The position numbers were made by a program, and so were the translations under genes. A stretch of DNA of 64,000 nt from Alphaproteobacteria bacterium (GTDB lineage: Bacteria > Pseudomonadota > Alphaproteobacteria > Reyranellales > Reyranellaceae). Positions 1 to 64,000 of the stretch are shown here, in pieces. The stretch covers positions 1 through 64,000 of the forward strand of contig CANJHI010000006.1 in NCBI GenBank assembly GCA_947474005.1. The letters are read 5' to 3'. The notes under the pieces were generated by a model. That model was not told the origin of the DNA and did not search any database. It worked only from the letters and a program-made list of their open reading frames with translations. How positions within the stretch are numbered: position 1 is the stretch's first letter; each line of letters starts with the position of its first letter.

Positions 1-1614
1 ATTCTCCGAGCGCAGGAACCACGGCCCGCTGCGCCAGCGCCCTCTGTGCCCATTCGCGGCGTGTCCATTTCCGTGCCCATTGCCATGTCCGTTCGCCCGT
101 CCGTTGGGCTCGCGCGCGATCGGCAGCACGTAGCCCGCGGCGCTCTCGAGGCCCTTCTCGAAGATCCGCGCCAGCCGCTCCCGCTCCAGCGGGTCCTTCA
201 CCTTGGCCGCGTCGATCGCGACGTTGCTCGGCAGGCGCCGCTCGCGCCACAGGTAGTACCAGGTGTCCTCGAAGGCCGGGAAGAGATAGCCGGGATTGAG
301 TTGCAGCCGTTCGGCGATGGCGAGCGCGAACCGCTCGGCTGCCGCTGGAGTGGCGCCGACGGGCTTGGATTCGACGGCGGTGAGGTGCGGGTCGCGCCAG
401 ATCGGCTGGCCGTCCTTGCGCCAGAAGCAGCCCAGCGCCCAGCGCGGCAGCTGCTCGCCGGGGTACCATTTGCCCTGGCCGAAATGCAGCAGCGGCTTCT
501 TGGCGAAACGATCCGCGAGCTTGCGGAACAGCACGCCCGCCAGCCGGCGCTTCTCCGGCCCCAGCGCCAGCGTGTTCCATTCCGCGCCGTCCATGTCGTC
601 GACCGAGACGAAGGTCGGCTCCCCGCCCATGGTCAGGCGCACGTCCCCCTTGGCGATATCGCCTTCGATCGCCTCGCCGACCTTGAGCAGCGTTGCCCAT
701 TGTTCGTCGGTGTAGGGCTTGGTTGTACGCGGCGTCTCGCGCACGCGCACCACGGTCATGTCGTGCTCGAACTCGACCTCGGATTTCTCGACCGCGCCCT
801 CGATCGGCGCCGCGCTCGAAGGCTCGGGCGTGCAGGCGAGCGGAATGTGGCCTTCGCCGGTCAGCAGGCCGGAGGTCGGATCGAGCCCGATCCATCCCGC
901 GCCGGGGAGATAGATTTCGCACCAGGCGTGGAGGTCGGTGAAGTCGCCGGTCGGGCCCTCGGGTCCGTCGAGCGGCTTCTCGTCGGGCTTGAGCTGGATC
1001 AGGTAACCCGAGGCGAAGCGCGCGGCAAAGCCCAGGTGGCGCATGATGGTGACCAGCAGCCAGCCAGTGTCGCGGCACGAGCCCTTGGCGAGCGACAGCG
1101 TCTGCTCGCAGGTCTGCACCCCCGGCTCCATCCGCACGATGTAGCCGATTTCTTTTTGCAGTCGCGCATTGAGGGCGACGATGAAGTCGACGGTCCGCAT
1201 TTCCTTACGGTCGACCTTGGCGAGCCATTCCTTGAGCAACGGCCCCGGCGGTTCCAGCTTGCGAAACGGCGCGATCTCCTCGGCCAGCCCCGGGTCGTAA
1301 GTGAAGGGCCAGGTCTCGGCCTCGGGCTCGAGGAAGAAGCCGAAGGGGTTGATGACCGACATGTCGGCCACGAGATCGACCAGGATCTCGAATTTCTCGG
1401 TCTTCTCGGCGAAGACCAGCCGCGCCAGATAATTGCCCTGCGGGTCCTGCTGCCAGTTGATGAAATGATCGGCCGGCGTGACTTTCAGCGAATAGGACAG
1501 CACCGGCGTGCGCGAATGCGGTGCCGGACGCAGGCGCACGACCTGCGGGCCGAGGGTTACCGGCCGGTCGTAGCGGTAGGTCGTTCGATGATGCAGCGCG
1601 ACTTGGATGCTCAT
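1..1614 (-). CDS. Transglutaminase-like/DUF2126 protein, 3' end cut by window edge
   Basis: These are the first 538 codons of a large transglutaminase-superfamily protein of the bacterial type that carries a DUF2126 region after the core (full members are about 1,100 residues). The catalytic triad is visible: C180 (KGSCRDTGWLL), H229 (TDLHAWCEIY) and D245 (GLDPTSG). The DUF2126 part begins near residue 325 (DVRLTMGGEPTFVS). ATG 1614 gives the family-typical start MSIQVALHHRTTYRYD. Residues 504-523 form an Asn-Gly-His low-complexity stretch just before the conserved SGPWFLRSE. The frame is open to base 1, so the gene continues outside the window. It is divergent from the SDR gene at 1840. Family members often sit beside glutamine-synthetase-like or peptide-modifying genes; the substrate is unknown. 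Confidence 0.9.
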   Translation of the reverse strand, partial: MSIQVALHHRTTYRYDRPVTLGPQVVRLRPAPHSRTPVLSYSLKVTPADHFINWQQDPQGNYLARLVFAEKTEKFEILVDLVADMSVINPFGFFLEPEAETWPFTYDPGLAEEIAPFRKLEPPGPLLKEWLAKVDRKEMRTVDFIVALNARLQKEIGYIVRMEPGVQTCEQTLSLAKGSCRDTGWLLVTIMRHLGFAARFASGYLIQLKPDEKPLDGPEGPTGDFTDLHAWCEIYLPGAGWIGLDPTSGLLTGEGHIPLACTPEPSSAAPIEGAVEKSEVEFEHDMTVVRVRETPRTTKPYTDEQWATLLKVGEAIEGDIAKGDVRLTMGGEPTFVSVDDMDGAEWNTLALGPEKRRLAGVLFRKLADRFAKKPLLHFGQGKWYPGEQLPRWALGCFWRKDGQPIWRDPHLTAVESKPVGATPAAAERFALAIAERLQLNPGYLFPAFEDTWYYLWRERRLPSNVAIDAAKVKDPLERERLARIFEKGLESAAGYVLPIAREPNGRANGHGNGHGNGHAANGHRGRWRSGPWFLRSEN

Positions 1615-1715
1615 TACGACCGTCTTGTTTCGCTCCACAATACTCTAAGCAAGCGACATGCCAGTGTCCAAGAACACGGCGCTATGCTTCTCTCGGGTTT
1701 CTTCTTGTCCTGCGG

Positions 1716-1816
1716 CCCCCTCCGGCCTTCGGCCACCTCCCCCGTGTGACGGGGGAGGAGTTTGAGTTTCTACTCCTCCCCCACTTGTGGGGGAGGTGGC
1801 CGAAGGCCGGAGGGGG
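1716..1816. repeat. Nested intergenic palindromic repeat
   Basis: This is a 101-bp inverted repeat between two divergent genes. The outer arms (1716-1743 and about 1789-1816) are 28-bp complements of each other, rich in CCCCCTCC and GGCCTTCGGCC. Each half also holds its own small hairpin (CCTCCCCC, short loop, GGGGGAGG) with different loop bases. The form matches dispersed intergenic palindromes of alphaproteobacterial genomes. It lies 23 bp upstream of the SDR start codon, so it could affect the 5' end of that mRNA. Confidence 0.85.
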
Positions 1817-1839
1817 TCAAGAGCATCGCGAGAGTGTTC

Positions 1840-2583
1840 ATGACCAACTATTTCGATCTCACCGGCAAAGTTGCCCTCGTCACCGGCGGCAGCCGCGGGC
1901 TGGGCTACCAGATGGTGAAGGCCTTCGCCGCCCACGGCGCCGATGTCTTCATCACCAGCCGCAAGCTCGAGGCCTGCGACAAGGCCGCCGCCGAGGTTCG
2001 GGCGCTGGGGCGCAAGGCCGCGACCCATGCTTGCAACGTGGCCAACTGGCAGGAACTCGACGGATTGGTCGATGCTGCCTACGCGGCCTTCGGCAAGATC
2101 GACATCCTGGTGAACAATGCCGGTTCCTCGCCGCTCGCGCCCTCGTCGCTGGAAACCTCTGAGCAGCTCTTCGATCGCATCGTGTCGCTCAACTTCAAGG
2201 CGCCGTTCCGCCTGATGTCGCTGGTCGGCAGCCGCATGACGGCGGGCGATGGCGGTTCGATCATCAACATTTCGAGCGCCGGTGCGCTCCGGCCGCGGCC
2301 GCAGATCGCGCCCTATGCCGGCGCCAAGGCCGCGCTGAACGCCCTCACCGAGGCCTTCGCCTTCGAGTACGGTCCCAAGGTGCGCGTCAACACCATCTCG
2401 CCCGGCCGTTTCCTGACCGACGTCTCCAAGGCGTGGCCGGAAGAGCACAAGGCCAACCCGACGGCGGCGCTCAAGCGCAGCGGCCAGCCGGAGGAGATCG
2501 TGACGGCGGCGCTCTATCTCGCCTCGAGCAAATCGAGCTTCACCACCGGATCGCTGGTCCGGGTCGACGGAGGAATTGCGTAA
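1840..2583 (+). CDS. SDR-family oxidoreductase
   Basis: This is a 247-residue classical short-chain dehydrogenase/reductase, cytosolic and NAD(P)-dependent. The cofactor motif TGGSRGLG is at residues 15-22, followed by NNAGS, the catalytic serine in ISSAGAL and the YAGAK Tyr-x3-Lys pair. The C-terminus LVRVDGGIA is typical of the family. The start was set at ATG 1840 (MTNYFDLTGKVALVTGG) because an upstream in-frame ATG at 1762 would read through the palindromic repeat. The stop codon TAA overlaps the next gene's ATG, so it is translationally coupled to the zinc alcohol dehydrogenase. Together they suggest an alcohol/ketone oxidation step; the substrate cannot be deduced. Confidence 0.9.
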   Translation: MTNYFDLTGKVALVTGGSRGLGYQMVKAFAAHGADVFITSRKLEACDKAAAEVRALGRKAATHACNVANWQELDGLVDAAYAAFGKIDILVNNAGSSPLAPSSLETSEQLFDRIVSLNFKAPFRLMSLVGSRMTAGDGGSIINISSAGALRPRPQIAPYAGAKAALNALTEAFAFEYGPKVRVNTISPGRFLTDVSKAWPEEHKANPTAALKRSGQPEEIVTAALYLASSKSSFTTGSLVRVDGGIA

Positions 2584-3713
2584 TGAAGATGAAGGCTGGT
2601 GTTCTCACGGTCTGCGGTGCGCCGCGGCCCTTCGCCAAGTCGAAGCCCATCCATATCGTCGAAGTCGATCTCGATCCGCCCGGCGAGGGCGAGGTGTTGG
2701 TCAAGGTGGGCGGCGCCGGGCTCTGCCACTCCGATCTGTCTCTCATCAATGGTGACAGGCCGCGGCCGGTGCCGATCGTGCTGGGCCACGAGGGCGCAGG
2801 CGAGATCGTCGAAGTGGGCGCGGGTGTGCACGACGTGAAGGTGGGCGACCATGTCTGCTTCACTTTCAACGTGAGCTGCGGCCGTTGCCGGCGGTGCCTC
2901 GAAGGCCGGCCCTATATCTGCGAGCGCTCGATCACGCCACGCGCCGCGGGCCAGCTTCTCTCTGGCAATCACCGCCTGCATATGGATGGCAAGCCAGTGA
3001 ACCATCAGTCCGGCGTCTCCTGCTTCGCCGAATATGCCGTGGTCGACCGCGGCTCGATCGTGGTGATCGACAAGACCCTGCCGCTCGATGTGGCGGCGCT
3101 GTTCGGCTGTGCCGTGGTGACGGGCGTGGGCGCTGTCGTGAACACCGCGCAGATCCAGCCCGGCAGCTCGGTGGCCATCGTCGGTCTCGGCGGCGTCGGC
3201 TTGAGTGGCCTTATGGGCGCGGTGCTCGCGGGCGCCGGCCGCATCGTCGCCATCGACCTGTCCGACGACAAGCTCGGCCTTGCCCGCCAGCTCGGCGCCA
3301 CCGACACGGTGAATGCCAAGGACGTCGATCACGTAAAACAGGTGCGCGACCTCACCAACGGCGGCGTCGACTACGCGTTCGATCTCGCCGGCACCATCAA
3401 GGCGATGGAGACGGCCTATCTCGTCACGCGCTGGGGCGGCACGACGGTGTCGGCCGGCCTCTCGCCCATCGTCGCCGATTTCTCGTTCAAGCAGAGCCTG
3501 CTGGTGAGCGAGGAGAAGACCATCAAGGGCAGCTACATGGGAAGCTGCGTGCCGGTGCGCGACATCCCGCGCTTCATCGCGCTCTACCAGCAGGGCAAGC
3601 TGCCGGTCGACCGCATGGTGAGCGAGCGCATCGGCTTCGACGAGCTGAACGTGGGCTTCGACCGCCTGCAGGACGTGGCGACGGTGCGGCAGATACTGGT
3701 GCCACACGGGTAG
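2583..3713 (+). CDS. Zinc-dependent alcohol dehydrogenase (class III-like)
   Basis: This is a 376-residue medium-chain (MDR) alcohol dehydrogenase. Catalytic zinc ligands are C48 (GLCHSD) and H69/E70 (LGHEGAGEI). The structural zinc lobe is present with C99, C102, C105 and C113 (SCGRCRRC..C). The Rossmann motif GLGGVGLSG is followed by D in AIDLSDDK, which indicates NAD preference. Length is normal for class I/III enzymes. The start overlaps the SDR stop (TAATG), so the two form an operon. Family members oxidise primary alcohols or S-hydroxymethyl thiols; which applies here is not visible. Confidence 0.92.
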   Translation: MKMKAGVLTVCGAPRPFAKSKPIHIVEVDLDPPGEGEVLVKVGGAGLCHSDLSLINGDRPRPVPIVLGHEGAGEIVEVGAGVHDVKVGDHVCFTFNVSCGRCRRCLEGRPYICERSITPRAAGQLLSGNHRLHMDGKPVNHQSGVSCFAEYAVVDRGSIVVIDKTLPLDVAALFGCAVVTGVGAVVNTAQIQPGSSVAIVGLGGVGLSGLMGAVLAGAGRIVAIDLSDDKLGLARQLGATDTVNAKDVDHVKQVRDLTNGGVDYAFDLAGTIKAMETAYLVTRWGGTTVSAGLSPIVADFSFKQSLLVSEEKTIKGSYMGSCVPVRDIPRFIALYQQGKLPVDRMVSERIGFDELNVGFDRLQDVATVRQILVPHG

Positions 3714-3721
3714 GCCATGGA

Positions 3722-3757
3722 TTGGGGTAGGGGCGGCCGGCATGCTATGATGCCGGC
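3722..3757 (+). promoter_or_regulatory. Candidate leaderless promoter with palindromic operator of mntA-hepT
   Basis: A perfect 8-bp inverted repeat (GCCGGCAT, loop GCTATG, ATGCCGGC; 3736-3757) ends directly against the mntA ATG at 3758. A -10-like TATGAT (3746-3751) lies inside it, with TTGGGG at 3722-3727 as a possible -35 (18-bp spacer). That would place the transcription start at or near the A of the ATG, giving a leaderless mRNA. No Shine-Dalgarno sequence fits before the ATG. Toxin-antitoxin operons are usually autoregulated, so this dyad is the obvious operator candidate. Confidence 0.5.
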
Positions 3758-4060
3758 ATGGCCGCGTTCGTGCCCCCGCCGTCGGACAAGCTCGATGCCC
3801 TGTGCCGGCGATGGAAGATCAGCAAGCTGACCCTGTTCGGCTCGCAGGCGCGTGGCGACGCTCGGCCGGACAGCGACGTGGACTTGCTGGTCGAGTATGG
3901 GCCCGACGCCGACTGGAGCCTTTTCGATGTCGCGCGCCTGCATCGAGAGCTGGCAGAATTGTTCGGCCAGCCGGTCGATCTGGTGCGCGAGCGCAACATC
4001 ACCAATCCCTACAGGCTCGCCACGATTAGGCGCGACCGGCGTCCGCTTTATGCCGCCTGA
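3758..4060 (+). CDS. mntA: MntA-type nucleotidyltransferase antitoxin
   Basis: This 100-residue minimal nucleotidyltransferase carries the GSx10DxD active-site motif (GSQARGDARPDSDVD, residues 27-41). In HepT/MntA systems this protein neutralises the HEPN toxin by AMPylating a tyrosine in the toxin's Rx4HxY motif. The downstream hepT overlaps its last 11 bases, the standard order for this module. A palindrome lies immediately before its ATG. It is about the usual length of MntA proteins and appears intact. Confidence 0.85.
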   Translation: MAAFVPPPSDKLDALCRRWKISKLTLFGSQARGDARPDSDVDLLVEYGPDADWSLFDVARLHRELAELFGQPVDLVRERNITNPYRLATIRRDRRPLYAA

Positions 4061-4406
4061 AGTCGAAGATCGAGCATCGCTCCTGGATATGCTGGAATTT
4101 GCGCGCGAAGCGATCACCTTTGCGCGTGGTCGGAAGCGCTCGGATCTCGATAAGGATCGGAGTTTTCTGCGTGCTCTCGAACGTGTTCTGGAGTTGATAG
4201 GCGAAGCGGCGCGGCGTGTTTCCGCGGACACGCGCGAAGCGCTCCCGGCGATTCCCTGGCAAGACATCATCGGCATGCGGAACATCATTGCCCACGAATA
4301 CGGAAAGATTGATCTGGACGAGATTTGGAAAGCCACGGAGACCGATGTGCCGGACCTTGTGTCGGCATTGGAGGAGATTGTGGCGAGGTTGCCGCCACCG
4401 CGGTGA
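4050..4406 (+). CDS. hepT: HepT-like HEPN-domain toxin (DUF86)
   Basis: This 118-residue alpha-helical HEPN protein carries the diagnostic Rx4HxY motif RNIIAHEY (about residues 76-83), the RNase active site whose tyrosine is the target of MntA AMPylation. ATG 4050 overlaps the end of mntA by 11 bp; longer upstream frames belong to the other reading frame of mntA. Motifs are intact, so the pair should be a functional toxin-antitoxin module. A GNAT gene follows 14 bp later on the same strand and may share the transcript. Confidence 0.85.
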   Translation: MPPEVEDRASLLDMLEFAREAITFARGRKRSDLDKDRSFLRALERVLELIGEAARRVSADTREALPAIPWQDIIGMRNIIAHEYGKIDLDEIWKATETDVPDLVSALEEIVARLPPPR

Positions 4407-4420
4407 CCTGACTTTCGGAA

Positions 4421-4891
4421 ATGGCAACGATGGATATCGCGATCTCTGTCGAAACACCTTTGCAGGACGAGGTCCGCACGCTCGTTGCCGAGTTGAACGC
4501 CGTCCTGCTCGAGCTGACGCCGCCCGAGCATTGCCATCATCTGACGGTCGAGCAGATGGCCGATGACAGCACGACCGTCTTCATCGCCCGCGACGGCGGC
4601 GAGGCCATCGCCTGCGGAGCGCTGAAGCGCCATGCCGACGGCATCGGTGAGGTCAAGCGCATGTACACGCGGCCTTCGCACCGTGGCCGAAAGATCGGCG
4701 AGGAGATCGTGGCGCGGATCGAGGCGCTGGCGCGATCCGAAGGGCTGAAGCGTCTCGTGCTGGAGACCGGTGACCGCCACCACGCTGCCTGGAAGGTCTA
4801 CGAGCGGGCGGGTTTTACGCGCTGCGGGCCGGTGCTCGATTATGCCGACGTGACCTGGTCGGTGTTCTACGACAAGAGCCTCGTAGACTGA
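4421..4891 (+). CDS. GNAT-family N-acetyltransferase
   Basis: This 156-residue single-domain GNAT protein transfers an acetyl group from acetyl-CoA to an amine. The acetyl-CoA loop is seen as RPSHRGRKIGEEI (R/Q-x2-G-x-G/A type), preceded by the beta-strand VKRMYTRP and followed by the motif B region AAWKVYERAGFTRCG. A second ATG (4430) is equally possible and would remove three residues. It lies 14 bp after hepT and is followed by a terminator at 4982-5009. The acceptor substrate is unknown; acetylating companions occur in some toxin systems, but nothing here proves a link. Confidence 0.85.
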   Translation: MATMDIAISVETPLQDEVRTLVAELNAVLLELTPPEHCHHLTVEQMADDSTTVFIARDGGEAIACGALKRHADGIGEVKRMYTRPSHRGRKIGEEIVARIEALARSEGLKRLVLETGDRHHAAWKVYERAGFTRCGPVLDYADVTWSVFYDKSLVD

Positions 4892-4944
4892 TGGTCGGAC
4901 CGAGATGTGCTGGCAGTGCAAGCATTTGCTCACGCTGATGTGAG

Positions 4945-4973
4945 TTGCAGCTTCAGCAGGATCGGGCTCTAAT
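4945..4973 (+). promoter_or_regulatory. Promoter-like element sharing a 16-bp motif with 28739-28754
   Basis: TTGCAG (4945-4950) and TCTAAT (4968-4973) are separated by 17 bp. The block TTGCAGCTTCAGCAGG matches 15 of 16 bases of the block at 28739, which also has a -10-like hexamer at 17-bp spacing and an intrinsic terminator downstream. Sequence-only call. Confidence 0.35.
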
Positions 4974-4981
4974 TTGGGACA

Positions 4982-5009
4982 GGCTGGCGCTCTCCGCGCC
5001 GGCCTTTTT
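4982..5009 (+). terminator. Rho-independent terminator after the GNAT gene
   Basis: A 9-bp GC-rich stem (GGCTGGCGC / GCGCCGGCC, one G-U pair) with loop TCTCC is followed by TTTTT. It is oriented to end the mntA-hepT-GNAT transcript. The remaining gap to 5155 holds an 11-bp direct repeat (ATTTGTGGACA at 5011 and 5106) and no visible gene. Confidence 0.75.
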
Positions 5010-5155
5010 CATTTGTGGACACCGACTGGACAACGGGGCTCTTCGGCCGCGGTTCGAAAACACCTGTCCAGAATTGGCGAGGCCTGTCGCATCTGCCTTT
5101 TCGCGATTTGTGGACAGGCGCGAAAGTGACAGACCGGCGTCCTCTTTCGAGGGCG

Positions 5156-6001
5156 TTATTTGATCTCGAAACCGAGCTTCTTCAGCGAGGCGCGGATCGT
5201 CTCGCGGCCGTTCATCGACTTGATCGGCCCCAGGCGGTTCAGCACCCGCTGCGTCCAGGTCGCGGCCTGCAGCTCGTGGCGGGCCGAGAACTTCGTCATC
5301 TCCGCGTCGTAGGTGGCGCGCCGGGCGGCCTCCTCCGCGGCGTCGTAGCGGTCGTGATGCAGCACGATCGACTGCGGCAGGCGCGGCTTCACCTCGCCGT
5401 CGGCCTTGTCGTCGGCGGCATAGCCGACGCAGAGGCCGAACACGACGAAGGACTGCGGCGGCAGGCCGAGCAGCTCGGCGACCTTGATCGGGTCGTTGCG
5501 CATGGCGCCGATATAGACGGTGCGCAGCCCGATCGATTGGGCGGCCACCACGGCGTTCTGGGCGGCAAGGGCTGCATCGATGCAGGCGACCATGAAGGTT
5601 TCGAGCCAGGGCATCGTCTCGAAGTCGGTCTTCGTGTCCTCCGAGATGCGCTGGTTGCGCGACATGTCGGCCACCCAGGCGATGTAGAGCGGGCACTGCT
5701 CGATATGCTTCTGGTTGCCGGCGATTTCTGCCAGCACCTTCTTCTTGGCCGGGTCTGTGATGGCGACCGCCGACCACCACTGCATGTTGGAGCTGGTGGC
5801 CGCCGACTGTGCCGCGGCGATCAGCGTCTCCAGCGTGCCGGGCGGCACCGGGTCGGGTTTGTAGCCGCGCACCGACCGGTGATCGAGCATGGTCGCGATG
5901 GTTTCGTTCCACGGCCCTGCGGAGGGCAGGGCGTCGGTGCCGTAGCGTTGAGCGAGTGCGTCGGCCTTGGCGCTGCGGTTGGCGGGAGCTAGCGAGTCCA
6001 T
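5156..6001 (-). CDS. NfsA/FRP-type nitroreductase (FMN-dependent NAD(P)H oxidoreductase)
   Basis: This 281-residue flavoprotein of the nitroreductase superfamily reduces nitro or quinone compounds with NAD(P)H. The N-terminal FMN phosphate-binding motif HRSVRGYKPDPVP is typical of the NfsA/FRP group, as are SAATSSNMQWWSAVAI and the central LRTVYIGAMRNDP region. Start ATG 6001 lies inside the 3' end of the MFS gene (13-bp overlap), which implies translational coupling. It is the last gene of the minus-strand run beginning at 10322. The substrate is not inferable. Confidence 0.88.
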   Translation of the reverse strand: MDSLAPANRSAKADALAQRYGTDALPSAGPWNETIATMLDHRSVRGYKPDPVPPGTLETLIAAAQSAATSSNMQWWSAVAITDPAKKKVLAEIAGNQKHIEQCPLYIAWVADMSRNQRISEDTKTDFETMPWLETFMVACIDAALAAQNAVVAAQSIGLRTVYIGAMRNDPIKVAELLGLPPQSFVVFGLCVGYAADDKADGEVKPRLPQSIVLHHDRYDAAEEAARRATYDAEMTKFSARHELQAATWTQRVLNRLGPIKSMNGRETIRASLKKLGFEIK

Positions 6002-7254
6002 GCGGTGGTTCCTGGCGGTTTGGCGCGGGTGATTGCGGTCACTAGCGCGAGAAGGATGAAGCCGACGACGATCATGAAGATGGCGCGTGGCTCGCCGCGG
6101 TCCATCAGCCAGCCGTAGAGCAGCGGGGCCACCATGCCGCCCAGGTTGAAGCCGGTGCTGACGAAGCCGAACACCTTGCCGAACGACCCATGCGGGGTGA
6201 CGGCGCGCACCATCATGTCGCGTGACGGCTGGATCATGCCGTTCAGCAGCCCGCCCAGCGACATCACGCCGACCAGCACGACCGCCGGCATGTTCACCCA
6301 GGCCATCAGGATGGCCATGGTCGAGGTGCAGGCGAAGCCGACGGCGGCGACGCGTTCGTGATGCGGCGTACGGTCGGCAATGAAGCCGCCCAGCAGGACC
6401 CCTGCCGCGCTCATTAGCAGGAAGCCGGAGAGCGCCACGTTGGCCACCGAGAAGGGCGTACCGTGGATCGCGCCCATGCCGACAACGGTGAAGGTCTGGA
6501 TGCCGCCGTTGGCCATGGCGAGGCAGAAGAAGAACAGCAGGTTGCGCAGGATCGGCGCGCTCAGCAGCAGGCTCAGCCCGACCTTGGTCCCATCGGAAGA
6601 GGGGCCTTTCACCGGCTGCTGGCCAGGCTTGTGCACGACCCGCGGCAGCACACCGCCGGCCACGATCATCAGCAGGGCGATGGCGAAGGAGAGGCCTGCG
6701 GCGAACAGGAAAGCGCCGCGCCAGCCCCAGATCGCAGCACAGGCCAGCACCAGGGCAGGCGTCACGCCGGAGCCCAGGTAGCCCGCGAAAGTGTGGATCG
6801 AGAAGGCCTTGCCGATCCGCTTGTGATCGACGGTGGCCGACAGGATCGTGTAGTCGGCCGGGTGATAGACGGTGTTGGCGATCCCCAGGAACGCGTAGGA
6901 GATGACGAAGAACCAGTAGCCCGGCAGCAGGGCGGCGGCGGCGATGGCGGCCGCGCCCAGCAGCAGCCCGCCGGTCAGCATGACGCGCGGGCCGATGCGG
7001 TCGACCAGGAAGCCGGCCGGCGTCTGCAGCAGCGCCGAGGCGACGTTGAAGGCGGTCAGTGCCAGGCCGATCTGGATGTAGCTGACGCCGAAGGCCTCGC
7101 GCACCTCGCCGAACAGCGGCGGCAGCAGCATGATGTGCACGTGGCTGACGAAATGCGCCACGGCGATCAGCGCGATCACCTTGGTCTCGCGGCTCCACCT
7201 GGATCCGGAGGCTGAATCGGCCGACAGGCCGAGCGGTTCACTCGTCGATGACAT
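5989..7254 (-). CDS. MFS transporter
   Basis: This 421-residue major facilitator protein has about 12 predicted membrane segments. The loop 2-3 motif appears as GFLVDRIGPRVML, and the second half has the related GGFIADRTPHH. It is probably a proton-driven carrier in the inner membrane. It overlaps the upstream FAH-family gene by 17 bp and the downstream nitroreductase by 13 bp, so all three are likely made from one mRNA. The carried compound may be the substrate of the neighbouring hydrolase and racemase-like enzymes (inference). Confidence 0.88.
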   Translation of the reverse strand: MSSTSEPLGLSADSASGSRWSRETKVIALIAVAHFVSHVHIMLLPPLFGEVREAFGVSYIQIGLALTAFNVASALLQTPAGFLVDRIGPRVMLTGGLLLGAAAIAAAALLPGYWFFVISYAFLGIANTVYHPADYTILSATVDHKRIGKAFSIHTFAGYLGSGVTPALVLACAAIWGWRGAFLFAAGLSFAIALLMIVAGGVLPRVVHKPGQQPVKGPSSDGTKVGLSLLLSAPILRNLLFFFCLAMANGGIQTFTVVGMGAIHGTPFSVANVALSGFLLMSAAGVLLGGFIADRTPHHERVAAVGFACTSTMAILMAWVNMPAVVLVGVMSLGGLLNGMIQPSRDMMVRAVTPHGSFGKVFGFVSTGFNLGGMVAPLLYGWLMDRGEPRAIFMIVVGFILLALVTAITRAKPPGTTAWTR

Positions 7255-8080
7255 TGACGCCCAACGTGCCGATACCGGAAATCTCGACCTCGACCTTGTC
7301 GCCGCCCTTCATCCACAGCGGTGGCTTGCGGCCCATGCCGACGCCGTCGGGCGTGCCGGTGGCGATGATGTCGCCCGGCTCCAGCCAGGTCACGGTCGAG
7401 AGGTATTCGATGATGGTGGCGATGTCGAAGATCATGTGATCGGTCGTGTCGTGCTGCACGGTCTTGCCGTTCAGCCGCGTCGTGAGCTCGAGCCGCTGCG
7501 GATCGGCGATCACATCAGCCGTCACCATCCAGGGCCCGAGCGGTCCGGTCGCCGGGAAGTTCTTGCCTGCCGTCACCGAGTGCTTCTGGAAATCGCGCAC
7601 GCTTGCGTCGAGGAAGCAGGTGTAGCCCGCGACGACGGAGAGGGCGCTGGCGCGCGAGACGTGGCGGCAGCGTTCGCCAATCACGATCGCGAGCTCGCCC
7701 TCGAAGTCGAAATCGATCGACGCCTTGGGCCGTACGATATTGCCGCCCTGCGCCACCAGCGTGCTGTGCAGGCGCGAGAAGACGCTGGGTACTGTCGGAA
7801 GCTGCCGTCCCACCTCGCCGACGTGGCTCGCATAATTGAGGCCGATGCAGAGGATTTTCTCGGGATCGGGAATCACCGGCAGCAGCTCGACCTCGTCCAT
7901 CTTCAGGCTGGCCGGCGCGCCCTTTGCGGCGGCGGCGAGTTCATCCAGCGCCTTGGCGGCGATGGCGGCGCGCAGGCTCGTCCAGCGGCCGCCGCTCTGC
8001 GCCGACAGATCGACGATGCCGCCGTCCACGACCGCACCGATTTTCTGTGCGCCCGCATGGCGAAAGCTGACCAACCGCAT
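7238..8080 (-). CDS. Fumarylacetoacetate hydrolase-family protein
   Basis: This 280-residue FAH-fold enzyme hydrolyses or decarboxylates a beta-diketone or related acid with a divalent metal. Seen are the linker LCIGLNYASHVGEVG, the metal-ligand segment DFEGELAIVIG, the FLDASVRDFQ block (commonly NDVSARD) and GDIIATGTPDGVG. Start ATG 8080 (MRLVSFRHAGAQKIGAVVDG) is family-typical; the open frame extends 52 codons upstream but overlaps the racemase-like gene. It is 16 bp downstream of that gene and overlaps the MFS gene. It probably serves an aromatic or branched acid catabolic route. Confidence 0.88.
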   Translation of the reverse strand: MRLVSFRHAGAQKIGAVVDGGIVDLSAQSGGRWTSLRAAIAAKALDELAAAAKGAPASLKMDEVELLPVIPDPEKILCIGLNYASHVGEVGRQLPTVPSVFSRLHSTLVAQGGNIVRPKASIDFDFEGELAIVIGERCRHVSRASALSVVAGYTCFLDASVRDFQKHSVTAGKNFPATGPLGPWMVTADVIADPQRLELTTRLNGKTVQHDTTDHMIFDIATIIEYLSTVTWLEPGDIIATGTPDGVGMGRKPPLWMKGGDKVEVEISGIGTLGVNVIDE

Positions 8081-8096
8081 GGCCGCGAGCCTAGGA

Positions 8097-8837
8097 TTAT
8101 CCGAGCAGCTTTGCGAGGCCTTTGGAGAGATTGATGCTGTCGACCGGCGCCGGCCGGGTGAGCGTGCCGCGGGTTGCCTTGGCCGGCTTCTGCAGGGCGA
8201 GCCCTTCGGCCATGGAGATCGCGCAAGCAACCCCATCGAGAAGAGGGACTTCGACCTTGGCCTTCAGCCTGGCGGCGAGGCCTGCGAGACCGGCGCCGCC
8301 CAGGATGACGACGTCGGCGCCATCCTCGCGCACGCAGGCCGTGCATCCCTTGGCCAGCAGCGCCATCGCTGCCTTCGGGTTGCGCGCGATGGCAGCACCG
8401 GTCGGCGCCACGGTGCGCACTGACGCGAGTCGCGAGGAGAGTCCGTGGCTCGCCACGAATTCCTCGAGCATGGACTTCCAGCGCTCACCGCCGGTCACGA
8501 TGGAGAAGCGATGGCCGAGTGCACAGGCTTGCAGGATAGACGCATCTGCCATGCCGACGACCGGCACGGAACTTACTTCCTTCAGGGCGGCGAGGCCGGG
8601 ATCGCCGAAGCAGGCCAGCACCACGGCGTCCTTGGCGCCCTTGTCGTTCGCCAGGGCGTCGAGCGCGGCGTGGCCGGCGATGGCATAGGCGGCACGCGAG
8701 GCGATGTAGCGCGGCCCGAAGGCGCCGCTCACCGCGCGCAGCTTCGTATCGGGGCGGGCAAAGCTCTTGGCCGTCTTCAGCACGAGGTCGGTAATCGAGG
8801 CCGTCGTGTTGGGATTGATCAGCAGGATCTCGGTCAT
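8097..8837 (-). CDS. Asp/Glu/hydantoin racemase-family protein lacking the second catalytic Cys
   Basis: This 246-residue protein belongs to the aspartate/glutamate/hydantoin racemase superfamily, which also includes maleate isomerases and arylmalonate decarboxylases. The N-terminus LLINPNTTASIT and the first-cysteine motif ACFGDPGL (C76) are clear. At the second site, normally LGCAG, the sequence is ILGGAGLAG, so residue 181 is Gly. A normal two-base racemisation therefore seems unlikely; a one-Cys decarboxylase or isomerase activity is possible. Its start overlaps the upstream Tag-like gene by 4 bp. Confidence 0.82.
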   Translation of the reverse strand: MTEILLINPNTTASITDLVLKTAKSFARPDTKLRAVSGAFGPRYIASRAAYAIAGHAALDALANDKGAKDAVVLACFGDPGLAALKEVSSVPVVGMADASILQACALGHRFSIVTGGERWKSMLEEFVASHGLSSRLASVRTVAPTGAAIARNPKAAMALLAKGCTACVREDGADVVILGGAGLAGLAARLKAKVEVPLLDGVACAISMAEGLALQKPAKATRGTLTRPAPVDSINLSKGLAKLLG

Positions 8838-9553
8838 GTCTGCATCCCCTCACGCAGCAGTTCGGCCGGACGATTCTCGCCGATCGACATCGAGCAGATA
8901 CGCGAGATGTGGGTGAGCGGCAGGCCCGTCTCCTTGGCCCATTCGTTGAGCTGCGCCTGCGCCAGCGTGAGATCCTTCTTCGACGTGCCTTTCACGCTGA
9001 TCGGCACCCCCGAATCGCGCAAGCAAAGCATCAGGTCGTTGGTCAGGATGAAGGAGTCGCGGCCAAGGAAACGCAGCAGGTACTGGCAGGTATTGCCACC
9101 CAGCCGCGAGCCGCGCTTGGCGAGAACCTCCATCAGGCCGACCTGATCGTCGACGGGCCACGTGGCGAGGAACTTGCCGAAGCTGCCATGCTCGGCCGCG
9201 ATATCGCTCACGAACTTGGCGTTCTCGCGTACCGACTTGATCTTCTGCGGATTGCGCACGATGCGCTTGTCGGAGGCGAGGTCGTGCCAGAACTCGGCGG
9301 GCTGGAACAGTAGCCGCTTGGGGTTGAAGCCCAGAAAAGCCTCCTCGAAGCTCGGCCATTTCTCGTCGATCACCGTCCACACGAAGCCGGCCGAGAAAAC
9401 CCGCCGCGCCATCTCGGCCAGTACGCGATCATCGCTGAGCTTCGCAAGGTCCTTGTTGTTGCGCTTCTTCGGCAGGAGCGAGGTCAGCACCTTCTCGCCG
9501 CCCTTGCGCTTGGCGGCGCGCTCGCGGATGCGCTTGAAGGGCACTCTTGCCAT
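8834..9553 (-). CDS. DNA-3-methyladenine glycosylase I (Tag)-like protein
   Basis: This 239-residue protein resembles the Tag family of helix-hairpin-helix DNA glycosylases, which remove 3-methyladenine. The segment MARRVFSAGFVWTVIDEKW..FEEAFLGFNP aligns with Tag's characteristic GLSW..FDP region, followed by DKRIVRNPQKIKSVRENA. The N-terminus is lysine/arginine-rich. The Cys/His zinc ligands of E. coli Tag are not evident, as in the shorter zinc-free branch. It sits 4 bp after the alpha/beta hydrolase and overlaps the next gene, which is an odd partner for catabolic enzymes. Confidence 0.72.
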   Translation of the reverse strand: MARVPFKRIRERAAKRKGGEKVLTSLLPKKRNNKDLAKLSDDRVLAEMARRVFSAGFVWTVIDEKWPSFEEAFLGFNPKRLLFQPAEFWHDLASDKRIVRNPQKIKSVRENAKFVSDIAAEHGSFGKFLATWPVDDQVGLMEVLAKRGSRLGGNTCQYLLRFLGRDSFILTNDLMLCLRDSGVPISVKGTSKKDLTLAQAQLNEWAKETGLPLTHISRICSMSIGENRPAELLREGMQT

Positions 9554-9557
9554 GAAG

Positions 9558-10322
9558 CTACTCCAGCCAGCCGTCGAAGAAGTCGAATACGCTCGCCTTG
9601 AACAGCGGATGGCCGATGCAGGAGAAGTGATCGCAGCCCGGCAAGGTCACCGCCTTGGCGCCGGGGATGGCTTCGGCCAGCCCCTGTGGCGGGCCGGCGA
9701 GCTGGTCGCGCGCGCCGGCGACGACGAGGGTCGGCCGGCGGATCGCCATGAGGGAGTCACGTGTTAGAGGTACACGAGCGCCGCGCGAGCAGGCGGCGAG
9801 CGCCAGCCGGTCTTCCTTCTGCTCGTCGGCGAAGTGCCTGAAACTCTTCAGCATCGGATCGGAGATAGAGTCGGGCGAGTCAGCCTCCATCGCCTCGGCC
9901 ATGGCCCCCTCGTCACGCGGCGGTTTGAACATCCGGCCGCCGACGCCCGCCACCACGAGATGGTCGATGCGGCCGCCATCGACCAGCGCGGCGGTCAATG
10001 AGATATGCGAGCCCATGGAAAATCCCAGCAGATGGGCGCGCTCGACGCCGGCATGGTCCATCAATGCAAATACATCGCGCGCCATGGCCTCGCGATCGTA
10101 CATGGCGGGATCGTGCGGCTTGGCGCTCTCGCCGTGGCCGCGATTGTCGAAGGCGAAGCCGCGCAGGCCCTTGGAGGCAATGGCGTCGTACCAGCCCATG
10201 CGTTTCCAGTTCTCGTACCGGTTGGCGGAAAAGCCATGCACCAGCACGATCGCCTTTTTGGCCTCGCGGGGACCGAATTCGTCGTAGGCCAGCGAGAGCC
10301 CATGGGAAGTGAACTGAGCCAT
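9558..10322 (-). CDS. Alpha/beta-fold hydrolase
   Basis: This 254-residue serine hydrolase has the nucleophile elbow GFSMG (Ser near residue 103), the oxyanion segment LVHGFSANR, the acid in VAGARDQL and the histidine in GCDHFS. NRGHGESAKP is typical of esterase, C-C hydrolase and haloalkane dehalogenase-like members. It is first in the minus-strand operon 10322-5156 and divergent from the arylsulfatase (88-bp gap). The motif set supports a hydrolase; the ester or C-C bond target is unknown. Confidence 0.88.
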   Translation of the reverse strand: MAQFTSHGLSLAYDEFGPREAKKAIVLVHGFSANRYENWKRMGWYDAIASKGLRGFAFDNRGHGESAKPHDPAMYDREAMARDVFALMDHAGVERAHLLGFSMGSHISLTAALVDGGRIDHLVVAGVGGRMFKPPRDEGAMAEAMEADSPDSISDPMLKSFRHFADEQKEDRLALAACSRGARVPLTRDSLMAIRRPTLVVAGARDQLAGPPQGLAEAIPGAKAVTLPGCDHFSCIGHPLFKASVFDFFDGWLE

Positions 10323-10410
10323 GACTTTCCCTAACCCGGGCCATGAATTGCGACAAGGTTGATCCAGTGGGCCAAGTGTCGGACAACCGATTTAACGAAA
10401 AGGGAAACGC

Positions 10411-12654
10411 ATGACGGACCAAGGAAGCGGCAAGATTGGCCGAACTGTTCAGGAGTCGCAGCCCCATTGGCCGGAGGCGCCGAAGCGGCCGAAAGGCGCG
10501 CCCAATATCCTGGTCATCCTGTTCGACGATGTCGGCTTCTCCGACCTCGGCTGCTACGGTTCGCCGATCGCCACCCCGGCCATCGACGCGATCGCTGGCC
10601 GCGGCCTGCGCTACACCGGCTTCCACACCACCGCGATGTGCTCGACCACCCGCGCGGCGCTGCTGACCGGGCGCAATCATCATTCGGTCGGCGTCGGCTG
10701 CCTCGCCAACTTCGATTCCGGCTACCCCGGTTATCGCGGCAAGATTTCAAAGGAGGCCGGCACCATCGCCGAAATGCTGCGCCCGCACGGCTATCGCAAC
10801 TACATGCTGGGCAAGTGGCACGTGACGCCGCTCACCGAGTCGGGCGCCACCGGCCCGTTCGACGGCTGGCCGCTCGGCCGCGGCTTCGACCGCTACTACG
10901 GCTTCATGGATGCCGAGACCGACCAGTACGCGCCCGAACTGGTGCGCGACAACACGCCAGTCGATCCGCCCGGCACCTTCGCCACCGGTTATCACCTCAC
11001 GTCCGATCTGGTCGACCAGGGCATCCGCTACATTGCCGACCATGTCGGCGACAATCCCGGGACGCCGTGGCTGACGTGGCTCGCCTTCGGCGCCTGCCAT
11101 GCACCGCACCAGGCGCCGTTCAACCTGATCGCCAAGTACGATGCGATCTTCGCCGACGGCTGGGACGCCGAACGCGAGCGCCGCCTCGCCCGCCAGATCG
11201 CCCTCGGCATCGTGCCCAAGGGCACGCGCCTGCCGCCGCGCAACGACGTCGTGCGGCCCTGGGCGGAAGTGGCGGAGGGTGAGCGGCGCATGTTCACGCG
11301 CCTGCAGGCGGCCTATGCCGCCATGCTCGACCATGCCGACCAGCACATCGCTCGGCTGATGGCGTTCCTCGAATCAGCTGGCCAGCTCGACGACACGTTG
11401 GTGATCGTCATGTCCGACAACGGTGCCAGCCAGGAGGGCGGTCCCTTCGGCATGGTCAATGCCATGGGCCCCTACAACCTGCGCCGCGAGACGCTCGACG
11501 AGAAGATCGCCCGCATCGAAGACATCGGCGGTCCCGACACGCATTCCAACTTCCCGTTGGGCTGGGCGATGGCCGCCAACACGCCGCTCAAGCGCTACAA
11601 GCAGAACACGCACGGCGGCGGCATCCGCGATCCGCTGGTGATGGCGTGGGGTAAGGGCATTGCCGCCCGCGGCGAACTGCGCCACCAGTTCTGCCACGCC
11701 AGCGATCTCGTGCCGACGCTGCTGGATGTCGTTGGCGTAAAATCGCCCAAGACGATCAACGGCGTGAAGCAGATGCCGCTCGAGGGCACCAGCTTTGCCA
11801 GGAGCCTGAACAGCAAGCGCGCCAAGTCGAAGTCCAAGGCGCAGTATTTCGAGATGTTCGGCCATCGCGGCCTGGTGCAGGGCGGCTGGAAGGCGGTGTC
11901 GTTCCATCCGCCGGGCAGCGACTTCGCCAACGACAAGTGGGAACTTTATCACCTCGACAAGGATTTCAACGAGGTCGACGACTTGGCCGAGCGCGAGCCC
12001 GAGCGGTTGGCGGCGATGATTGCGGAATGGTGGAAGCAGGCCGAGGCGCACAAGGTGCTGCCGCTCGACGATCGCTTTCAGCAGCGCTTCGGCGACAACG
12101 CCAAGCGCTTCCACGGGCCGCGCAAGCATTTCGTCTTCCACGCCGGCATGGGCCATGTGCCGACCGACGTGGCGCCCGACGTGCGCAACCGCACCTACAC
12201 GATCGAGGCTGAGGCCCATGTCGACGGCCCGACCACCGAGGGCGTGCTGATCGCCCACGGCGACGCCACCACCGGCTACTCTCTCTATATGAAGGACGGA
12301 AAGCTCGCCTACGACATGAACATCGGCGGCGAGCATCACCTTATCGTCTCCGACCGGCCGGTGCCGGCCGGCCACCGGCGGCTGGGCGTGCGCATGCGGC
12401 GCGACAAGGGCCGCAACCTCGCCACCCTGCTGATCGACGGCGAGCCAGCGGGCGGCTTCGACGTCCAGAACGGCTTCGTCAGCTTCATCTCGTGGTCGGG
12501 CCTCGACATCGGCCGCGATCGATCGAGCCCGGTGTCGCACTACGAGGCGCCATTCGCCTTCACGGGCAAGCTGCGCAAGGTGACGGTCCTCATGGACGAC
12601 GACCAGGTGCTCGATGTCGAGCAGGCAGCTGCGGCGGCGCTGGCGCGCGAGTGA
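10411..12654 (+). CDS. Arylsulfatase (type I sulfatase), CSTTR variant
   Basis: This 747-residue sulfatase has the metal-binding pair in LFDDVGFSDLGCYG (D39/D40), the formylglycine core MCSTTRAALLTGRNHHSVG (C77 would be converted to formylglycine), HHSVG, GKWHVTP and the C-terminal NTHGGGIRDP. It hydrolyses sulfate esters, releasing sulfate. The core is CxTxR rather than the consensus CxPxR or CxAxR; conversion may still occur in this subfamily. No N-terminal secretion signal is apparent, so it may be cytoplasmic. An MFS carrier follows after 5 bp, suggesting import of the sulfated substrate. Confidence 0.9.
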   Translation: MTDQGSGKIGRTVQESQPHWPEAPKRPKGAPNILVILFDDVGFSDLGCYGSPIATPAIDAIAGRGLRYTGFHTTAMCSTTRAALLTGRNHHSVGVGCLANFDSGYPGYRGKISKEAGTIAEMLRPHGYRNYMLGKWHVTPLTESGATGPFDGWPLGRGFDRYYGFMDAETDQYAPELVRDNTPVDPPGTFATGYHLTSDLVDQGIRYIADHVGDNPGTPWLTWLAFGACHAPHQAPFNLIAKYDAIFADGWDAERERRLARQIALGIVPKGTRLPPRNDVVRPWAEVAEGERRMFTRLQAAYAAMLDHADQHIARLMAFLESAGQLDDTLVIVMSDNGASQEGGPFGMVNAMGPYNLRRETLDEKIARIEDIGGPDTHSNFPLGWAMAANTPLKRYKQNTHGGGIRDPLVMAWGKGIAARGELRHQFCHASDLVPTLLDVVGVKSPKTINGVKQMPLEGTSFARSLNSKRAKSKSKAQYFEMFGHRGLVQGGWKAVSFHPPGSDFANDKWELYHLDKDFNEVDDLAEREPERLAAMIAEWWKQAEAHKVLPLDDRFQQRFGDNAKRFHGPRKHFVFHAGMGHVPTDVAPDVRNRTYTIEAEAHVDGPTTEGVLIAHGDATTGYSLYMKDGKLAYDMNIGGEHHLIVSDRPVPAGHRRLGVRMRRDKGRNLATLLIDGEPAGGFDVQNGFVSFISWSGLDIGRDRSSPVSHYEAPFAFTGKLRKVTVLMDDDQVLDVEQAAAAALARE

Positions 12655-12659
12655 CGCCA

Positions 12660-13886
12660 ATGACGAGTTCGGTGGCGCGTTCCGCCGGAGTCGACAGCGC
12701 CTACGCCTGGCGTCTGGCGTTCGTCTCGATGTTCTGCATCACGTTGGGCGGCGGCGCGCTCTACTTGCCGGTGGTCGCGCTCAAGGAGATGGCCGCCGAG
12801 TTCGGCGACCGTCGTGCCGTGCCCTCGTTCGCCTACATGGTGGGCTTCTTCGCGATGGGCGTCGGTGGCGTCTTCATGGGCTGGCTGGCTGACCGCACCA
12901 GCCCGCGCGTGCCGCTGCTGATCGCCGGCGTCTCGATCCTGGCCGGCGGCTGGCTGGCGAGCCGCGGCGACGTCCTGGCGCTCTACCTGGGCTACGCCAT
13001 TCCGCTGGGCTTCCTCGGCAATTCCGCCACCTTCACGCCGGCGATGAACAATATCCAGGGCTGGTTCGACCGCCGCCGCAGCACGGCGGTGTCCCTCATC
13101 TCGGTGGGGCCCGCGATCTCGGGTTTCGTCTGGCCGCAGGTCTATCGCTGGCTGGTGCCCGAGGTCGGCTGGCGCGAGACGCTGGTGATCTATGGTGTCA
13201 CGGCGGGCACACTGATTTTCTTGTGCGCCTTCTACATCAGGTCCTCGCCGATGGCACGCAGCAAGGCGGCGCGGCCGGCCGAGGATCACTCGGCCCTGCC
13301 GATGTCGTCGCGCTCGATCATGGTCGTGCTCTCGGCGGCGGCCTTCTGCTGCTGCACCGCCATGGCCGTGCCGTTCGTGCACATGGTGGCCTTCTGTGGC
13401 GACCTCGGTTTCTCGTCGGCGCGCGGCTCGGAGGCGATCGCCCTGATCCTGCTGACGGCGGTGGCCGCGACCTTCGCCATGGGCCGGCTCTCCGATTACA
13501 TCGGCCCGATCAAGGTGAGCCTGCTCTGCGCTCTCATCCAGATCGCCTCGCTGCTGGGGTTCGTCTACGTCGAGAGCCTGTCGGGCATCTACACGCTCTC
13601 GGTCATCCACGGCATTCCCTACATCGCCATCGTGCAGGGTTACGCGCTGATCCTGCGCTACCTTTACGGTCCGACCATCGGCGGCTGGCGTCTGGGCGTG
13701 GTCATGCTGTTCGCGATGGCGGGCATGGCCATCGGCGGCTGGCTGGGCGGTGCGATCTTCGATGCGACGCTGTCCTACCGCTCGGCTTTCCAGGCAGCCC
13801 TTGCGTTCAATCTCCTGAACCTGATGCTGCTGGGCCTGCTCTTCTTCGCCCAGCGCCGGCGCAGCGGCTTCCTCAGAGTGACTTGA
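12660..13886 (+). CDS. MFS transporter (oxalate/formate antiporter-like)
   Basis: This 408-residue, about 12-helix MFS protein has GWLADRTSPRVPL as the loop 2-3 motif and GRLSDYIGPIK in the second half. The FTPAMNNIQGWFDRRRSTAVS segment is typical of the monocarboxylate/oxalate antiporter-like branch. ATG 12660 lies 5 bp after the sulfatase stop, so it is almost certainly cotranscribed; the open frame upstream belongs to the sulfatase region. It probably imports the sulfatase substrate or exports its product (inference). Confidence 0.85.
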   Translation: MTSSVARSAGVDSAYAWRLAFVSMFCITLGGGALYLPVVALKEMAAEFGDRRAVPSFAYMVGFFAMGVGGVFMGWLADRTSPRVPLLIAGVSILAGGWLASRGDVLALYLGYAIPLGFLGNSATFTPAMNNIQGWFDRRRSTAVSLISVGPAISGFVWPQVYRWLVPEVGWRETLVIYGVTAGTLIFLCAFYIRSSPMARSKAARPAEDHSALPMSSRSIMVVLSAAAFCCCTAMAVPFVHMVAFCGDLGFSSARGSEAIALILLTAVAATFAMGRLSDYIGPIKVSLLCALIQIASLLGFVYVESLSGIYTLSVIHGIPYIAIVQGYALILRYLYGPTIGGWRLGVVMLFAMAGMAIGGWLGGAIFDATLSYRSAFQAALAFNLLNLMLLGLLFFAQRRRSGFLRVT

Positions 13887-13935
13887 TGCCGGCCGCAGCC
13901 GTTCGTTCAGGCGGCCAGACGCGTGGAGATGAGCA

Positions 13936-14583
13936 ATGTTGAGAGTGTGGGGTCGCAAGTCGTCGTCGAACGTCCAGTCCCTGATGTGGTGCATCGGTGA
14001 GCTGGCCATTGCCTATGAACGCACGGACGCCGGTTTTATCTACGGCGTCGTCGATACGCCCGAATACCGCACCATGAATCCCAACGGCACCGTCCCTGTC
14101 TTGCGGGACGGCGATAATCCGCCGCTGTGGGAGACGGGTGCGATTCTCCGCTACCTCGGCCAACGTTATGCGACGGCTGATTTCTGGCCGGCCGATCCGG
14201 GCGCGCGGGCGCTCGTCGACATGTGGGCCGAATGGGCGAAGATCAACGTTGCCATGAATTTCACGTCGCCCGTGTTCTGGCGGGTTGCGCGAACCCCCGC
14301 CTCGAAGACAGATCCGGCGGCAATCGAGAGTGCCCTGGCGACGCTGGGCAAGTATCTGGACATGGCCGAGGTTCAGTTGACCGATTCAGCTTACCTCGCG
14401 GGGCAAAAGTTCACGCTGGCCGATATCCAGTTCGGCCACTGCCTTTTTCGCTACTTCGACATCGACATCCAGCGGAAGAGCCGCCCAGCACTCCGCCGAT
14501 ACTACGACTCCCTGACGGCCAGGCCGGCCTTTCAGGAGCATGTCATGGTCTCATATGACGAATTGCGGGATCGGCCGGGCTGA
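13936..14583 (+). CDS. Glutathione S-transferase family protein
   Basis: This 215-residue two-domain GST has an N-terminal thioredoxin-fold domain (residues 1-80) starting MLRVWGRKSSSNVQS, with the cis-Pro segment NGTVPVLRDG and the glutathione gamma-Glu contact WETGAILRYL. The C-terminal helical domain contains the N-capping motif LADIQFG. Catalysis would use one of the early Ser residues, as in beta/theta-like forms. It follows the MFS gene by 49 bp on the same strand and ends 18 bp from a convergent Bug receptor gene. It is probably a detoxification or dechlorination helper. Confidence 0.88.
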   Translation: MLRVWGRKSSSNVQSLMWCIGELAIAYERTDAGFIYGVVDTPEYRTMNPNGTVPVLRDGDNPPLWETGAILRYLGQRYATADFWPADPGARALVDMWAEWAKINVAMNFTSPVFWRVARTPASKTDPAAIESALATLGKYLDMAEVQLTDSAYLAGQKFTLADIQFGHCLFRYFDIDIQRKSRPALRRYYDSLTARPAFQEHVMVSYDELRDRPG

Positions 14584-14601
14584 GCGGATGGATCCCTTCG
14601 C

Positions 14602-15561
14602 CTAATCCGCCTTGATACCGCTGGCGGCGATCGCCTTGCCCCAGCGTGCGTACTCGGCCTTCAGGAAGGCGTCGAACTCGGCCGTCGTGCTGGGCCGGGG
14701 CAGGGTGCCGACCGCCATGAACTTCTGCTGGACCGCCGGCGCGCGGACGATCTTGTTCAGCGCCGCGGCCAGCCGCTCCACGGTCTCGCGCGGCGTACCG
14801 GCCGGCAGCAGCATGCCCAGCCATGCATTGGCCTCGAAGCCCGCAAAACCCTGCTCGGCGATGGTCGGCGTGTCGGGAAAGAACGGCAGACGTTCGAGGC
14901 TGCCCACCGCGATCAGGCGAAGGCGTCCCGCCTCGATGTGCGGCCGCGTCACGGCCACGGTGTCCAGCGCCACCTGGACGTTGCCCGCGATCAGGTCGTT
15001 CATAGCGGCAGCACTGCCCTGGTAGGGCACATGCAGGATCTTCATGCCGGTGGCGTGCTTCAGCTCCTCCATGGCGATGTGGCTCACCGTGCTGTTGCCC
15101 GACGAGGAGTGGCTGAGCTTGTCCGGGTTGGCCTTGGCGTAGGCGATCAGCTCTGGCAGCGTCTTCGCCGGCACGGAGGGATTGACCACCAGCACCAGCG
15201 GCAGGTCGCCGACGCGGCCGACCGGCTCGAAACTCTTCAGCGTGTCGTAGGTCACGTTCTTGTAGAGATGCGGCGCGATCACCAGCGCCGCCATGGCCGA
15301 GATCAGGATGGTGGAACCGTCCGGCACCGAGCGCGCCACTTGTCCGAGCGCGATGCTGCCGCCCTGGCCGGGCTTGTTCTCGACAATAAAAGTCTCGCCG
15401 AGCTCGTCCTTCAGGGCGTCGGCCACGATGCGCGATACCAGGTCGATGCCCTGGCCGGCGGGAAATCCGACGACGATCCTGGCGACCTTGCCGCCCTGCG
15501 ACGCGGCGGGCAGGGGACAGAGCGCCGCCAGCGACAAGGCGGCGAAATGGCGTCTCAGCAT
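14602..15561 (-). CDS. Bug-family (TctC) tripartite tricarboxylate-type binding protein
   Basis: This 319-residue periplasmic solute-binding protein has a short signal peptide (MLRRHFAALSLAALCPLPAAS). The Bug signature is seen in VGFPAGQGIDLVSRI, VENKPGQGGSIALGQVA, SVPDGSTIL, HSSSGNSTVSH and LHVPYQGSAAAMNDLIAG. A good GGAGG precedes ATG 15561. No TctA/TctB membrane genes are adjacent, which is common for orphan Bug genes. It is followed on the transcript side by nothing in the window and preceded 13 bp upstream by a CaiB/BaiF gene, suggesting it delivers a carboxylic acid for CoA activation. Confidence 0.93.
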   Translation of the reverse strand: MLRRHFAALSLAALCPLPAASQGGKVARIVVGFPAGQGIDLVSRIVADALKDELGETFIVENKPGQGGSIALGQVARSVPDGSTILISAMAALVIAPHLYKNVTYDTLKSFEPVGRVGDLPLVLVVNPSVPAKTLPELIAYAKANPDKLSHSSSGNSTVSHIAMEELKHATGMKILHVPYQGSAAAMNDLIAGNVQVALDTVAVTRPHIEAGRLRLIAVGSLERLPFFPDTPTIAEQGFAGFEANAWLGMLLPAGTPRETVERLAAALNKIVRAPAVQQKFMAVGTLPRPSTTAEFDAFLKAEYARWGKAIAASGIKAD

Positions 15562-15574
15562 ACTATGGTCCTCC

Positions 15575-16780
15575 CTAGATGACCTTGCGCGCCTTCAGCG
15601 CCGCGATCTCCGTCGCGGACAATCCCAGGGCACCGTAGATTTCGTCGTTGTGCTCGCCGATGGTGGGGCCCGCGCGCTGCACCCGGCCCGGCGTCTCGGA
15701 GAAGCGCGGTACCACGCCCTGCATGCGGACGGAGCCCAGCTCGCTGTCGGGCACGCGCACGATCGCCTCGCGCGCCTGGATCTGCGGATCGTCGAACACG
15801 TCGGCGATGTCGTAGATCGGCGAGAAGCCCACTTCGTGGCGCGCCAAAGTCTCTCCCAGCTCGGCCAGGGTGAGCTTGCCCAGCGCCGCGCCCACGATCT
15901 CGTCGAGCTCCCGGTAGTTGCGGACGCGCGACGGGTTGGTGGCGAACCGCGGATCGTCCAGCAGGGCGCGCAAATCGAGGGCGGCGCAGAGGCGGATAAA
16001 AATGCTCTGGGTCGAGGCCGCGATCGACGCCCATTTGCCGTCGATTGTCCGGTAGACGTTGCCGGGCGCGGCGTACTGGCTGCGGTTGCCCGAGCGCGTG
16101 CGCACCGTGCCCAACTGGTCGTATTCGATGGCCAGGAATTCCAGCGTGCGCAGCATCGCTTCGGTCGCCGAGCAGTCGATGTCCTGGCCGCGCCGCTCCG
16201 GATGGCGCGCGAGATCGTGCAAGGCCGCCAGGATGCCGAGCGCGCCGAAGAGGCCAGCCACGGCATCGGAGATCGGATAGCCGAGATGCAGCGGCCGGCC
16301 ATCCTCCTCGCCGCAGATCTGGGTAAAGCCGCTCATAGCCTCGAAGATGCGCGCGAAGCCCGGCCGGTCGCGGTAGGGCCCGTCCTGGCCGAAGCCGGTG
16401 ACGCGCAAGATGGTGAGTCGCGGATTGATCTCCTGCAGCCAGGCCCGCGTGATGCCCCAGCCGTCGAGCGTGCCGGGCCGGAAATTCTCCACCAGCACGT
16501 CGGCATCCGCGATCAACTTGGCGAACAGCGCGCGGCCATCGGCCTGGCGGAGGTCCAGCGTGATGCCCTTCTTGTTGCGGTTGGTGACCTTCCACCACAG
16601 TGGCGCGCCGTCCTTGTGCGGCGCCAGCGCGCGCAGCGAATCGCCCGCGCCCGGCATCTCGACCTTGACGACCTTGGCGCCGTAGTCGCCCAGCAGGCCG
16701 GCGGCGAAGGGCCCGGCCACGACCGTGGAGATGTCGACGATTTTCAACCCGCACAGCGGGCCGGTGGCTTTGTCGGTCAT
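15575..16780 (-). CDS. CaiB/BaiF family CoA-transferase
   Basis: This 401-residue class III CoA-transferase moves CoA between an acyl-CoA and a free carboxylate. N-terminal LKIVDISTVVAGPFAAGLLGDYGAKVVKVE is the family signature (about residues 12-41), with NRNKKGITLDL, DVLVENFRPGTLDGWG and the Asp of GYPISDAVAGLFGAL as likely catalytic residue. ATG 16780 (MTDKATGPLCGLK) was chosen over an upstream in-frame ATG at 16909 that would invade the divergent amidase. It is 13 bp from the Bug receptor gene, so likely cotranscribed. Confidence 0.93.
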   Translation of the reverse strand: MTDKATGPLCGLKIVDISTVVAGPFAAGLLGDYGAKVVKVEMPGAGDSLRALAPHKDGAPLWWKVTNRNKKGITLDLRQADGRALFAKLIADADVLVENFRPGTLDGWGITRAWLQEINPRLTILRVTGFGQDGPYRDRPGFARIFEAMSGFTQICGEEDGRPLHLGYPISDAVAGLFGALGILAALHDLARHPERRGQDIDCSATEAMLRTLEFLAIEYDQLGTVRTRSGNRSQYAAPGNVYRTIDGKWASIAASTQSIFIRLCAALDLRALLDDPRFATNPSRVRNYRELDEIVGAALGKLTLAELGETLARHEVGFSPIYDIADVFDDPQIQAREAIVRVPDSELGSVRMQGVVPRFSETPGRVQRAGPTIGEHNDEIYGALGLSATEIAALKARKVI

Positions 16781-16829
16781 TCTGGTGTTTCCTCGAAGCC
16801 AGTGTCGCATATGCAAAAGTTTCATGTCC

Positions 16830-16846
16830 GGCAAACATGGTTTGCC
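16830..16846. promoter_or_regulatory. Palindromic operator candidate between divergent CaiB/BaiF and amidase genes
   Basis: GGCAAACATGGTTTGCC is a perfect 7-3-7 inverted repeat in the 83-bp divergent gap (16781-16863). It contains an in-frame ATG (16837) of the amidase frame, which argues that the true amidase start is ATG 16864. No regulator gene is adjacent. Confidence 0.5.
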
Positions 16847-16863
16847 AAAAATGGATGGGCGAG

Positions 16864-18315
16864 ATGAGTGACGAGCTTTGGAAGATGACCGCCGTCGATA
16901 CAGTGGCACGGCTGAGGAAGAAGGAGATCTCGCCGCTCGACCTGGTCGAAGCCTCTGCCAAGCGCATCGCTGAGGTCGAGCCCGCGGTGAACGCGATGCC
17001 GACGCTCTGTCTCGACCGCGCGCGTGACCATGCCAAGCGCATCATGGCGGGCGGTGCGGCCTGCGAAGCTTCTGGCGAAGCGGGCTGGCTCGCCGGTCTT
17101 CCGGTCTCGATCAAGGACCTGACCGACGTCGCGGGCGTGCGCACCACCTACGGCTCGCCGATCTTCGCCAACCATGTGCCGACGAAATCCAATCCCCTGG
17201 TCGAGCGTATCGAGCGCAAGGGCGGCGTCGTGATGGGCAAATCGAACACGCCGGAGTTCGGCGCCGGCGGCAGCACCTTCAACGAGGTGTTCGGCCGCAC
17301 GCGCAATCCCTGGAACACCTCGCTCACCTGCGGTGGGTCGACCGGCGGCGGCTCGGTGTCGGTGGCGACCGGCGAGGTCTGGCTGGCGCACGGGTCCGAC
17401 CATGGCGGCTCGCTGCGCCGGCCCGGCACCTATTGTTCGACCGTCGGCATCCGGCCCTCGCCGGGCCGCGTGACGCGCGGCACGTCCAACAATCTCTGGT
17501 CGCCGCAGTCGGTGCAGGGGCCGATGGCGCGCAACGTGGCCGATCTCGCGCTGTTCCTCGACACCATGGCGGGCTTCTGCCCGGAAGACCCGATGACCTT
17601 CGATGCGCCGGCGCAGTCGTTCAGCGCGGCAGTCGCCAGCCCGGTCGCCCCCAAGCGGGTCGCCTGGACGGCGGACTTCGGCGGCCGCTTCGAACTCGAC
17701 AAGGATGTCCGCGAGATCTGCACCAAGGCGGCGCGGCACTTCGAGGAGCTGGGCTGCATCGTCGAGGAGGTCTCGCCCGACTTCGGTCCGGTCGACGAGA
17801 TCTTCATGGCCTTTCGCAGCCAGCAGTTCCTCGTCGAGCGCGAGCTGCAGATCCAGCAGCATCGCGACAAGGTCAAGCCGGACATCATCTGGAACACCGA
17901 ACTCGGCCAGAAGCAGACCACCAGCCAGCTCGCCTGGGCGGAGCGCGAGCGCGCCGCCCTTTTCCGGCGCATGGTCGAGTTCTTCCAGAAGTACGACCTG
18001 CTGGTGACGCCGAGCGCGCCGACTCCCGCCTTCGACGTCAACCTGCGCGCACCCGCCACCATCAACGGCAAGAAGCTCGAGAACTACATGTCGGGCTCGA
18101 CGCTCAATTCGGCGATCACCGTCACCGGCAGCCCCGCCATTGCCGTGCCCTGCGGCTTCGACCCGTATGGCCGGCCCGTGGGGTTGCAATTGGTCGGCAA
18201 AGCCCGGGGCGAGGCGGCGCTGCTGCAGGCGGCAGCGCTTTATGAGCAACTCCTGGGCCTCGATCGCCTCCTGCCCATCGACCCCAAGCCCGGAACCGTG
18301 CCACCATCGGACTGA
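16864..18315 (+). CDS. Amidase signature-family enzyme
   Basis: This 483-residue amidase hydrolyses carboxamides with a Ser-cisSer-Lys triad: Lys in PVSIKDLTD, cis-Ser in CGGSTGGGSVSVATG (usual GGSSGG) and the nucleophile Ser in HGSDHGGSLRRPG. Start ATG 16864 (MSDELWKMTAVDTVARL) is typical; ATG 16837 lies within the palindrome upstream. Probably cytosolic; no signal peptide. The SDR gene begins 17 bp after its stop behind a strong AGGGGGG. With the following genes it forms a catabolic run that releases an acid and ammonia from an amide (inference). Confidence 0.92.
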   Translation: MSDELWKMTAVDTVARLRKKEISPLDLVEASAKRIAEVEPAVNAMPTLCLDRARDHAKRIMAGGAACEASGEAGWLAGLPVSIKDLTDVAGVRTTYGSPIFANHVPTKSNPLVERIERKGGVVMGKSNTPEFGAGGSTFNEVFGRTRNPWNTSLTCGGSTGGGSVSVATGEVWLAHGSDHGGSLRRPGTYCSTVGIRPSPGRVTRGTSNNLWSPQSVQGPMARNVADLALFLDTMAGFCPEDPMTFDAPAQSFSAAVASPVAPKRVAWTADFGGRFELDKDVREICTKAARHFEELGCIVEEVSPDFGPVDEIFMAFRSQQFLVERELQIQQHRDKVKPDIIWNTELGQKQTTSQLAWAERERAALFRRMVEFFQKYDLLVTPSAPTPAFDVNLRAPATINGKKLENYMSGSTLNSAITVTGSPAIAVPCGFDPYGRPVGLQLVGKARGEAALLQAAALYEQLLGLDRLLPIDPKPGTVPPSD

Positions 18316-18332
18316 AAAGCAGGGGGGACGCC

Positions 18333-19115
18333 ATGCGTGTGGTGATTACCGGCGCGAGCCGCGGGATCGGGCGGGCGACGGCCCTGAAACTGGCGGCCGA
18401 TGGCGCCGAAGCGCTGACGCTCTGCGACGTGGCCTATCTCGACGAGCTGGACGCACTGGCCGCCAACCTCCGGACCTCGGGCTGCAAGGTCCACACGCTG
18501 CGCGCCGACATGGCCAAGCCCAACGACCCCGCTCGGGTGATCGCGGCCGCCGTGAAGGCAATGGGCGGCATCAGCGGCATCGTCGGCAACGCCGGCATCG
18601 CCGCTCCCGCCAAGCTGGTCGATCTCGACGTGGCGACCTGGGACCGCATCTTCGACATCAACCTCCGCGCCAACTGGCTGCTCGCCAAGGCGGCGCATCC
18701 GCACCTCAGGAAGTCGAAGGGCGCCATCGTCATGCTGTCGTCGATGGCGGGTGTCATGCCGCAGCTCCCGACTGGCGCCTACAGCCCGGCCAAGGCGGCG
18801 CTGATCATGCTGACCGAGATGATGGCGATGGAATGGGCGCCCGACGGCATCCGCGCCAATTCGGTGTGCCCGGGCTTCGTCCATACCTCGATGACCGACG
18901 CGATCTACGCCCAGCCCAAGCTGGCGCGCGCCCGCGCCAAACTGGTGCCGCTTGGCCGCGTCGCCAAGCCGGGCGATATCGCCGACGCCATCGCCTTTCT
19001 GCTGAGCCCGGAGGCCAGCTACATCACCGGCCAGGCGCTGGTGGTCGACGGCGGCCTCTCGCGTTCGATCCTCAACCATACGCCGGGCGTGGCCGCGACG
19101 CCGAAGGGCAAGTAA
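18333..19115 (+). CDS. SDR-family oxidoreductase
   Basis: This 260-residue classical SDR has cofactor motif TGASRGIG at residues 6-13, GNAGIA in place of the usual NNAG, catalytic Ser in VMLSSMAGVM, and YSPAK as the Tyr-x3-Lys pair. The C-terminal ALVVDGGLSRSI is typical. A strong Shine-Dalgarno (AGGGGGG) precedes ATG 18333. It lies in the run amidase, SDR, amidohydrolase, aspartate-dehydrogenase-like, M20. It would oxidise or reduce a hydroxyl/carbonyl intermediate; the substrate is unknown. Confidence 0.9.
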   Translation: MRVVITGASRGIGRATALKLAADGAEALTLCDVAYLDELDALAANLRTSGCKVHTLRADMAKPNDPARVIAAAVKAMGGISGIVGNAGIAAPAKLVDLDVATWDRIFDINLRANWLLAKAAHPHLRKSKGAIVMLSSMAGVMPQLPTGAYSPAKAALIMLTEMMAMEWAPDGIRANSVCPGFVHTSMTDAIYAQPKLARARAKLVPLGRVAKPGDIADAIAFLLSPEASYITGQALVVDGGLSRSILNHTPGVAATPKGK

Positions 19116-19163
19116 AGTCCAGCCAGCTCCTGATGCACGGAGGCCAGCCATGGGTATCAAGTC

Positions 19164-20666
19164 ATGGGTATGTTGAGCGACGAGGAACACGCAAGCGTGG
19201 TTCCGGCCCGCCTGGCCGGCAGCCCGACGCCGGTGCCGACGCAGGTCGTCTCGAGCGACGAATTCCTGCCGATCCCGCAGACCGAGCGGCAGAAGAAGGT
19301 CGAGGCGCGCATGAACGCGCTGGCCGACGACTACGGCAAGGCCAACGGCCTGCCGCGCCGGCGCTTCTTCCAGACCGCTGCCGGCATGGCCACCGCCTTC
19401 GTCGCCATGAACGAGGTCTACGGTCCGCTCTACGGCGCCTCGCCGGCCGAGGCGAAGAGCGTCGATCTGGCTCAGGCGCGCGCCAGCGCGCTGTCCGACC
19501 AGTTCGTCATGGACGTGCACACGCATTTCCTGCGCGACGACACGCGGCTGGAAGGCTTCGTGCGCGGCCGCGAAGCGGTCGGCAAGGCGGGCTGGAACCC
19601 GACGCTGGTCGACAAGCCCCAGACCATCGACGATCTAAAATATCCGAACTGGTTCAAGGAGATCTATCTCGACAGCGACACCAAGGTGGCGCTGATCAGC
19701 GGCTCGGCGTCGGAGGATCCACGCGACTGGTTCCTGACCAACGAGATGAAGGCCGAGGCGCGCGAGAAGGTGAACAAGGCGGCGGGTTCCAGGCGCTGCC
19801 TGTCGCACGCGATTTTTACGCCCGGCTACGACGGCTGGATGGACGAGGTCGACAAATGCATCGCCACGTTGAAGCCCGACTCCTGGAAGGGCTACACGGT
19901 CGGCGACAACACCAACAAGGACCTGGCGCGCCATCCCTGGCGCATGGACGACGAGAAGCTCGTCTATCCGTTCTACGAGAAGATGCTGAAGGCGGGGCAG
20001 GACATCGTCTGCGTCCACAAGGGTCTCTACCCGCCGTCGACGGCGCAGCGGTGGCCGCATCTCACGCAGTACGCCACGGTCGACGACGTCGGCAAGGCGG
20101 CCAAGGACTGGCCGCAGATCCGCTTCGTGATCTACCACTCGGCCTTCCGCTGGACGGGCGGTGCCGGCGCCAACGCCAAGGACGGCTACGCCCAGTTCGA
20201 GCAGACCGGCCGGGTCGAATGGACCAGCGACCTCGCCGACATTCCGGCGAAGTATGGCATCAGCAACGTCTACGCCGACCTGGGCCAGATCTTCGCCCAG
20301 ACCACCGTCACCGAACCGCGGCTGTGCGCCGCCCTGATGGGCATGCTGATCAAGGGCATGGGCGTCGACCACGTCGTGTGGGGCACCGACGCGGTGTGGA
20401 CCGGCGCGCCGCAATGGCAGATCGAGGCGCTGCGGCGCCTGGAAATCCCCGAGGACATGCAGAAGAAGTTCGGTTTTACGCCGCTCGGCCCGGCCGACGG
20501 CCCGGTCAAGCGCGCCATCTTCGGCGAGAATTCGGCCAAAATGTACAAGTACGAGATCAAGAAGGCGGCGTGGCGCGACGACCGCTTCGCCGCGATCAAA
20601 TCGGACTACGAGCGCGCCGGCCGAGAGCCGTCGAACCTGCGCTATGGCTTCGTCACGCCGACGTGA
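19164..20666 (+). CDS. Amidohydrolase family 2 (ACMSD-like) protein with internal twin-arginine motif
   Basis: This 500-residue TIM-barrel metal-dependent hydrolase or decarboxylase has metal ligands H119 and H121 in MDVHTHF, later His in VCVHKGLYPP and VIYHSAF, and Asp in VVWGTDAVW. A twin-arginine-like segment (RRRFFQTAAGMATAFVAM, residues 65-82) lies unusually far from the N-terminus, after a hydrophilic 64-residue leader. ATG 19164 is preceded by a better-placed GGAGG for an out-of-frame ATG (19150) that encodes only an eight-residue peptide. The next gene's GTG overlaps its stop by 4 bp. Confidence 0.85.
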   Translation: MGMLSDEEHASVVPARLAGSPTPVPTQVVSSDEFLPIPQTERQKKVEARMNALADDYGKANGLPRRRFFQTAAGMATAFVAMNEVYGPLYGASPAEAKSVDLAQARASALSDQFVMDVHTHFLRDDTRLEGFVRGREAVGKAGWNPTLVDKPQTIDDLKYPNWFKEIYLDSDTKVALISGSASEDPRDWFLTNEMKAEAREKVNKAAGSRRCLSHAIFTPGYDGWMDEVDKCIATLKPDSWKGYTVGDNTNKDLARHPWRMDDEKLVYPFYEKMLKAGQDIVCVHKGLYPPSTAQRWPHLTQYATVDDVGKAAKDWPQIRFVIYHSAFRWTGGAGANAKDGYAQFEQTGRVEWTSDLADIPAKYGISNVYADLGQIFAQTTVTEPRLCAALMGMLIKGMGVDHVVWGTDAVWTGAPQWQIEALRRLEIPEDMQKKFGFTPLGPADGPVKRAIFGENSAKMYKYEIKKAAWRDDRFAAIKSDYERAGREPSNLRYGFVTPT

Positions 20667-21445
20667 GCAATTACGGCATCGTCGGTTTCGGGCGCATTGG
20701 ACGACGGTTGGCAGCCCGCCTGCCGGGAGCCTTCACCGTCCTGGTGCGTCCTGCGCAGTCGGATGATGCCGCAGCGCTTCTCGGCCCCGACCGTGTCTGC
20801 ACCACGCTCGACGCGTTCCTCGCCCGCAAGCCCGACATCGCCATCGAATGCGCCTCGCCCCGAACGCTGGCGGACATCGGCGCGGTTCTGCTGCAAGCGG
20901 GCATCGACCTCGTTCCGCTGTCGCTCACCGCAATTGCCGATCCGGAGGTCGAAAGCCGCCTGATGGCCGCGGCGGAAGCCGGGCCCGGGCGCCTCGAGAT
21001 TGCGCCGGGTGCCATCGGGACGCTCGATCTTCTGGCCACGGCGCGGGAAGAGGGTCTGAAACGTGTCGTCTACCGCCAGCTCAAGTCGCCCGCGATGTGG
21101 CGGCTGACGCCGGCCGCGCGGCTCGCCGACCTCGAGTCGATTCGCGAGCGCCACGTGTTCTTCAAGGGTAGTGTGCGCGACGTGGCGCGGCACCTTCCCA
21201 ACAGCCTCAACACATCGGTCGGCGTGGCGCTTGCCGGGTTGGGTCTCGACGGGACGGAAGCCGAATTGGTCGCCGATCCGGCGCTTCGGGAGACCGGACA
21301 CGAACTGGAAATCCATGCCGCGCCCGGCAATGCGGTCCTGCAGCTGGGCGGGCGCGACGTGCCGCCCGACGGCGACCCGGTCGACTATACGACCTTCAGC
21401 CTGCTGCGCCTGCTGCGCCGCCGGCAGGCCAGGGTGGTGATCTGA
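20663..21445 (+). CDS. L-aspartate dehydrogenase-like protein
   Basis: This 260-residue NAD(P)-dependent enzyme is of the aspartate dehydrogenase/DUF108 type. The N-terminal Rossmann motif is YGIVGFGRIGRRLA; SLTAIADPE and the conserved GAIGTLDLLATA follow, then LPNSLNTSVGVALAGLGLD and ADPALRETGHELEIHAAPG. These enzymes interconvert aspartate with oxaloacetate or iminoaspartate and may act on other amino acids. The start is GTG 20663, overlapping the amidohydrolase stop (GTGA), and its TGA overlaps the next ATG. It could deaminate an amino acid released by the flanking hydrolases. Confidence 0.8.
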   Translation: MSNYGIVGFGRIGRRLAARLPGAFTVLVRPAQSDDAAALLGPDRVCTTLDAFLARKPDIAIECASPRTLADIGAVLLQAGIDLVPLSLTAIADPEVESRLMAAAEAGPGRLEIAPGAIGTLDLLATAREEGLKRVVYRQLKSPAMWRLTPAARLADLESIRERHVFFKGSVRDVARHLPNSLNTSVGVALAGLGLDGTEAELVADPALRETGHELEIHAAPGNAVLQLGGRDVPPDGDPVDYTTFSLLRLLRRRQARVVI

Positions 21446-22728
21446 TGAGTGCCGTGGCGAACGATCCCGTCGGTTTTCTGCAGGCCTTGATCCGCGCTCA
21501 ACGCGATGGCGAATCGGCCGTGCAGCAGGTCGTCGCCGATGCGGCGCGCGGGCTCGGCTGTGCCGTCGAGACGGTGCGTTACAGGCCGGGCGACGTGCCA
21601 ATGGTCGCGGAGTTTGCCAGCACGCACGCTATTGACCTCGGCGAGCGCGCGAGCGTTGTCGCCACTTTCAAGGGGAAAAGCACAGGCGAGGGGAAGGGCC
21701 GCAGCCTCATCTTCTTCGCCCATCCCGACGGCGAGCCCGTGGCGAACACCGAGACGTGGCAGCGCGATCCCTTCGCCGGCATCGTCGAGAACGGCCGCAT
21801 CTACGGCTGGGGCGTGGCGGACGATCTCTCCGGCGTCGCCATCCTGATCCAGGGATTGGCCGCCGTCCTCGCCAGTGGACAGGCGCCGGCCGGCGACGTC
21901 ATTCTCGCCAGCACGCCCAGCAAGCGTCATGCGCGCGGCGTGTCGGCGCTGCTGCACGGCGGATTGCGGGCCGATGCCGCGGTCTACCTCCATCCGGCCG
22001 AATCAGGCGTCGGCATGCGCGAGATCAAGGCCTTCGCCTCCGGCCTGCTCGAATTCCGCATCACCGTCGAGGGCCGCGCGCCCGACACCAACGAGATCAG
22101 CCACACCGCCTTCGCCCACCGCGCCGTCAACCCGATCGACAAGCTGTGGCTCGTCTTTCGCGCCCTGCAGGCCCTCGATGCACGGCGCGCCGCCGCCGTC
22201 CATCATCCCGCGCTCGAACAGGCGATCGGCCGCTCGACCAATCTTCTGGTGTCGCACATGGGCGCCGGCCGCGAGGACGTCTTCGCGCGCATCGCACCCG
22301 AGGCCATCCTTGCGGGCTCGCTGTCGTTTCCGCCGAACGAGACGCTGGCCGACGTTCAGGCGGCGGTGGAGCAGGCGGTGCGTGAGGCCGCCGGGACGGA
22401 TGACTGGCTGAGGGATCATCCGCCGCGCGTCGCGTGGCTATCGGGCGTCACCGGTGCCGAGGTGCCGGTCGACGATCCGCTCTATCGCGTGGTTGCCGGC
22501 GCCATCGTGGCCGTGACCGGCCAACCGCCGCATGTAAACCCGCTACATACGTCGAGTGACATCCGCAATCCGATCGTCCAGGCCGGTATTCCGACTGTGG
22601 GCCTGGGACCGCTGGGCGGCGATCTCACCCAGAACGGCCTGCACGACGAATGGGTCGATGCCGAGGACTACCGACGGGCGGTGAAAGTCGCGGCCGCGAT
22701 TATCGCCGGTTGGTGCGGCACGGTCTGA
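21445..22728 (+). CDS. M20-like metallopeptidase/deacylase with an altered active site
   Basis: This 427-residue M20/M25/M40-type amidohydrolase has zinc ligands H93-x-D95 (FAHPDGEP), bridging D126 (WGVADDLSG) and a C-terminal His (PLHTSSDIRNP). The usual Glu-Glu pair (DEE-like, about 30 residues after the bridging Asp) is replaced by STPSKRHARG (residues 156-165), so the catalytic base and one zinc ligand appear missing; E186 (HPAESG) may be the remaining ligand. It may be a non-canonical hydrolase or a binding protein. Its ATG overlaps the preceding stop (TGATG), which indicates tight coupling. Confidence 0.82.
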   Translation: MSAVANDPVGFLQALIRAQRDGESAVQQVVADAARGLGCAVETVRYRPGDVPMVAEFASTHAIDLGERASVVATFKGKSTGEGKGRSLIFFAHPDGEPVANTETWQRDPFAGIVENGRIYGWGVADDLSGVAILIQGLAAVLASGQAPAGDVILASTPSKRHARGVSALLHGGLRADAAVYLHPAESGVGMREIKAFASGLLEFRITVEGRAPDTNEISHTAFAHRAVNPIDKLWLVFRALQALDARRAAAVHHPALEQAIGRSTNLLVSHMGAGREDVFARIAPEAILAGSLSFPPNETLADVQAAVEQAVREAAGTDDWLRDHPPRVAWLSGVTGAEVPVDDPLYRVVAGAIVAVTGQPPHVNPLHTSSDIRNPIVQAGIPTVGLGPLGGDLTQNGLHDEWVDAEDYRRAVKVAAAIIAGWCGTV

Positions 22729-22803
22729 AACAGGCCGGGACACGGTTGGCAATCGGCGTCAAAATTGCATTCGGTCGTGGGGACCGCAAACAGGGGGACT
22801 GAC

Positions 22804-23661
22804 ATGGGCAATTTCATCGATTTAGGCGTTCGCCGCCGCAGCCTGCTCAAGGCCGGCGCCGCCGCTTCGGCTTTGGCTCTCGCGCCGGGCGCCGTGCGCG
22901 CCCAGGCCAAGATCGCGCCGCCCAACCTCATCAAGGCGGGCACGCTGATCATGTCGATCAACCCGACCCTGCCGCCGCTGCAGTTCGTCGACGACAAGGG
23001 CGAGCTGAAAGGCATGCGCGTCGAACTCGCCAACGAATGCTGCAAGAAGCTCGGGCTGGCGCCGGAATACATCCGCACCGAGTTCGCCACCATGATCCCG
23101 GGCCTGGCCGCCAAGCGCTGGGACATGATCAACACCGGCATCTTCTGGACCGAGGAGCGCTCGAAGCTGATGTACATGGTGCCCTACGAGCAGGCGGCCA
23201 TCAGCTTCCTGGCGGCCAAGGGCAATCCGCTCGGCATCAAGACGGTCGACGATCTCGCCGGCAAGAAGATCTCGGTCGAACTCGGCGGCATCGAGGAGCG
23301 GCGCACCCGCGAGGTGGCCGACATGGTGGCCAAGAAGGGCCTGAAGCCCATCACCGTGATGACGTTCAACAACTTCGCCGAGGCCTTCCAGGCCCTGAAG
23401 GCGGGACAGTCCGATGCCGCGACCAGCATCGATGCCACGGCGATGTTCATGCAGCAGCGCGGCGACTTCACGCGCGCCGTCAGCGGCGTGTTCCCGCAGA
23501 TCGCCTGCTTCGCCTTCGCCAACAAGCTGCTGGCCGAGGCGGTCGTGTCGACGCTGAACGACCTCAAGGCAGACGGCTATTACGGCAAGCTGCTCGACCA
23601 GTACGGCGTGCTGAAGATCGACGAGGACAAGTTCTCCATCAAGGGCCCGGGGCCGGCGTAG
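22804..23661 (+). CDS. Polar amino-acid ABC transporter substrate-binding protein
   Basis: This 285-residue periplasmic family 3 binding protein carries a Tat-type signal (RRRSLLKAGAAASALALAP, cleavage near AVRAQA). Family features are PLQFVDDKGELKGMRVELANECC, ATMIPGLAAKRWDMINTGIFWTEERSK and TVDDLAGKKISVELGG. ATG 22804 fits a GGGGGAC upstream and the signal peptide, in preference to an in-frame ATG at 22765. It is 75 bp after the M20 gene and 7 bp before the permease gene. It probably binds an amino acid or related compound handled by the upstream catabolic genes. Confidence 0.9.
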   Translation: MGNFIDLGVRRRSLLKAGAAASALALAPGAVRAQAKIAPPNLIKAGTLIMSINPTLPPLQFVDDKGELKGMRVELANECCKKLGLAPEYIRTEFATMIPGLAAKRWDMINTGIFWTEERSKLMYMVPYEQAAISFLAAKGNPLGIKTVDDLAGKKISVELGGIEERRTREVADMVAKKGLKPITVMTFNNFAEAFQALKAGQSDAATSIDATAMFMQQRGDFTRAVSGVFPQIACFAFANKLLAEAVVSTLNDLKADGYYGKLLDQYGVLKIDEDKFSIKGPGPA

Positions 23662-23668
23662 GCGCGGC

Positions 23669-24376
23669 ATGAAGGTCTGGAATTGGGAAGGCTTCTGGGG
23701 CTACTTCACCAATCTCTATCTGCTTGAAGGCGCGCTGTGGACGATCGGGCTGACCCTCAGCACGCTCGTCTTCGGCGGCATTCTGGGTCTTCTGCTGGCC
23801 GTGATGCGGCTCAGCAAGCACAAGGCACTGTCGCGGGCCGCGCAGACCTACATCTGGATCTTCCGCGGCACGCCGCTCCTGGTGCAGCTCATCATCATCT
23901 ACACCGGCCTGCCGCAGCTCGGCCTGGTGCGTTTCAGCGTGCTGGAATCGGCGATGCTCGGGCTGGCGCTCAACGAGGCGGCCTACCTCTCGGAGATCCT
24001 GCGCGGCGGCATCCTGTCGGTCGCCAAGGGCCAGACCGAGGCGGCGCGCGCCATGGGCCTGTCACCCTTCCAGATCTTCCGGCTGGTCGTGTTGCCCCAG
24101 GCGCTGCGCGTCATCATCCCGCCGCTCGGCAACTCGGTGAACGGTCTCCTGAAGACCACGTCGATCGCCTCGGTGATCTCGATGGAGGAGGTGCTGCGGC
24201 GCGGCCAGATCCTGATGCAGCAGAAGTTCCAGGTGCTCGAAGTCTTCATGGTCGTGGCCATCCTCTATCTGGCGATGACCACCTGCTGGGACTTCGTCCA
24301 GCGCCGCATAGAAGCCTACTACGGCAAGGCCTACGGCGCCGCCGCCGACAAGCAACTTGCCCGCGATGATCATTAG
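23669..24376 (+). CDS. Polar amino-acid ABC transporter permease
   Basis: This 235-residue inner-membrane permease is of the HisMQ/GlnP type, with about five membrane helices. TIGLTLSTLVFGGILGLLLAVMR and the EAA loop EAARAMGLSPFQIFRLVVLPQALR (about residues 123-146) are diagnostic. It partners the binding protein 7 bp upstream. No ATPase and no second permease lie nearby, so it may act as a homodimer and use an ATPase encoded elsewhere. The gene ends just before the palindromic repeat at 24381, which may serve as terminator. Confidence 0.92.
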   Translation: MKVWNWEGFWGYFTNLYLLEGALWTIGLTLSTLVFGGILGLLLAVMRLSKHKALSRAAQTYIWIFRGTPLLVQLIIIYTGLPQLGLVRFSVLESAMLGLALNEAAYLSEILRGGILSVAKGQTEAARAMGLSPFQIFRLVVLPQALRVIIPPLGNSVNGLLKTTSIASVISMEEVLRRGQILMQQKFQVLEVFMVVAILYLAMTTCWDFVQRRIEAYYGKAYGAAADKQLARDDH

Positions 24377-24380
24377 CCCC

Positions 24381-24485
24381 CGTCGTCCCGACCGAAGCCC
24401 GAAGGGCGTAGCGGAGGGACCTTCTCTCAATAACTAGCTGCTTCCGCCAGAGAGAAGGCCCCTCGGCTACGCTCGGGGCGACGAG
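24381..24485. repeat. Intergenic palindromic repeat between convergent genes
   Basis: This imperfect 105-bp inverted repeat lies between the amino-acid permease and DapA-family genes. The right arm (24450-24483) is an exact reverse complement of 34 bp at 28347-28380; the left arm is a variant with about 14 extra bases. Its core CCCCGAGCGTAGCCGAGGGG is of a type dispersed in alphaproteobacterial genomes. It probably acts as a bidirectional transcript end. Confidence 0.85.
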
Positions 24486-24490
24486 TGCGC

Positions 24491-25399
24491 TTAGCCCGCC
24501 TTCTTGACCTTCTCCTCCGCCAGCACGCCCATCTGGCGCAGCACCTCGCGCAGGGCGGGACGCTGGGCCTCGGGGAGCGGCAGGCGCGGCGCGCGCGGTG
24601 GGCCCATGGGCATGCCCATCATCTCGAAGGCGGCCTTGGTGCCGGAGACGTAGCGCGGGCCGCCGACCCACCACAGCAGCGGCGTCATCTTCATGTAGAG
24701 CGCCAATGCTGCGTCCATGTCGCGCTTGTCGGCCACCAGCTCGAACAGCTGCGCCGACCAGCGCGGGATCACGTTCGAGCACACCGCCACCCAGCCCTCG
24801 GCGCCCAGCCAGAAGGATTCGTAGCCCAGCACGCCCGCGAACACCGTCATCTTGTCGCCGGCGAGCCGGATGATGTCGCGCACACGCGTCGGATCGAGGG
24901 TCGATTCCTTCACGTACTTGCAGTTCGGGATCTGGGCGATGCGCGCCAGCAGCTCGGGCTGCATGTCGACGTTCGACGTCGCCGGATTGTTGTAGACCAT
25001 GATCGGAATCGAAATCGCATCCGACACCTTCTTGTAGTGTGCGAACAGCTCGTCGTCCGTCGGCACGCTGTAGAACGGCGGGATGATCAGCACGCCGTCG
25101 GCGCCCATCGATTCGGCCTCGCGGCTGGTGCGCACGACCTCGTCGGTCCATTCCGCGCCGGTGCCGATCAGCACCGGCACCCGGCCGGCTGCCTGCTTGA
25201 CCACGGTTTCGACGATCTCGCGCCGCTCGTCGGGGGTCACGCTCAGGAACTCGCCGGTGCTGCCGAGCGGGATCAGGCCATGGATGCCTTCGGCGATCTG
25301 GAAGTCGACCAGGCGCTTCAGCGCCGGCACGTCGACCTTCTTGCCGTCGGCCGTGAAGGGGGTGATCAGGACGGTGTAGGTGCCGCGAAACTTCTTCAT
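24491..25399 (-). CDS. DapA-family (DHDPS/NAL superfamily) lyase or deaminase
   Basis: This 302-residue Schiff-base TIM-barrel enzyme has Lys K164 (CKYVKEST), Y136 (VYNNP) and substrate carboxylate loop GSTGE (residues 46-50). The superfamily includes dihydrodipicolinate synthase, sialic acid and keto-sugar-acid lyases, and 1-pyrroline-4-hydroxy-2-carboxylate deaminase of hydroxyproline catabolism. It is divergent by only 45 bp from the fused dehydrogenase at 25445, whose subunits occur in D-hydroxyproline and opine dehydrogenases. A hydroxyproline-type role is therefore plausible, but no epimerase or semialdehyde dehydrogenase is nearby. Confidence 0.85.
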   Translation of the reverse strand: MKKFRGTYTVLITPFTADGKKVDVPALKRLVDFQIAEGIHGLIPLGSTGEFLSVTPDERREIVETVVKQAAGRVPVLIGTGAEWTDEVVRTSREAESMGADGVLIIPPFYSVPTDDELFAHYKKVSDAISIPIMVYNNPATSNVDMQPELLARIAQIPNCKYVKESTLDPTRVRDIIRLAGDKMTVFAGVLGYESFWLGAEGWVAVCSNVIPRWSAQLFELVADKRDMDAALALYMKMTPLLWWVGGPRYVSGTKAAFEMMGMPMGPPRAPRLPLPEAQRPALREVLRQMGVLAEEKVKKAG

Positions 25400-25444
25400 C
25401 CCGAACTCCTATCGGCGGAACGCTTGGGGTAGTGTCCTCATATC

Positions 25445-28336
25445 ATGCGCCTCAAAAATCCGCACATGCGTCCGACCCATGCCGTCCGTCTCACCTTCGA
25501 CGGACGCGAGATCGAGGTGTTGCCGGGCGAGACCATCGCGGCGGCGCTGGCGGCGGCGGGAGTCACCGCCGTGCGCGCTGCCCGGTCTGGCGCGCCGCGC
25601 GGGCCGTTCTGCGGCATGGGTGTCTGCTTCGATTGCCTCGTCACGGTCGATGGCCGGCCGAGCCAGCGCGCCTGCCTGACCAAGGTCGAGGCCGGCATGG
25701 ACATCCGCTCGGCGCCGGCCGCTTCCGGCACGCCGCCAGAACAGCTGCCGACACAGGAGTTCGCCTGCGACGTGCTGATCGTGGGCGCGGGCCCCGCGGG
25801 CCTGTCGGCGGCGCGGCGCCTGGCGCTGGCCGGCCTCGACGTGATCGTGGCCGACGAGCGCCTCCATCCCGGCGGCCAATACTTTAAGCCGCTCGCGCCG
25901 TCGCATGTGGCCGACCCAGCCGCGCTCGACCGGCAGTTCCGTGACGGCGCCATCCTGCGGGAAGCAGCGCTCAGCGCCGGCGCGCGCATCCTCAACGAGA
26001 CCACCGTGTGGGCCGCCTTCTCGCCCAACGAGGTGGCCGCCCTCGTCGCCGGAAGGGCCACGATCTTCCGGCCCCAGCGCCTCGTGCTGGCGACGGGTGC
26101 CTATGAGCAGGCGTGGCCGGTGCCGGGCTGGACGCTGCCCGGCGTCATGACCGTGGGCGGCCTGCAGACGCTGGCGCGCTCGTACCGCGTGACGCCGGCC
26201 GAACGCCCGGAGGCGCGGATCGTGATTGCCGGCAACGGGCCGCTCTGCTTCCAGACCGCGCGCGAGCTGATCGACGGCGGCGCGAACGTGGTGGCGGTGA
26301 TCGAAGCCGCCCGTCGTCCCGGCCTCGCGCAATGGCAGGATGTGGCGGCGGCGACCCTGGCCGAACCGGCGATGATGTGGAACGGCCGCCGCATGCTGCG
26401 CGGCCTGGGCGATCGCGTCCGCTGGGGCGAGCGGGTGACGCGCCTGGTGGGCGAGGACCGCGTGCGCGCGGTCGAAACCAACGGCACCACGATCGACGCC
26501 GACATCGTGGCCCTGGGCTACGGCTTTGCCTCCTCGTCCGAGCTGGCGCGCGCGCTGGGCTGTGCCCATCGCTTCGTGGCGCGCGGCAGCGGCTCGATGG
26601 AGACCGTGACCGATGCCGAGGGCCGCACCAGCCTGTCCGATGTCTTCGCCATCGGCGATGGCGCGCGCTTTGGCGGGGCGCAGGCGGCGTTGGCACAGGG
26701 CGAGGTCGCCGCGGCCGCGATCTGCCGCGATCTCGGGCGGATCATGGCGAGGCCCGTCGAGGCAGAGCAGGCACTCGCCAGCTCGGCACGTTTCCAGAGT
26801 GCCCTATGGCGCCTGTTCGCGGCGCCGCCGTTCGACGCAGCCGCCATCGAGGACGAAGCCATCGTCTGCCGCTGCGAGGAGGTGACAGCGGGCGAACTGC
26901 GCCATCAGATCGCGGCCGGCCACGATTCGCCGGCGTCGCTGAAGCGCGCCTGTCGTGTCGGCATGGGCCGCTGCCAGGGCCGCTATTGCGCCGCGACGGT
27001 GGCGCGGCTCTGCAATAGTGACGCGGGCAACAGCGAAGAGATCGGCGAGTTCGGCCTGTTCGCGCCGCGCCCGCCGGCCAAGCCGGTGCCGATCCACGCG
27101 CTCAGGATCGAACAGCCCGAATGGACCGGCCATACGGATTTCGTGCCGCCCGACATGGCGCGCCAACGCTATCCTGAGCCATTGCCGGTCGAGAGCGTCG
27201 ACACGCTGGTGATCGGCGGCGGCGTCGCCGGCTCCTGTGTCGCCTACTGGCTGGCGCGCGAGGGCATCGAGGCGATGGTGGTCGAGCGCGACGACGTGAA
27301 CCTGCAGGCCTCCGGCGCCAACGCCGGCAGCCTGCACGTCCAGCTGCTCGCCTTCGATTTCACCGGCGCCGCACCGGTCGGGCCGAACCGTGCCGCCGAC
27401 ACGCTGCCGCTCGGGCCTGCGTCGATCGCGCTGTGGCAGGAGATCCAGCGCGACACCGGCCAGGACCTCGAGATCAAGGTCGCGGGCGGGCTGATGCTGG
27501 CCGAGAGCGCGCGCGACATCGAAATCCTGAAAGGCAAGATCGCGCTGGAGAAGAGCCGCGGCGTCGAGGCCGAGCTGATCGGCGCCAACGAGCTTCGCCA
27601 GCTCGAACCCTGCATCGGCGAGGCCGCCATCGCCGCCGAATGGTGCCCGGGTGAGGGCAAGATCAATCCCTTGAAGGCCACCTACGCCGTGGTGGCGCGC
27701 GCCAAGGCGCTGGGCGCGCGTTTCCGGCGCGGCAGTTCGGTGCAGGCGATCGAGCGCGCCGACTCGTCGGCAGGATCGGGCTGGCGCGTGAAGACCAGTC
27801 GCGGCGAGATCCTCTGCAAGCGCATCGTGAACGCAGCAGGACCGTGGGCGGCCGAGATCGCGGCGCTCGCGGGCCTCACCATTCCCGTGCGCGGCGCGCC
27901 GCTGCAGATGATCGTGACCGAACCCACCGCGCCGACGCTGACGCGCCTCGTGGCCTACACCGGCCGGCACCTCACGCTGAAGCAGATGGGCTCGGGCGCC
28001 TTCATGATCGGCGGCGGCTGGACCGCGGGGCTGGACGAGAAGCAGAAGCTGTCGCGGGCGCTCCGCGCCAGCGTCGAGGGCAATCTCTGGATCGCGAGCC
28101 GCGCCGTGCCTGCACTCGCGGACTTGCACGCCATCCGCATCTGGGCCGGCATGAACGTCAACATCGACCGCGCCCCGATCCTGGGCGAGGCGCCCGGCCT
28201 GCCGGGCTTTTACAACTGTGTCAGCTCCAACGGTTATACGCTGGCGCCGGTGCTGGCGCGTCTCACGGCGGAGATGCTGGCCGGCCGCGAAACGAGCTTG
28301 CCGGTGACGCCCTATCTGCTGAGCCGGTTCGGGTGA
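25445..28336 (+). CDS. Triple-fusion amino-acid/opine dehydrogenase: 2Fe-2S, HcnB/OoxA-like and DAO/HcnC-like
   Basis: This 963-residue protein joins three normally separate subunits. Residues 1-95 are an HcnA-like 2Fe-2S ferredoxin domain (C56, C61, C64, C77). Residues 105-525 are an HcnB/OoxA-like FAD oxidoreductase with VGAGPAGLSAA (113-123), a second nucleotide site IAGNGPLCF and a BFD-type Fe-S domain (C475, C477, C510, C515). Residues 585-963 are a D-amino-acid-oxidase-fold HcnC/OoxB-like domain (VIGGGVAGS, 589-597). Separate-subunit relatives oxidise glycine to cyanide, opines or D-hydroxyproline. The start may be ATG 25445 or 25466. The divergent neighbour is the DapA-family gene. Confidence 0.9.
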   Translation: MRLKNPHMRPTHAVRLTFDGREIEVLPGETIAAALAAAGVTAVRAARSGAPRGPFCGMGVCFDCLVTVDGRPSQRACLTKVEAGMDIRSAPAASGTPPEQLPTQEFACDVLIVGAGPAGLSAARRLALAGLDVIVADERLHPGGQYFKPLAPSHVADPAALDRQFRDGAILREAALSAGARILNETTVWAAFSPNEVAALVAGRATIFRPQRLVLATGAYEQAWPVPGWTLPGVMTVGGLQTLARSYRVTPAERPEARIVIAGNGPLCFQTARELIDGGANVVAVIEAARRPGLAQWQDVAAATLAEPAMMWNGRRMLRGLGDRVRWGERVTRLVGEDRVRAVETNGTTIDADIVALGYGFASSSELARALGCAHRFVARGSGSMETVTDAEGRTSLSDVFAIGDGARFGGAQAALAQGEVAAAAICRDLGRIMARPVEAEQALASSARFQSALWRLFAAPPFDAAAIEDEAIVCRCEEVTAGELRHQIAAGHDSPASLKRACRVGMGRCQGRYCAATVARLCNSDAGNSEEIGEFGLFAPRPPAKPVPIHALRIEQPEWTGHTDFVPPDMARQRYPEPLPVESVDTLVIGGGVAGSCVAYWLAREGIEAMVVERDDVNLQASGANAGSLHVQLLAFDFTGAAPVGPNRAADTLPLGPASIALWQEIQRDTGQDLEIKVAGGLMLAESARDIEILKGKIALEKSRGVEAELIGANELRQLEPCIGEAAIAAEWCPGEGKINPLKATYAVVARAKALGARFRRGSSVQAIERADSSAGSGWRVKTSRGEILCKRIVNAAGPWAAEIAALAGLTIPVRGAPLQMIVTEPTAPTLTRLVAYTGRHLTLKQMGSGAFMIGGGWTAGLDEKQKLSRALRASVEGNLWIASRAVPALADLHAIRIWAGMNVNIDRAPILGEAPGLPGFYNCVSSNGYTLAPVLARLTAEMLAGRETSLPVTPYLLSRFG

Positions 28337-28346
28337 TATCAACTTC

Positions 28347-28445
28347 CGTCGCCCCGAGCGTAGCCGAGGGGCCTTCTCTCTACCGGAGATAGCTTACTGC
28401 CGAGAGGAGGTCTCTCCACTCCGCTTCGCTCCGGTCGAGACGACG
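28347..28445. repeat. Intergenic palindromic repeat, second copy
   Basis: This is an inverted repeat just after the fused dehydrogenase stop. The left arm (28347-28380) is identical over 34 bp to the complement of 24450-24483. The right arm, ending at 28445, is a diverged variant resembling the left arm of the 24381 copy. It probably helps end the dehydrogenase transcript. Confidence 0.85.
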
Positions 28446-28510
28446 GACAAGTCTAAAGTCATCATACTCTCGCTCTGGAGCCTGGAAGACATTTTCGCCA
28501 TGATTGAGCA

Positions 28511-28711
28511 ATGGGAAGAGACCCCGTAGATTCCCGGACGAAAATGATTCTGACGGTGTTGAGCGCCGCAAAATTGCTTTGCTTCTTCTTCTCGATCTTT
28601 TGCCTTTTCAAGGCTTGGTGGTGGTTGGCACTGGGAAGCTTCGTGATGGTGATAATTGTCGCTCGTCTGGAGCGAATGTTTCCCGCTCCCCCAGAATGGG
28701 ATGACGCCTAA
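28511..28711 (+). CDS. Possible small two-helix membrane protein
   Basis: This open frame of 66 codons encodes about two hydrophobic segments (LSAAKLLCFFFSIFCLF and WWLALGSFVMVIIVA) followed by ARLERMFPAPPEWDDA. A shorter version would start at ATG 28544 (MILTVLSAAK). Base composition here is less GC-rich than in neighbouring genes. No family is recognised. The hydrophobic pattern supports a real protein, but coding evidence is weak. Confidence 0.35.
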   Translation: MGRDPVDSRTKMILTVLSAAKLLCFFFSIFCLFKAWWWLALGSFVMVIIVARLERMFPAPPEWDDA

Positions 28712-28738
28712 CAAAATCAAGCAGACTCCAACATGGAC

Positions 28739-28767
28739 TTGCAGGTTCAGCAGGTTTCTGCTATATT
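28739..28767 (+). promoter_or_regulatory. Sigma-70-like promoter of a candidate small RNA
   Basis: TTGCAG (28739-28744) and TATATT (28762-28767) are separated by exactly 17 bp. The block TTGCAGGTTCAGCAGG matches 15 of 16 bases at 4945. The predicted transcription start is about 28774. Confidence 0.45.
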
Positions 28768-28773
28768 TTCTGT

Positions 28774-28843
28774 GAGCTTGGGGACGTGTGGTCCCGGCCT
28801 CATCGAACGCCCGGCGGATTTTCTGACCGGGCGTTTTTCTTTT
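28774..28843 (+). ncRNA. Candidate small RNA of about 70 nt ending in an intrinsic terminator
   Basis: Between the promoter-like element at 28739 and a T-run lie two hairpins: GGGAC-GTGTG-GTCCC (28781-28795) and the terminator stem AACGCCCGG / CCGGGCGTT (28806-28814 with 28827-28835, 12-nt loop), followed by T-rich sequence to 28843. No start codon with a ribosome site lies inside. It could instead be a short attenuated leader of the HTH gene at 28863. No known RNA family was recognised. Confidence 0.4.
28806..28843 (+). terminator. Rho-independent terminator
   Basis: A 9-bp stem AACGCCCGG / CCGGGCGTT with a 12-nt loop is followed by TTTTTCTTTT. It ends any transcript from 28774 and separates it from the gene at 28863. 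Confidence 0.7.
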
Positions 28844-28862
28844 CCCGAACGGAGCAACCGCC

Positions 28863-29111
28863 ATGAAGGACGCCGCGAAAGCGCTGAAGCGTGACCATTT
28901 TCTCGACTGTCTGCAACGGCTGGGGTCGGCACGGGCTGCCTGTCGTGCGGCCAAGCTGCCGCGCTCGACGCTCTACAAGTGGCGGGATGCCCTGCCGGAC
29001 TTTGCCGAGGAATGGCGGGAGGCCCTGGGAGCGGCGGAGGGCACGTCGGGTGGTCCACGCCCGTCGGGGACAGGGGCCGCGATCGGCACACGCATTCCGG
29101 GGCCCGGCTAG
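28863..29111 (+). CDS. Short HTH protein resembling the N-terminus of a phage terminase small subunit
   Basis: This 82-residue protein begins MKDAAKALKRDHFLDCLQ, followed by a helix-turn-helix-like segment RLGSARAACRAAKLPRSTLYKWR and DALPDFAEEWREALGAAEG, as at the N-terminus of phage terminase small subunits and similar DNA-binding proteins. After about residue 58 the sequence turns low-complexity Gly/Pro/Ser and stops, so it looks truncated or frameshifted. A GGAG lies 8 bp before ATG 28863. No other phage gene is nearby. The 160-bp gap to 29271 holds no clear feature. Confidence 0.5.
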   Translation: MKDAAKALKRDHFLDCLQRLGSARAACRAAKLPRSTLYKWRDALPDFAEEWREALGAAEGTSGGPRPSGTGAAIGTRIPGPG

Positions 29112-29271
29112 GGGGAATCTGTGCCAGGCGCGGACCGGATCGTGCAGGCCGCTCAAGGCATTGGCTCGAATTCCGGCACACCGATCCTGCACAAACAACA
29201 CCTCTTCAGCCGTGGCACGGTTTGGTCCGCTCCCGGGGGCCGTGTGGCCGTGCCGGCCGGTCCACGCCGCT

Positions 29272-30717
29272 TCAGTTGAAGATCGAGGGATCGATCAGCG
29301 GCCGGCCGCGCGGGCGGGCGGCTTCGGGGCGGTCGCATTTCTGGAAGAGGCCGCGGCCGGCGCTGCCGCTCATGCGACCCTCGTCCATCACGACCTCGCC
29401 GCGCGACAGGGTCATCACAGGATAGCCGGTGAGCTCGCGGCCCTCGTAGGGCGTGTAGTCGCAATTGTGGTGCAGGATCGAATTGGTGAGGCTCACCTTG
29501 CGGGTGGGATCCCACAGCACGATGTCGGCGTCGGCGCCGACGGCGATCGTGCCCTTGCGCGGATGCAGGCCGTAGATCTTGGCGGGGTTGGTTGAGGAGA
29601 GCGCCACGAACTGCTGCAGGGTGAGGCGGCCCTTGTTGACGCCTTCGGAGAACAGCAGCGGCAGGCGCGTCTCGACGCCCGGCACGCCGTTGGGAATCTT
29701 GCGGAAGCTCTGGGCGGCGCCGGGCAGCTTCTTGCCGCGCACGTCGTCGTACTTGAAGGCGGCGTGGTCCGACGACAGGACCTGGAAGGTGCCGGCGGCG
29801 AGGCCGGTCCAGATATGCTCCTGGTTGTCGGTGCCGCGCGGCGGCGGCGAGCACACGCATTTGCTGCCCTCGTCGCCCGGCTTCTCGAAATCCTCCTCGC
29901 TCAGGAACAGGTATTGCGGGCAGGTCTCGCCATAGACGCGGAGGCCGCGGGCCTGGGCGCGCTGGATCTCGTGCATGGCCTCCTTGGCCGAGACGTGCAC
30001 GAGGAGCATCGGGACGTCCAAAAGCTCGGCCAGCGAGATGGCGCGATGCGTGGCCTCGCGCTCGACGACGAAGGGCCGCGAGGTGGCGTGGAACTTGGCC
30101 GCCGTCATGCCCTTCAGTTCCAGGCGCTCGGTCAGCCAGGTGATGCAGTCGGAGTTCTCGGCATGGATCATCAGCATCGCCTGCTCGCGGCGGGCGGCGG
30201 CCAGGGCGTCGAGCATCTCGCGGTCGGTGAGTTTTACGTCGTCGTAGGTCATGTAGACCTTGAACGAGGTGTAGCCGTCGGCGACCAGGGCGGTGAAATC
30301 CTGGCCCATGATCTTGTGGCTGGCATCGGACAGGATGACGTGGAAGGCATAGTCGATCAGCGACTTGCCCTCGGCGCGCTGGTGGTACTTGTTCACCGCG
30401 TCGCGCAGCGGCTGGCCTTTGTTCTGGTAGGCGAAGGGGATGATGGTCGTGGTGCCGCCGGCCGCCGCCGCCCGGCTGCCGCTCTCGAAATCGTCGCAGA
30501 AGACCGAGCCGTCGGCCGTGTCCTGGTCGAAATGGACGTGGGCGTCGATGCCACCCGGCATCGCGATCAGGTCCGTGGCGTCGATCTCGCGCCGGCCCCG
30601 GTCGAGCCGTTCGCCCAGGGCCACCACCCGGCCGCCGGAGACGCCGATATCGCCCTTCACCACGTCTGAAGCCGTGGCGATGGTGGTGTTGCGGATGACG
30701 AGATCGTACTCGGCCAT
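29272..30717 (-). CDS. hydA: Dihydropyrimidinase/D-hydantoinase
   Basis: This 481-residue cyclic amidohydrolase opens the ring of dihydropyrimidines or 5-substituted hydantoins. Visible are metal ligands in GGIDAHVHFD (residues about 54-63), the carboxylated Lys in SFKVYMTYDD, His in LMIHAEN and LLVHVSA, and Asp in LSSDHAAF. ATG 30717 (MAEYDLVIRN) has an excellent GGAGG and is preferred to ATG 30750. It is divergent from the nucleoside operon and could link to pyrimidine breakdown. No carbamoylase gene is adjacent. The C-terminal tail is Arg/Pro-rich. Confidence 0.92.
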   Translation of the reverse strand: MAEYDLVIRNTTIATASDVVKGDIGVSGGRVVALGERLDRGRREIDATDLIAMPGGIDAHVHFDQDTADGSVFCDDFESGSRAAAAGGTTTIIPFAYQNKGQPLRDAVNKYHQRAEGKSLIDYAFHVILSDASHKIMGQDFTALVADGYTSFKVYMTYDDVKLTDREMLDALAAARREQAMLMIHAENSDCITWLTERLELKGMTAAKFHATSRPFVVEREATHRAISLAELLDVPMLLVHVSAKEAMHEIQRAQARGLRVYGETCPQYLFLSEEDFEKPGDEGSKCVCSPPPRGTDNQEHIWTGLAAGTFQVLSSDHAAFKYDDVRGKKLPGAAQSFRKIPNGVPGVETRLPLLFSEGVNKGRLTLQQFVALSSTNPAKIYGLHPRKGTIAVGADADIVLWDPTRKVSLTNSILHHNCDYTPYEGRELTGYPVMTLSRGEVVMDEGRMSGSAGRGLFQKCDRPEAARPRGRPLIDPSIFN

Positions 30718-30799
30718 GTTTTCCTCCGGGCGTAGGGCAGCAAGTTCCATGCCGCCCCATTCCCCGCCTAGACCGGGAAAGCCCCGGGGTCCACACTGT

Positions 30800-30805
30800 T
30801 ACAAT
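30800..30805 (+). promoter_or_regulatory. Possible -10 element of the nucleoside operon
   Basis: TACAAT lies 18 bp before ATG 30824, in the divergent gap 30718-30823. No convincing -35 was found, so the call is tentative. The gap also holds CCGGG-AAAGC-CCCGG at about 30774-30788. Confidence 0.3.
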
Positions 30806-30823
30806 GCTGCGAAGGGAGACACG

Positions 30824-31828
30824 ATGAAACGCTGGATTGGACCGCTGGTCGCCCTGCTGGCGGGGACTTTGCTGCCGCTGCAGGCCGGGGCGCAGACCGA
30901 GATCAAGCCCGCCGTCGTCTACAGCACGGGCGGAAAATTCGACAAATCCTTCAACGAGGGCGTGAGTGCGGGCGCGGAGAAGTTCAAGAAGGAAACCAAC
31001 ATCGCCGTCGCCGAGTTCGAGCCCAGCAACGAGACGCAGTTCGAGCAGGCGCTGCGGCGGTTCGCCCAGCGCGGCCAGGATCCGATCATCTCGGTCGGCT
31101 TCTCGCAGGCGGTGGCGCTCGAGAAGATCGCCAAGGAATTCCCCAAGACCCGTTTCACCATCATCGACAGCGTGGTGGCGCTGCCCAACGTGCAGTCGGT
31201 GGTGTTCCGGGAGCAGGAAGGCTCGTTCCTGGTGGGCGTCCTGGCCGCCCTCGCTTCGAAGACCGGCAAGGTCGGCTTCGTCGGCGGCATGGACATCCCG
31301 CTCGTGCGCAAGTTCCAGTGCGGCTTCGAGCAGGGCATCAAATACGCCAATCCCAACGCCGAGCTGATCACCAACATGACCGGCACGACGCCCGCCGCGT
31401 GGAATGATCCCAGCCGCGGCGCCGAGCTCGCCAAGGGCCAGTTCGACCGTGGTGTCGACGTCGTCTATGCCGCCGCGGGCTCGACCGGCATCGGCATCCT
31501 GCAGGCCGCCAAGGACCGCGGGAAGCTCGGCATCGGCGTCGATTCCAACCAGAACCACCTGCATCCCGGCACGATGCTGACCTCGATGCTGAAGCGCGTC
31601 GATCTCGCCACCTACAACAGCTTCAAGGCGGCGCAGGCCGGCACTTGGAAGGGCGGCGTCCAGGTGCTCGGCCTCAAGGACGGCGGCGTCGACTGGGCGC
31701 TCGACAAGGACAACGAGAAGCTGATCACGCCCGAGATGAAGGCCAAGGTCGATGCCGCCAAGGCCGACATCGTCTCGGGCAAGATCGTGGTCCACGATTA
31801 TATGAGCAACAATTCGTGCAAGCCCTGA
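30824..31828 (+). CDS. BMP-family nucleoside-binding protein of an ABC importer
   Basis: This 334-residue periplasmic binding protein of the basic membrane protein (BMP/PnrA) family captures purine or other nucleosides. The signal peptide MKRWIGPLVALLAGTLLPLQAGA is followed by VVYSTGGKFDKSFNEGVSAGAEKF; later SVVFREQEGSFLVGVLAAL and VGFVGGMDIPLVRKFQCGFEQG are family blocks. A GGGAG lies before ATG 30824. It starts a ten-gene plus-strand operon with ATPase, two permeases and salvage enzymes, which fixes its role as nucleoside uptake. The ATPase start overlaps its 3' end. Confidence 0.93.
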   Translation: MKRWIGPLVALLAGTLLPLQAGAQTEIKPAVVYSTGGKFDKSFNEGVSAGAEKFKKETNIAVAEFEPSNETQFEQALRRFAQRGQDPIISVGFSQAVALEKIAKEFPKTRFTIIDSVVALPNVQSVVFREQEGSFLVGVLAALASKTGKVGFVGGMDIPLVRKFQCGFEQGIKYANPNAELITNMTGTTPAAWNDPSRGAELAKGQFDRGVDVVYAAAGSTGIGILQAAKDRGKLGIGVDSNQNHLHPGTMLTSMLKRVDLATYNSFKAAQAGTWKGGVQVLGLKDGGVDWALDKDNEKLITPEMKAKVDAAKADIVSGKIVVHDYMSNNSCKP

Positions 31829-33354
31829 CGCCTGCGGCAGCGGCCATCGAGCTGCGCGGGATCGACAAGTCGTTTGGGGTCGTTCATGCCGTTCGCGGCG
31901 TGTCGCTCAGGATCGAACCGGGGACGATCACCGGCATCGTCGGCGAAAACGGCGCCGGCAAATCGACGCTGATGAGCATTCTCTACGGGCTCTATCGCGC
32001 CAATTCGGGCGAGATATGGGTCGGCGGCCGGCTAGTCGAGATGGCGAGCCCGCGCGACGCCATCGCCCACGGCATCGGCATGGTCCACCAGCATTTCATG
32101 CTGATCGACACTTTCACCGTGCTCGAAAACCTGGTGCTGGGCGCCGAGGGCGGCGCGCTGCTGGCCGGCGGCCTGGCGGTGGCCCGGGCAGAGCTGGCGC
32201 GGCTGGCGCGCGACTACGGCCTGTCGGTCGATCCCGATGCCCGCGTCGCCGATCTCTCGGTCGGCGAGCAGCAGCGCGTCGAGATCCTGAAGGTGCTGTT
32301 CCGCGGTGCGCGGATCCTGATCCTGGACGAGCCCAGCGCAGTGCTGACGCCGCAGGAGACCGATCGACTGTTCGACATCCTGCGAACGCTGAAGGACCGC
32401 GGCGTCACCGTCATCCTGATCACCCACAAGCTGCGCGAGATCATGGCGGCGACCGATCGCGTCTATGTCATGCGCCAGGGCCAGATCGTGGCCGAGCGCC
32501 GCACCCGCGATACCGGCTCCGAGGAGCTCGCCGAACTGATGGTCGGCCGCAAGGTCCGCCTCGACCTCGACAAGGTGCCGGTGCGGCAGGGCGAGATCCT
32601 GTTGCGGACCGAGCATCTCTCGCTGATCGACGATCGCGGCGTGCGGCTGCTCGACGATGTCGGCATCGAGCTGCGCGCCGGCGAGATCGTCGGCATCGCG
32701 GGCGTCACGGGCAATGGACAAAGCGAACTCTTGCAGGTGCTGTCGGGCATCCGGGCACCGAGCGGTGGCCGGCTCACGGTCTGCGGCCATACGATCGACA
32801 CAGGCCATCCCGGCGATCCGGCCCAAATGCGGGAGCTTGGGCTCGCCCATGTGCCGGAGGACCGGCTGCGGCAGGGCATGGTCGCGGCCTTCCAGGCGTC
32901 GGAGACGTCGATCCTGGGCTATCAGAACGGGCCGCCGTTCACCCGCAACTATCTGCTCGACGGGCCGGCGGTCGGCGCCCATTGCGCGGAGCTGATGGAA
33001 CGCTTCGACGTGCGGCCGCGCTCGCCCGGCCTGCGCTCGTCGCATTTTTCCGGCGGCAACCAGCAGAAGCTCGTACTGGCCCGCGAGATCGCGCGCCGGC
33101 CCCGGGTGCTGCTGGTCGGCCAGCCGACGCGCGGCGTCGACATCGGCGCCATCGAATTCATCCATCGCGAGCTGGTGAAGGCGCGCGATGCAGGCTGCGC
33201 GGTGCTGGTCGTGTCGGTGGAGCTGGACGAAATCCTGTCGCTCGCCGACCGCATCCTGGTGATGTTCGCCGGCCGCATCGTGGGCGAAGTCGAGCCCGGC
33301 CGTGCCGACGAGCGCACGCTCGGCCTGATGATGGCCGGCGCCGAAACGGCATGA
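31816..33354 (+). CDS. Nucleoside ABC transporter ATPase (tandem ATP-binding domains)
   Basis: This is a roughly 512-residue duplicated ATPase of the ribose/nucleoside importer type. Domain 1 has Walker A GENGAGKST, LSVGEQQRVEI signature and ILILDEPSAVLTP. Domain 2 has the usual degenerate Walker A GVTGNGQSE, signature SGGNQQKLVLARE and LLVGQPTRGVD. The start is most likely GTG 31816, overlapping the BMP gene by 13 bp; no ATG suits. It energises the two permeases that follow with 4-bp and 1-bp overlaps. Confidence 0.92.
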   Translation: MQALTPAAAAIELRGIDKSFGVVHAVRGVSLRIEPGTITGIVGENGAGKSTLMSILYGLYRANSGEIWVGGRLVEMASPRDAIAHGIGMVHQHFMLIDTFTVLENLVLGAEGGALLAGGLAVARAELARLARDYGLSVDPDARVADLSVGEQQRVEILKVLFRGARILILDEPSAVLTPQETDRLFDILRTLKDRGVTVILITHKLREIMAATDRVYVMRQGQIVAERRTRDTGSEELAELMVGRKVRLDLDKVPVRQGEILLRTEHLSLIDDRGVRLLDDVGIELRAGEIVGIAGVTGNGQSELLQVLSGIRAPSGGRLTVCGHTIDTGHPGDPAQMRELGLAHVPEDRLRQGMVAAFQASETSILGYQNGPPFTRNYLLDGPAVGAHCAELMERFDVRPRSPGLRSSHFSGGNQQKLVLAREIARRPRVLLVGQPTRGVDIGAIEFIHRELVKARDAGCAVLVVSVELDEILSLADRILVMFAGRIVGEVEPGRADERTLGLMMAGAETA

Positions 33355-34430
33355 AGGCACCCGGACGTTCCTTGGCCGGGCCCTTGCCGGGATGGGCGGA
33401 GGTGGTGCTGCTGCCGCTGGTCAATATTGCGCTGGCCTTCATCGTCGTCGGCGTCATCGTGGCGATCATCGGCGTCGATCCGTTTCACGCGCTCCGGCTG
33501 CTGGTCACCGGTGCACTCGGCTCCTGGGAGTCGATCGGCTACACGCTCTACTACGCCACCAACTTCACCTTCACCGGCCTCGCGGTGGCCGTGGCTTTCC
33601 ACGCCGGCCTGTTCAACATCGGCGGCGAAGGCCAGGCCTATCTCGGCGGCCTGGGCTGTGGCCTCGCCATCCTGGCGCTCGATCGCTGGCTGCCGGCCTG
33701 GCTCATGATCCCGATCGCCATCGCCGCGGCGGCGCTGTTCGGCGCCGCCTGGGCCGCCGTGCCGGCCTGGCTGCAGGCGTGGCGCGGCAGCCACATCGTC
33801 ATCACCACCATCATGTTCAATTTCGTCGCCTCGGCGCTGATGGTCTACCTGATGGTGAACGTGCTGATCGCGCCGGGATCGATGACGCCTCAGAGCCGCG
33901 GCTTCCTGCCGTCCGGGCAACTGCCGGCGATCGCCGGATTGCCCCTCAATCTGTCGCTCGTGCTGGCGCTCGCCTGCTGCGCAGCCGTCTGGGTGTTCCT
34001 CTGGCACACGCCCTGGGGCTATGCGCTGCGGACCATGGGCCACAATCCCGAAGCCGCGGTCTATGCCGGCACCAACCTCAGGCGCATGACCATGGTGGCC
34101 ATGTGCTTCTCGGGCGCGCTGGCGGGCTTCGTCGGCGTCAACGAGCTGATGGGCGTCCATCATCGCATCGTTCTCGATTTCCAGGCCGGCTACGGCTTCG
34201 CCGGCATCGCCGTCGCCCTGATGGGACGCAATCATCCCCTGGGAGTCCTGCTCGCCGCGTTGCTGTTCGGCGCGCTGCAGCAGGGCGGCGCCGAACTCGC
34301 CTTCGAAATTCCCTCCATCACACGCGAGATGGTGGTGGTGATCCAGGGCCTGATCATCCTGTTCTCGGGCGCGCTGGCGCACCTGCCGCGGCCCTGGCTC
34401 CAGCTGCTGTTCGCGCGCCGGGCCCCCTGA
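33351..34430 (+). CDS. Nucleoside ABC transporter permease (first)
   Basis: This 359-residue inner-membrane permease of the BPD_transp_2 family, related to NupP/YufP, has 8-10 hydrophobic helices. Characteristic blocks are FHAGLFNIGGEGQAYLGGL, GSHIVITTIMFNFVA and MGHNPEAAVYAGTNLRRM. ATG 33351 overlaps the ATPase stop (ATGA), and the gene's TGA overlaps the next ATG by one base. It pairs with the permease at 34430 to form the heterodimeric channel for nucleosides. Confidence 0.92.
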   Translation: MKAPGRSLAGPLPGWAEVVLLPLVNIALAFIVVGVIVAIIGVDPFHALRLLVTGALGSWESIGYTLYYATNFTFTGLAVAVAFHAGLFNIGGEGQAYLGGLGCGLAILALDRWLPAWLMIPIAIAAAALFGAAWAAVPAWLQAWRGSHIVITTIMFNFVASALMVYLMVNVLIAPGSMTPQSRGFLPSGQLPAIAGLPLNLSLVLALACCAAVWVFLWHTPWGYALRTMGHNPEAAVYAGTNLRRMTMVAMCFSGALAGFVGVNELMGVHHRIVLDFQAGYGFAGIAVALMGRNHPLGVLLAALLFGALQQGGAELAFEIPSITREMVVVIQGLIILFSGALAHLPRPWLQLLFARRAP

Positions 34431-35350
34431 TGGACGAGGCCTTCTCCTTCGTCTTCCTGATGCTGGCCTCGACGCTCAGGGTCGCCACGCCGCTGGTGCT
34501 CTGCGCCATGGGCGGGCTGTTCTCGGAGAAGGGCGGCATCGTCGACGTCGGCCTCGAAGGCAAGATGCTGATGGCGGCCTTCTTTGCCGCCGCCACCGCG
34601 TCGGTCACCGGCTCGGCCTGGGCGGGCGTGGCCGCAGCCGTGATTGCGGCCGAAGCGCTGGCGCTGCTGCATGGGCTCGCCTGCATCACCTATCGCGGCA
34701 ACCAGGTGGTGAGCGGCGTTGCCATCAACATCCTGGCGGCCGGCCTCACCGTCGTTCTCGGGACCGCCTGGTTTGCCCGCGGCGGCCAGACGCCGCCCCT
34801 GGTCGGCGACCAGCGGCTGATGCCGCTTTTCCTGCCGGAGGCGGGGGACAACGTTCTGGTCTATGTCGCCCTGCTGTCGGTGCCAGCCACCTGGTGGATC
34901 ATCGCCCGCACGCGCTTTGGCCTCCGCCTGCGCGCGGTGGGTGAAATGCCGCTGGCGGTCGATGCGGCCGGTCTTTCGGTGGCCTGGCTGCGCTATCGTG
35001 CGGTCCTGCTCTGCGGCCTGCTCGCGGGCCTCGCCGGCGCCTATCTGTCGATCGGCCAGAATGCCGGTTTCAGCCGTGACATGACGGCAGGGCAGGGCTT
35101 CATCGCGCTGGCGGCCATCATCTTCGGCAAGTGGCGGGCGTGGCCGGCCTTCGGCGCCTGCCTGGTCTTCGGCCTGCTCGACGCCGTCGCCATCCGCCTG
35201 CAGGGCGTGCGCCTGCCGGGCCTGGGCGAAGTTCCAGTGCAACTGATCCAGGCCATGCCGTATCTTCTCACCATGTTCCTGCTGGCCGGCTTCATCGGCC
35301 GCGCCGTCGCGCCCAAGGCGGCCGGCGTGCCCTACGAGAAAGAGCGCTGA
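34430..35350 (+). CDS. Nucleoside ABC transporter permease (second)
   Basis: This 306-residue BPD_transp_2 permease, related to NupQ/YufQ, has about 8 helices. Family blocks are LCAMGGLFSEKGGIVDVGLEGKM (residues about 25-47), GNQVVSGVAINILAAGLT and FGLRLRAVGEMPLAVDAAGL. It overlaps the first permease by one base (TGATG) and is followed one base later by cdd. Its size and order after the first permease match nucleoside importers of the BMP type. Confidence 0.92.
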   Translation: MDEAFSFVFLMLASTLRVATPLVLCAMGGLFSEKGGIVDVGLEGKMLMAAFFAAATASVTGSAWAGVAAAVIAAEALALLHGLACITYRGNQVVSGVAINILAAGLTVVLGTAWFARGGQTPPLVGDQRLMPLFLPEAGDNVLVYVALLSVPATWWIIARTRFGLRLRAVGEMPLAVDAAGLSVAWLRYRAVLLCGLLAGLAGAYLSIGQNAGFSRDMTAGQGFIALAAIIFGKWRAWPAFGACLVFGLLDAVAIRLQGVRLPGLGEVPVQLIQAMPYLLTMFLLAGFIGRAVAPKAAGVPYEKER

Positions 35351-35351
35351 A

Positions 35352-35747
35352 ATGGATGACCTGCTCCACCTGGCGCGCCGCATGATGCTGCGCGCCCACG
35401 CGCCCTATTCGAAGTTCCATGTCGGCGCGGCGGTACGTTCCGAAGACGGCACGATCCACGGCGGCTGCAACGTCGAGAATGCCGCCTATCCCGAGGGCCT
35501 CTGCGCCGAGGCCGCGGCGATCGCGGCCATGGTGGCGGCTGGCCAGAAGCGCCTCCTGGAATGCGTTGTCGTCGGCCCTGGTCCCGAGGTCATCACGCCC
35601 TGCGGCGGCTGCCGGCAGAAGCTGCGCGAATTCGCCGGCGACGAGCTGCCGGTCCATCTCTGCGGTCCCGATGGTCTGCATCGCACGGTGACCCTGGGCC
35701 AGCTCCTGCCGATGTCCTTCGGCCCGCACAATATCGGCAAACCATGA
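35352..35747 (+). CDS. cdd: Cytidine deaminase
   Basis: This 131-residue zinc-dependent homotetrameric-type cytidine deaminase converts cytidine or deoxycytidine to uridine or deoxyuridine. Zinc ligands C51, C84 and C87 and catalytic E53 are present (GLCAEAAAI, TPCGGCRQ); HAPYSKFHVGAAV and NVENAAYPEGLCAE are standard. It starts one base after the permease stop and is clearly part of the nucleoside operon, acting on imported cytidine. Confidence 0.96.
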   Translation: MDDLLHLARRMMLRAHAPYSKFHVGAAVRSEDGTIHGGCNVENAAYPEGLCAEAAAIAAMVAAGQKRLLECVVVGPGPEVITPCGGCRQKLREFAGDELPVHLCGPDGLHRTVTLGQLLPMSFGPHNIGKP

Positions 35748-35757
35748 TTGGTAAGTC

Positions 35758-36546
35758 ATGAGCGACGTGATTGCCCGCGCAGCCCCAGGCTTCCGGCCGA
35801 AGGTGGCCGTGGTGCTGGGCTCGGGCCTCGGCGGTTTCGCTGCCGATGTGAAGACGATCGCTACCATTCCCTATGGTGAGCTGCAGGGGTTTCCGCAGAC
35901 CACCGTCGGCAGCCATGCCGGAAAGCTGGTGCTGGGCCATGTCGGCCCGACGGCGGTCGCCGTGCTGCAGGGCCGCGCGCACTACTACGAACGCGGCCGT
36001 GCCGACGAGATGAAAGGGGCCATCGACACGCTGGCCGGCCTCGGTTGCGAGACGCTGCTGCAGACCAACGCCGCCGGCAGCCTGCGGCTCGACATGCCGC
36101 CGGGTTCGGCGATGGCAATCACCGACCACATCAACTTCACGGGGGGCAATCCGCTGTTCGGCGAGAGCGGCGACGGCCGGTTCGTGGACATGGTCGACGC
36201 CTACGATCCCAAGCTGGTCGCGCAGATGCTGGCGGCGGCAAAGAGCGCCAACATTCTCTGCCATGATGGGGTCTATATCTGGTTCAGCGGTCCCAGTTTC
36301 GAAACGCCCGCCGAGATCCGCGCCGCGCGTGTTCTTGGAGCCGATGCCGTGGGCATGTCGACGGTGCCTGAGACGATCCTGGCGCGCCGGGCCGGGCTCA
36401 GGGTCGCGGCGCTCTCGCTGATGACCAACTACGCAGCAGGCCTCAGCCGCGACAAGCTCGGCCACGAGCAGACGATCGCCGTGGCGCGTGAGTCCGAGGG
36501 CAGGATGCGTCGCCTGCTGCGGCTCTTCCTCGAGCAATACGCCTAG
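35758..36546 (+). CDS. punA: Purine nucleoside phosphorylase (trimeric PunA type)
   Basis: This 262-residue phosphorylase splits purine nucleosides with phosphate into base and ribose-1-phosphate. Diagnostic segments are VVLGSGLGGFA (phosphate loop), GFPQTTVGSHAGKLVLG, LQGRAHYYERG, LLQTNAAGSL and YIWFSGPSFETPAEIRAARVLGADAVGMSTVPE. Length fits the trimeric class rather than hexameric DeoD. It sits 10 bp after cdd, with deoA 5 bp downstream, so purine and pyrimidine routes are co-expressed. Confidence 0.94.
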   Translation: MSDVIARAAPGFRPKVAVVLGSGLGGFAADVKTIATIPYGELQGFPQTTVGSHAGKLVLGHVGPTAVAVLQGRAHYYERGRADEMKGAIDTLAGLGCETLLQTNAAGSLRLDMPPGSAMAITDHINFTGGNPLFGESGDGRFVDMVDAYDPKLVAQMLAAAKSANILCHDGVYIWFSGPSFETPAEIRAARVLGADAVGMSTVPETILARRAGLRVAALSLMTNYAAGLSRDKLGHEQTIAVARESEGRMRRLLRLFLEQYA

Positions 36547-36551
36547 GCCTC

Positions 36552-37874
36552 ATGCTGCCGCAGGAGATCATCCGCCGGAAACGAGACGGCCACGAACTTT
36601 CGGCCGGGGAAATCGCCTTCATTGTCCAGGGCATCCACGATGGCAGCCTGAGTGAAGGCCAGGTGGCGTCGTTTGCCATGTCGGTGTTCTTCCGCGGCAT
36701 GACCGTGCCGGAACGCGTCGCGCTCACGCTCGGTCTCGCGCGTTCCGGGATCACGCTCGACTGGCGCGAAGCAGCTTTGCCCGGACCGGTGATCGACAAG
36801 CATTCGAGCGGCGGCGTCGGCGACAAGGTGAGCCTGATGCTGGCGCCCATCGTGGCGGCGTGTGGCGGCTTCGTGCCCATGATCTCCGGCCGTGGCCTTG
36901 GCCACACCGGCGGCACGCTCGACAAGCTGTCGTCGATCTCGGGCTACGAGACCCAGCCAGACATCGCGACCTTCCGCCGGGTCGTCCGCGAGGTCGGCTG
37001 CGCCGTGATCGGCCAGACCGACGATCTGGCGCCGGCCGATCGGCGGCTCTACGCGGTGCGCGACGTCACCGGTAGTGTCGAGTCGATCCCGCTGCTGGTG
37101 AGTTCGATCATGTCGAAGAAGGTTGCCGAGGGCCTCGACGGGCTGGTGATGGATGTGAAATGCGGCTCCGGTGCGTTCTGCGACACCGAGCCAATGGCGC
37201 GCGACCTGGCGCAAAGCCTCGTGGCTGTGGCCAACCAGGCGGGCCTGCCCACCATCGCGCTGATCACCGACATGGACCGGGTGCTGGGCCGGGAGGTCGG
37301 CAACGCGCTCGAGGTCATGGAGACGGTGGCCTATCTGACCGGCGAAGGCACGCGCGAGCCCCGCCTGCACGAGGTGACGATGGCGCTTGCCGGCGAGATG
37401 CTGGCGCTCGGCGCTCTCGTGCCCAGCGTTGCGGCCGGCCGCGCGCGCGCCGAGGCGGCGCTGGCCGACGGGCGAGCGGCGGAAGTCTTCGGCCGCATGG
37501 TGGCGGCGCTGGGTGGGCCTGCCGATTTCCTGGAACACTCCGGCCGCTACCTGTCGCGGGCACCGGTGGTCAAGCCGTGCACTGCCCTGCGATCGGGCCA
37601 TGTCGTGGGCATGAACGCCCGCCAGGTCGGCATCGCCGTCGTGGCGCTGGGCGGCGGCCGCGCCCATGCCGACGATGCGATCGACCCCTCGGTCGGCCTC
37701 AGCGAGATGACTGACGTCGGTGTGCCGATCCGAGCCGGCAACCCGCTTTGCATCGTTCATGCCGCCAGCGAGACCGACGCCGACGCGGCCATCACTCTCG
37801 TGCGCGAGGCCATCCGTATCGGCGACTCGGCGCCGGCCCATCGGCCGGTCGTCATGGAGCGCGTCGTCCAGTGA
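36552..37874 (+). CDS. deoA: Thymidine phosphorylase
   Basis: This 440-residue enzyme cleaves thymidine or deoxyuridine to base and 2-deoxyribose-1-phosphate. The signature DKHSSGGVGDKVSLMLAPIVAACGG and MISGRGLGHTGGTLDKL are complete, as is SLMSKK-like SSIMSKKVAEG and DVKCGSGAFC. Length is normal. It follows punA by 5 bp; its TGA overlaps the next gene's GTG by 4 bp. It takes deoxyuridine from cdd. Confidence 0.95.
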   Translation: MLPQEIIRRKRDGHELSAGEIAFIVQGIHDGSLSEGQVASFAMSVFFRGMTVPERVALTLGLARSGITLDWREAALPGPVIDKHSSGGVGDKVSLMLAPIVAACGGFVPMISGRGLGHTGGTLDKLSSISGYETQPDIATFRRVVREVGCAVIGQTDDLAPADRRLYAVRDVTGSVESIPLLVSSIMSKKVAEGLDGLVMDVKCGSGAFCDTEPMARDLAQSLVAVANQAGLPTIALITDMDRVLGREVGNALEVMETVAYLTGEGTREPRLHEVTMALAGEMLALGALVPSVAAGRARAEAALADGRAAEVFGRMVAALGGPADFLEHSGRYLSRAPVVKPCTALRSGHVVGMNARQVGIAVVALGGGRAHADDAIDPSVGLSEMTDVGVPIRAGNPLCIVHAASETDADAAITLVREAIRIGDSAPAHRPVVMERVVQ

Positions 37875-38683
37875 GCGCGCCCGATCTGGCGGCTTACGAG
37901 CGCGACGGCTTTCTCGTGCTGGAAGGCTTTCTGCCGCCGGCCGACTGCGATGCCCTGCAGGCGCGGGCGGCAGAACTGGTGGCCGCCTTCGATCCCGGCC
38001 CGGTGCGCACGGTCTTTTCGGCGCGCGATCAGGGCCATGCCCGCGATCTCTATTTCCAGGAATCGGGTGGGACGATCCGCTTCTTCTTCGAGGAGCAGGC
38101 GACGGACCAGCCGGTGCCGCTGGCCCTGAACAAGATCGGCCACGCGCTGCACGATCTCGATCCCGTCTTCGGCCAGGTCTCACGCCAGCCGCGGCTGGCC
38201 AGCCTCGCGCACGCACTCGGCTTCGCCCAGCCGCTGCTGCTGCAATCCATGTATCTCTTCAAGCAACCCCATATCGGCGCCGAGGTCGGCTGGCACCAGG
38301 ACGCGACTTATCTCCATACGCGGCCGTCGACCGTAACTGGTTTCTGGATCGCTCTCGACGATGCCGACCGGGACAATGGCTGCCTGATGGCGCTTCCGGG
38401 AGCCCATCGCGGCCCGTTGCGCGAGCGGTTCCTGCGCGAGGACGGCCGGTTGGTCACCCAGACGCTTGACGCCACGCCATGGCCCTCCGTCGCGCCGGTG
38501 GCGATCGAGACGCGGCGCGGCACGCTGGTCGTCCTGCACGGCTTGCTGCCGCATGCCAGCGCCCCCAATCGCTCGTCTCGGGCCCGGCACGCCTATGCCT
38601 TGCATCTGATCGATGGCAGGGCCGATTATCCAATGGACAACTGGCTGCAACGGCCAGACCTGCCGCTGCGAGGTTTTACGTGA
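37871..38683 (+). CDS. PhyH-family Fe(II)/2-oxoglutarate dioxygenase, PHYHD1-like
   Basis: This 270-residue phytanoyl-CoA-dioxygenase-family protein has the metal triad H142-x-D144 (GWHQDATYL) and H228 (GLLPHASAP), with an Arg at 237 or 239 for 2-oxoglutarate. RDGFLVLEGFL, GTIRFFFEEQ, NKIGHALHDLDPVF, LQSMYLFKQPH and the C-terminal DNWLQ resemble human PHYHD1 as recalled; PHYHD1 is an orphan oxygenase. GTG 37871 overlaps deoA's stop by 4 bp, and its TGA overlaps the next GTG. Its place between deoA and add suggests that a modified nucleoside or base is its substrate (inference). Confidence 0.87.
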   Translation: MSAPDLAAYERDGFLVLEGFLPPADCDALQARAAELVAAFDPGPVRTVFSARDQGHARDLYFQESGGTIRFFFEEQATDQPVPLALNKIGHALHDLDPVFGQVSRQPRLASLAHALGFAQPLLLQSMYLFKQPHIGAEVGWHQDATYLHTRPSTVTGFWIALDDADRDNGCLMALPGAHRGPLRERFLREDGRLVTQTLDATPWPSVAPVAIETRRGTLVVLHGLLPHASAPNRSSRARHAYALHLIDGRADYPMDNWLQRPDLPLRGFT

Positions 38684-39639
38684 TCCCCAAGGTCGAATTG
38701 CACTGTCATCTCGAAGGCTCGATCGCGCCTGAACTCGCGCGCGAGTTGGCCGCCCGCAACGGCCTCGACCTGCCCAGCGGGCTGTTCGGGCCCGACGGCC
38801 ACTACGTGTGGCACGATTTCTGGAGTTTCCTCGCCGCCTACGATCGCGTCTGCACCGTGCTGCGCACGCCGCGTGATTTCAGCGATGTGATCTATTCCTA
38901 CCTCGCGGGCGTGGCGGCCGAGGGCGCGGTCTATGTCGAGATGTTCTGTTCGCCCGAACGGCCCGCGGCATTGGGTATTTCCTATGCAGCTTGGCTCGAG
39001 GCGCTGGTCCAGGGCATCGACCGCGCCGAGCGCGAATTCGGGATCGTCGGACGTATCATCGTCATCTGCATCCGCCATCTCGGGCCTGAGCGCGCCCTGG
39101 CAATGGTGCAGGGGATGGTCGCCGAGCCGCATCCCTATGTGGTGGGCTTCGGCATGGGCGGCGATGAGGCGAAGTTCACGCCGGCTGATTTCGCGCCAGC
39201 CTACCGGATGGCGCACGAGCAGGGCTATGGTTGCACCGTTCACGCTGGCGAAGTGCTGGGGCCGGAAAGTGTCTGGGCGTCGATCAAGGCCCTGCCGGTG
39301 ACCCGGATCGGGCACGGCGTGCGGTCGGCCGACGATCCTGTCTTGATGGTGGAACTGGCGCGCCGCGGCACGGTTCTCGAGGTCTGCCCGGGCAGCAACG
39401 TCGCCCTGGGATTGTATCCGGATCGGGCATCCCATCCGTTGCATCGCTTGATCGACGCCGGGGTTGCCGTCACCCTCAATTCCGACGATCCGCCGTTTTT
39501 CCACACGACTCTCGGCAACGAGTACGACAAGGCCGGCCTCGATCCGGTGGCGCTAAGGCATATCGCACGGACGGCGCTGGAGGCTTCGTTCGCGGATGAG
39601 ACCATCAAACGGAAACTGTTGAGGGAGATCGGGCCATGA
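38680..39639 (+). CDS. add: Adenosine deaminase
   Basis: This 319-residue zinc hydrolase deaminates adenosine or deoxyadenosine to inosine forms. Metal ligands H8 and H10 (ELHCHLEGS), the catalytic Glu in VHAGEV, His in RIGHGVRS and Asp pair in NSDDPPFF are in place. Length is between adenosine and adenine deaminases, but the motif set and nucleoside operon favour adenosine. Start GTG 38680 overlaps the PhyH gene's stop, and its TGA overlaps the phosphatase ATG by 4 bp. Confidence 0.88.
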   Translation: MIPKVELHCHLEGSIAPELARELAARNGLDLPSGLFGPDGHYVWHDFWSFLAAYDRVCTVLRTPRDFSDVIYSYLAGVAAEGAVYVEMFCSPERPAALGISYAAWLEALVQGIDRAEREFGIVGRIIVICIRHLGPERALAMVQGMVAEPHPYVVGFGMGGDEAKFTPADFAPAYRMAHEQGYGCTVHAGEVLGPESVWASIKALPVTRIGHGVRSADDPVLMVELARRGTVLEVCPGSNVALGLYPDRASHPLHRLIDAGVAVTLNSDDPPFFHTTLGNEYDKAGLDPVALRHIARTALEASFADETIKRKLLREIGP

Positions 39640-40493
39640 TCGCAAGAACCTTCCTGTTGCTGGGCGCTGTCGTTGGCGCAATCCTGTCGTCAGGCATGGC
39701 ACGGGCCCAGGATGCCTCGCCCCCCAACGACATGCTGCTGGCGACCCTGTGGACCCAGGGTTCGGTCGAATACAAGGGCAATGCGCTCACGGTCTTCGCG
39801 TTGGCCCGCATCCGGCTCGACGAGGCGCTGGCCGACAAGAGCTGGACGGCGGCGCCCGTTGAGCAGAAGGGCGACTATCAGGCCCTGCCGCCGGCCGTCA
39901 TCCTCGACGTCGACGAGACCCTGATCGATAACTCGCGTTATCAGGTCTGGATGCTGAAGAACAACCAGACCTTCAGCACCAAGACGTGGAACCAGTTCTG
40001 CGCCGCCCAGGTCTCGACGGCGATCCCGGGCGCGGTCGAATTCACCAAATATGCCGATTCCAAGGGCGTGAAGGTGTTCTACATCACCAACCGCGGGGTG
40101 GAGACCGAGAAGGACACGCGCGAGAACATGGCCAAGCTCGGCTTTCCGATGGGCGGCAACGTCAATACGTTCCTGATGCAGAACGGCAAGCCGGAGTGGG
40201 GCAGCGCCAAGGGCACGCGTCGCGCCGTGATCACCAAGGATTACCGCGTCCTGCTCAACATCGGTGACAATTTCGGGGATTTCGACGATCGCTATCGTAC
40301 CGGTGACGCCGAACGCCTGAAGGCCTTCGACTCCGACATGGCCTACTGGGGCCGCCAGTGGCTGATGATCGCCAACCCGACCTACGGCTCGTTCGACACC
40401 GCGCCCTACGGCCACGACTTCAAGAAGTCGCGCGAGGAGCAGCGCAAGGCCAAGTGGGATGTGCTGGAGACGTGGGCTGGGCCCACGCCGTAG
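39636..40493 (+). CDS. Class C acid phosphatase (e(P4)-like 5'-nucleotidase)
   Basis: This 285-residue secreted HAD-superfamily phosphatase has a signal peptide (MIARTFLLLGAVVGAILSSGMARA, cleavage near AQD). The class C nucleophile motif is VILDVDETLIDNS (D91, D93), with FYITNRGVE and the C-terminal NIGDNFGDFDDRY. Homologues such as e(P4) dephosphorylate 5'-nucleotides and NMN in the periplasm. Its place at the end of a nucleoside import operon fits a role in making transportable nucleosides. ATG 39636 overlaps add by 4 bp; no lipobox Cys is seen. Confidence 0.9.
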   Translation: MIARTFLLLGAVVGAILSSGMARAQDASPPNDMLLATLWTQGSVEYKGNALTVFALARIRLDEALADKSWTAAPVEQKGDYQALPPAVILDVDETLIDNSRYQVWMLKNNQTFSTKTWNQFCAAQVSTAIPGAVEFTKYADSKGVKVFYITNRGVETEKDTRENMAKLGFPMGGNVNTFLMQNGKPEWGSAKGTRRAVITKDYRVLLNIGDNFGDFDDRYRTGDAERLKAFDSDMAYWGRQWLMIANPTYGSFDTAPYGHDFKKSREEQRKAKWDVLETWAGPTP

Positions 40494-40496
40494 ACG

Positions 40497-41588
40497 CTAG
40501 ATCGCCGCTTCGCTCTCGGCGTCGAACAGGTGCAGCCGCTCTGGCTTCAGCGCCAGCTTGAGCTTGTCGTGGGCGCGTACGCGCAGCGTCGGTTCGACGC
40601 TTGCCACCATCAAGGCCGGGCCGACGCGCATATCGAGCAGGATCTCGGAGCCGAGCTGCTCGACCACCTCGACGGAGGCCTCGAAGCAATATTCCGGCGC
40701 ATCGGCAGCGGTCGCAATATGGATGTCCTCCGGCCGGATGCCGAGTGTCGCCTTTTGGCCGGCCTTGGCACGGGCCCGTGCGGCCAACTCCCCTGGTAGT
40801 CCGATGCGCAGCCCCTCTGCCTCGGCGAGGGGCTTGCCGCCATTTTCCACCAGGGTGACGTCAGCAAAATTCATGGCGGGTGAGCCGATGAAGCCCGCGA
40901 CGAAGCGATTGGCCGGGGTGTTGTAGAGTTCCAGCGGCTCGCCGACCTGCTGGACCAACCCGTCCTTCATCACCACCACCCGATCGCCCAGCGTCATGGC
41001 CTCGACCTGATCATGGGTGACGTAGACCGAGGTCACGGCCAGCCGCTCGTGCAGCTTTTTCAGTTCGACGCGCATCTGCACACGCAGCTTGGCGTCGAGG
41101 TTGGAAAGCGGCTCATCGAACAGGAACACCTTGGGATCGCGCACGATGGCACGGCCCAGCGCCACGCGTTGGCGTTGGCCGCCCGAAAGCTGGCGCGGTT
41201 TGCGCTGCAAAAGGCTCTCGATGCCGAGGATGGCGGCGGCGTTGTTGATGCGCTTTTCGATCTCGGCCTTCTCGAACTTTCTCATCTTCAGGCCGAACGC
41301 CAGGTTGGAAGCGACGCTCATGTGTGGGTAGAGCGCGTAGTTCTGGAACACCATGGCAATGTCGCGGTCCATCGGCGGCACTTCGTTGACCACCCTGTCG
41401 TCGATCCGGATCTCGCCGGTGGTGATGGCTTCGAGGCCCGCGATCATGCGCAAGGTCGTGGTCTTGCCGCAGCCCGACGGTCCGACGAAGACCATGAACT
41501 CCTTGTCGCGTATCTGCAGGTCGACGTCCTTGACGACATGGGTGGTGTCGAACTTCTTGTTGAGCTTGTGAAGGCTGACCTCGGCCAT
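40497..41588 (-). CDS. Sugar/glycerol-phosphate ABC transporter ATPase (UgpC/MalK type)
   Basis: This 363-residue importer ATPase has Walker [10 protein letters not shown] (about residues 36-44), signature [15 protein letters not shown], Walker [17 protein letters not shown], and a C-terminal OB/TOBE-type regulatory domain (residues about 240-360, [11 protein letters not shown]). It energises the two permeases upstream on the transcript. It ends 4 bp from the nucleoside operon's end, convergent with no room for a terminator. UgpC, MsmX and MalK types cannot be separated by motif alone. Confidence 0.93.
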
Positions 41589-41594
41589 GACGCA

Positions 41595-42446
41595 CTACCC
41601 CTTGACCGAGCCAGTGAGGCCCGCAACGTAATGTTCGACGAAGAACGAATAGACGATCGCCACCGGGATCGAGCCCAGCAGGGCGCCGGCCATCAGCGGC
41701 CCCCAGAAGAACACGTCGCCGCGGATCAGCTCCGAGGTGACGCCGACCGGGACGGTCTTCTGGTCAGGCGAGGACAGGAAGACCAGGGCGTAAATGAATT
41801 CGTTCCACGACAGGGTGAAGGCGATGATGCCCGACGACAGGATGCCGGGCACCGCCACCGGAATGATGATGTAGACCATCGCCTTCCAGCGCGAGGCGCC
41901 GTCGATGCGGGCGCATTCCTCGAGTTCCTTCGGGATGGCCTTGAAGTAGCCCATCATCAGCCAGGTACAGAACGGGATCAGGAACGTCGGATAGGTCAGG
42001 ATCAGCGACCACGGCGTGTCACCGAGCTGGAAGTTCCGGATGATCTCCGCCAGCGGAATGAAGAGCAGCGTCTGCGGCACCAGGTAGGTGATGAAGATCG
42101 CGGTGCCGAGGCCGCCGGCGTAGGGGAAGTTGAGGCGAGCCAGCGCATAGCCCGCCAGTACGCCGCAGAACAGCGAGATCACTGTCGACACCAGCGCGAT
42201 GAACATGGTGTTGAACATCCAGCGCGCGAAATTGGTCTCTTCGAACAGATAGAGGATGTGCTCGAACGTCGGGTTGTTGGTCCAGAACGGCATGTAGTTT
42301 GGCGCGTTCCACGGCAGGTAGAGTTCGCCGTCCGGCCGGAAGGTCGTGACGATCATCCAGTAGAACGGAAACAGCAGGACGAAGACGAACAGGATCAGCG
42401 GAATATTGTAGAAGACCCATCGTCTCCAGAGTGCACCCTCGATCAT
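41595..42446 (-). CDS. Carbohydrate ABC transporter permease (MalG/UgpE type)
   Basis: This 283-residue permease has six helices and the EAA loop EECARIDGASRWKAMVYIIIPVAVPG. The N-terminus MIEGALWRRWVFYNIPLILFVFVLLFPFYWMIVTTF is typical. ATG 42446 is taken as start; a longer frame to 42632 overlaps the previous permease. It lies 6 bp before the ATPase gene in the four-gene operon 44759-40497. Confidence 0.92.
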   Translation of the reverse strand: MIEGALWRRWVFYNIPLILFVFVLLFPFYWMIVTTFRPDGELYLPWNAPNYMPFWTNNPTFEHILYLFEETNFARWMFNTMFIALVSTVISLFCGVLAGYALARLNFPYAGGLGTAIFITYLVPQTLLFIPLAEIIRNFQLGDTPWSLILTYPTFLIPFCTWLMMGYFKAIPKELEECARIDGASRWKAMVYIIIPVAVPGILSSGIIAFTLSWNEFIYALVFLSSPDQKTVPVGVTSELIRGDVFFWGPLMAGALLGSIPVAIVYSFFVEHYVAGLTGSVKG

Positions 42447-42477
42447 GGTCAGCGGGTCTCCATGCTCATCGGGGGGC

Positions 42478-43407
42478 TCATCGGGTTTCAACCCGGCGGA
42501 TGTAGAGCAGCTGCACAACCACGATGACGAAGAGGAATGGGAACATCGCAAGTGAGATCGCGGCACCTTCGGACAGCAGCCCGGTGCCGATGCCGAGCTG
42601 ATAGGCATAGGTGGCGAAGAGGTGAGTGGCATTGGCCGGCCCGCCGCCGGTCATGACATAGACCAGCTGGAAGTCGGCAAAGGTCTGGATGACCGAGAAC
42701 AGCACCACCACCAGGGTGACCGGCATGAGCAGCGGCCATGTCACGTGCCAGAAGCGTGCCCACGGGCGGGCGCCATCGATGGCGGCGGCCTCGTGCAGCT
42801 CGGGGCTGATGGTCTGCAGGCCGGCCAGCAGCGTGATGGCGAAGAACGGCACGCCGCGCCAGATGTTGATGATGATGATCGACGTCATGGCGAGGTCGGG
42901 ATCACCCAGCCAGTTGATGCGGGTGGTGATCAGGCCGAGCTGGAACAGCGACCAGTTGATGACGCTGAAGGTCGGATCGAACATCCACTTCCAGGCGAAG
43001 GTCGAGAGCACCGTGGGAATGATGAAGGGCAGCAGGATGAAGGCGCGGATGATCGCCTTGCCCTTGAAGTGCCGGTTGAGCAGGATCGCCAGCCACAGGC
43101 CGAGCGCCAGCTTGAACACCGTCGTCACGCCCGTGTACCAGAACGTGTTCCACACGGTCGTGCGGAAGATGCTGTCGTCCCAGATCTTGTGGAAATTCTT
43201 CAGCCCGACGAAATGGCCGGGATCGCCGACGCGCGCGCTGCTGAGCGACAGCAGAACGCCTTCGAAGAAGGGGTAGGCGATGAACAGGCCGAGCAGGATC
43301 GCGGTTGGCGCCAGGAGCGCCATCGCGAGCCAGCGCTCGTCTTCAAGCTTACGCAACCGCGGGGAGAGCCGTTTGCTCTCCGCCGCCGAAAGTGCTGTCA
43401 CCGCCAT
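42478..43407 (-). CDS. Carbohydrate ABC transporter permease (MalF/UgpA type)
   Basis: This 309-residue permease has six helices. After a charged N-terminus (MAVTALSAAESKRLSPRLRKLEDERW), the EAA loop is ELHEAAAIDGARPWARFWHVTWPLLMP. GGGPANATHLFATYAYQLG is a typical last block. It pairs with the permease at 41595 and lies 32 bp after the binding-protein gene. The carried sugar or polyol is unknown. Confidence 0.92.
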   Translation of the reverse strand: MAVTALSAAESKRLSPRLRKLEDERWLAMALLAPTAILLGLFIAYPFFEGVLLSLSSARVGDPGHFVGLKNFHKIWDDSIFRTTVWNTFWYTGVTTVFKLALGLWLAILLNRHFKGKAIIRAFILLPFIIPTVLSTFAWKWMFDPTFSVINWSLFQLGLITTRINWLGDPDLAMTSIIIINIWRGVPFFAITLLAGLQTISPELHEAAAIDGARPWARFWHVTWPLLMPVTLVVVLFSVIQTFADFQLVYVMTGGGPANATHLFATYAYQLGIGTGLLSEGAAISLAMFPFLFVIVVVQLLYIRRVETR

Positions 43408-43439
43408 GGACGGCTTACCCTAAACGCAGTTTCCGGGAC

Positions 43440-44759
43440 TTAGACGTAGACTTTCTTGAGCTCGGCTTCGGCCCACTTCATCGCGTCCTCGGCGGGCATG
43501 CCCTGCACCGCCTTGGCGTACATGTCGGTGATGATGTACTTCGAAAGGACTTCCTGGGCCTTGGCGTCCGGCGGGCCGGCGTTGCCGATGGCCTGGCCGA
43601 GGCGGGCGGCCACCTTGAATGGCGCCATGACCGGATCGACGTCCCACAGCTTGTCGGATTCCCACTTGGCGGTGCACGGTGTCGCGAAGCCCTTCTGCGA
43701 TTCGAAGAACTTCCTGTAGTTCGCCTCGGTGTGAATCCACTTCAGGAATTCCTTGGCGGCGTCCTGGTTCTTCGAATACTTCATCAGCATGTTCGACTGC
43801 AGCAGATGGAAGCCGAACTGTCCCGCCGGGCCCTTGGGCAGGGGGGCGTGCTGGATGTCCTTGTTCATCGGCAGGCCCTTTTCAGTCTTGTACTGATCGG
43901 GCTTGCGCAGGGTCTCGATGTAGATCGAGGCGCCGTTCAAGGTAGCGGAGATGGTCTGCGACAGGAACGCGCGATTGTTGTTGGTGTCATCCCAGGCGAG
44001 GCCACCTTCGTCCATGCCGTCCTTCCACAGGCCCTGCATGAACTTGATCGACTCAAGCGTTTCCTTGCTGTTGAGTACCACCTTGCCGCTGGCGTCGACT
44101 TCCTTGCCGCCCCAAGACCACAAGTACGGATAGGTGAAGCCCGGTGCGTCGCCGAAGGTATGACCCAACGTCTGGCCGAACGGCCGGCCCTTGGCCTTCA
44201 GTTTCTTGGCGGCCTCGCGATAGCCGTCCCAGGTGTCGGGGAATTTGGTGACGCCGACCTCGTCGAGCCACGACTTGCGATAGGCGATCATGCCGCCGAT
44301 CACGGCCCAGGGCATGCCCATATAGACCTTGCCGTTGCTGCAGATCGCTTTTGCGTACGGCAAGATGCCGCCTTCCCGCTTGCCGACTTCCTCAGCGATC
44401 GCGCTGACGTCGACGACGCTGTTGGCGTAGAGGTGGGTATAGCTGTTGAACGACATGATCAGGTCGGCGCCGGCGCCCGACTGGATGCCCGCGGTGATAC
44501 GCGGCTGCAGGTCGTTGCCGTTCACGGTCTCGAGGTTCATTTTGACGCCCAGGGCCTTTTCGGCCTCCGGCATCATTTCCCTCTTCAAAAGCGTATCGGT
44601 GGCCGGCACGAAATCGACCCACTTGAGCCAGTGAACCGTTCGCTGCTGGGCGAAGGCCGGCATGCGGCCTGATGCAAGGATGGCGGCCATGCCGCCCATC
44701 GACGCCGCGGCTGCGCCGCCGGCAAGCTTAAGCACGCTACGACGCTTCGTTTTGGCCAT
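43440..44759 (-). CDS. Extracellular sugar-binding protein of the ABC system
   Basis: This 439-residue family 1 solute-binding protein has a Tat-type signal (KRRSVLKLAGGAAAASMGG, residues 5-23). Family blocks are LETVNGNDLQPRITAGIQSGAGADLI, TWDGYREAAKKLKAKG and AKEFLKWIHTEANYRKFFESQKG. ATG 44759 has a strong GGGAGGA and fits the signal, unlike ATG 44843. It is first in the operon. Ligand unknown; sugars, polyols or glycerol phosphates are typical. The 145-bp gap to 44904 shows no clear feature. Confidence 0.92.
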   Translation of the reverse strand: MAKTKRRSVLKLAGGAAAASMGGMAAILASGRMPAFAQQRTVHWLKWVDFVPATDTLLKREMMPEAEKALGVKMNLETVNGNDLQPRITAGIQSGAGADLIMSFNSYTHLYANSVVDVSAIAEEVGKREGGILPYAKAICSNGKVYMGMPWAVIGGMIAYRKSWLDEVGVTKFPDTWDGYREAAKKLKAKGRPFGQTLGHTFGDAPGFTYPYLWSWGGKEVDASGKVVLNSKETLESIKFMQGLWKDGMDEGGLAWDDTNNNRAFLSQTISATLNGASIYIETLRKPDQYKTEKGLPMNKDIQHAPLPKGPAGQFGFHLLQSNMLMKYSKNQDAAKEFLKWIHTEANYRKFFESQKGFATPCTAKWESDKLWDVDPVMAPFKVAARLGQAIGNAGPPDAKAQEVLSKYIITDMYAKAVQGMPAEDAMKWAEAELKKVYV

Positions 44760-44904
44760 GATTGTCCTCCCAAGGACTGCCGCCTCGTTGAGCGGCTTCG
44801 TTGTATTGCCACCATCGTAGGCATTGGGAGGGTCGCGGCGCAAGCCGAATAGCGAAAGTTCGACTGGCGAATCTTTCCGGCGGGCTTTTCAAACCGGCGG
44901 AGGG

Positions 44905-45396
44905 CTACTCCAGAAGCGACCGCAGCATCCAGGCCGTCTGCTCATGGACCGTGAGCCGCTGCGTCAGCAGGTCGGCGGTCGGCTCGTCGTTGGCCTTGTC
45001 GGCGAGCGGGAAGACGCCGCGCGCCGTGCGCGCCACGGCCTCGTGCCCGGTGACCAGGATCCGCACCATGTCCATCGCCTTGGGCGGCGTGGCCGGCACG
45101 TCTTTGAGCGAACTCAGCTTGCCGAACTGGGCGTAGGAGCCAGGTGCTGCATGGCCGAGCGACCGGATGCGTTCGGCGATCGGATCCACCGCATTCCACA
45201 GTTCGGTGTACTGCGTCATGAACATCGTATGCAGCGAGGTGAACATCGGACCGGTGACGTTCCAGTGGAAATTGTGCGTGGTCAGGTAGAGCGTGTAGGT
45301 GTCGGCCAACAGATGGCTGAGGCCGGTGGCGATCTTGCGCCGGTCTGCTTCCGAGATACCGATGGAAATGGTGGGCGCCTGAACGGTCTTTGCCAT
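44905..45396 (-). CDS. dps: Dps-family ferritin-like DNA protection protein
   Basis: This 163-residue protein should form dodecamers storing iron and using peroxide. The inter-subunit ferroxidase residues H44, H56, D71 and E75 keep the exact Dps spacing (12, 15, 4) in [16 protein letters not shown] and [11 protein letters not shown]. The N-terminal tail is short ([20 protein letters not shown]). It lies 13 bp downstream of the adenylate cyclase gene on the same strand, so the two may be cotranscribed, an unusual pairing. Confidence 0.94.
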
Positions 45397-45409
45397 GTTT
45401 GACTCCTGG

Positions 45410-46624
45410 TTACATCAAGCTTGGATCGACGGTGAACAACTCCTGGGCACGGCCGACGCCGCGCAGTGCGAAGCGGCCGACCGAGACCAGCCGCCCACGG
45501 TCGGCCGGCGGCAACGCTTCAGCGAGCGCCGACGACACCAGGACAGGGCGGTCGACCGAGCGGCACATCGAGGCGATGCGGCTGGTCTCGTTGACTGCAG
45601 GCCCCACGACCGTGAAGTCGAGCCGGTCGATGCTGCCGACGTTGCCGTAAAAGACCTCGCCGATATGCAGGCCGACGTAGACCGAGGTGACCGGCCGTTC
45701 CTCGGCCTGGCGCCGTTCGTTCACCGCCCGCACCTTCTCGCGCATGTCGGCCTCGGCCCTGAGTGCCTTGGCGCTGGCCTCCGCCGGATCCTCGGCGCGG
45801 AAGATCGCCAGCGTGCCGTCGCCGATCAGCTTCAGCACCTCGCCGCCGGCCTGATGGATGGCGGTGATGACCGCCTCGGCATAGTCGTTCAGGAGCGGGA
45901 TCACCTCGTCCGGCTTCGCGGTGTCGGTGATCGTGGTGTAGCCGCGCAGATCGGAGAACCACAGAACGGCGTCGATGCGGTCGGCGACGCCGCGCGAGAT
46001 GCGGCCGCTCAGCACGCGTTTGCCGGCATCACGTCCGAGATAGACCTCGACCAGCGTGCCGGCGACGCGCGCAAGTGCTGCGGCCTTGATGGCGAGCGCC
46101 AGCGGCGGCACCAGGCGGCGCAACGCCACCATGCCGGCGTCGCTGAAACCCTCGGGATGGCGTGTCATCCAGGACGAGTAGACGCAATCCATTTCACCGA
46201 TGGCGTTGTCGTCGGCGAAGCGGTGGACGAAGACGAGGTAGTCAGTGTGGCCGGCATCCTTCATCTCCTGTATGGCCGGGAAATCGGCAGCGTCGCCGAA
46301 GCCGATGCGCCGGCGCAGCTCCTCCTCGCCGGTCTGCAGGAGATGGTAGAATGGGCTGCGCTGCCACGTTTCGGCGCCCGCGCCCTGATCGCTGCGGCCA
46401 TACTCGACCATCGGCGCGTCGTCCGATTCGTCGTCGCGCCAGCGGAAGACGCGGCCTTCATGGACGGGATGCAGCGTGTCGATGAGGGCCATCGCGCGCG
46501 ACACTTCCAGGCCGGCGGCGCGGCACTTCTCGCAGAACTCGCGCAGCAGGTTCTCTTCTGCCACGCCGGCGAGGCCGCGGCGAACCACCCAACCGGCGAT
46601 ACGGACGATGTCGGCGTCTTTCAT
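45410..46624 (-). CDS. Class III adenylate/guanylate cyclase
   Basis: This is a 404-residue cytosolic protein. The cyclase domain (about 213-404) has metal ligands D225 ([11 protein letters not shown]) and D269 ([12 protein letters not shown]) with K265 as adenine-recognising Lys, and the transition-state Asn/Arg in [12 protein letters not shown]. This suggests cAMP rather than cGMP. The N-terminal 200 residues contain no membrane helix; the HEGRVFRW to [10 protein letters not shown] region is common in Rhizobiales and Reyranella-like cyclases as a putative sensor. It precedes dps by 13 bp and follows the peptide ABC genes by 16 bp. Confidence 0.88.
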
Positions 46625-46640
46625 GGGACCACGGTCCCTA

Positions 46641-47613
46641 TCAAATAATGCGGTCGCGGAAGTGGCAAGCGGCCAGATGGCCCGGCGCGACGGCCTCCAG
46701 GAGCGGCACCTCGGCCGTGCACAGATCGGCCTTCATCGGACAACGCGGGTTGAAGTGGCAGCCCGGCGGCGGATTGAGGGCGCTCGCGATCTCGCCTTTG
46801 GCCTTTGCTCCGGCGACTGTGGCGGCGGCGCGATGGAACGGGTCGGGGATCGCGGCAATCAGCGCGCGGGTATAAGGATGGCGCGGGTCCTCGAAGATCT
46901 CCTGCCAGCCGCCCTGTTCGACGATGCGGCCGAGATACATCACCGCCACCCGGTCGCTCACATGCTCGACCACGCCGAGGTCGTGGCTGATCATGATGTA
47001 GGCCAAGCCCATCTCGTCCTTGAGCTCGAGCAGCAGGTTGATGATCTGGGCGCGGATCGACACGTCGAGCGCCGACACCGGCTCGTCGCAGATCACCAGC
47101 TTGGGCTTCAGGATCAGGGCGCGGGCGATGCCGATGCGCTGACGCTGGCCGCCGGAGAATTCGTGCGGATAGCGGTCGGCATGCTCGGGCCGGAGGCCGA
47201 CCTTGGCCATCATGTCGATGACGCGCGCCTCGACCTCGGCCTTGTCACCGACGCCGTGCAGGTGCAGCGGGTCGGCCAGCGTGCGGCGCACGGTCTGGCG
47301 CGGGTTGAGCGAGGCATAGGGGTCCTGGAAGACCATCTGCACCGTGCGCGCCATCTCCATGCGGTCGGGCGGCGTGTCGCCCGAAATCCGTTGGCCGCCG
47401 ACGTGGATGCGGCCCTGCGTCGGCAGCAGCAGGCCCATGATGGCGAGCGCCAGGGTGGATTTGCCGCAGCCCGACTCGCCTACGAGGCCCAGGCACTCGC
47501 CGGGCTTCACATCGAGGGTGACACCGTCCACGGCCTTCAGGGTCTTGATGCCGCCGGCCAGCATGCTGCCGACCTTGAAGTGGACGGCGAGGTCGTCGAG
47601 CGAAAGCAGCTGC

Positions 47614-47621
<8 letters not shown>
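46641..47621 (-). CDS. Oligopeptide ABC transporter ATPase (OppF/DppF type)
   Basis: This 326-residue ATPase has Walker A GESGCGKST, signature EFSGGQRQRIGIARAL, Walker B LVICDEPVSALDVS, and the C-terminal oligopeptide domain with Cys pairs CHFNPRCPMKADLC (about 283-296). It overlaps the OppD-type gene by 8 bp and ends the operon. Together with OppD it drives peptide (or glutathione-like) import. Confidence 0.93.
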
Positions 47622-48591
<970 letters not shown>

Positions 48592-48600
48592 GCGCGGCCG

Positions 48601-49455
48601 TCAGTTCCGTCGTGTCGTCGACTGCGGGTCGAAGATGTCGCGCAGGCCGTCGCCCAGGAGATTGAGCCCGAGCACGGTGAAGAAGATGGCGAGGCCGGGG
48701 AAGACCGACAGCCACGGCGCGGTCGTGATCTGGTCGCGCGCCTCCGACAGCATGCTGCCCCAGCTCGGGAACGGCGGCCGGATGCCGAGACCGAGGAACG
48801 ACAGCGCAGCCTCGGCCAGGATCGCGCCGCCCATGCCGAGCGTGGCGATCACGATCAGCGGTCCCAGGATGTTGGGCAGCACCTGGGTGAACATGATGCG
48901 GAGATCGCCATAACCCAGGATGCGCGCGGCCTGGACATAGCCCTGGCTCTTGAGCGACAGCACCTGGGCGCGGGCGATGCGACAGGAGTAGGACCAGCTG
49001 GTGAGGCCCAGGGCGATCACCAGGCTCACCAGGCCGGGCCCGAGGATCGCCATGATGGCGAGCGCGAAGACCAGCGAGGGGATCGCCAGCATCAGGTTGG
49101 TGAGGCCGCTCACCAGGTCGTCCCACCAGCCGCCCCAGTAGCCAGCGGTCAATCCAAGCGTGACGCCGATCAGGCTGTTGCAGATCTGGCTGATGATGCC
49201 GACGCTCAGCGATATGCGGGCGCCATAGACGATGCGCGAATAGATGTCGCGACCCTGCGCGTCGGTGCCGAAGGGATACTCCCAGCACGGCGCGATCTCG
49301 GCGTTCATCAGGTTGGCGTCCATCACCGGATCGGTGAGCGCGATCCACGGCGCCAGGATGGCCGCGGTGATGGCGATGGCGACCAGGCCGCCGCCGATCC
49401 ACAGCGACGTGCCACCTTTCAGCCTGAGCCGGGGCAATTTGATCGCCAAACTCAT
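48601..49455 (-). CDS. Oligopeptide ABC transporter permease (OppC/DppC type)
   Basis: This 284-residue permease has six helices. It has the N-terminal cytoplasmic segment and helix (GLVAIAITAAILAPWIALTDP), EYPFGTDAQGRDIYSRIVYG after helix 1, and the EAA-type loop YVQAARILGYGDLRIMFTQVLPN. ATG 49455 is the only good start. It is third in the operon, with the ATPases after it. Confidence 0.92.
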   Translation of the reverse strand: MSLAIKLPRLRLKGGTSLWIGGGLVAIAITAAILAPWIALTDPVMDANLMNAEIAPCWEYPFGTDAQGRDIYSRIVYGARISLSVGIISQICNSLIGVTLGLTAGYWGGWWDDLVSGLTNLMLAIPSLVFALAIMAILGPGLVSLVIALGLTSWSYSCRIARAQVLSLKSQGYVQAARILGYGDLRIMFTQVLPNILGPLIVIATLGMGGAILAEAALSFLGLGIRPPFPSWGSMLSEARDQITTAPWLSVFPGLAIFFTVLGLNLLGDGLRDIFDPQSTTRRN

Positions 49456-49465
49456 CGAAACGTGC

Positions 49466-50401
49466 TCATCGGTAGCGAATCCTCGGATCGATCACGACGT
49501 AGGCGAGATCGACCAGCGTGTTGATGACCAGGAAAAACAGAACGATCATCAGGATGCACCCTTGGACCGTCGGCATGTCGCGCTGGAACACCGAGTCGAC
49601 CATCAGCGATCCGACGCCGGGCCAGGCGAACAGCTTCTCGACCACGACTGCCTGGCCCATCAGCGAGCCGAACTGCAAGCCGACGATGGTGATGACGAGG
49701 ACCAGTGCGTTGCGCAGCACATGCCATTTCACGACGAGGCGCTCGCTCATGCCCTTGCTGCGTGCGGTGCGGACGAAGTCGGCATTGAGCACGTCGAGCA
49801 CGGCGGCGCGCGTGGTGCGGGCCAGCAGCGCCATCGGGCCGACGCCGAGTGCAATCGCGGGCAGGATGAGGTTGCGCAGCCCGCCGTCGCCGTAGCCGAA
49901 GCTCGGCAGCCACTGGAGTTTCAGCGCAAACAGGTACATCAGCATGAGGCCGAACCAGAATTGCGACAGTGAAAGGCCCGAGATGGCGCCGACCATCGAG
50001 GCGGTGTCGATCAGGCTTCCTGGTTTGAGGGCGGCGAGGAAGCCAAGGGTCACGCCGACCAGGATGGCGAAGGTCATGGCGGCCAGGACCAGCTTCAGCG
50101 ACGGCCAGATCCGCCCGCTCAGCATCTTAGTGACCGGCTCGCGCGTGCGGAAGGACGTACCGAGGTCGCCCATGACCGTATTGCCGACGTACTTGGCGAA
50201 GCGCTCGAGCAGCGGGTCGTCGAGCCCCATCTCCTTGCGCATGCGCTCCATCACCGCCGGATCGATGGTCGAGCGCCCGTCCTCGTTCATGCCCGAGATG
50301 AAGCTGCCCGGCAGGACGGAGAACAACAGGAACACGAGCGCCACGACGGCGAGCATCGTCGGAACGATGTTGGCGAGGCGGCGGCCGAGGACGAGAAGCA
50401 T
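49466..50401 (-). CDS. Oligopeptide ABC transporter permease (OppB/DppB type)
   Basis: This 311-residue permease has six helices. N-terminal MLLVLGRRLANIVPTMLAVVALVFLLF, MRKEMGLDDPLLERFAKYV and the loop DFVRTARSKGMSERLVVKWHVLRNALVL are characteristic. The start is just after the palindromic repeat at 50415-50482 that separates it from the binding-protein gene. Confidence 0.92.
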   Translation of the reverse strand: MLLVLGRRLANIVPTMLAVVALVFLLFSVLPGSFISGMNEDGRSTIDPAVMERMRKEMGLDDPLLERFAKYVGNTVMGDLGTSFRTREPVTKMLSGRIWPSLKLVLAAMTFAILVGVTLGFLAALKPGSLIDTASMVGAISGLSLSQFWFGLMLMYLFALKLQWLPSFGYGDGGLRNLILPAIALGVGPMALLARTTRAAVLDVLNADFVRTARSKGMSERLVVKWHVLRNALVLVITIVGLQFGSLMGQAVVVEKLFAWPGVGSLMVDSVFQRDMPTVQGCILMIVLFFLVINTLVDLAYVVIDPRIRYR

Positions 50402-50414
50402 TTACGAGGACTCT

Positions 50415-50482
50415 AAAAGGTCCCTCGCCGACACTCGGGATGACAACGTCGGCGTCATCCCGGGCATCGCGAGGGATCCTTT
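50415..50482. repeat. Intergenic inverted repeat between binding-protein and permease genes
   Basis: An imperfect inverted repeat has outer arms AAAGG(T/A)CCCTCGC and inner arms CGGGATGAC / GTCATCCCG. It lies 14 bp after the binding-protein stop and 13 bp before the OppB start on the same transcript. Such intercistronic hairpins commonly stabilise the upstream binding-protein mRNA (inference). Confidence 0.8.
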
Positions 50483-50496
50483 ACTTTCTGCTGCGG

Positions 50497-52092
50497 CTAC
50501 TTGGCCGGCGAGCTGGCATCGACCCAGATGTCTTCGGGATACTGATGCGTGATCTCGGTCGGATTGGCCTGCAGGCCGTGCACCCACGGCTGATAGGCCA
50601 TCACCGCCTTGTTGTAGTTGAAGAACCACACCGGCGCTTCTTCGTAGAGCAGGTTGTTGGCCTTCTTCAGGAGTTCGTCGCGCTTGGCCATGTCGCCTTC
50701 CTGGGCGGCATCGTCGAGCAGCTTGTCGAACTCCGGACTCTTGAAGCCCGTGTAGTTGCAGGCCGTGCGCGGCGTCTTGGAGTAGTAGCAGCGCAGCGTC
50801 GCAAGCGAGTCGGGGCCGGTCAGGTTCGAGCCGATGTAGGCCTGATGATCGCCCTTCATGGCGATCTCGGTAAGCACCGTGACCTCGACCAGTTTCGGCT
50901 TCACCTTGATGCCGACCTTGGCGAGCATGGGGATCACCGCTTCGACGATCGGCAGGCCCCAGCTCTCGTTCTGGCTGGTCGTCCATTCGAACTCGAAGCC
51001 GTTGGGATAGCCGGCCTCGGCCAGCAGCTTCTTGGCCTTCTCCGGATCGAACGGATAGGGCTTCACCGTCTTGTCGAAGGCGGCCGACGAGGGCGGCAGC
51101 CAGCTCGTGGCGCGATAGGCCTTGTCCTTGACCAGTCGCGAGATGATCAGGTTGGCGTCGATCGCGTAGTTGATCGCCTGGCGCACCCGCTTGTCCTGGA
51201 ACGGCTTGATGGATTCGTGATTCATGACCATCGCGCGGGTGAACATCTCGGCCACTTCCAGGATGCCCTTGGAAAGCTGCGGATCGGCGCGGTAGGCGAC
51301 GTACTGGGCCGGTCCCAGGATCGAGGTGTCGATCTCCTTGTTGCGGAAGGCGACGTCGCGTGCGGCGGCTTCGGCCATGATCAGCACCTCGAGCTTGTCG
51401 AGGTAGGGCTTGCCGGGCTTGTAGAACTTGTCGAAGCGCTCGGTCGTGACGCGCGAGCCGGGAATGTGTTCCTTGAACTTGAACGGCCCGAGGCCGACTG
51501 GATTGGAGGCGAAGTTGCCCTTCTCGACCTCCTCCTTGGGCAGGATGGCGGTCGTGCCAGCGAAGAAGTAGTAGCCCGGATCGACGCGGTCGGTGATCGT
51601 CATCTCGAGCGTGAAGTCGTCGATCTTCTTCAGGCCGGAGATCTCCTTGGCCTGGCCCTTCTCGACGTCGACCGCGCCCTTGATCAGGCGGACGTAGCGC
51701 GCGCCGGGATAGCCCTTGCTGCCGTCCATGATGCGCGTGAACGAGAAAATGATGTCGTCGGCCGTCATCTTGCGGCCGTTGTGGAAGAAGGCGTCGTCGC
51801 GCAGCTTGTAGGTATAGGTAAGGCCGTCGGCCGAGACCGCTACCGACTTGGCGAGCTCAAGCTCGAGCTTGTTGGCTGCCGTGTTCCAGTTATAGAGCGT
51901 GCGCTGGATCGCCTTGCTGACGATGTCGTCCTGGGCGCGCGGCGTCACGTGCGGGTCGAGGCTGCCGAAGCTCGCGGCATAGGGTGCCGTCATCCGGATC
52001 GAGCCGCCCTTGCGCGGCGTGTCCTGAGCCTCAGCGGCTGCCGCTCCGAGAGCGGCCACCGCCGCCGCGGCGAGCCAAACCAGTTTCCGCAT
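50497..52092 (-). CDS. Peptide/glutathione-type ABC transporter substrate-binding protein
   Basis: This 531-residue family 5 binding protein has the signal peptide MRKLVWLAAAAVAALGAAAAEAQ. Family blocks are SIRMTAPYAASFGSLDPH, YNWNTAANKLELELAKSVAVSADGLTYTYKLRDDAFFHNG, MTADDIIFSFTRIMD and RVRQAINYAIDANLI. ATG 52092 has an AAGGGGA upstream; a 21-codon extension lacks a signal peptide. It is first in the operon 52092-46641. Gamma-glutamyltransferase lies 500 bp away on the same strand, so gamma-glutamyl peptides are possible ligands (inference). Confidence 0.93.
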   Translation of the reverse strand: MRKLVWLAAAAVAALGAAAAEAQDTPRKGGSIRMTAPYAASFGSLDPHVTPRAQDDIVSKAIQRTLYNWNTAANKLELELAKSVAVSADGLTYTYKLRDDAFFHNGRKMTADDIIFSFTRIMDGSKGYPGARYVRLIKGAVDVEKGQAKEISGLKKIDDFTLEMTITDRVDPGYYFFAGTTAILPKEEVEKGNFASNPVGLGPFKFKEHIPGSRVTTERFDKFYKPGKPYLDKLEVLIMAEAAARDVAFRNKEIDTSILGPAQYVAYRADPQLSKGILEVAEMFTRAMVMNHESIKPFQDKRVRQAINYAIDANLIISRLVKDKAYRATSWLPPSSAAFDKTVKPYPFDPEKAKKLLAEAGYPNGFEFEWTTSQNESWGLPIVEAVIPMLAKVGIKVKPKLVEVTVLTEIAMKGDHQAYIGSNLTGPDSLATLRCYYSKTPRTACNYTGFKSPEFDKLLDDAAQEGDMAKRDELLKKANNLLYEEAPVWFFNYNKAVMAYQPWVHGLQANPTEITHQYPEDIWVDASSPAK

Positions 52093-52143
52093 GAACCATC
52101 CCCTTCGAACATTGTCGTTGCGCGGTATTCCATCGTGGTTGCG

Positions 52144-52161
52144 GCCCTCGCGCAAGAGGGC
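52144..52161. promoter_or_regulatory. Hairpin in a divergent promoter region
   Basis: GCCCTC-GCGCAA-GAGGGC is a perfect 6-bp inverted repeat in the 154-bp gap between the peptide-binding-protein gene and the gene at 52247. It could be an operator or leader hairpin. Confidence 0.3.
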
Positions 52162-52246
52162 AGAGCTTTATGGACGCTTTGCAAGGAGCGCGCCATGATT
52201 GCCGATCCCGGATCGGACAAGAGCCTGATGAGCGGAGGACATCGAT

Positions 52247-52579
52247 ATGAGTGCGCTGCCCAATTGCCTCCTGATCGTGACCGCCGAAGTCGATGCCGAG
52301 GTCGAGGCCGATTGGAGCCGTTGGTACGACGATGTCCACCTGCCCGATGCGCTCGCCTGTCCCGGCGTTCTGGCCGGCCGCCGCTACCTGTCGACGGGCG
52401 AGATCGCCGAAAGCGAGCGCGGCCAGAGCAGCCGCCGCCGTGCCACGCTCTACACCACGGTCTACGAGCTCGACTCGCCCGCCGCCGTTGAGACAAAGGA
52501 ATTCACGGCGATGCGAGGCTGGGGCCGCTTCGCACCCCACGTCCGCTCGCAGACGCGCGTCGTGGTCGGTCTCCGCTGA
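52247..52579 (+). CDS. Small dimeric alpha/beta-barrel-like protein, unknown function
   Basis: This 110-residue protein contains the block VDAEVEADWSRWYDDVHLPDALACPGVLAGRRY, as in small dimeric ferredoxin-like barrel proteins that act as minor decarboxylases, isomerases or monooxygenases. A strong GGAGG precedes ATG 52247. It is alone on the plus strand between two minus-strand genes and ends 10 bp before the gamma-glutamyltransferase gene, convergent. Function is unknown. Confidence 0.72.
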   Translation: MSALPNCLLIVTAEVDAEVEADWSRWYDDVHLPDALACPGVLAGRRYLSTGEIAESERGQSSRRRATLYTTVYELDSPAAVETKEFTAMRGWGRFAPHVRSQTRVVVGLR

Positions 52580-52589
52580 GGCGCTTTGT

Positions 52590-54203
52590 CTAGGCCGGCA
52601 CGCAATAGCCGTCGCGCCTGGGATCGCAGCCGCCGGTGAAGATACCGGTCTCCGGATCAATCGCGACGCCCTGCATGCCGCCCACCTTCATGGTCCAGTC
52701 GGGCCCACTGGTGAGGTCGTGGCCGCGCTTGCGCAGTTCGGCATGGACGTCAGCTTCGACGCGCGACTCCAGCAGCACGGCGCGGCCGTCGGTGAGCCGC
52801 GCGCGCGGTGCCTCGATCGCCTGCTGCAGCGGCAGGCCGAAATCGACGTGCTGCACCATCGCCTGCGGCTGGGTCTGCAGGATGCCGTAGCTGCCCGGCG
52901 TTCCCAGCGCCAGGACAGGCGCGCCGTCTTTGGTCGAGATCGACGGCGCCATGCACATCGGAAGCTGCTCGCCCGGCTTCACGCGGTTGGGGCTCGCCGG
53001 GTTCACGTCGGCCCAATAGAGGAAGTTATTCAGGCAGATGCCGGTGCCCGGCACCACGATGCCGGAGCCGAAGACACTGCCCAGGCTCTGCGTCAGGCAG
53101 AGGAGATTGCCTTCGCTGTCGGCGATCGAGAACGACGTCGTGTGGCTCTCGTCCACAGCCGAGACGGGCTGCGGCGATGGCGTCCACTGCTCGGTCGGGC
53201 CATCGACCGGCTTGCCGTCGCGCACGCGGGCGCGCAGCGTCTCGACATGGCTGTCGGAGAGAATTTCCGCCAGCCGCTGCGGTGCGGGCACGCCGGTGGC
53301 GATGCGCACGCCGGCGGCGAGACGGATGGCGCGCAGGACGGTGTCGACATGCTCCGTCGAGTTGCGCTTCATCGCAGCAAGGTCGAAGCCTTCGAGGATG
53401 CGCAAGGTCAGCAGGAACTGGAAGGCCTCGCAGGGTGGCGGCGGCACGTGGATGGTGCGGCCGCGATAGGTGATGGCCACCGGATCGCGCCACGTCGCCT
53501 TGGCGGCCATCAGGTCGTCCATGACCATGCAGCCGCCGAGCTCAGTCAGCCGCTCGAGGATCTTCTTACCGAGCGCGCCGCCGTAGAGCAGGCCCGGTCC
53601 TTCAGTGGCCAGCGCCTCGAGGGTGCGCGCAAGGTCGGGCTGCTTCAGCACGAAGCCCGGCTTCACCGTGCCGGCGCCTGCCGTGTAGACGCGCGACCAC
53701 TCGGGATGCAGCGCCTTGTGGCCCGCGAGCTCGCCCGCCACGCCCTGGATCTCCTCGAGATTGAACTCGATGAGCTGGTAGCCGTCGCGCGCGATGGCGA
53801 TCGCCGGGGCGAACAGTTCGGGCAGCTTCTTCTTGCCATGCGTCGCGTTCAGCTCGCACCAGCCGGCGAGGTTGCCCGGTGCGCCGACCGCCAGCGCGCC
53901 GCGCTGGAGCTGGCTGCGGTTGCTGAGCTTGTCGACGGGGAAGTTCTTCGAGATCGGCCCGACGAAGTCGAGCGTGCGCACGCGCTTTTCCTTGGCGATG
54001 TAGCAGGTCGCCACGCCGCGTCCGGCAAGTCCCGACATATAGGGCTCGACGACGTTCAGCGCCGCCGCGGTGGCAACCGCGGCGTCGAAGGCGTTGCCGC
54101 CATTGGCCAGGATGCGCGCACCGGCGGCGGCTGCCAGCGGATGGGCTGCCGCGACCATTCCGTGGCGCGATGTGATGGTCGGACGCTTGCCGTGCTGCAA
54201 CAT
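52590..54203 (-). CDS. Gamma-glutamyltransferase family protein
   Basis: This 537-residue Ntn hydrolase precursor would self-cleave before T355 (ESHTTSFSIADSEGN). NGGNAFDAAVATAAALNVVEP and APGNLAGW are family motifs. The conserved glycine-rich loop after the N-terminus reads SGLAGRGVATCYI instead of the common GIGGGGF. ATG 54203 has a GGGGAGA upstream. No signal peptide is seen, so it is probably cytosolic. It lies near a peptide ABC operon and could act on imported gamma-glutamyl compounds. Confidence 0.88.
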   Translation of the reverse strand: MLQHGKRPTITSRHGMVAAAHPLAAAAGARILANGGNAFDAAVATAAALNVVEPYMSGLAGRGVATCYIAKEKRVRTLDFVGPISKNFPVDKLSNRSQLQRGALAVGAPGNLAGWCELNATHGKKKLPELFAPAIAIARDGYQLIEFNLEEIQGVAGELAGHKALHPEWSRVYTAGAGTVKPGFVLKQPDLARTLEALATEGPGLLYGGALGKKILERLTELGGCMVMDDLMAAKATWRDPVAITYRGRTIHVPPPPCEAFQFLLTLRILEGFDLAAMKRNSTEHVDTVLRAIRLAAGVRIATGVPAPQRLAEILSDSHVETLRARVRDGKPVDGPTEQWTPSPQPVSAVDESHTTSFSIADSEGNLLCLTQSLGSVFGSGIVVPGTGICLNNFLYWADVNPASPNRVKPGEQLPMCMAPSISTKDGAPVLALGTPGSYGILQTQPQAMVQHVDFGLPLQQAIEAPRARLTDGRAVLLESRVEADVHAELRKRGHDLTSGPDWTMKVGGMQGVAIDPETGIFTGGCDPRRDGYCVPA

Positions 54204-54302
54204 ATGATGTCTCTCCCCTGGGGCCGGCGGATCGTGCCGTCTCTTTCGCGCCTCGACCAGCGCCAATTGCGCATCGGTGCCCGCACTTGCATAAATGCCG
54301 GC

Positions 54303-54955
54303 ATGACGATCAGCCGGCGTAGAGCCTTGACGATTCTCGCCACAACGTCAGTGGCCGTGGCTTCAGTGAGAGCCGCCCCTGCACGTGCCCAGGCCTGGCC
54401 CGCGAAGCCGATCACCATTGTCGTGCCCTATGCCGCGGGCAGCGCCACCGACACCTTGACCCGCATCATGGCGGAACGGCTGGCGCCGCGACACTGGCCG
54501 AGCGCATCGGCGCGGACATCACCTACATCCCCTACAAGGCGGCGCCCCAGGCGATGGCCGACCTGTTGTCGGGCCAGATCGACATGACTTTCGCCGACGT
54601 TGCCATTGCTGTGCCGCAGATCAAGGCGGGCAAGGTGCGGGCACTGGTGCTGCCTTCCGACCAGCGCTCGCCGCTGATCCCCGACGTGCCGACCTTCCAG
54701 GAGGCGGGACTCGGCCAATTCGCACTCGATGCCTGGTTCGTGCTGATGGCGCCGGCCAGGACGCCGCCCGAGATCGTGGCGCGGATCGACAAGGCGGTGC
54801 AGGAGATCGTGGTCGATCCCGAAGTAGTGGAGCGCCTGCGCGGCATCTCGTTCCAGCCCCGGCGCATGCCGCCGGACGATATCCGTCCCTTCATCAAGTC
54901 GGAGATCGAAAAGTGGGGCCGCCTGTCGAAGGCCGCCGGCATCGAGAAAGAATAG
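54303..54955 (+). pseudogene. Bug-family binding protein gene with internal deletion and frameshift
   Basis: The N-part starts MTISRRRALTILATTS with a signal peptide, then ITIVVPYAAGSATDTLTRIMAERLAP in frame 54303. From about 54482 the family sequence resumes in another frame (GAATLAERIGADITYIPYKAAP) and continues to 54955. Compared with the intact Bug protein at 14602, about 105-110 residues are missing (the part with ENKPGQGG and SVPDG-type motifs). The joint lies near 54480-54490. So the gene is disrupted by deletion, not a single sequencing error. LLM monooxygenase follows after 2 bp. Confidence 0.85.
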
Positions 54956-54957
54956 TC

Positions 54958-56046
54958 ATGACTGACGCCAAACGACTTGAATTCGGCTGGTTCCTGCCGA
55001 CCGCCGGCGACACCACGGCCTATGGGCTGGCGAGCGCACAGATCGCGCCCTCTCTGCCGCTGTTCGACAAGGTCGTCGCGGCGGCCGAAGCGGCGGGCTT
55101 CGAATATATGTTGGTGCCGGTGCAGACCGCCTGTTGGGAGGCGTGGATTTCCAGCGCCATGATGGTGGCGCGCTCGAAGTCGATGCGCATGCTGGTGGCG
55201 GCGCGGCCCAGCTACATCAATCCGGTGCTGCTGGCCAAGATGATCTCCGCCTTCGACCAGCTCTCCGGCGGCCGCATCTGCATCAACCTGATCGCGGGCC
55301 AAAGCGAGGCCGAGAATGCCTCCGAGGGCGTCAAGTGGGGCAAGGAAGAGCGCTACGAGATCATGGACGAGGAGGTCTCGATCCTGAAGGCGCTGTGGAC
55401 CACGCGCGGCCCAGTGAACTTCGATGGCAAGTTCTATCAGCTGAAGGGCGCGCAGATCCGGCCTTATCCGTTGCAGCAGCCCCATCCGCGCTTCTATCTC
55501 GGCGGCGGTTCGAAACAGGCCTGGGAGATTTCGGCCAAGCATTCCGACGTTCATCTCTTCTGGGGCGACACCTACGAGCGCATCCGCGCCAACATGGCCG
55601 AGATCAAGGCGATGGCGGCGCGCCATGGCCGCGAGAACGACATCGGCTTCGGCATGCGCCTGCAGATCGTGTGCCGGCCGACCGAGAAAGAGGCCTGGGA
55701 CTTCGCGCACGGGCTGATCGAGCATGCGAGCGAAGCGCAGAAGGCGTTCGTCAAGGAGCGCTTCGCCACTTCGGAGGCCAACCGCCGTGTGCGCGAGCTG
55801 GCGGCGATCGGCGAGACCATCGAGAAGAACCTGTGGACCGGCATCACCCAGGTGCGGCCGGGCGCCGGCATCGCCGTGGTCGGCGATCCCGAGCAGTGCG
55901 CCGACACGCTGCAGAAGTTCATCGACCTCGGCTGCCATTCCTTCTGCCTGTCGGGCTATCTGCACGACGAGGAGGCCGAGCGCTTCGGCAAGTGGGTGAT
56001 GCCCCTCCTGCGCGAGCGCAACCGCGAGCGCATGCTGGCGGCTTAG
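54958..56046 (+). CDS. LLM-class flavin-dependent monooxygenase (SsuD-like)
   Basis: This 362-residue luciferase-like TIM barrel uses reduced FMN. N-terminal FGWFLPTAGDTTAYG, EYMLVPVQTACWEAW, VAARPSYINPVLLAKMISAFDQLSGGRICINLIAGQSEAE, and HPRFYLGGGSKQAWEISAKHSDVHLFWGD are characteristic of the alkanesulfonate monooxygenase group. It begins 2 bp after the broken Bug gene, so the two were probably one unit for a sulfonate or other organic acid. No flavin reductase is adjacent. It ends 4 bp inside the convergent CaiB/BaiF gene. Confidence 0.92.
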   Translation: MTDAKRLEFGWFLPTAGDTTAYGLASAQIAPSLPLFDKVVAAAEAAGFEYMLVPVQTACWEAWISSAMMVARSKSMRMLVAARPSYINPVLLAKMISAFDQLSGGRICINLIAGQSEAENASEGVKWGKEERYEIMDEEVSILKALWTTRGPVNFDGKFYQLKGAQIRPYPLQQPHPRFYLGGGSKQAWEISAKHSDVHLFWGDTYERIRANMAEIKAMAARHGRENDIGFGMRLQIVCRPTEKEAWDFAHGLIEHASEAQKAFVKERFATSEANRRVRELAAIGETIEKNLWTGITQVRPGAGIAVVGDPEQCADTLQKFIDLGCHSFCLSGYLHDEEAERFGKWVMPLLRERNRERMLAA

Positions 56047-57254
56047 ATCACGCCACGTTTCCTGAGGTCGGCGATGTCGGCCTCCGACTTGCCGAGCACC
56101 GTCCGTAATACATCGTCAGCGTCGGCGCCGAGCAGCGGCGCAGGCTTGGCGGAATCGATCGGCGTGCGCGAATAGCGGATGGGATTGCCGACGACCGGTG
56201 AGCGCTTGCCGGTCGAGCCGGCCGCGGGCTCGACGACGAGGCCGCGCGCCGCGATCTGCGGGTCGGCAAACACCTGGTCGAGGTTGTTGATCGGCGCGGC
56301 CGGGATGTTCACCCGGTCGAGGGCCGCCAGGATATCGGCCGATGGGCGTCCTGCGATCAGCGGTACGATGATGTCGAGCAGTTCCTTGCGAAGTGCCACA
56401 CGCCCACTATTGGCGGCAAAGCGCGGATCGGTGGCGAGGTCGGGACGTCCCAGCACCTCGGCAAAGCGGGCGAACTGCATGTCGTTGCCGACGGCGATCA
56501 CGATATGGCCGTCCAGCGCCGTAAACGCCTGGTAGGGCACGATGTTGGGATGGGCATTGCCGTGGCGTCCCGGCACCTTGCCGGAGGCGAGATAACCCGA
56601 TGCCTGATTCACCAGGGTGGCGATCTGCACGTCGAGCAGGGCGAGATCGATGTGCTGGCCGAGGCCGCTGTCGCGCCGTTCCATGAGCGCCGCCAGGATC
56701 GCGTTGCTGGCGTAGAGGCCGGTGAGGAGGTCGGCGGTGGCCACACCCACCTTCATCGGCTGTCCATCGGGCTCGCCGGTCACGCTCATCAGGCCGCCCA
56801 TGGCCTGGACCATCAGATCGTAGCCGGCGCGAAAGCGGTGCGGGCCGGTCTGGCCGAAGCCGGTGATCGAGCAATAGACCAGGCGCGGATTGCGCTGGGC
56901 CAGAGTGTCGTAGTCGAGGCCGAGCTTCGCCAGGCCGCCGACCTTGAAGTTCTCGACCACGACATCGCATTCGGCGGCGAGGTCGGCCACGAGCATGCGG
57001 CCTTCCGGCGTCTCGAAATCGACGGCGATCGAGCGCTTGCCGCGGTTGGTGCAGAGGAAATAGGCGCTGACGCCGCCTGGCTTGCCGTCGCCATCGACGA
57101 AGGGCGGGCCCCAGCCGCGCGTGTCGTCGCCGCTGCCCGGACGCTCGACCTTGATCACCTCGGCGCCGAGATCGGCCAGGAGCTGCGTCGCCCACGGGCC
57201 GGCCAGAACGCGGGTGAGGTCGAGGATGCGCACCGATTGAAGCGGCAGGACCAT
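56043..57254 (-). CDS. CaiB/BaiF family CoA-transferase
   Basis: This 403-residue class III CoA-transferase has RILDLTRVLAGPWATQLLADLGAEVIKVERPG (residues 8-39), TNRGKRSIAVDF, DVVVENFKVGGLAKLGLDY, and the likely nucleophile Asp in VGVATADLLTGLYAS. ATG 57254 follows a GGGGGAG. It is divergent from a LysR gene 86 bp away, and its stop overlaps the LLM gene's stop (TTAG shared). It likely activates an acid substrate for the pathway controlled by that LysR protein (inference). Confidence 0.93.
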   Translation of the reverse strand: MVLPLQSVRILDLTRVLAGPWATQLLADLGAEVIKVERPGSGDDTRGWGPPFVDGDGKPGGVSAYFLCTNRGKRSIAVDFETPEGRMLVADLAAECDVVVENFKVGGLAKLGLDYDTLAQRNPRLVYCSITGFGQTGPHRFRAGYDLMVQAMGGLMSVTGEPDGQPMKVGVATADLLTGLYASNAILAALMERRDSGLGQHIDLALLDVQIATLVNQASGYLASGKVPGRHGNAHPNIVPYQAFTALDGHIVIAVGNDMQFARFAEVLGRPDLATDPRFAANSGRVALRKELLDIIVPLIAGRPSADILAALDRVNIPAAPINNLDQVFADPQIAARGLVVEPAAGSTGKRSPVVGNPIRYSRTPIDSAKPAPLLGADADDVLRTVLGKSEADIADLRKRGVI

Positions 57255-57290
57255 GGATCTCCCCCTGTTCGGGCCAACCTCGTTGCCCGC

Positions 57291-57302
57291 GCTATTCATA
57301 GC
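57291..57302. promoter_or_regulatory. Short dyad in the CaiB/BaiF-LysR divergent region
   Basis: GCTATTCATAGC is a 5-2-5 inverted repeat in the 86-bp gap. LysR proteins bind dyads at such places, so it is a possible LysR site. No T-N11-A-type match was confirmed. Confidence 0.35.
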
Positions 57303-57340
57303 AATTCCTTTCTGATATCGCCGATCATTCCACTTTTCAC

Positions 57341-58270
57341 ATGAGTGCCATGGCGACCCATGCCCTGCCGGATCTGAGCGCCCGCCAGCTCGAAGCCGTC
57401 CTCGCGGTGGCTGAGTACGGCAGCTTCATCGCCGCCTCGGCGCGCCTGCGCATCTCGCAGCCGGCGCTGACGCGGACCATCAAGCGGGTCGAGGCGGCGC
57501 TCGGCGTGCGGCTGTTCGAGCGCAGCACGCGGCATGTCCAGATCACGCCGGCCGGCCGCGAGTTCGTGGCCGTGGCCGAGCGCCTGCTGAACGACCTTCG
57601 GCTCACCGTGCGCAACCTCCGCGAGGTGGCTGAGGAGCAGCGCGGACGCCTCACCCTTTCCTGCATCATGTCGGTGGCGAGCGGCGTGCTCCCGCTGCTG
57701 CTCGCGACCTATCGCGCCGACCGTCCGGGCATCGAAATCCAGGTGCGCGAGGGCGTGCATGGCAGCGTGCTCGAGGACGTGCGCAGCGGCGGCGCCGATC
57801 TCGGCCTCTCCTATGTCGACGACCTGCCCGATGCGGTCGAGGGCATTCCGCTGCAGCGCGAGACTTTTAGCGTGGTGGTGCCGAAGCGTCACCGTCTCGC
57901 TGCGCGGCAAAGCCTCGCCTTGGCCGAACTCAAGGACGAGCCGATGGTGGCGCTGCCGTCCGACTCTCGGACACGGCGCACGATAGATGCCGCCGCCTCG
58001 ACCGCCGGCCTTTCGCTGCGTCAGGTGGTGACGGTGGGCCAGTTCGCCACCTTGATGGGCTGCGTGCGCGCGGGCGTCGGGCTCGCGGTCGTGCCGACCG
58101 GCGCGACCGGCTTCTTCCTCGGCCGCGACCTGCGCGCCATTCCGGTGAGCGAACCCCGCCTGTCGCGGCGGCTGGGGCTCATCATGCTGCGCGAGCGCGA
58201 GCCGTCGCCAGCGGCTTCAGGGTTCATGGCGCTCGTCCGCCGGACCTGGCCGAAGCCCAGCCGGCTTTGA
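57341..58270 (+). CDS. LysR-family transcriptional regulator
   Basis: This 309-residue regulator has an N-terminal winged HTH (residues 12-70: LEAVLAVAEYGSFIAASARLRISQPALTRTIKRVEAALGVRLFER) and a periplasmic-binding-protein-like effector domain (residues about 95-300). ATG 57341 or 57350 could be used. It is divergent from CaiB/BaiF and upstream, on the same strand, of the 350-residue protein and the UGSC gene (87-bp gap with a dyad at 58275), so it could control either. Confidence 0.92.
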   Translation: MSAMATHALPDLSARQLEAVLAVAEYGSFIAASARLRISQPALTRTIKRVEAALGVRLFERSTRHVQITPAGREFVAVAERLLNDLRLTVRNLREVAEEQRGRLTLSCIMSVASGVLPLLLATYRADRPGIEIQVREGVHGSVLEDVRSGGADLGLSYVDDLPDAVEGIPLQRETFSVVVPKRHRLAARQSLALAELKDEPMVALPSDSRTRRTIDAAASTAGLSLRQVVTVGQFATLMGCVRAGVGLAVVPTGATGFFLGRDLRAIPVSEPRLSRRLGLIMLREREPSPAASGFMALVRRTWPKPSRL

Positions 58271-58274
58271 TACA

Positions 58275-58289
58275 CATTATGCAATAATG
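58275..58289. promoter_or_regulatory. Perfect dyad upstream of the UGSC gene pair
   Basis: CATTATGCAATAATG is a 6-3-6 inverted repeat, 68 bp before GTG 58358 and 4 bp after the LysR stop. It stands out as AT-rich in GC-rich DNA and is a likely operator or promoter element. Confidence 0.45.
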
Positions 58290-58357
58290 AAGGCTATCAG
58301 GTTGAGATTGGCATAGGCGTCGAGAAGACTATCCTTGAATTTGAAGAGGGCCGCCCC

Positions 58358-59410
58358 GTGCAACTGGCTTCCAAGACCTACGACGCCAACGATATCTCCG
58401 CCGTCCAGGAGCTGTATCACAGCAGTGGCTGGACCGACGGCCTGCCGATCGTGCCGCCGACGGCGGACGCCGTCCAAGCCTGCCTCGAATGGGCGATGAT
58501 GCCGCCCGACCAGCTGATCGGCATCGAGCCGGTGCGCGGGCTCGCGATCACCGCCGAGAAATTGGCGATCAACGCCGTCATGGCCGGCTGCCTGCCGATG
58601 CATTTCCCCGTCGTGGTCACCGCCTGGATGGCCATGATGCAGGACGAGTTCCTGATGCACGGCGCCACGGCGAGCACCGGCGGCTGCGCCGTCCTGGTCG
58701 TCTTGAACGGCCCGATCCGCCTGGAGCTCGGCGCCAACGGCACTTTCAATGCGCTGGGCAACAGCGATCGCGCAACCGCTGTCATCGGTCGCGCGGTTCG
58801 GCTCTGTTTGATCAATCTGATGGACGTGCGTCCGGGCGTCATCGACCGCTCCACGCTGGGGCATCCCGGCAAGTACAGCTACTGCCTGGCCGAGGACGAG
58901 GAGGATTCGTCATGGCTGCCGTTGCATGAACAGCGCGGCGTCGAGCGCGCGGCATCGGCCGTCACCGTGATGGCGGCGGGCGCGCCACGCCAGATCATGA
59001 ACGAGTGGACGACCAAGCCCGAGGAGATTCTCGAAACCTTCGCCGCCGAGATGCGCGCCAATCTGCGGCACTACTCCATTCATCCCGGCAACTATGCCCT
59101 GATCATTCCCAAGCAGTTGCGCGAGCATCTGCAGGCCGCGGGCTGGACCAAGACCGACATCGCCACCTTCATCCACGAGCGCGCGCGCATTCACCGCCGC
59201 GAATGGGCCGAGGTCGGCAAGGGCGCGGTCGTGCGTGACCGTGGCGACAGCGTCTATCCGGCGATGGAATCGCCCGACCAGCTCCTTGTCATCGCGGCGG
59301 GCGGCCCGGCCGGCGGCTTCGGCGCGGTCATTCCGCCCTGGCTCGGCAACAAGAGCCATGCCGTGACGCTGCCGCTCGGCGTCTGCATCGATTGCGAACC
59401 GCCAAAATAG
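58358..59410 (+). CDS. Unknown conserved protein preceding the UGSC selenoprotein
   Basis: This 350-residue protein is not assigned to a family here. Visible are SSGWTDGLPIVPPTADAVQACLEWAMM, a GIEPVRGLAITAEKLAINAVMAGC block, ATASTGGCAVLVVLNGPIRLELG, NSDRATAVIGRAVRLC and the C-terminal LPLGVCIDCEPPK with a Cys-x2-Cys pair. No signal peptide or membrane helix is apparent. The start is GTG 58358 with GAGGG 8 bp before. It ends 17 bp before the UGSC gene, so they are surely cotranscribed and perhaps work together. Confidence 0.75.
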   Translation: MQLASKTYDANDISAVQELYHSSGWTDGLPIVPPTADAVQACLEWAMMPPDQLIGIEPVRGLAITAEKLAINAVMAGCLPMHFPVVVTAWMAMMQDEFLMHGATASTGGCAVLVVLNGPIRLELGANGTFNALGNSDRATAVIGRAVRLCLINLMDVRPGVIDRSTLGHPGKYSYCLAEDEEDSSWLPLHEQRGVERAASAVTVMAAGAPRQIMNEWTTKPEEILETFAAEMRANLRHYSIHPGNYALIIPKQLREHLQAAGWTKTDIATFIHERARIHRREWAEVGKGAVVRDRGDSVYPAMESPDQLLVIAAGGPAGGFGAVIPPWLGNKSHAVTLPLGVCIDCEPPK

Positions 59411-59427
59411 TAACGAAGAGGCACACC

Positions 59428-59952
59428 ATGACTTTCCGCGTTCTCGATCCGACGACCGAAAAGGCCCCGCCCGCCGGCAGGCTCGCGCCGCGCCTCGACA
59501 CGCTCGAGGGCAAGACCATCGGCTTCATCTCCAACGGCAAGGAAGGCACCAAGGGCTTCTTCAAGCACCTCGACCAGATGCTGCGCGAGGAGTACGGCGT
59601 CGCCAAGGTCGTGAGCCGCACCAAGTCCAACTACAGTGCGCCCGCCGACAAGCACATCGTCGACGAGATCAAGGGCTGGGACGCCGTCGTCTCCGGCCTC
59701 GGGGATTGAGGCAGTTGTTCATCGTGCAGTCTGCACGACTCAGTGACAGCCGAGCGCCTGGGGGTTCCGGCCTTCAGCGTGATGACCGCCCGGTTCGAGA
59801 GCGCGGCCGAGATGATGAGCCGCGTGCTGGGGATGCCCGACTACGCCTTCGCCACGATCGGCCATCCCGTCAGCAGCGCCACCGACGAGGGCCTGCGCGC
59901 CATGGCCAGGACCGCCATCGAGCAGGGTTTTAAGCTGCTGTTGCGGCCGTAG
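59428..59952 (+). CDS. UGSC-family selenoprotein with in-frame TGA as selenocysteine
   Basis: This 174-residue protein spans one TGA (59707-59709, residue 94) in frame, flanked by GWDAVVSGLGD before and GSCSSCSLHD after, giving the UGSC motif (U94-G-S-C97, then C100). The frame continues to TAG 59952 with normal GC-rich coding sequence. Codons next to the TGA (AGT TGT TCA) are unusually AT-rich, as expected for an overlapping RNA structure; a 7-bp hairpin follows. UGSC proteins are a described selenoprotein family of unknown function, first noticed in metagenomes. If TGA were a stop, the protein would end at 93 residues. Confidence 0.85.
59714..59750 (+). promoter_or_regulatory. Bacterial SECIS-like hairpin downstream of the TGA
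   Basis: The upper helix is TCGTGCA (59722-59728) paired with TGCACGA (59732-59738), with a three-base loop GTC. A lower helix of five pairs (59714-59718 with 59746-59750) frames an internal loop. The apical G is 19-20 nt after the TGA, within the usual 16-37 nt range for bacterial SECIS loops bound by SelB. A folding program was not run. Confidence 0.7.
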
Positions 59953-60001
59953 AGCGGGGTTTTCGGACGCAACCTTTCGTCGGCGCAGGCGTTGTGCTGA
60001 C

Positions 60002-60226
60002 ATGAAACCAATTGCCGTCCTGGGCGTCCTCCTGATCGCGATAGGCATTGCGGGTCTGGTGATCGCCAACATCTCCTTCACCGAGAAGAAGGTGGTCGTC
60101 GACGCCGGCCCGCTCAAGATAACGGCCGATCAGCAGCGCAATATTCCGATCCCGACCATCGCCGGCGTGATCGCCGTCGTCGTCGGCGCCGGCCTGCTGT
60201 TCTACGGCCGCAAGGCCCGCAGCTAG
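60002..60226 (+). CDS. Small membrane protein, two helices
   Basis: This 74-residue protein has one helix at residues 4-24 (IAVLGVLLIAIGIAGLVIANI) and another at about 50-68 (IAGVIAVVVGAGLLFYG), with a short charged middle and a KARS tail. Many bacteria have such DUF3185-like proteins of unknown function. It starts 49 bp after the UGSC gene. Its stop codon overlaps the convergent Lin0512 gene's stop by 4 bp. Confidence 0.7.
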   Translation: MKPIAVLGVLLIAIGIAGLVIANISFTEKKVVVDAGPLKITADQQRNIPIPTIAGVIAVVVGAGLLFYGRKARS

Positions 60227-60567
60227 GGCAGTTCGAGCCGGACCGCGACGGCTGCACTGGCAATCACCGCCGGGTCGTTGTTGTCGGGGTCGGCGACGTC
60301 GAGCCCGCCCTTCACGACTTTCACCGTGACGATGCCGTGCGGCAGCGATGCGCGCACTTTGTCGACGTCGACCCGGTCGGGTTGCTGCACGCCGATCGTC
60401 ACATCGACGAACATGTCGGTCTTCGGGTTGACCCCGAGCGTGCGGATCATCGCCAGCGAGGAATGATGGAGCGCGTCCTGCACGGCGCGGAGCGCGGCCT
60501 TGGTGTAGTCGCCACCGTGCAGGTCGTTGCCGGTGCCGAGTTCGAGGATGACGCGTTTGGCGGCCAT
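60223..60567 (-). CDS. Lin0512 family protein (copy B)
   Basis: This 114-residue protein of the Lin0512 family (function unknown) starts MAAKRVILELGTGNDLHGGDYTKAALRAVQDALHHSSL and has VDVTIGVQQPDRVDVDKVRASLPHGIVTVKVVKGGL, the classic profile of the family. It is 14 bp downstream of its paralogue at 60582 and clearly a tandem duplicate. Pairs of such proteins suggest a heterodimer. It is near the UGSC gene and the Bug receptor 60947-61930 on the same strand. Confidence 0.85.
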   Translation of the reverse strand: MAAKRVILELGTGNDLHGGDYTKAALRAVQDALHHSSLAMIRTLGVNPKTDMFVDVTIGVQQPDRVDVDKVRASLPHGIVTVKVVKGGLDVADPDNNDPAVIASAAVAVRLELP

Positions 60568-60581
60568 GTTCCTGCTCCCGC

Positions 60582-60920
60582 TTACAAGTCGAGCCGGACG
60601 ATGGCGGCCGCCTGGGCGATCACCGTCGTGTCCGTGCCGGCTTCGTTGGGAATTTCGAGGCCGCCCTCGAACACCTTCACCGTTCCGGTGCCGTGCGGCA
60701 GCACCGCCAGCACCTGGGCCTTGTCGACCTGGTCAGGTTTGGGAACGCCGATCAGAACCTCGACCTGCATGTCGTCGCTCGACTTGCCCAACGCCGTGGC
60801 GACGGTGAGCGAGTTGTGCCACAGCGCGTCCCTCAAGGCGCGTACCGCGGCCTTGGTGTAGTCGCCGCCGCGGATATCGGTGCCCATGCCGATCTCGAGG
60901 GCGACCTTCTTCAGCGTCAT
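60582..60920 (-). CDS. Lin0512 family protein (copy A)
   Basis: This 112-residue paralogue of copy B starts MTLKKVALEIGMGTDIRGGDYTKAAVRALRDALWHNSLTVA, then VEVLIGVPKPDQVDKAQVLAVLPHGTGTVKVFEGGLEIP. ATG 60920 has a GGAGGAAG-like site; a longer frame to 61043 overlaps the Bug gene. It lies 26 bp from the Bug receptor gene on the same strand, so receptor and pair form one operon: Bug, Lin0512 A, Lin0512 B. Confidence 0.85.
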   Translation of the reverse strand: MTLKKVALEIGMGTDIRGGDYTKAAVRALRDALWHNSLTVATALGKSSDDMQVEVLIGVPKPDQVDKAQVLAVLPHGTGTVKVFEGGLEIPNEAGTDTTVIAQAAAIVRLDL

Positions 60921-60946
60921 GACTTCCTCCTCTAGGACTTCGCGCT

Positions 60947-61930
60947 CTAGGACTTGGCGAGGCCTGCCTTGATGAGCAGCGGCTTCACGTCGACATAGTA
61001 TTTCTCGGCGAAGGCGCGGAACTCGGCGGGATTCTTGTCCCACGGCACCTGGATGAACTTCGCGAGATATTCCGTGACCTTGGGTTCGGTCGAAGCCTGC
61101 TTAAAAGCCTGATAGATCGACTCGACGATCTCCGGCGGCATGCCCTTGGGGCCGAGCAGCCCGTAGGGGCTCTGGCCCACGACTTTTACGCCGAGCTCGG
61201 TCATGGTCGGCACGTCCTTGTAGCGCGGGATGCGCTGCTCGGTGGCGAAGGCCAGGATGCGGCACTTGCCGTCGTCGACGAACGGTGCCCATTGCGCGGC
61301 GTCGGCGATGAACTGGATCTCGCCGCCCATTAGCGCCTGCATCCATTCCGCGCCGCCCTTGTAGGGAACGTGGGTGAACTTGGCGCCGGTGGCCTGCTCG
61401 ACCTCGATCATCATGAGCTGGCCGGTGCCGCCCACGCCCGAGGTGCCGTAGTTGTACTTGTCGGGGTCCTTCTTGCCGGCATCGATCATGTCCTGAAACG
61501 TCTTCCAGGGAGAGTCGGTGCGCACGACGATGCCCATGGTGTAGCTCGACAGGCCGGTGATGTAGGTGAAGTCGGTCAGCGGATTCCAGTTGGTCTGCTG
61601 GTAGTGCGGATAGCGCAGCGTGTTGATGCTCATGACCGCCAGCGTCTGGCCGTCGGGCTTGGCGTTGAGCAGCATGGCCGGCGCCAGCGTGCCGGCGGCG
61701 CCCGGCTTCACGTCGATGACGATCTGCTGGCCCAGGATCTTGGTCACCGCCTCGCCCAGCAGGCGCATGTGGACGTCGGTGACGCCGCCCGCCGCGAACG
61801 GATTGTAGATCGTGATCGGCTTGTCGGGCTTCCAGCGCGTCTGGCCCCACGCAACCATGGGGGCAGCCACGGCGGCCGCGCCCGCAAGCGCAGTAAATCG
61901 ACGACGACGCACGACAAACGACTTCGACAC
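60947..61930 (-). CDS. Bug-family (TctC) tripartite tricarboxylate-type binding protein
   Basis: This 327-residue periplasmic binding protein has a Tat-like signal (VVRRRRFTALAGAAAVAAPMVAWGQ). Bug motifs are YNPFAAGGVTDVHMRLL, DVKPGAAGTLAPAMLL, KPDGQTLAVMSI, YGTSGVGGTGQLMMIEVEQATGAKFTHVPYKGG. The start is GTG 61930 with AGGAGG before it. It begins the Lin0512 operon. The ligand could be the substrate of the UGSC/Lin0512 neighbours. Confidence 0.92.
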   Translation of the reverse strand: MSKSFVVRRRRFTALAGAAAVAAPMVAWGQTRWKPDKPITIYNPFAAGGVTDVHMRLLGEAVTKILGQQIVIDVKPGAAGTLAPAMLLNAKPDGQTLAVMSINTLRYPHYQQTNWNPLTDFTYITGLSSYTMGIVVRTDSPWKTFQDMIDAGKKDPDKYNYGTSGVGGTGQLMMIEVEQATGAKFTHVPYKGGAEWMQALMGGEIQFIADAAQWAPFVDDGKCRILAFATEQRIPRYKDVPTMTELGVKVVGQSPYGLLGPKGMPPEIVESIYQAFKQASTEPKVTEYLAKFIQVPWDKNPAEFRAFAEKYYVDVKPLLIKAGLAKS

Positions 61931-62003
61931 GGCTTTCCTCCTGGACGTCTTTTATGGCGACGCCAGTGTAGGCGAAAGCGCGTCGAGTGCTACGTGGCGA
62001 GTG

Positions 62004-62402
62004 CTACTTCTTCCGCATGGCGTCGTAGCTCCACGGACCGGGGCCGGCCGCGGCGATATAGAGGAACACGAAGCAGTAAAGCACCGCCAGCTCGCCGGCA
62101 TTGAGGATCGGATAGAAGCCGCGCGGCGCATGGGCCACGAAGTAGGCCACGGCCATCAGGCCGGACAGGATGAACGCCGTGGTGCGCGTGAACAGGCCCA
62201 GGATCAGCAGAACGCTGCCGACGATCTCGATCACGCCGGCGATACCCGGCAGGGACGCCAGTTCGAGCTTGGCGAACATCGGCATGACCGGGAACTTGAA
62301 GTGCTTGGCGGTGCCGTGCTGCAGGAACAGCAGCCCGGACATGATGCGCAGCACACTGAGCAGGCGCGGCGCCCATGCCGTCGCGATGGCGTCGAGATTC
62401 AT
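62004..62402 (-). CDS. DoxX family membrane protein
   Basis: This 132-residue protein with four predicted helices belongs to the DoxX/DoxD-like family. Blocks are LLSVLRIMSGLLFLQHGTAKHFKFP, LPGIAGVIEIVGSVLLILGLFTRTTAFIL and GELAVLYCFVFLYIAAAGPGPWSYD. Such proteins occur in redox and stress contexts. The start ATG 62402 has a GGGGGAG-type site. It is next to the Bug/Lin0512 operon on the same strand (gap 73 bp), so may be upstream in the same transcript. Confidence 0.88.
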   Translation of the reverse strand: MNLDAIATAWAPRLLSVLRIMSGLLFLQHGTAKHFKFPVMPMFAKLELASLPGIAGVIEIVGSVLLILGLFTRTTAFILSGLMAVAYFVAHAPRGFYPILNAGELAVLYCFVFLYIAAAGPGPWSYDAMRKK

Positions 62403-62490
62403 CGGATGACTCCCCCGTCTGATGATTGACGTTCATCATGAAGGTGGTATCCGGCGACAACAAGCCAACGCGTAGGTTACCTGCTTACCA

Positions 62491-62628
62491 TCAGGCGACC
62501 GGCTGGGGCGGTCCCGGCGGATGTTGCGGCGGCAGCGGCGCATCCTCCGGCAGGTTTGGCTGCGGCAGCTCGGGCGGCAGGGGCTGCGGCTTCAGCGGCT
62601 CGGGCGGTACGACCGGAATATCGGACAT
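62491..62628 (-). CDS. Small proline-rich protein
   Basis: This 45-residue protein is about 40% proline (MSDIPVVPPEPLKPQPLP and similar to its end PPGPPQPVA), certainly disordered. ATG 62628 has a strong GGGGAGA Shine-Dalgarno. It is next to another disordered small protein at 62703. Function unknown; it may be a surface or scaffold peptide. Confidence 0.5.
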   Translation of the reverse strand: MSDIPVVPPEPLKPQPLPPELPQPNLPEDAPLPPQHPPGPPQPVA

Positions 62629-62702
62629 ATGACTCTCCCCAACGCGTGAAGGAATGCCCGCCGGGGGAAGCGGGCATTCCGACATCGCGAAAGACGACGC
62701 CG

Positions 62703-62879
62703 CTATTCGCGGTTGTCGCCGTGGTCCTTGTTCATGTCCTGGTCGGACTTCTTCTGATCCTGCCGGTTACCGGCCTTCGGGTCAGGCTTCTGGCCGGGCT
62801 GCTGGTTCTGGCGCTGCTGCTGCTCACGCTGCGGCTGCTCGCGCTGCTGGCCCGGGTTGCGATTGTTGGGATCGTTCAT
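62703..62879 (-). CDS. Small Gln/Asn-rich hydrophilic protein
   Basis: This 58-residue protein starts MNDPNNRNPGQQREQPQREQ, continues with QQQRQNQQPGQKPDPKAG and ends DMNKDHGDNRE. It is all-hydrophilic with no cysteine and is probably unstructured, like small stress-related proteins of alphaproteobacteria. A GGAG lies 9 bp before ATG 62879. It is the gene upstream of the proline-rich one (74-bp gap). Confidence 0.5.
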   Translation of the reverse strand: MNDPNNRNPGQQREQPQREQQQRQNQQPGQKPDPKAGNRQDQKKSDQDMNKDHGDNRE

Positions 62880-63004
62880 GGCTTAGGACTCCATGTTCGC
62901 GGCGACGACCGAAATTGGCGTCGCTGCGAAGACAACGCCCCGTCGCGGGAACGGGTTGCGGGGCGATCCGCTGTGCCGCTGCATGCAATTTATGAGGTGT
63001 AACC

Positions 63005-63246
63005 ATGACCGAGAAACTTGCATTCACCGTGCTGGTGGCGATCTGTATGGCGGGTACCTGGCATCGCCGCCGCCAGCAGCGAAGCCGAGTGCGCCGAGCA
63101 GTGAACACAGGCCGATACCACCCATGACGGCGTGATCGCCGGCACCGAGGCCGACCGATAGCTCGCCTACATCCGCATCCGCGATCAGGTGACGCCGCCG
63201 GCCGACGGCCGCCGACTTCAAGGGCAACGTCGTCACTGAACAGTAG
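63005..63246 (+). pseudogene. Decayed small periplasmic EF-hand-like protein
   Basis: It starts MTEKLAFTVLVAICMAGT (signal-peptide-like), then family-like sequence continues in another frame: GIAAASSEAECAEQ, stop, ADTTHDGVIAGTEADR, stop, LAYIRIRDQVTPPADGR. ADTTHDGVIAGTEAD looks like an EF-hand loop (D-x-x-H-D-G) of small calcium-binding-type periplasmic proteins. One frameshift and two stops (TGA, TAG) show a pseudogene. This is the only content of the gap 62880-63261. Confidence 0.5.
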
Positions 63247-63261
63247 CCAGGGGAGCAGTAG

Positions 63262-64000
63262 CTACTTCTCCGGCACCTTGCCGATGCGCTCGACCGCGAC
63301 CGCGAGGCGCTTGGCGTCGGCGGCAACAAAGGCCGCGAACGCGGGCGCATCGAGATAGGCGATCGGCGTCTCGACCTTGGCCATCGCCTCGATGAACTCA
63401 GGATCGGCGACCGTGCGCTTCACCGCGTCGCGCAACACCGTCATCACCGGCGCCGGCGTGGCGACCGGCGCAAACAGTCCCGACCAGATGTAGAAGGTGG
63501 CGTCATAGCCCAGCTCCTTCATGCTGGGTACGTCGGGCAACGATGCCAGCCGCTTGTCGCCCCACACCGCCAGCGCCCGCATCTTGCCGCCCTTGATCTG
63601 GCCGATCGCCGCCGACGGTCCCGAGGCCAGCGCGTCGATCTGGCCGCCCAGCAGTGCCGCCACCGCGGGTCCGCCGCCCTGGTAGGGGATGTGGAACAGC
63701 TTTATGTCGGCCGCCGCCGCGAAGATCTCCATCGCCACATGCAGCGTGCCGTACACGCCCGACGATCCGTAGTTGATCTTGTCCGGCCTGGCCTTCGCCG
63801 CCTCGACGAAATCCTTTAGCGTCTTGTAGGGACCGTCGGCGCTCACCACGAGCACGGTGGGATCGGCGCTGATCAGCGCGATCGGCGCGAACTGGTCGAG
63901 CTCATAGGCCGCGGGACGTCCCTGCAAGCGATCGGCCACCGGCAGCACCGAGATCGAGGACAGCGCCATCAGGATCGTGTAGCCGTCCGGCGTCGCGCGC
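63262..64000 (-). CDS. Bug-family (TctC) binding protein, 5' end cut by window edge
   Basis: The C-terminal 245 or so residues of a Bug receptor are present. In the frame running to the right edge, RATPDGYTILMALSSISVLP matches the family, followed by YGSSGVYGTLHVAMEIFAAAADIKLFHIPYQGGGPAVAALLGGQID and the end YLDAPAFAAFVAADAKRLAVAVERIGKVPEK. The N-terminus with the signal peptide lies beyond 64000; the apparent internal ATG at 63969 is not the true start. It is the fourth Bug gene (one broken) in this window. Confidence 0.9.
   Translation of the reverse strand, partial: RATPDGYTILMALSSISVLPVADRLQGRPAAYELDQFAPIALISADPTVLVVSADGPYKTLKDFVEAAKARPDKINYGSSGVYGTLHVAMEIFAAAADIKLFHIPYQGGGPAVAALLGGQIDALASGPSAAIGQIKGGKMRALAVWGDKRLASLPDVPSMKELGYDATFYIWSGLFAPVATPAPVMTVLRDAVKRTVADPEFIEAMAKVETPIAYLDAPAFAAFVAADAKRLAVAVERIGKVPEK

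Follow-up and report, generated by a model that had tools for sequence, protein, structure and literature searches.

A 2-oxoglutarate (2OG)/Fe(II) oxygenase encoded in the window (the whole 64,000-nucleotide stretch of alphaproteobacterial DNA that was analyzed) is very probably a 2′-O-methyl nucleoside demethylase that feeds a nucleoside salvage operon, a prediction that draws on sequence, a structural model and analogy with characterized homologs. The demethylase chemistry itself is already known, and what is new here is the recurrent operon context. 2′-O-Methyl nucleosides are end products of RNA turnover whose catabolism was nearly unmapped before 2025, and removal of the 2′-O-methyl group very probably allows these RNA leftovers to be reused. 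The conserved operon lends genetic support, independent of biochemistry, to nucleosides as the substrates of PHYHD1-type enzymes and predicts an entire bacterial route comprising dephosphorylation, import, demethylation, deamination and phosphorolysis. It further indicates culturable hosts (Reyranella, Dongia, Stappia, Pseudovibrio) and may permit a more exact name for many genes that are labelled merely "phytanoyl-CoA dioxygenase family."

The original prediction regarded human PHYHD1, the closest relative of known structure, as an orphan enzyme, a status that is now outdated. In December 2025, FJS, a dioxygenase from a soil metagenome selected on 2′-O-methylcytidine, was described as converting this compound into cytidine and formaldehyde with 2OG as the co-substrate (Stonkus et al., NAR; PMC12709175). 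Both FJS and isoform A of human PHYHD1 demethylate 2′-O-methyl nucleosides in their free form, as do relatives from animals, plants, fungi, bacteria and viruses; bacterial enzymes with this activity include, besides FJS, those of Acidisoma, Sphingomonas and Poribacteria (PMC12709175). Neither FJS nor PHYHD1 accepts nucleotides (5′-phosphates) or 3′-O-methyl compounds, a small RNA methylated at its 3′ terminus keeps its methyl group, and human PHYH lacks the demethylase activity (PMC12709175). In phyhd1 knock-out zebrafish, free 2′-O-methyl nucleosides build up (PMC12709175), and in agreement with these substrates, rare human PHYHD1 variants were associated in 2021 with elevated urinary 2′-O-methylcytidine (P 5e-31) and 2′-O-methyluridine (PMC7878905). 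A search of the main text of the 2025 report brought up no analysis of the genomic surroundings of the bacterial enzymes (PMC12709175), and a literature search for this type of phyh nucleoside operon found nothing relevant.

Identity, predicted fold and predicted substrate contacts of the oxygenase

The gene, here termed phyh (37871-38683, forward strand, an open reading frame of 270 amino acids with a GTG start), lies as originally predicted between deoA (36552-37874) and add (38680-39639), overlapping each neighbor by 4 nucleotides with GTGA at both junctions (37871-37874 and 38680-38683). PhyH is the sole Pfam match of its product (PF05721, 158 bits). When all solved structures were searched with phmmer, human PHYHD1 (2opw/3obz) emerged as the best match by a wide interval (E 4.1e-58, 200 bits; 47% identity over 245 aligned residues), the next-best family reaching E 4.6e-14 (56 bits) and human PHYH (2a1x) E 1.9e-12 (51 bits). 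The resemblance to PHYHD1, first proposed from a few short segments, is therefore far above chance, and the segments themselves are identical (FLVLEGFL, NKIGHALH) or nearly so (MYLFKQPH and DNWLQ for the MYIFKQPH and ENWLQ of PHYHD1). In Foldseek, an AlphaFold2 model computed with 17 homologs as input (mean pLDDT 91.5) aligns best with the Fe- and 2OG-bound PHYHD1 structure 3OBZ (TM 0.91, E 2e-27), as against E 9.5e-15 for the next different structure. In the tree, human PHYHD1 and the bacterial PHYHD1-like proteins form one group, from which 12 further PhyH paralogs are separated (SH-aLRT 97, with long-branch warnings); the long branches leave the place of the human protein inside that group unsure. 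As judged by sequence, predicted fold and tree, the window protein is closest to PHYHD1, ahead of PHYH and the rest of the PhyH family, and the alignment and model endow it with the features of the PhyH fold, namely the double-stranded beta-helix, the HxD...H iron site and the 2OG-binding arginine.

Two better-known members of the superfamily, human PHYH (2A1X) and ectoine hydroxylase (ThpD/EctD), share this fold and the Fe/2OG site yet are far weaker matches. An identity as phytanoyl-CoA 2-hydroxylase (PHYH) was rejected on the basis of E 2e-12 to 2a1x versus 4e-58 to PHYHD1, and one as ectoine hydroxylase on the basis of 31.4 bits to the NCBIfam model TIGR02408, whose equivalog cut-off is 336.5.

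In every one of 115 PHYHD1-like proteins compared, the three iron-binding residues (H142, D144, H228) and the arginine that binds 2OG (R239) are unchanged. According to docking to PHYHD1, the ribose is contacted by K102, H105, Q139 and W277 and the base stacks on F161, a position occupied by tyrosine in the bacterial demethylases (PMC12709175). In the alignment, all four predicted ribose contacts are present in the window protein as K88, H91, Q125 and W258, and F161 is replaced by Y147, a tyrosine as in the active bacterial enzymes. K88 and Q125 occur in 115/115 of the PHYHD1-like proteins and H91 and W258 in 114/115 each, whereas among 46 PhyH paralogs outside this group, drawn from these and related genomes, only 2 have the lysine and the residues at the remaining three positions vary; by this comparison of sequences, the ribose contacts are characteristic of the PHYHD1-like clade. 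PHYHD1 S154, predicted to form a hydrogen bond with purines, corresponds to G140, so the base preference of the window protein may differ from that of the human enzyme.

The window protein thus shares with human PHYHD1 (2OPW, 3OBZ) its fold, nearly half of its residues, the Fe triad, the 2OG arginine and the four predicted ribose contacts, and differs from it in Y147, in G140 and in being a bacterial protein encoded in a nucleoside salvage operon. With FJS and the Acidisoma, Sphingomonas and Poribacteria enzymes, likened here by their published description, it shares a bacterial origin, PhyH-family membership and the tyrosine at the base-stacking position (PMC12709175). By every feature of sequence and modelled structure examined, it appears to be a further member of the PHYHD1/FJS demethylase family.

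Could the enzyme instead remove a methyl group from the base (of N6-methyladenosine or a 5-methyl pyrimidine, for instance) and leave the ribose 2′-O-methyl in place? The tyrosine at position 147 in place of F161 would speak for such a substrate, as would the adjoining cdd and add, since N-methyl groups are expected to block cytidine and adenosine deaminases. However, the ribose contacts are conserved, and both FJS and PHYHD1 convert N6,2′-O-dimethyladenosine into N6-methyladenosine, taking off the ribose methyl alone (PMC12709175), and base demethylation strikes us as highly improbable.

The nucleoside operon and its recurrence in other genomes

The original prediction placed phyh inside a nucleoside operon, which holds, although the operon is larger than stated and extends from bmpA at 30824 to a phosphatase gene ending at 40493. 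All ten genes (bmpA-nupABC-cdd-pnp-deoA-phyhd1-add-phosphatase) are on the forward strand, and as their junctions are overlaps or gaps of a few bases, they look like a single transcript. The first four would encode an ABC importer: bmpA (30824-31828), a PnrA-like (Bmp) nucleoside-binding protein (PF02608, E 4e-67); nupA (31816-33354), the double ABC-ATPase with two PF00005 domains; and nupB (33351-34430) and nupC (34430-35350), permeases of the BPD_transp_2 type in Pfam. Four catabolic enzymes score above the cut-offs of their models: cytidine deaminase (cdd, 35352-35747; TIGR01354, 134 bits, cut-off 114), purine-nucleoside phosphorylase (pnp, 35758-36546; NF006054, 314 bits, cut-off 218), thymidine phosphorylase (deoA; TIGR02643, 634 bits, cut-off 571) and adenosine deaminase (add; TIGR01430, 316 bits, cut-off 217). 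The last gene (39636-40493) encodes a HAD-IIIB acid phosphatase resembling e(P4) 5′-nucleotidase (PF03767, E 1e-37; TIGR01533, 188 bits, below the equivalog cut-off of 216); its N-terminus, read by eye, resembles a signal peptide, and the enzyme may act outside the cytoplasm, turning nucleotides into nucleosides there. Divergent from the operon and outside its transcript, a dihydropyrimidinase gene (29272-30750, reverse strand; TIGR02033, 542 bits, cut-off 393) is a possible outlet for the onward catabolism of pyrimidine bases.

Judging by named relatives of the locus, the window belongs to a soil and water bacterium of the alphaproteobacterial genus Reyranella. A close ortholog of phyh (70-92% identity) is present in 35/36 searched genomes of this genus, the one without being an incomplete assembly. 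The order deoA-phyh-add-phosphatase is kept in 30/30 of the same-genus loci read, and wherever the contig reaches far enough it is preceded by pnp and the genes of the importer. In a class-wide alphaproteobacterial sample, orthologs were found in 38/385 genomes. Among the 26 alphaproteobacterial genera outside Reyranella, 13 have nucleoside genes within ~9 kb of phyh and 12 have one as the direct neighbor, as compared with 3/39 and 0/39 control loci around paralogous PhyH genes in those genomes (Fisher P 2e-4 and 2e-6, respectively, both rough because the genera are not fully independent and some contigs are short). With only the gene families of the window itself, the linkage count is 12/26 genera versus 0/39 controls; the figures of 13/26 and 3/39 come from a set that also includes nucleoside hydrolase, AMP nucleosidase, DeoB and DeoC. 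Neighboring genes were called with a codon-likelihood caller that reproduces the genes of the window, except that phyh of one locus (L085) was missed and its link set manually from tblastn positions.

The commonest arrangement is bmpA-nupABC-cdd-pnp-(deoC)-deoA-deoB-phyh-add. A separate one, phyh-deoA-concentrative nucleoside transporter-nucleoside hydrolase-PfkB kinase, occurs in the gammaproteobacterial Woeseiaceae. Elsewhere phyh overlaps a nucleoside hydrolase gene (the alphaproteobacterial L098 and L220), is adjoined by a 5′-nucleotidase gene (Pelagibius), or follows directly on an AMP nucleosidase gene (L082, L086; adjoining L082:10401-11912), with bmpA-nupABC-cdd-pnp beyond. By parsimony, the linked state changed ~8 times on the tree, of which strongly supported branches force only 2. 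The association is common without being universal: half of the sampled alphaproteobacterial genera outside Reyranella (13/26) have no nucleoside gene within ~9 kb, and no link to nucleoside genes was seen in the relatives found in Myxococcota, Acidobacteriota, SAR324 and Massilia. A search of a plasmid collection returned one distant homolog only.

This patchiness bears on a mundane account, in which phyh encodes an ordinary PhyH-family hydroxylase for an unrelated small molecule and owes its position in the operon to chance. PhyH proteins have diverse substrates, the host genome carries 14 genes of the family, and the unlinked half of the genera would fit. Yet phyh is found linked in several different arrangements, whereas the remaining PhyH paralogs of those genomes almost wholly lack such a link, and the contact residues set the PHYHD1-like clade apart, making an accidental placement very unlikely. 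A nucleoside substrate, as first proposed, is instead supported jointly by the linkage in other genera, the conserved contact residues and the published biochemistry of the homologs.

Which nucleosides are the substrates is a narrower issue, as deoA adjoins phyh and deoB and deoC often do so too. The enzyme might share the substrates of DeoA and hydroxylate unmethylated 2′-deoxynucleosides (at C2′ or C1′ of, for instance, thymidine or deoxyuridine), comparable to the fungal 2OG pyrimidine deoxynucleoside 2′-hydroxylase (PDN2′H). The tested substrates named in the main text of the 2025 report include neither thymidine nor any other unmethylated deoxynucleoside (PMC12709175), which leaves room for this activity. 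Against it, the nearest relatives with measured activity are 2′-O-methyl demethylases of broad base range, and the purine genes pnp and add are equally members of the operon; we regard deoxynucleoside hydroxylation as very unlikely. There is a similarly slim chance that the operon-borne clade, beside deoA, deoB or deoC, has shifted from the 2′-O-methyl substrate to the 2′-hydroxylation of thymidine or deoxyuridine, which, if true, would give bacteria a way of converting deoxynucleosides into ribonucleosides.

A predicted route for 2′-O-methyl nucleosides

Under the favored 2′-O-methyl demethylase assignment, the Fe(II)/2OG oxygenase would hydroxylate the 2′-O-methyl carbon, and the product would then lose formaldehyde, the reaction shown for its homologs. 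The freed ribonucleoside could then be processed as any ordinary nucleoside by Cdd, Add, Pnp and DeoA. In the proposed order of events, RNA-derived 2′-O-methyl nucleotides would be dephosphorylated, imported by Bmp-NupABC and demethylated prior to deamination and phosphorolysis. Because the known enzymes refuse 5′-phosphates, the phosphatase of the operon and the 5′-nucleotidase of Pelagibius would be fitting upstream steps, with Bmp-Nup as the likely importer. We infer that the physiological role of the operon includes 2′-O-methyl nucleosides. Counting against the demethylase assignment are G140 in place of S154, the unlinked half of the genera and the seemingly general-purpose character of the operon, a set for nucleoside catabolism at large in which, phyh aside, no member is specific to 2′-O-methyl compounds.

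A different bacterial means of disposing of 2′-O-methyl nucleosides has been described in RK9NH, a 2′-O-methyluridine nucleoside hydrolase that is described together with RK9DPA and whose gene lies beside one for a DERA-like aldolase (PMC6278475). RK9NH splits the glycosidic bond and leaves 2′-O-methylribose (PMC6278475), whereas the window enzyme would take the methyl group off first.

The formaldehyde arising from demethylation must be dealt with. A gene of the GFA family ("glutathione-dependent formaldehyde-activating"; Pfam, 37 bits) stands a few genes 3′ of phyh in four Pelagibius/Kiloniellaceae-type operons (L172:13288-13710, and L174, L177 and L182); a connection to the by-product is possible, though a weak lead.

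Several other neighbors were observed. A gene of the PRA-isomerase (TrpF) family lies near phyh-add in several loci (e.g., L207:11793-12446), and in one Woeseiaceae locus a fusion of a HAD hydrolase and a GNAT acetyltransferase (L198:1756-2805) adjoins the nucleoside transporter gene and deoB. Within the window, a forward-strand gene at 25445-28336 encodes a 963-residue Fer2_4/Pyr_redox_2/BFD-type 2Fe-2S/DAO fusion that unites three oxidoreductase subunits in a single chain, perhaps an imino or amino acid dehydrogenase of the hydroxyproline or opine type as judged from its domains, and a DHDPS-family gene (24491-25399) is located on the opposite strand to it.

Follow-up and report, generated by a model that had tools for sequence, protein, structure and literature searches.

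The UGSC gene and its TGA codon

The window (the whole 64-kb stretch of DNA analysed here) belongs to an alphaproteobacterium close to Reyranella. On its forward strand, a UGSC selenoprotein gene of 174 codons plus stop extends over 59428..59952, and the TGA at 59707..59709, codon 94, is read as selenocysteine (Sec). The ATG is preceded at 6 nt by GAAGAGG (59415..59421), taken from its sequence as a ribosome-binding-like site. Around Sec94 the protein reads ...DAVVSGLGD-U-GSCSSCSLHD..., with the codons TGA-GGC-AGT-TGT. A previous sequence-only reading had proposed one continuous frame across this TGA, with the motif GLGD-U-GSC-SSC, and its coordinates, frame and motif have all been borne out. 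It had also anticipated that an ordinary gene call would divide the gene; in fact, calling without recoding yields a first piece that ends at 59709 and a second that starts at 59743, and the gene is therefore easily missed.

Membership of the UGSC family, also claimed in that reading, has been confirmed with the Pfam model PF24696 (UGSC), which matches residues 4-171 of the window protein with 165.7 bits against a gathering cut-off of 25. The NCBIfam equivalog NF041046 (UGSC_fam), searched with Cys written for Sec, gives 120.8 bits against a curated cut-off of 125. Since the Pfam match covers the whole length and is accompanied by the TGA and selection data from relatives, the window gene is not a product of chance. 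Compared with the described family (PF24696, NF041046; PMC2398784, in its accessible part), it shares the whole-length profile match, the GxGD-U-GSC motif, the TGA as Sec and the company of the Sec machinery, with no essential difference. It is thus a member of a known selenoprotein family, and the first reading of Sec at the TGA is supported. According to the 2008 GOS survey, aquatic metagenomes have UGSC as one of their more abundant selenoprotein families (255 selenoproteins in 37 GOS samples; PMC2398784). The function of the family had been called unknown, in agreement with one review that lists UGSC without function (PMC9312934) and another, from 2026, that describes it as functionally uncharacterised (PMC13188914); a literature search turned up no UGSC protein that had been assayed.

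The closest relatives of the window protein come mostly from Reyranella metagenome genomes, with 91-95% identity, and all 13 of the nearest carry TGA at the same codon. Downstream of the TGA, these 13 differ from the window at 76, 68 and 241 sites in codon positions 1, 2 and 3 (48, 48 and 208 upstream of it), with 203 synonymous to 106 nonsynonymous codon changes. This substitution pattern indicates that purifying selection acts on the frame 3' of the TGA. In an alignment of 50 distinct family sequences, the Sec column holds 47 U (TGA) and three Cys and no other residue, just as had been expected of homologues at position 94. The invariant residues are P8, Sec/Cys94, G95, C97, and F123. Of the redox-type cysteine arrangement previously described, C97 of the UxxC motif is therefore confirmed as invariant, but the third Cys, at residue 100, varies within the family.

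Selenocysteine machinery and the SECIS hairpin

The Sec machinery, whose four components had been proposed as a search target, is fully present in the host genome: a tRNA-Sec with anticodon UCA (71 bits), selA (537 bits) and selB (455 bits), both on contig C176, and selD (303 bits) on contig C33. In Geodermatophilaceae, UGSC-motif selenoproteins have been reported together with a tRNA-Sec of anticodon CUA (PMC5330540). UGSC genes number three in the host genome, and every one contains a single TGA; the second lies on contig C89 (11993-12496) and the third on contig C9 (30566-31063), here loci L023 and L024. Across the class, UGSC was found in 28 of 289 genomes, with up to eight copies per genome, and 72 of the 73 matches contain one TGA. 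Full-length SelA (>470 bits) occurs in 27 of these 28 genomes, compared with 14 of the remaining 261, and the sole UGSC genome without it is a 77%-complete assembly.

A SECIS-like hairpin had been proposed just after the TGA, with an upper stem of 7 bp and a lower stem of 5 bp. The apical hairpin (59722..59738, 13-29 nt after the TGA, forward strand), with its loop GTC at 59729-59731, is given by the minimum free energy fold and by the relatives. Among 39 distinct relatives, 94.1% of the stem cells are paired, two pairs show compensatory changes on both sides, the covariation exceeds that of all shuffles (0/500 as high), and the loop GU is invariant; this count leaves out the four fused-type members of the 43-sequence set, whose own stem is shifted. 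The lower stem differs among relatives, and for this reason only the 7-bp upper stem is claimed. At codon 8 (the TGA being codon 1), 33 of the 43 distinct sequences have AGT and six have TGT; AGT is rare in the window genes, being 7 of the 138 Ser codons in ten reading frames. The three Cys homologues pair at only three to four of the seven stem positions and are without the hairpin.

The mechanical splitting of the gene might suggest that a nonsense mutation or a sequencing error produced the TGA, with the second half as a decaying remnant, and the fold energy of the window stretch alone is in line with this, being unremarkable against shuffles (z -0.78). Nevertheless, the comparative data refute such an explanation, whose probability we regard as negligible: the TGA is common to all near relatives and to nearly all the class-wide matches, the frame beyond it is under selection, the hairpin covaries, and the Sec machinery is present. 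The outcomes named beforehand as contrary to Sec, a genome lacking the machinery or relatives ending at this TGA, are likewise excluded. As judged from sequence comparison, the UGSC gene encodes a true selenoprotein in which TGA 94 is read as Sec, guided by the hairpin, because the machinery, the class-wide conservation of the TGA, the co-occurrence with SelA, the selection on the frame and the covariation of the hairpin all concur.

An obligate partner upstream

Immediately upstream, on the same strand, lies a gene for a protein of 350 residues from an unnamed family (58358..59410), with the signatures GWTDGLPxVPP, NAVMAGCxP, and IGRAxRL. Neither the window protein alone nor its 42 homologues gave a match in Pfam, NCBIfam or PDB sequences. 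Wherever the flank was sufficiently long, the partner gene adjoins UGSC in the same orientation, usually as the first of the two, at gaps mostly between -10 and 110 bp (maximum 193). At locus L079/L040 it is absent within the flank, yet a partner gene exists elsewhere in that genome. Furthermore, the 28 of 289 class genomes that hold it are precisely those with UGSC. At 12 loci (L052 and L086 being the same locus) both are fused, with UGSC first and the Sec TGA as the only TGA in the frame, and a second partner copy often adjoins. By its distribution, adjacency and fusions, the 350-residue protein is an obligate partner of UGSC, and for the same three reasons both would form an obligate two-subunit enzyme. 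The operon had been called informative in the sequence-only reading, which holds, the partner being its more informative part. In the accessible part of the 2008 GOS survey, UGSC is fused to a domain named 'Unknown_1' (PMC2398784), which may be this partner.

The two subunits are unrelated to each other by hhalign. The model of one natural fusion has high confidence over its whole length (pLDDT 93, pTM 0.93), and in a structure search with it the matches were taken up by the UGSC domain. Cys78 of the partner is lost in a few loci, so a general requirement for it is unlikely. In partner homologues, TGA codons close to the C-terminus were considered as further Sec codons and rejected, as they are ordinary stops. 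Some loci depart from the common form. In L058 (5190-5961) the partner gene is apparently frameshifted beside an intact UGSC, which may be an assembly error in a metagenome contig. Divergent fused forms in L109 (14-1657), L106, and L107 have UGAC in place of UGSC, and the L109 fusion has lost the NAVMAGC motif of the partner.

Neighbouring genes and electron supply

When the reading frames around 44 UGSC loci were clustered, the sole recurring redox family besides UGSC and its partner was a TrxB-like flavoprotein, found within 4 kb of UGSC in 11 loci and at 7-73 bp from UGSC or the partner in eight of them. Its best match is thioredoxin reductase (TIGR01292), with which it shares the FAD/NAD(P)H fold and a CxxC-D active site, present in 11/11 of these proteins; it differs in that the seven tested score 180-335 bits, below the equivalog cut-off of 343, and it is therefore probably a dedicated subfamily rather than the housekeeping TrxB. 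For example, in the paralogous locus on contig C9 of the host genome, the flavoprotein gene ends 7 bp before UGSC, which is followed by two tandem partner copies. The actinobacterial Cys-type locus L068 also has a TrxB-like flavoprotein. Near the window copy of UGSC no flavoprotein was found, the link coming from the paralogues, and this copy could use general thioredoxin.

A LysR-type regulator (57341..58270, forward strand; PF03466 162 bits, PF00126 73.5 bits) lies upstream of the pair, and related frames occur near UGSC in other loci. On the reverse strand, a TctC-type solute receptor (60947..61930; PF03401 222 bits) is conserved near UGSC in Reyranella loci and is a candidate for substrate uptake. 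Elsewhere the neighbours vary, with TctC, ABC, and TRAP-type transport, CoA-transferase, luciferase-like monooxygenase and amidohydrolase-like frames, some of them named by reading sequences. Two adjacent, mutually similar Lin0512-type genes (60223-60567 and 60582-61043, reverse strand; PF09585 120 bits for the first) are likewise found close to UGSC in the Reyranella-type loci L056, L066, and L076. The set lying at 52590-62000 comprises a gamma-glutamyltransferase-like frame, a luciferase-like monooxygenase, the LysR regulator, the TctC receptor and the Lin0512 pair; parts of it are found again in other Reyranella-type genomes, and it may delimit a catabolic cluster. A search of the whole window against Rfam gave no match.

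Fold of the UGSC protein

The model of UGSC (pLDDT 94.3) has five strands strictly alternating with helices and no beta hairpin, and Sec begins a helix (95-110) directly after strand 86-92, the third. Its top structural matches are Rossmann- or flavodoxin-like. A beta hairpin and a CxxC or UxxC at the first helix of a Trx-type sheet, by which a thioredoxin fold is recognised, are lacking in the model. Proteins of the Trx type were absent among the structural matches listed, which alone excludes nothing. Sequence searches of PDB with UGSC and with UGSC/partner profiles gave nothing credible. The fold is modelled as Rossmann-like with five strands, and the model argues against the Trx-like fold that the 2008 GOS survey had supposed (PMC2398784).

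This bears on what kind of redox protein UGSC might be. Its UxxC motif, together with the fold supposed in 2008, would suit a selenium-dependent antioxidant, peroxidase-like or thioredoxin-like, with the partner as protein client or regulator. Most selenoproteins of the thioredoxin fold are thought to be antioxidant proteins. Moreover, UGSC lies ~6-7 kb from selA in three genomes, and in two of these, frames resembling peroxiredoxin or AhpD (named by reading sequences) are near it. An antioxidant role is nonetheless unlikely, given the strand order of the model, the place of Sec in it and its best structural matches; besides, an obligate partner of 350 residues, the expansion of paralogues and the transporter and catabolic neighbours better fit metabolism.

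The highest structural match of the model is to residues 67-206 of 8s7v_H in the methyl-coenzyme M reductase activation complex (Z 11.2), a chain that, going by its length, is probably Mmp7. A de novo designed Rossmann protein scores almost equally (Z 10.4), and kinship with the MCR activation complex was dropped on this ground. The proximity to selA would also accord with a pair that binds or inserts metal or selenium species, like a metallochaperone or a cofactor-assembly system, with Sec and Cys as ligands. We consider this very unlikely: the score of the designed protein implies that the match to 8s7v_H says only Rossmann-like, the TrxB-like neighbour indicates redox turnover, and Cys homologues without Sec exist.

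Relationship to PrdB and GrdB

For comparison, 12 PrdB/GrdB-like proteins (PF07355) from alphaproteobacteria were assembled (L090-L101), 11 of which have a TGA at the aligned place in a UPxC-type motif. Three of them, when tested, matched TIGR04483 (PrdB) with E 1e-26 to 1e-34, below its cut-off. These selenoproteins are ~230-245 aa long and have no UGSC partner within their flanks; the host genome also has a PF07355 match, on contig C141 (L119). With hhalign, 66 UGSC sequences against the 12 gave 92.2% and E 5.7e-7, the E-value being that of a single pairwise comparison, with Sec aligned on Sec, whereas 17 unrelated neighbour families used as control gave at most 4.3%. Direct profile hits between the two groups, in both directions, have E 3.5e-4 to 1e-3. 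In a search of 38 UGSC members allowing E values of up to 10, PF07355 was absent among the matches listed and its family cut-off was not reached; the kinship thus rests on profile comparison. A PDB sequence search with a PrdB-like protein found no relative.

Several features are common to selenoprotein B of the PrdB/GrdB type (TIGR04483, PF07355) and UGSC. Both have Sec in a UxxC motif after a predicted strand, followed by a helix with a GxP turn, in addition to the profile similarity that places Sec on Sec. D-proline reductase and the glycine, sarcosine and betaine reductases receive electrons from a dithiol or thioredoxin-type supply, which is counted as a further common feature. On the other hand, UGSC is without the N-terminal part present in PrdB-like proteins, and its partner shows no similarity to known subunits. 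A pyruvoyl-type subunit (PrdA/GrdE) could not be recognised; the partner has no Pfam match beyond chance. Taken together, these profile data indicate that UGSC is likely a distant homologue of PrdB/GrdB and not a member of that family.

A putative selenium-dependent reductase

The Sec-decoded, Rossmann-like subunit and its obligate partner probably form an enzyme that reduces a small organic substrate, and UGSC itself appears to be a distant relative of PrdB/GrdB. In this two-subunit enzyme, the substrate would bind at or near the interface between UGSC and the partner, and the Sec94 selenolate would attack or take up an electrophilic atom of it. Cys97 would then resolve the selenium intermediate as an Se-S bridge, which the TrxB-like flavoprotein or the general thioredoxin system, with NAD(P)H, would re-reduce, restoring the selenol. 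This putative cycle would be of the kind used by the PrdB/GrdB selenoproteins. The up to eight UGSC copies per genome, with their differing transporter and catabolic neighbours, suggest that the paralogues differ in substrate.

A more specific proposal, to which we give slightly less than an even chance, is that UGSC and its partner constitute a new branch of GrdB/PrdB: an obligate two-subunit, thioredoxin-fed, Sec-dependent reductase in which the partner, representing a new family, binds the substrate. In alphaproteobacteria this system would have diversified, with up to eight copies in one genome, so as to break down various organic compounds reductively. To what is described for the family, the present analysis adds the obligate partner, a flavoprotein as likely donor, the fold and a probable kinship with PrdB/GrdB, none of which was met in the family literature consulted. 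With an obligate partner, a likely dedicated electron donor and a probable descent shared with PrdB/GrdB, the 'unknown redox protein' becomes the subject of a concrete enzyme hypothesis that can be tested.
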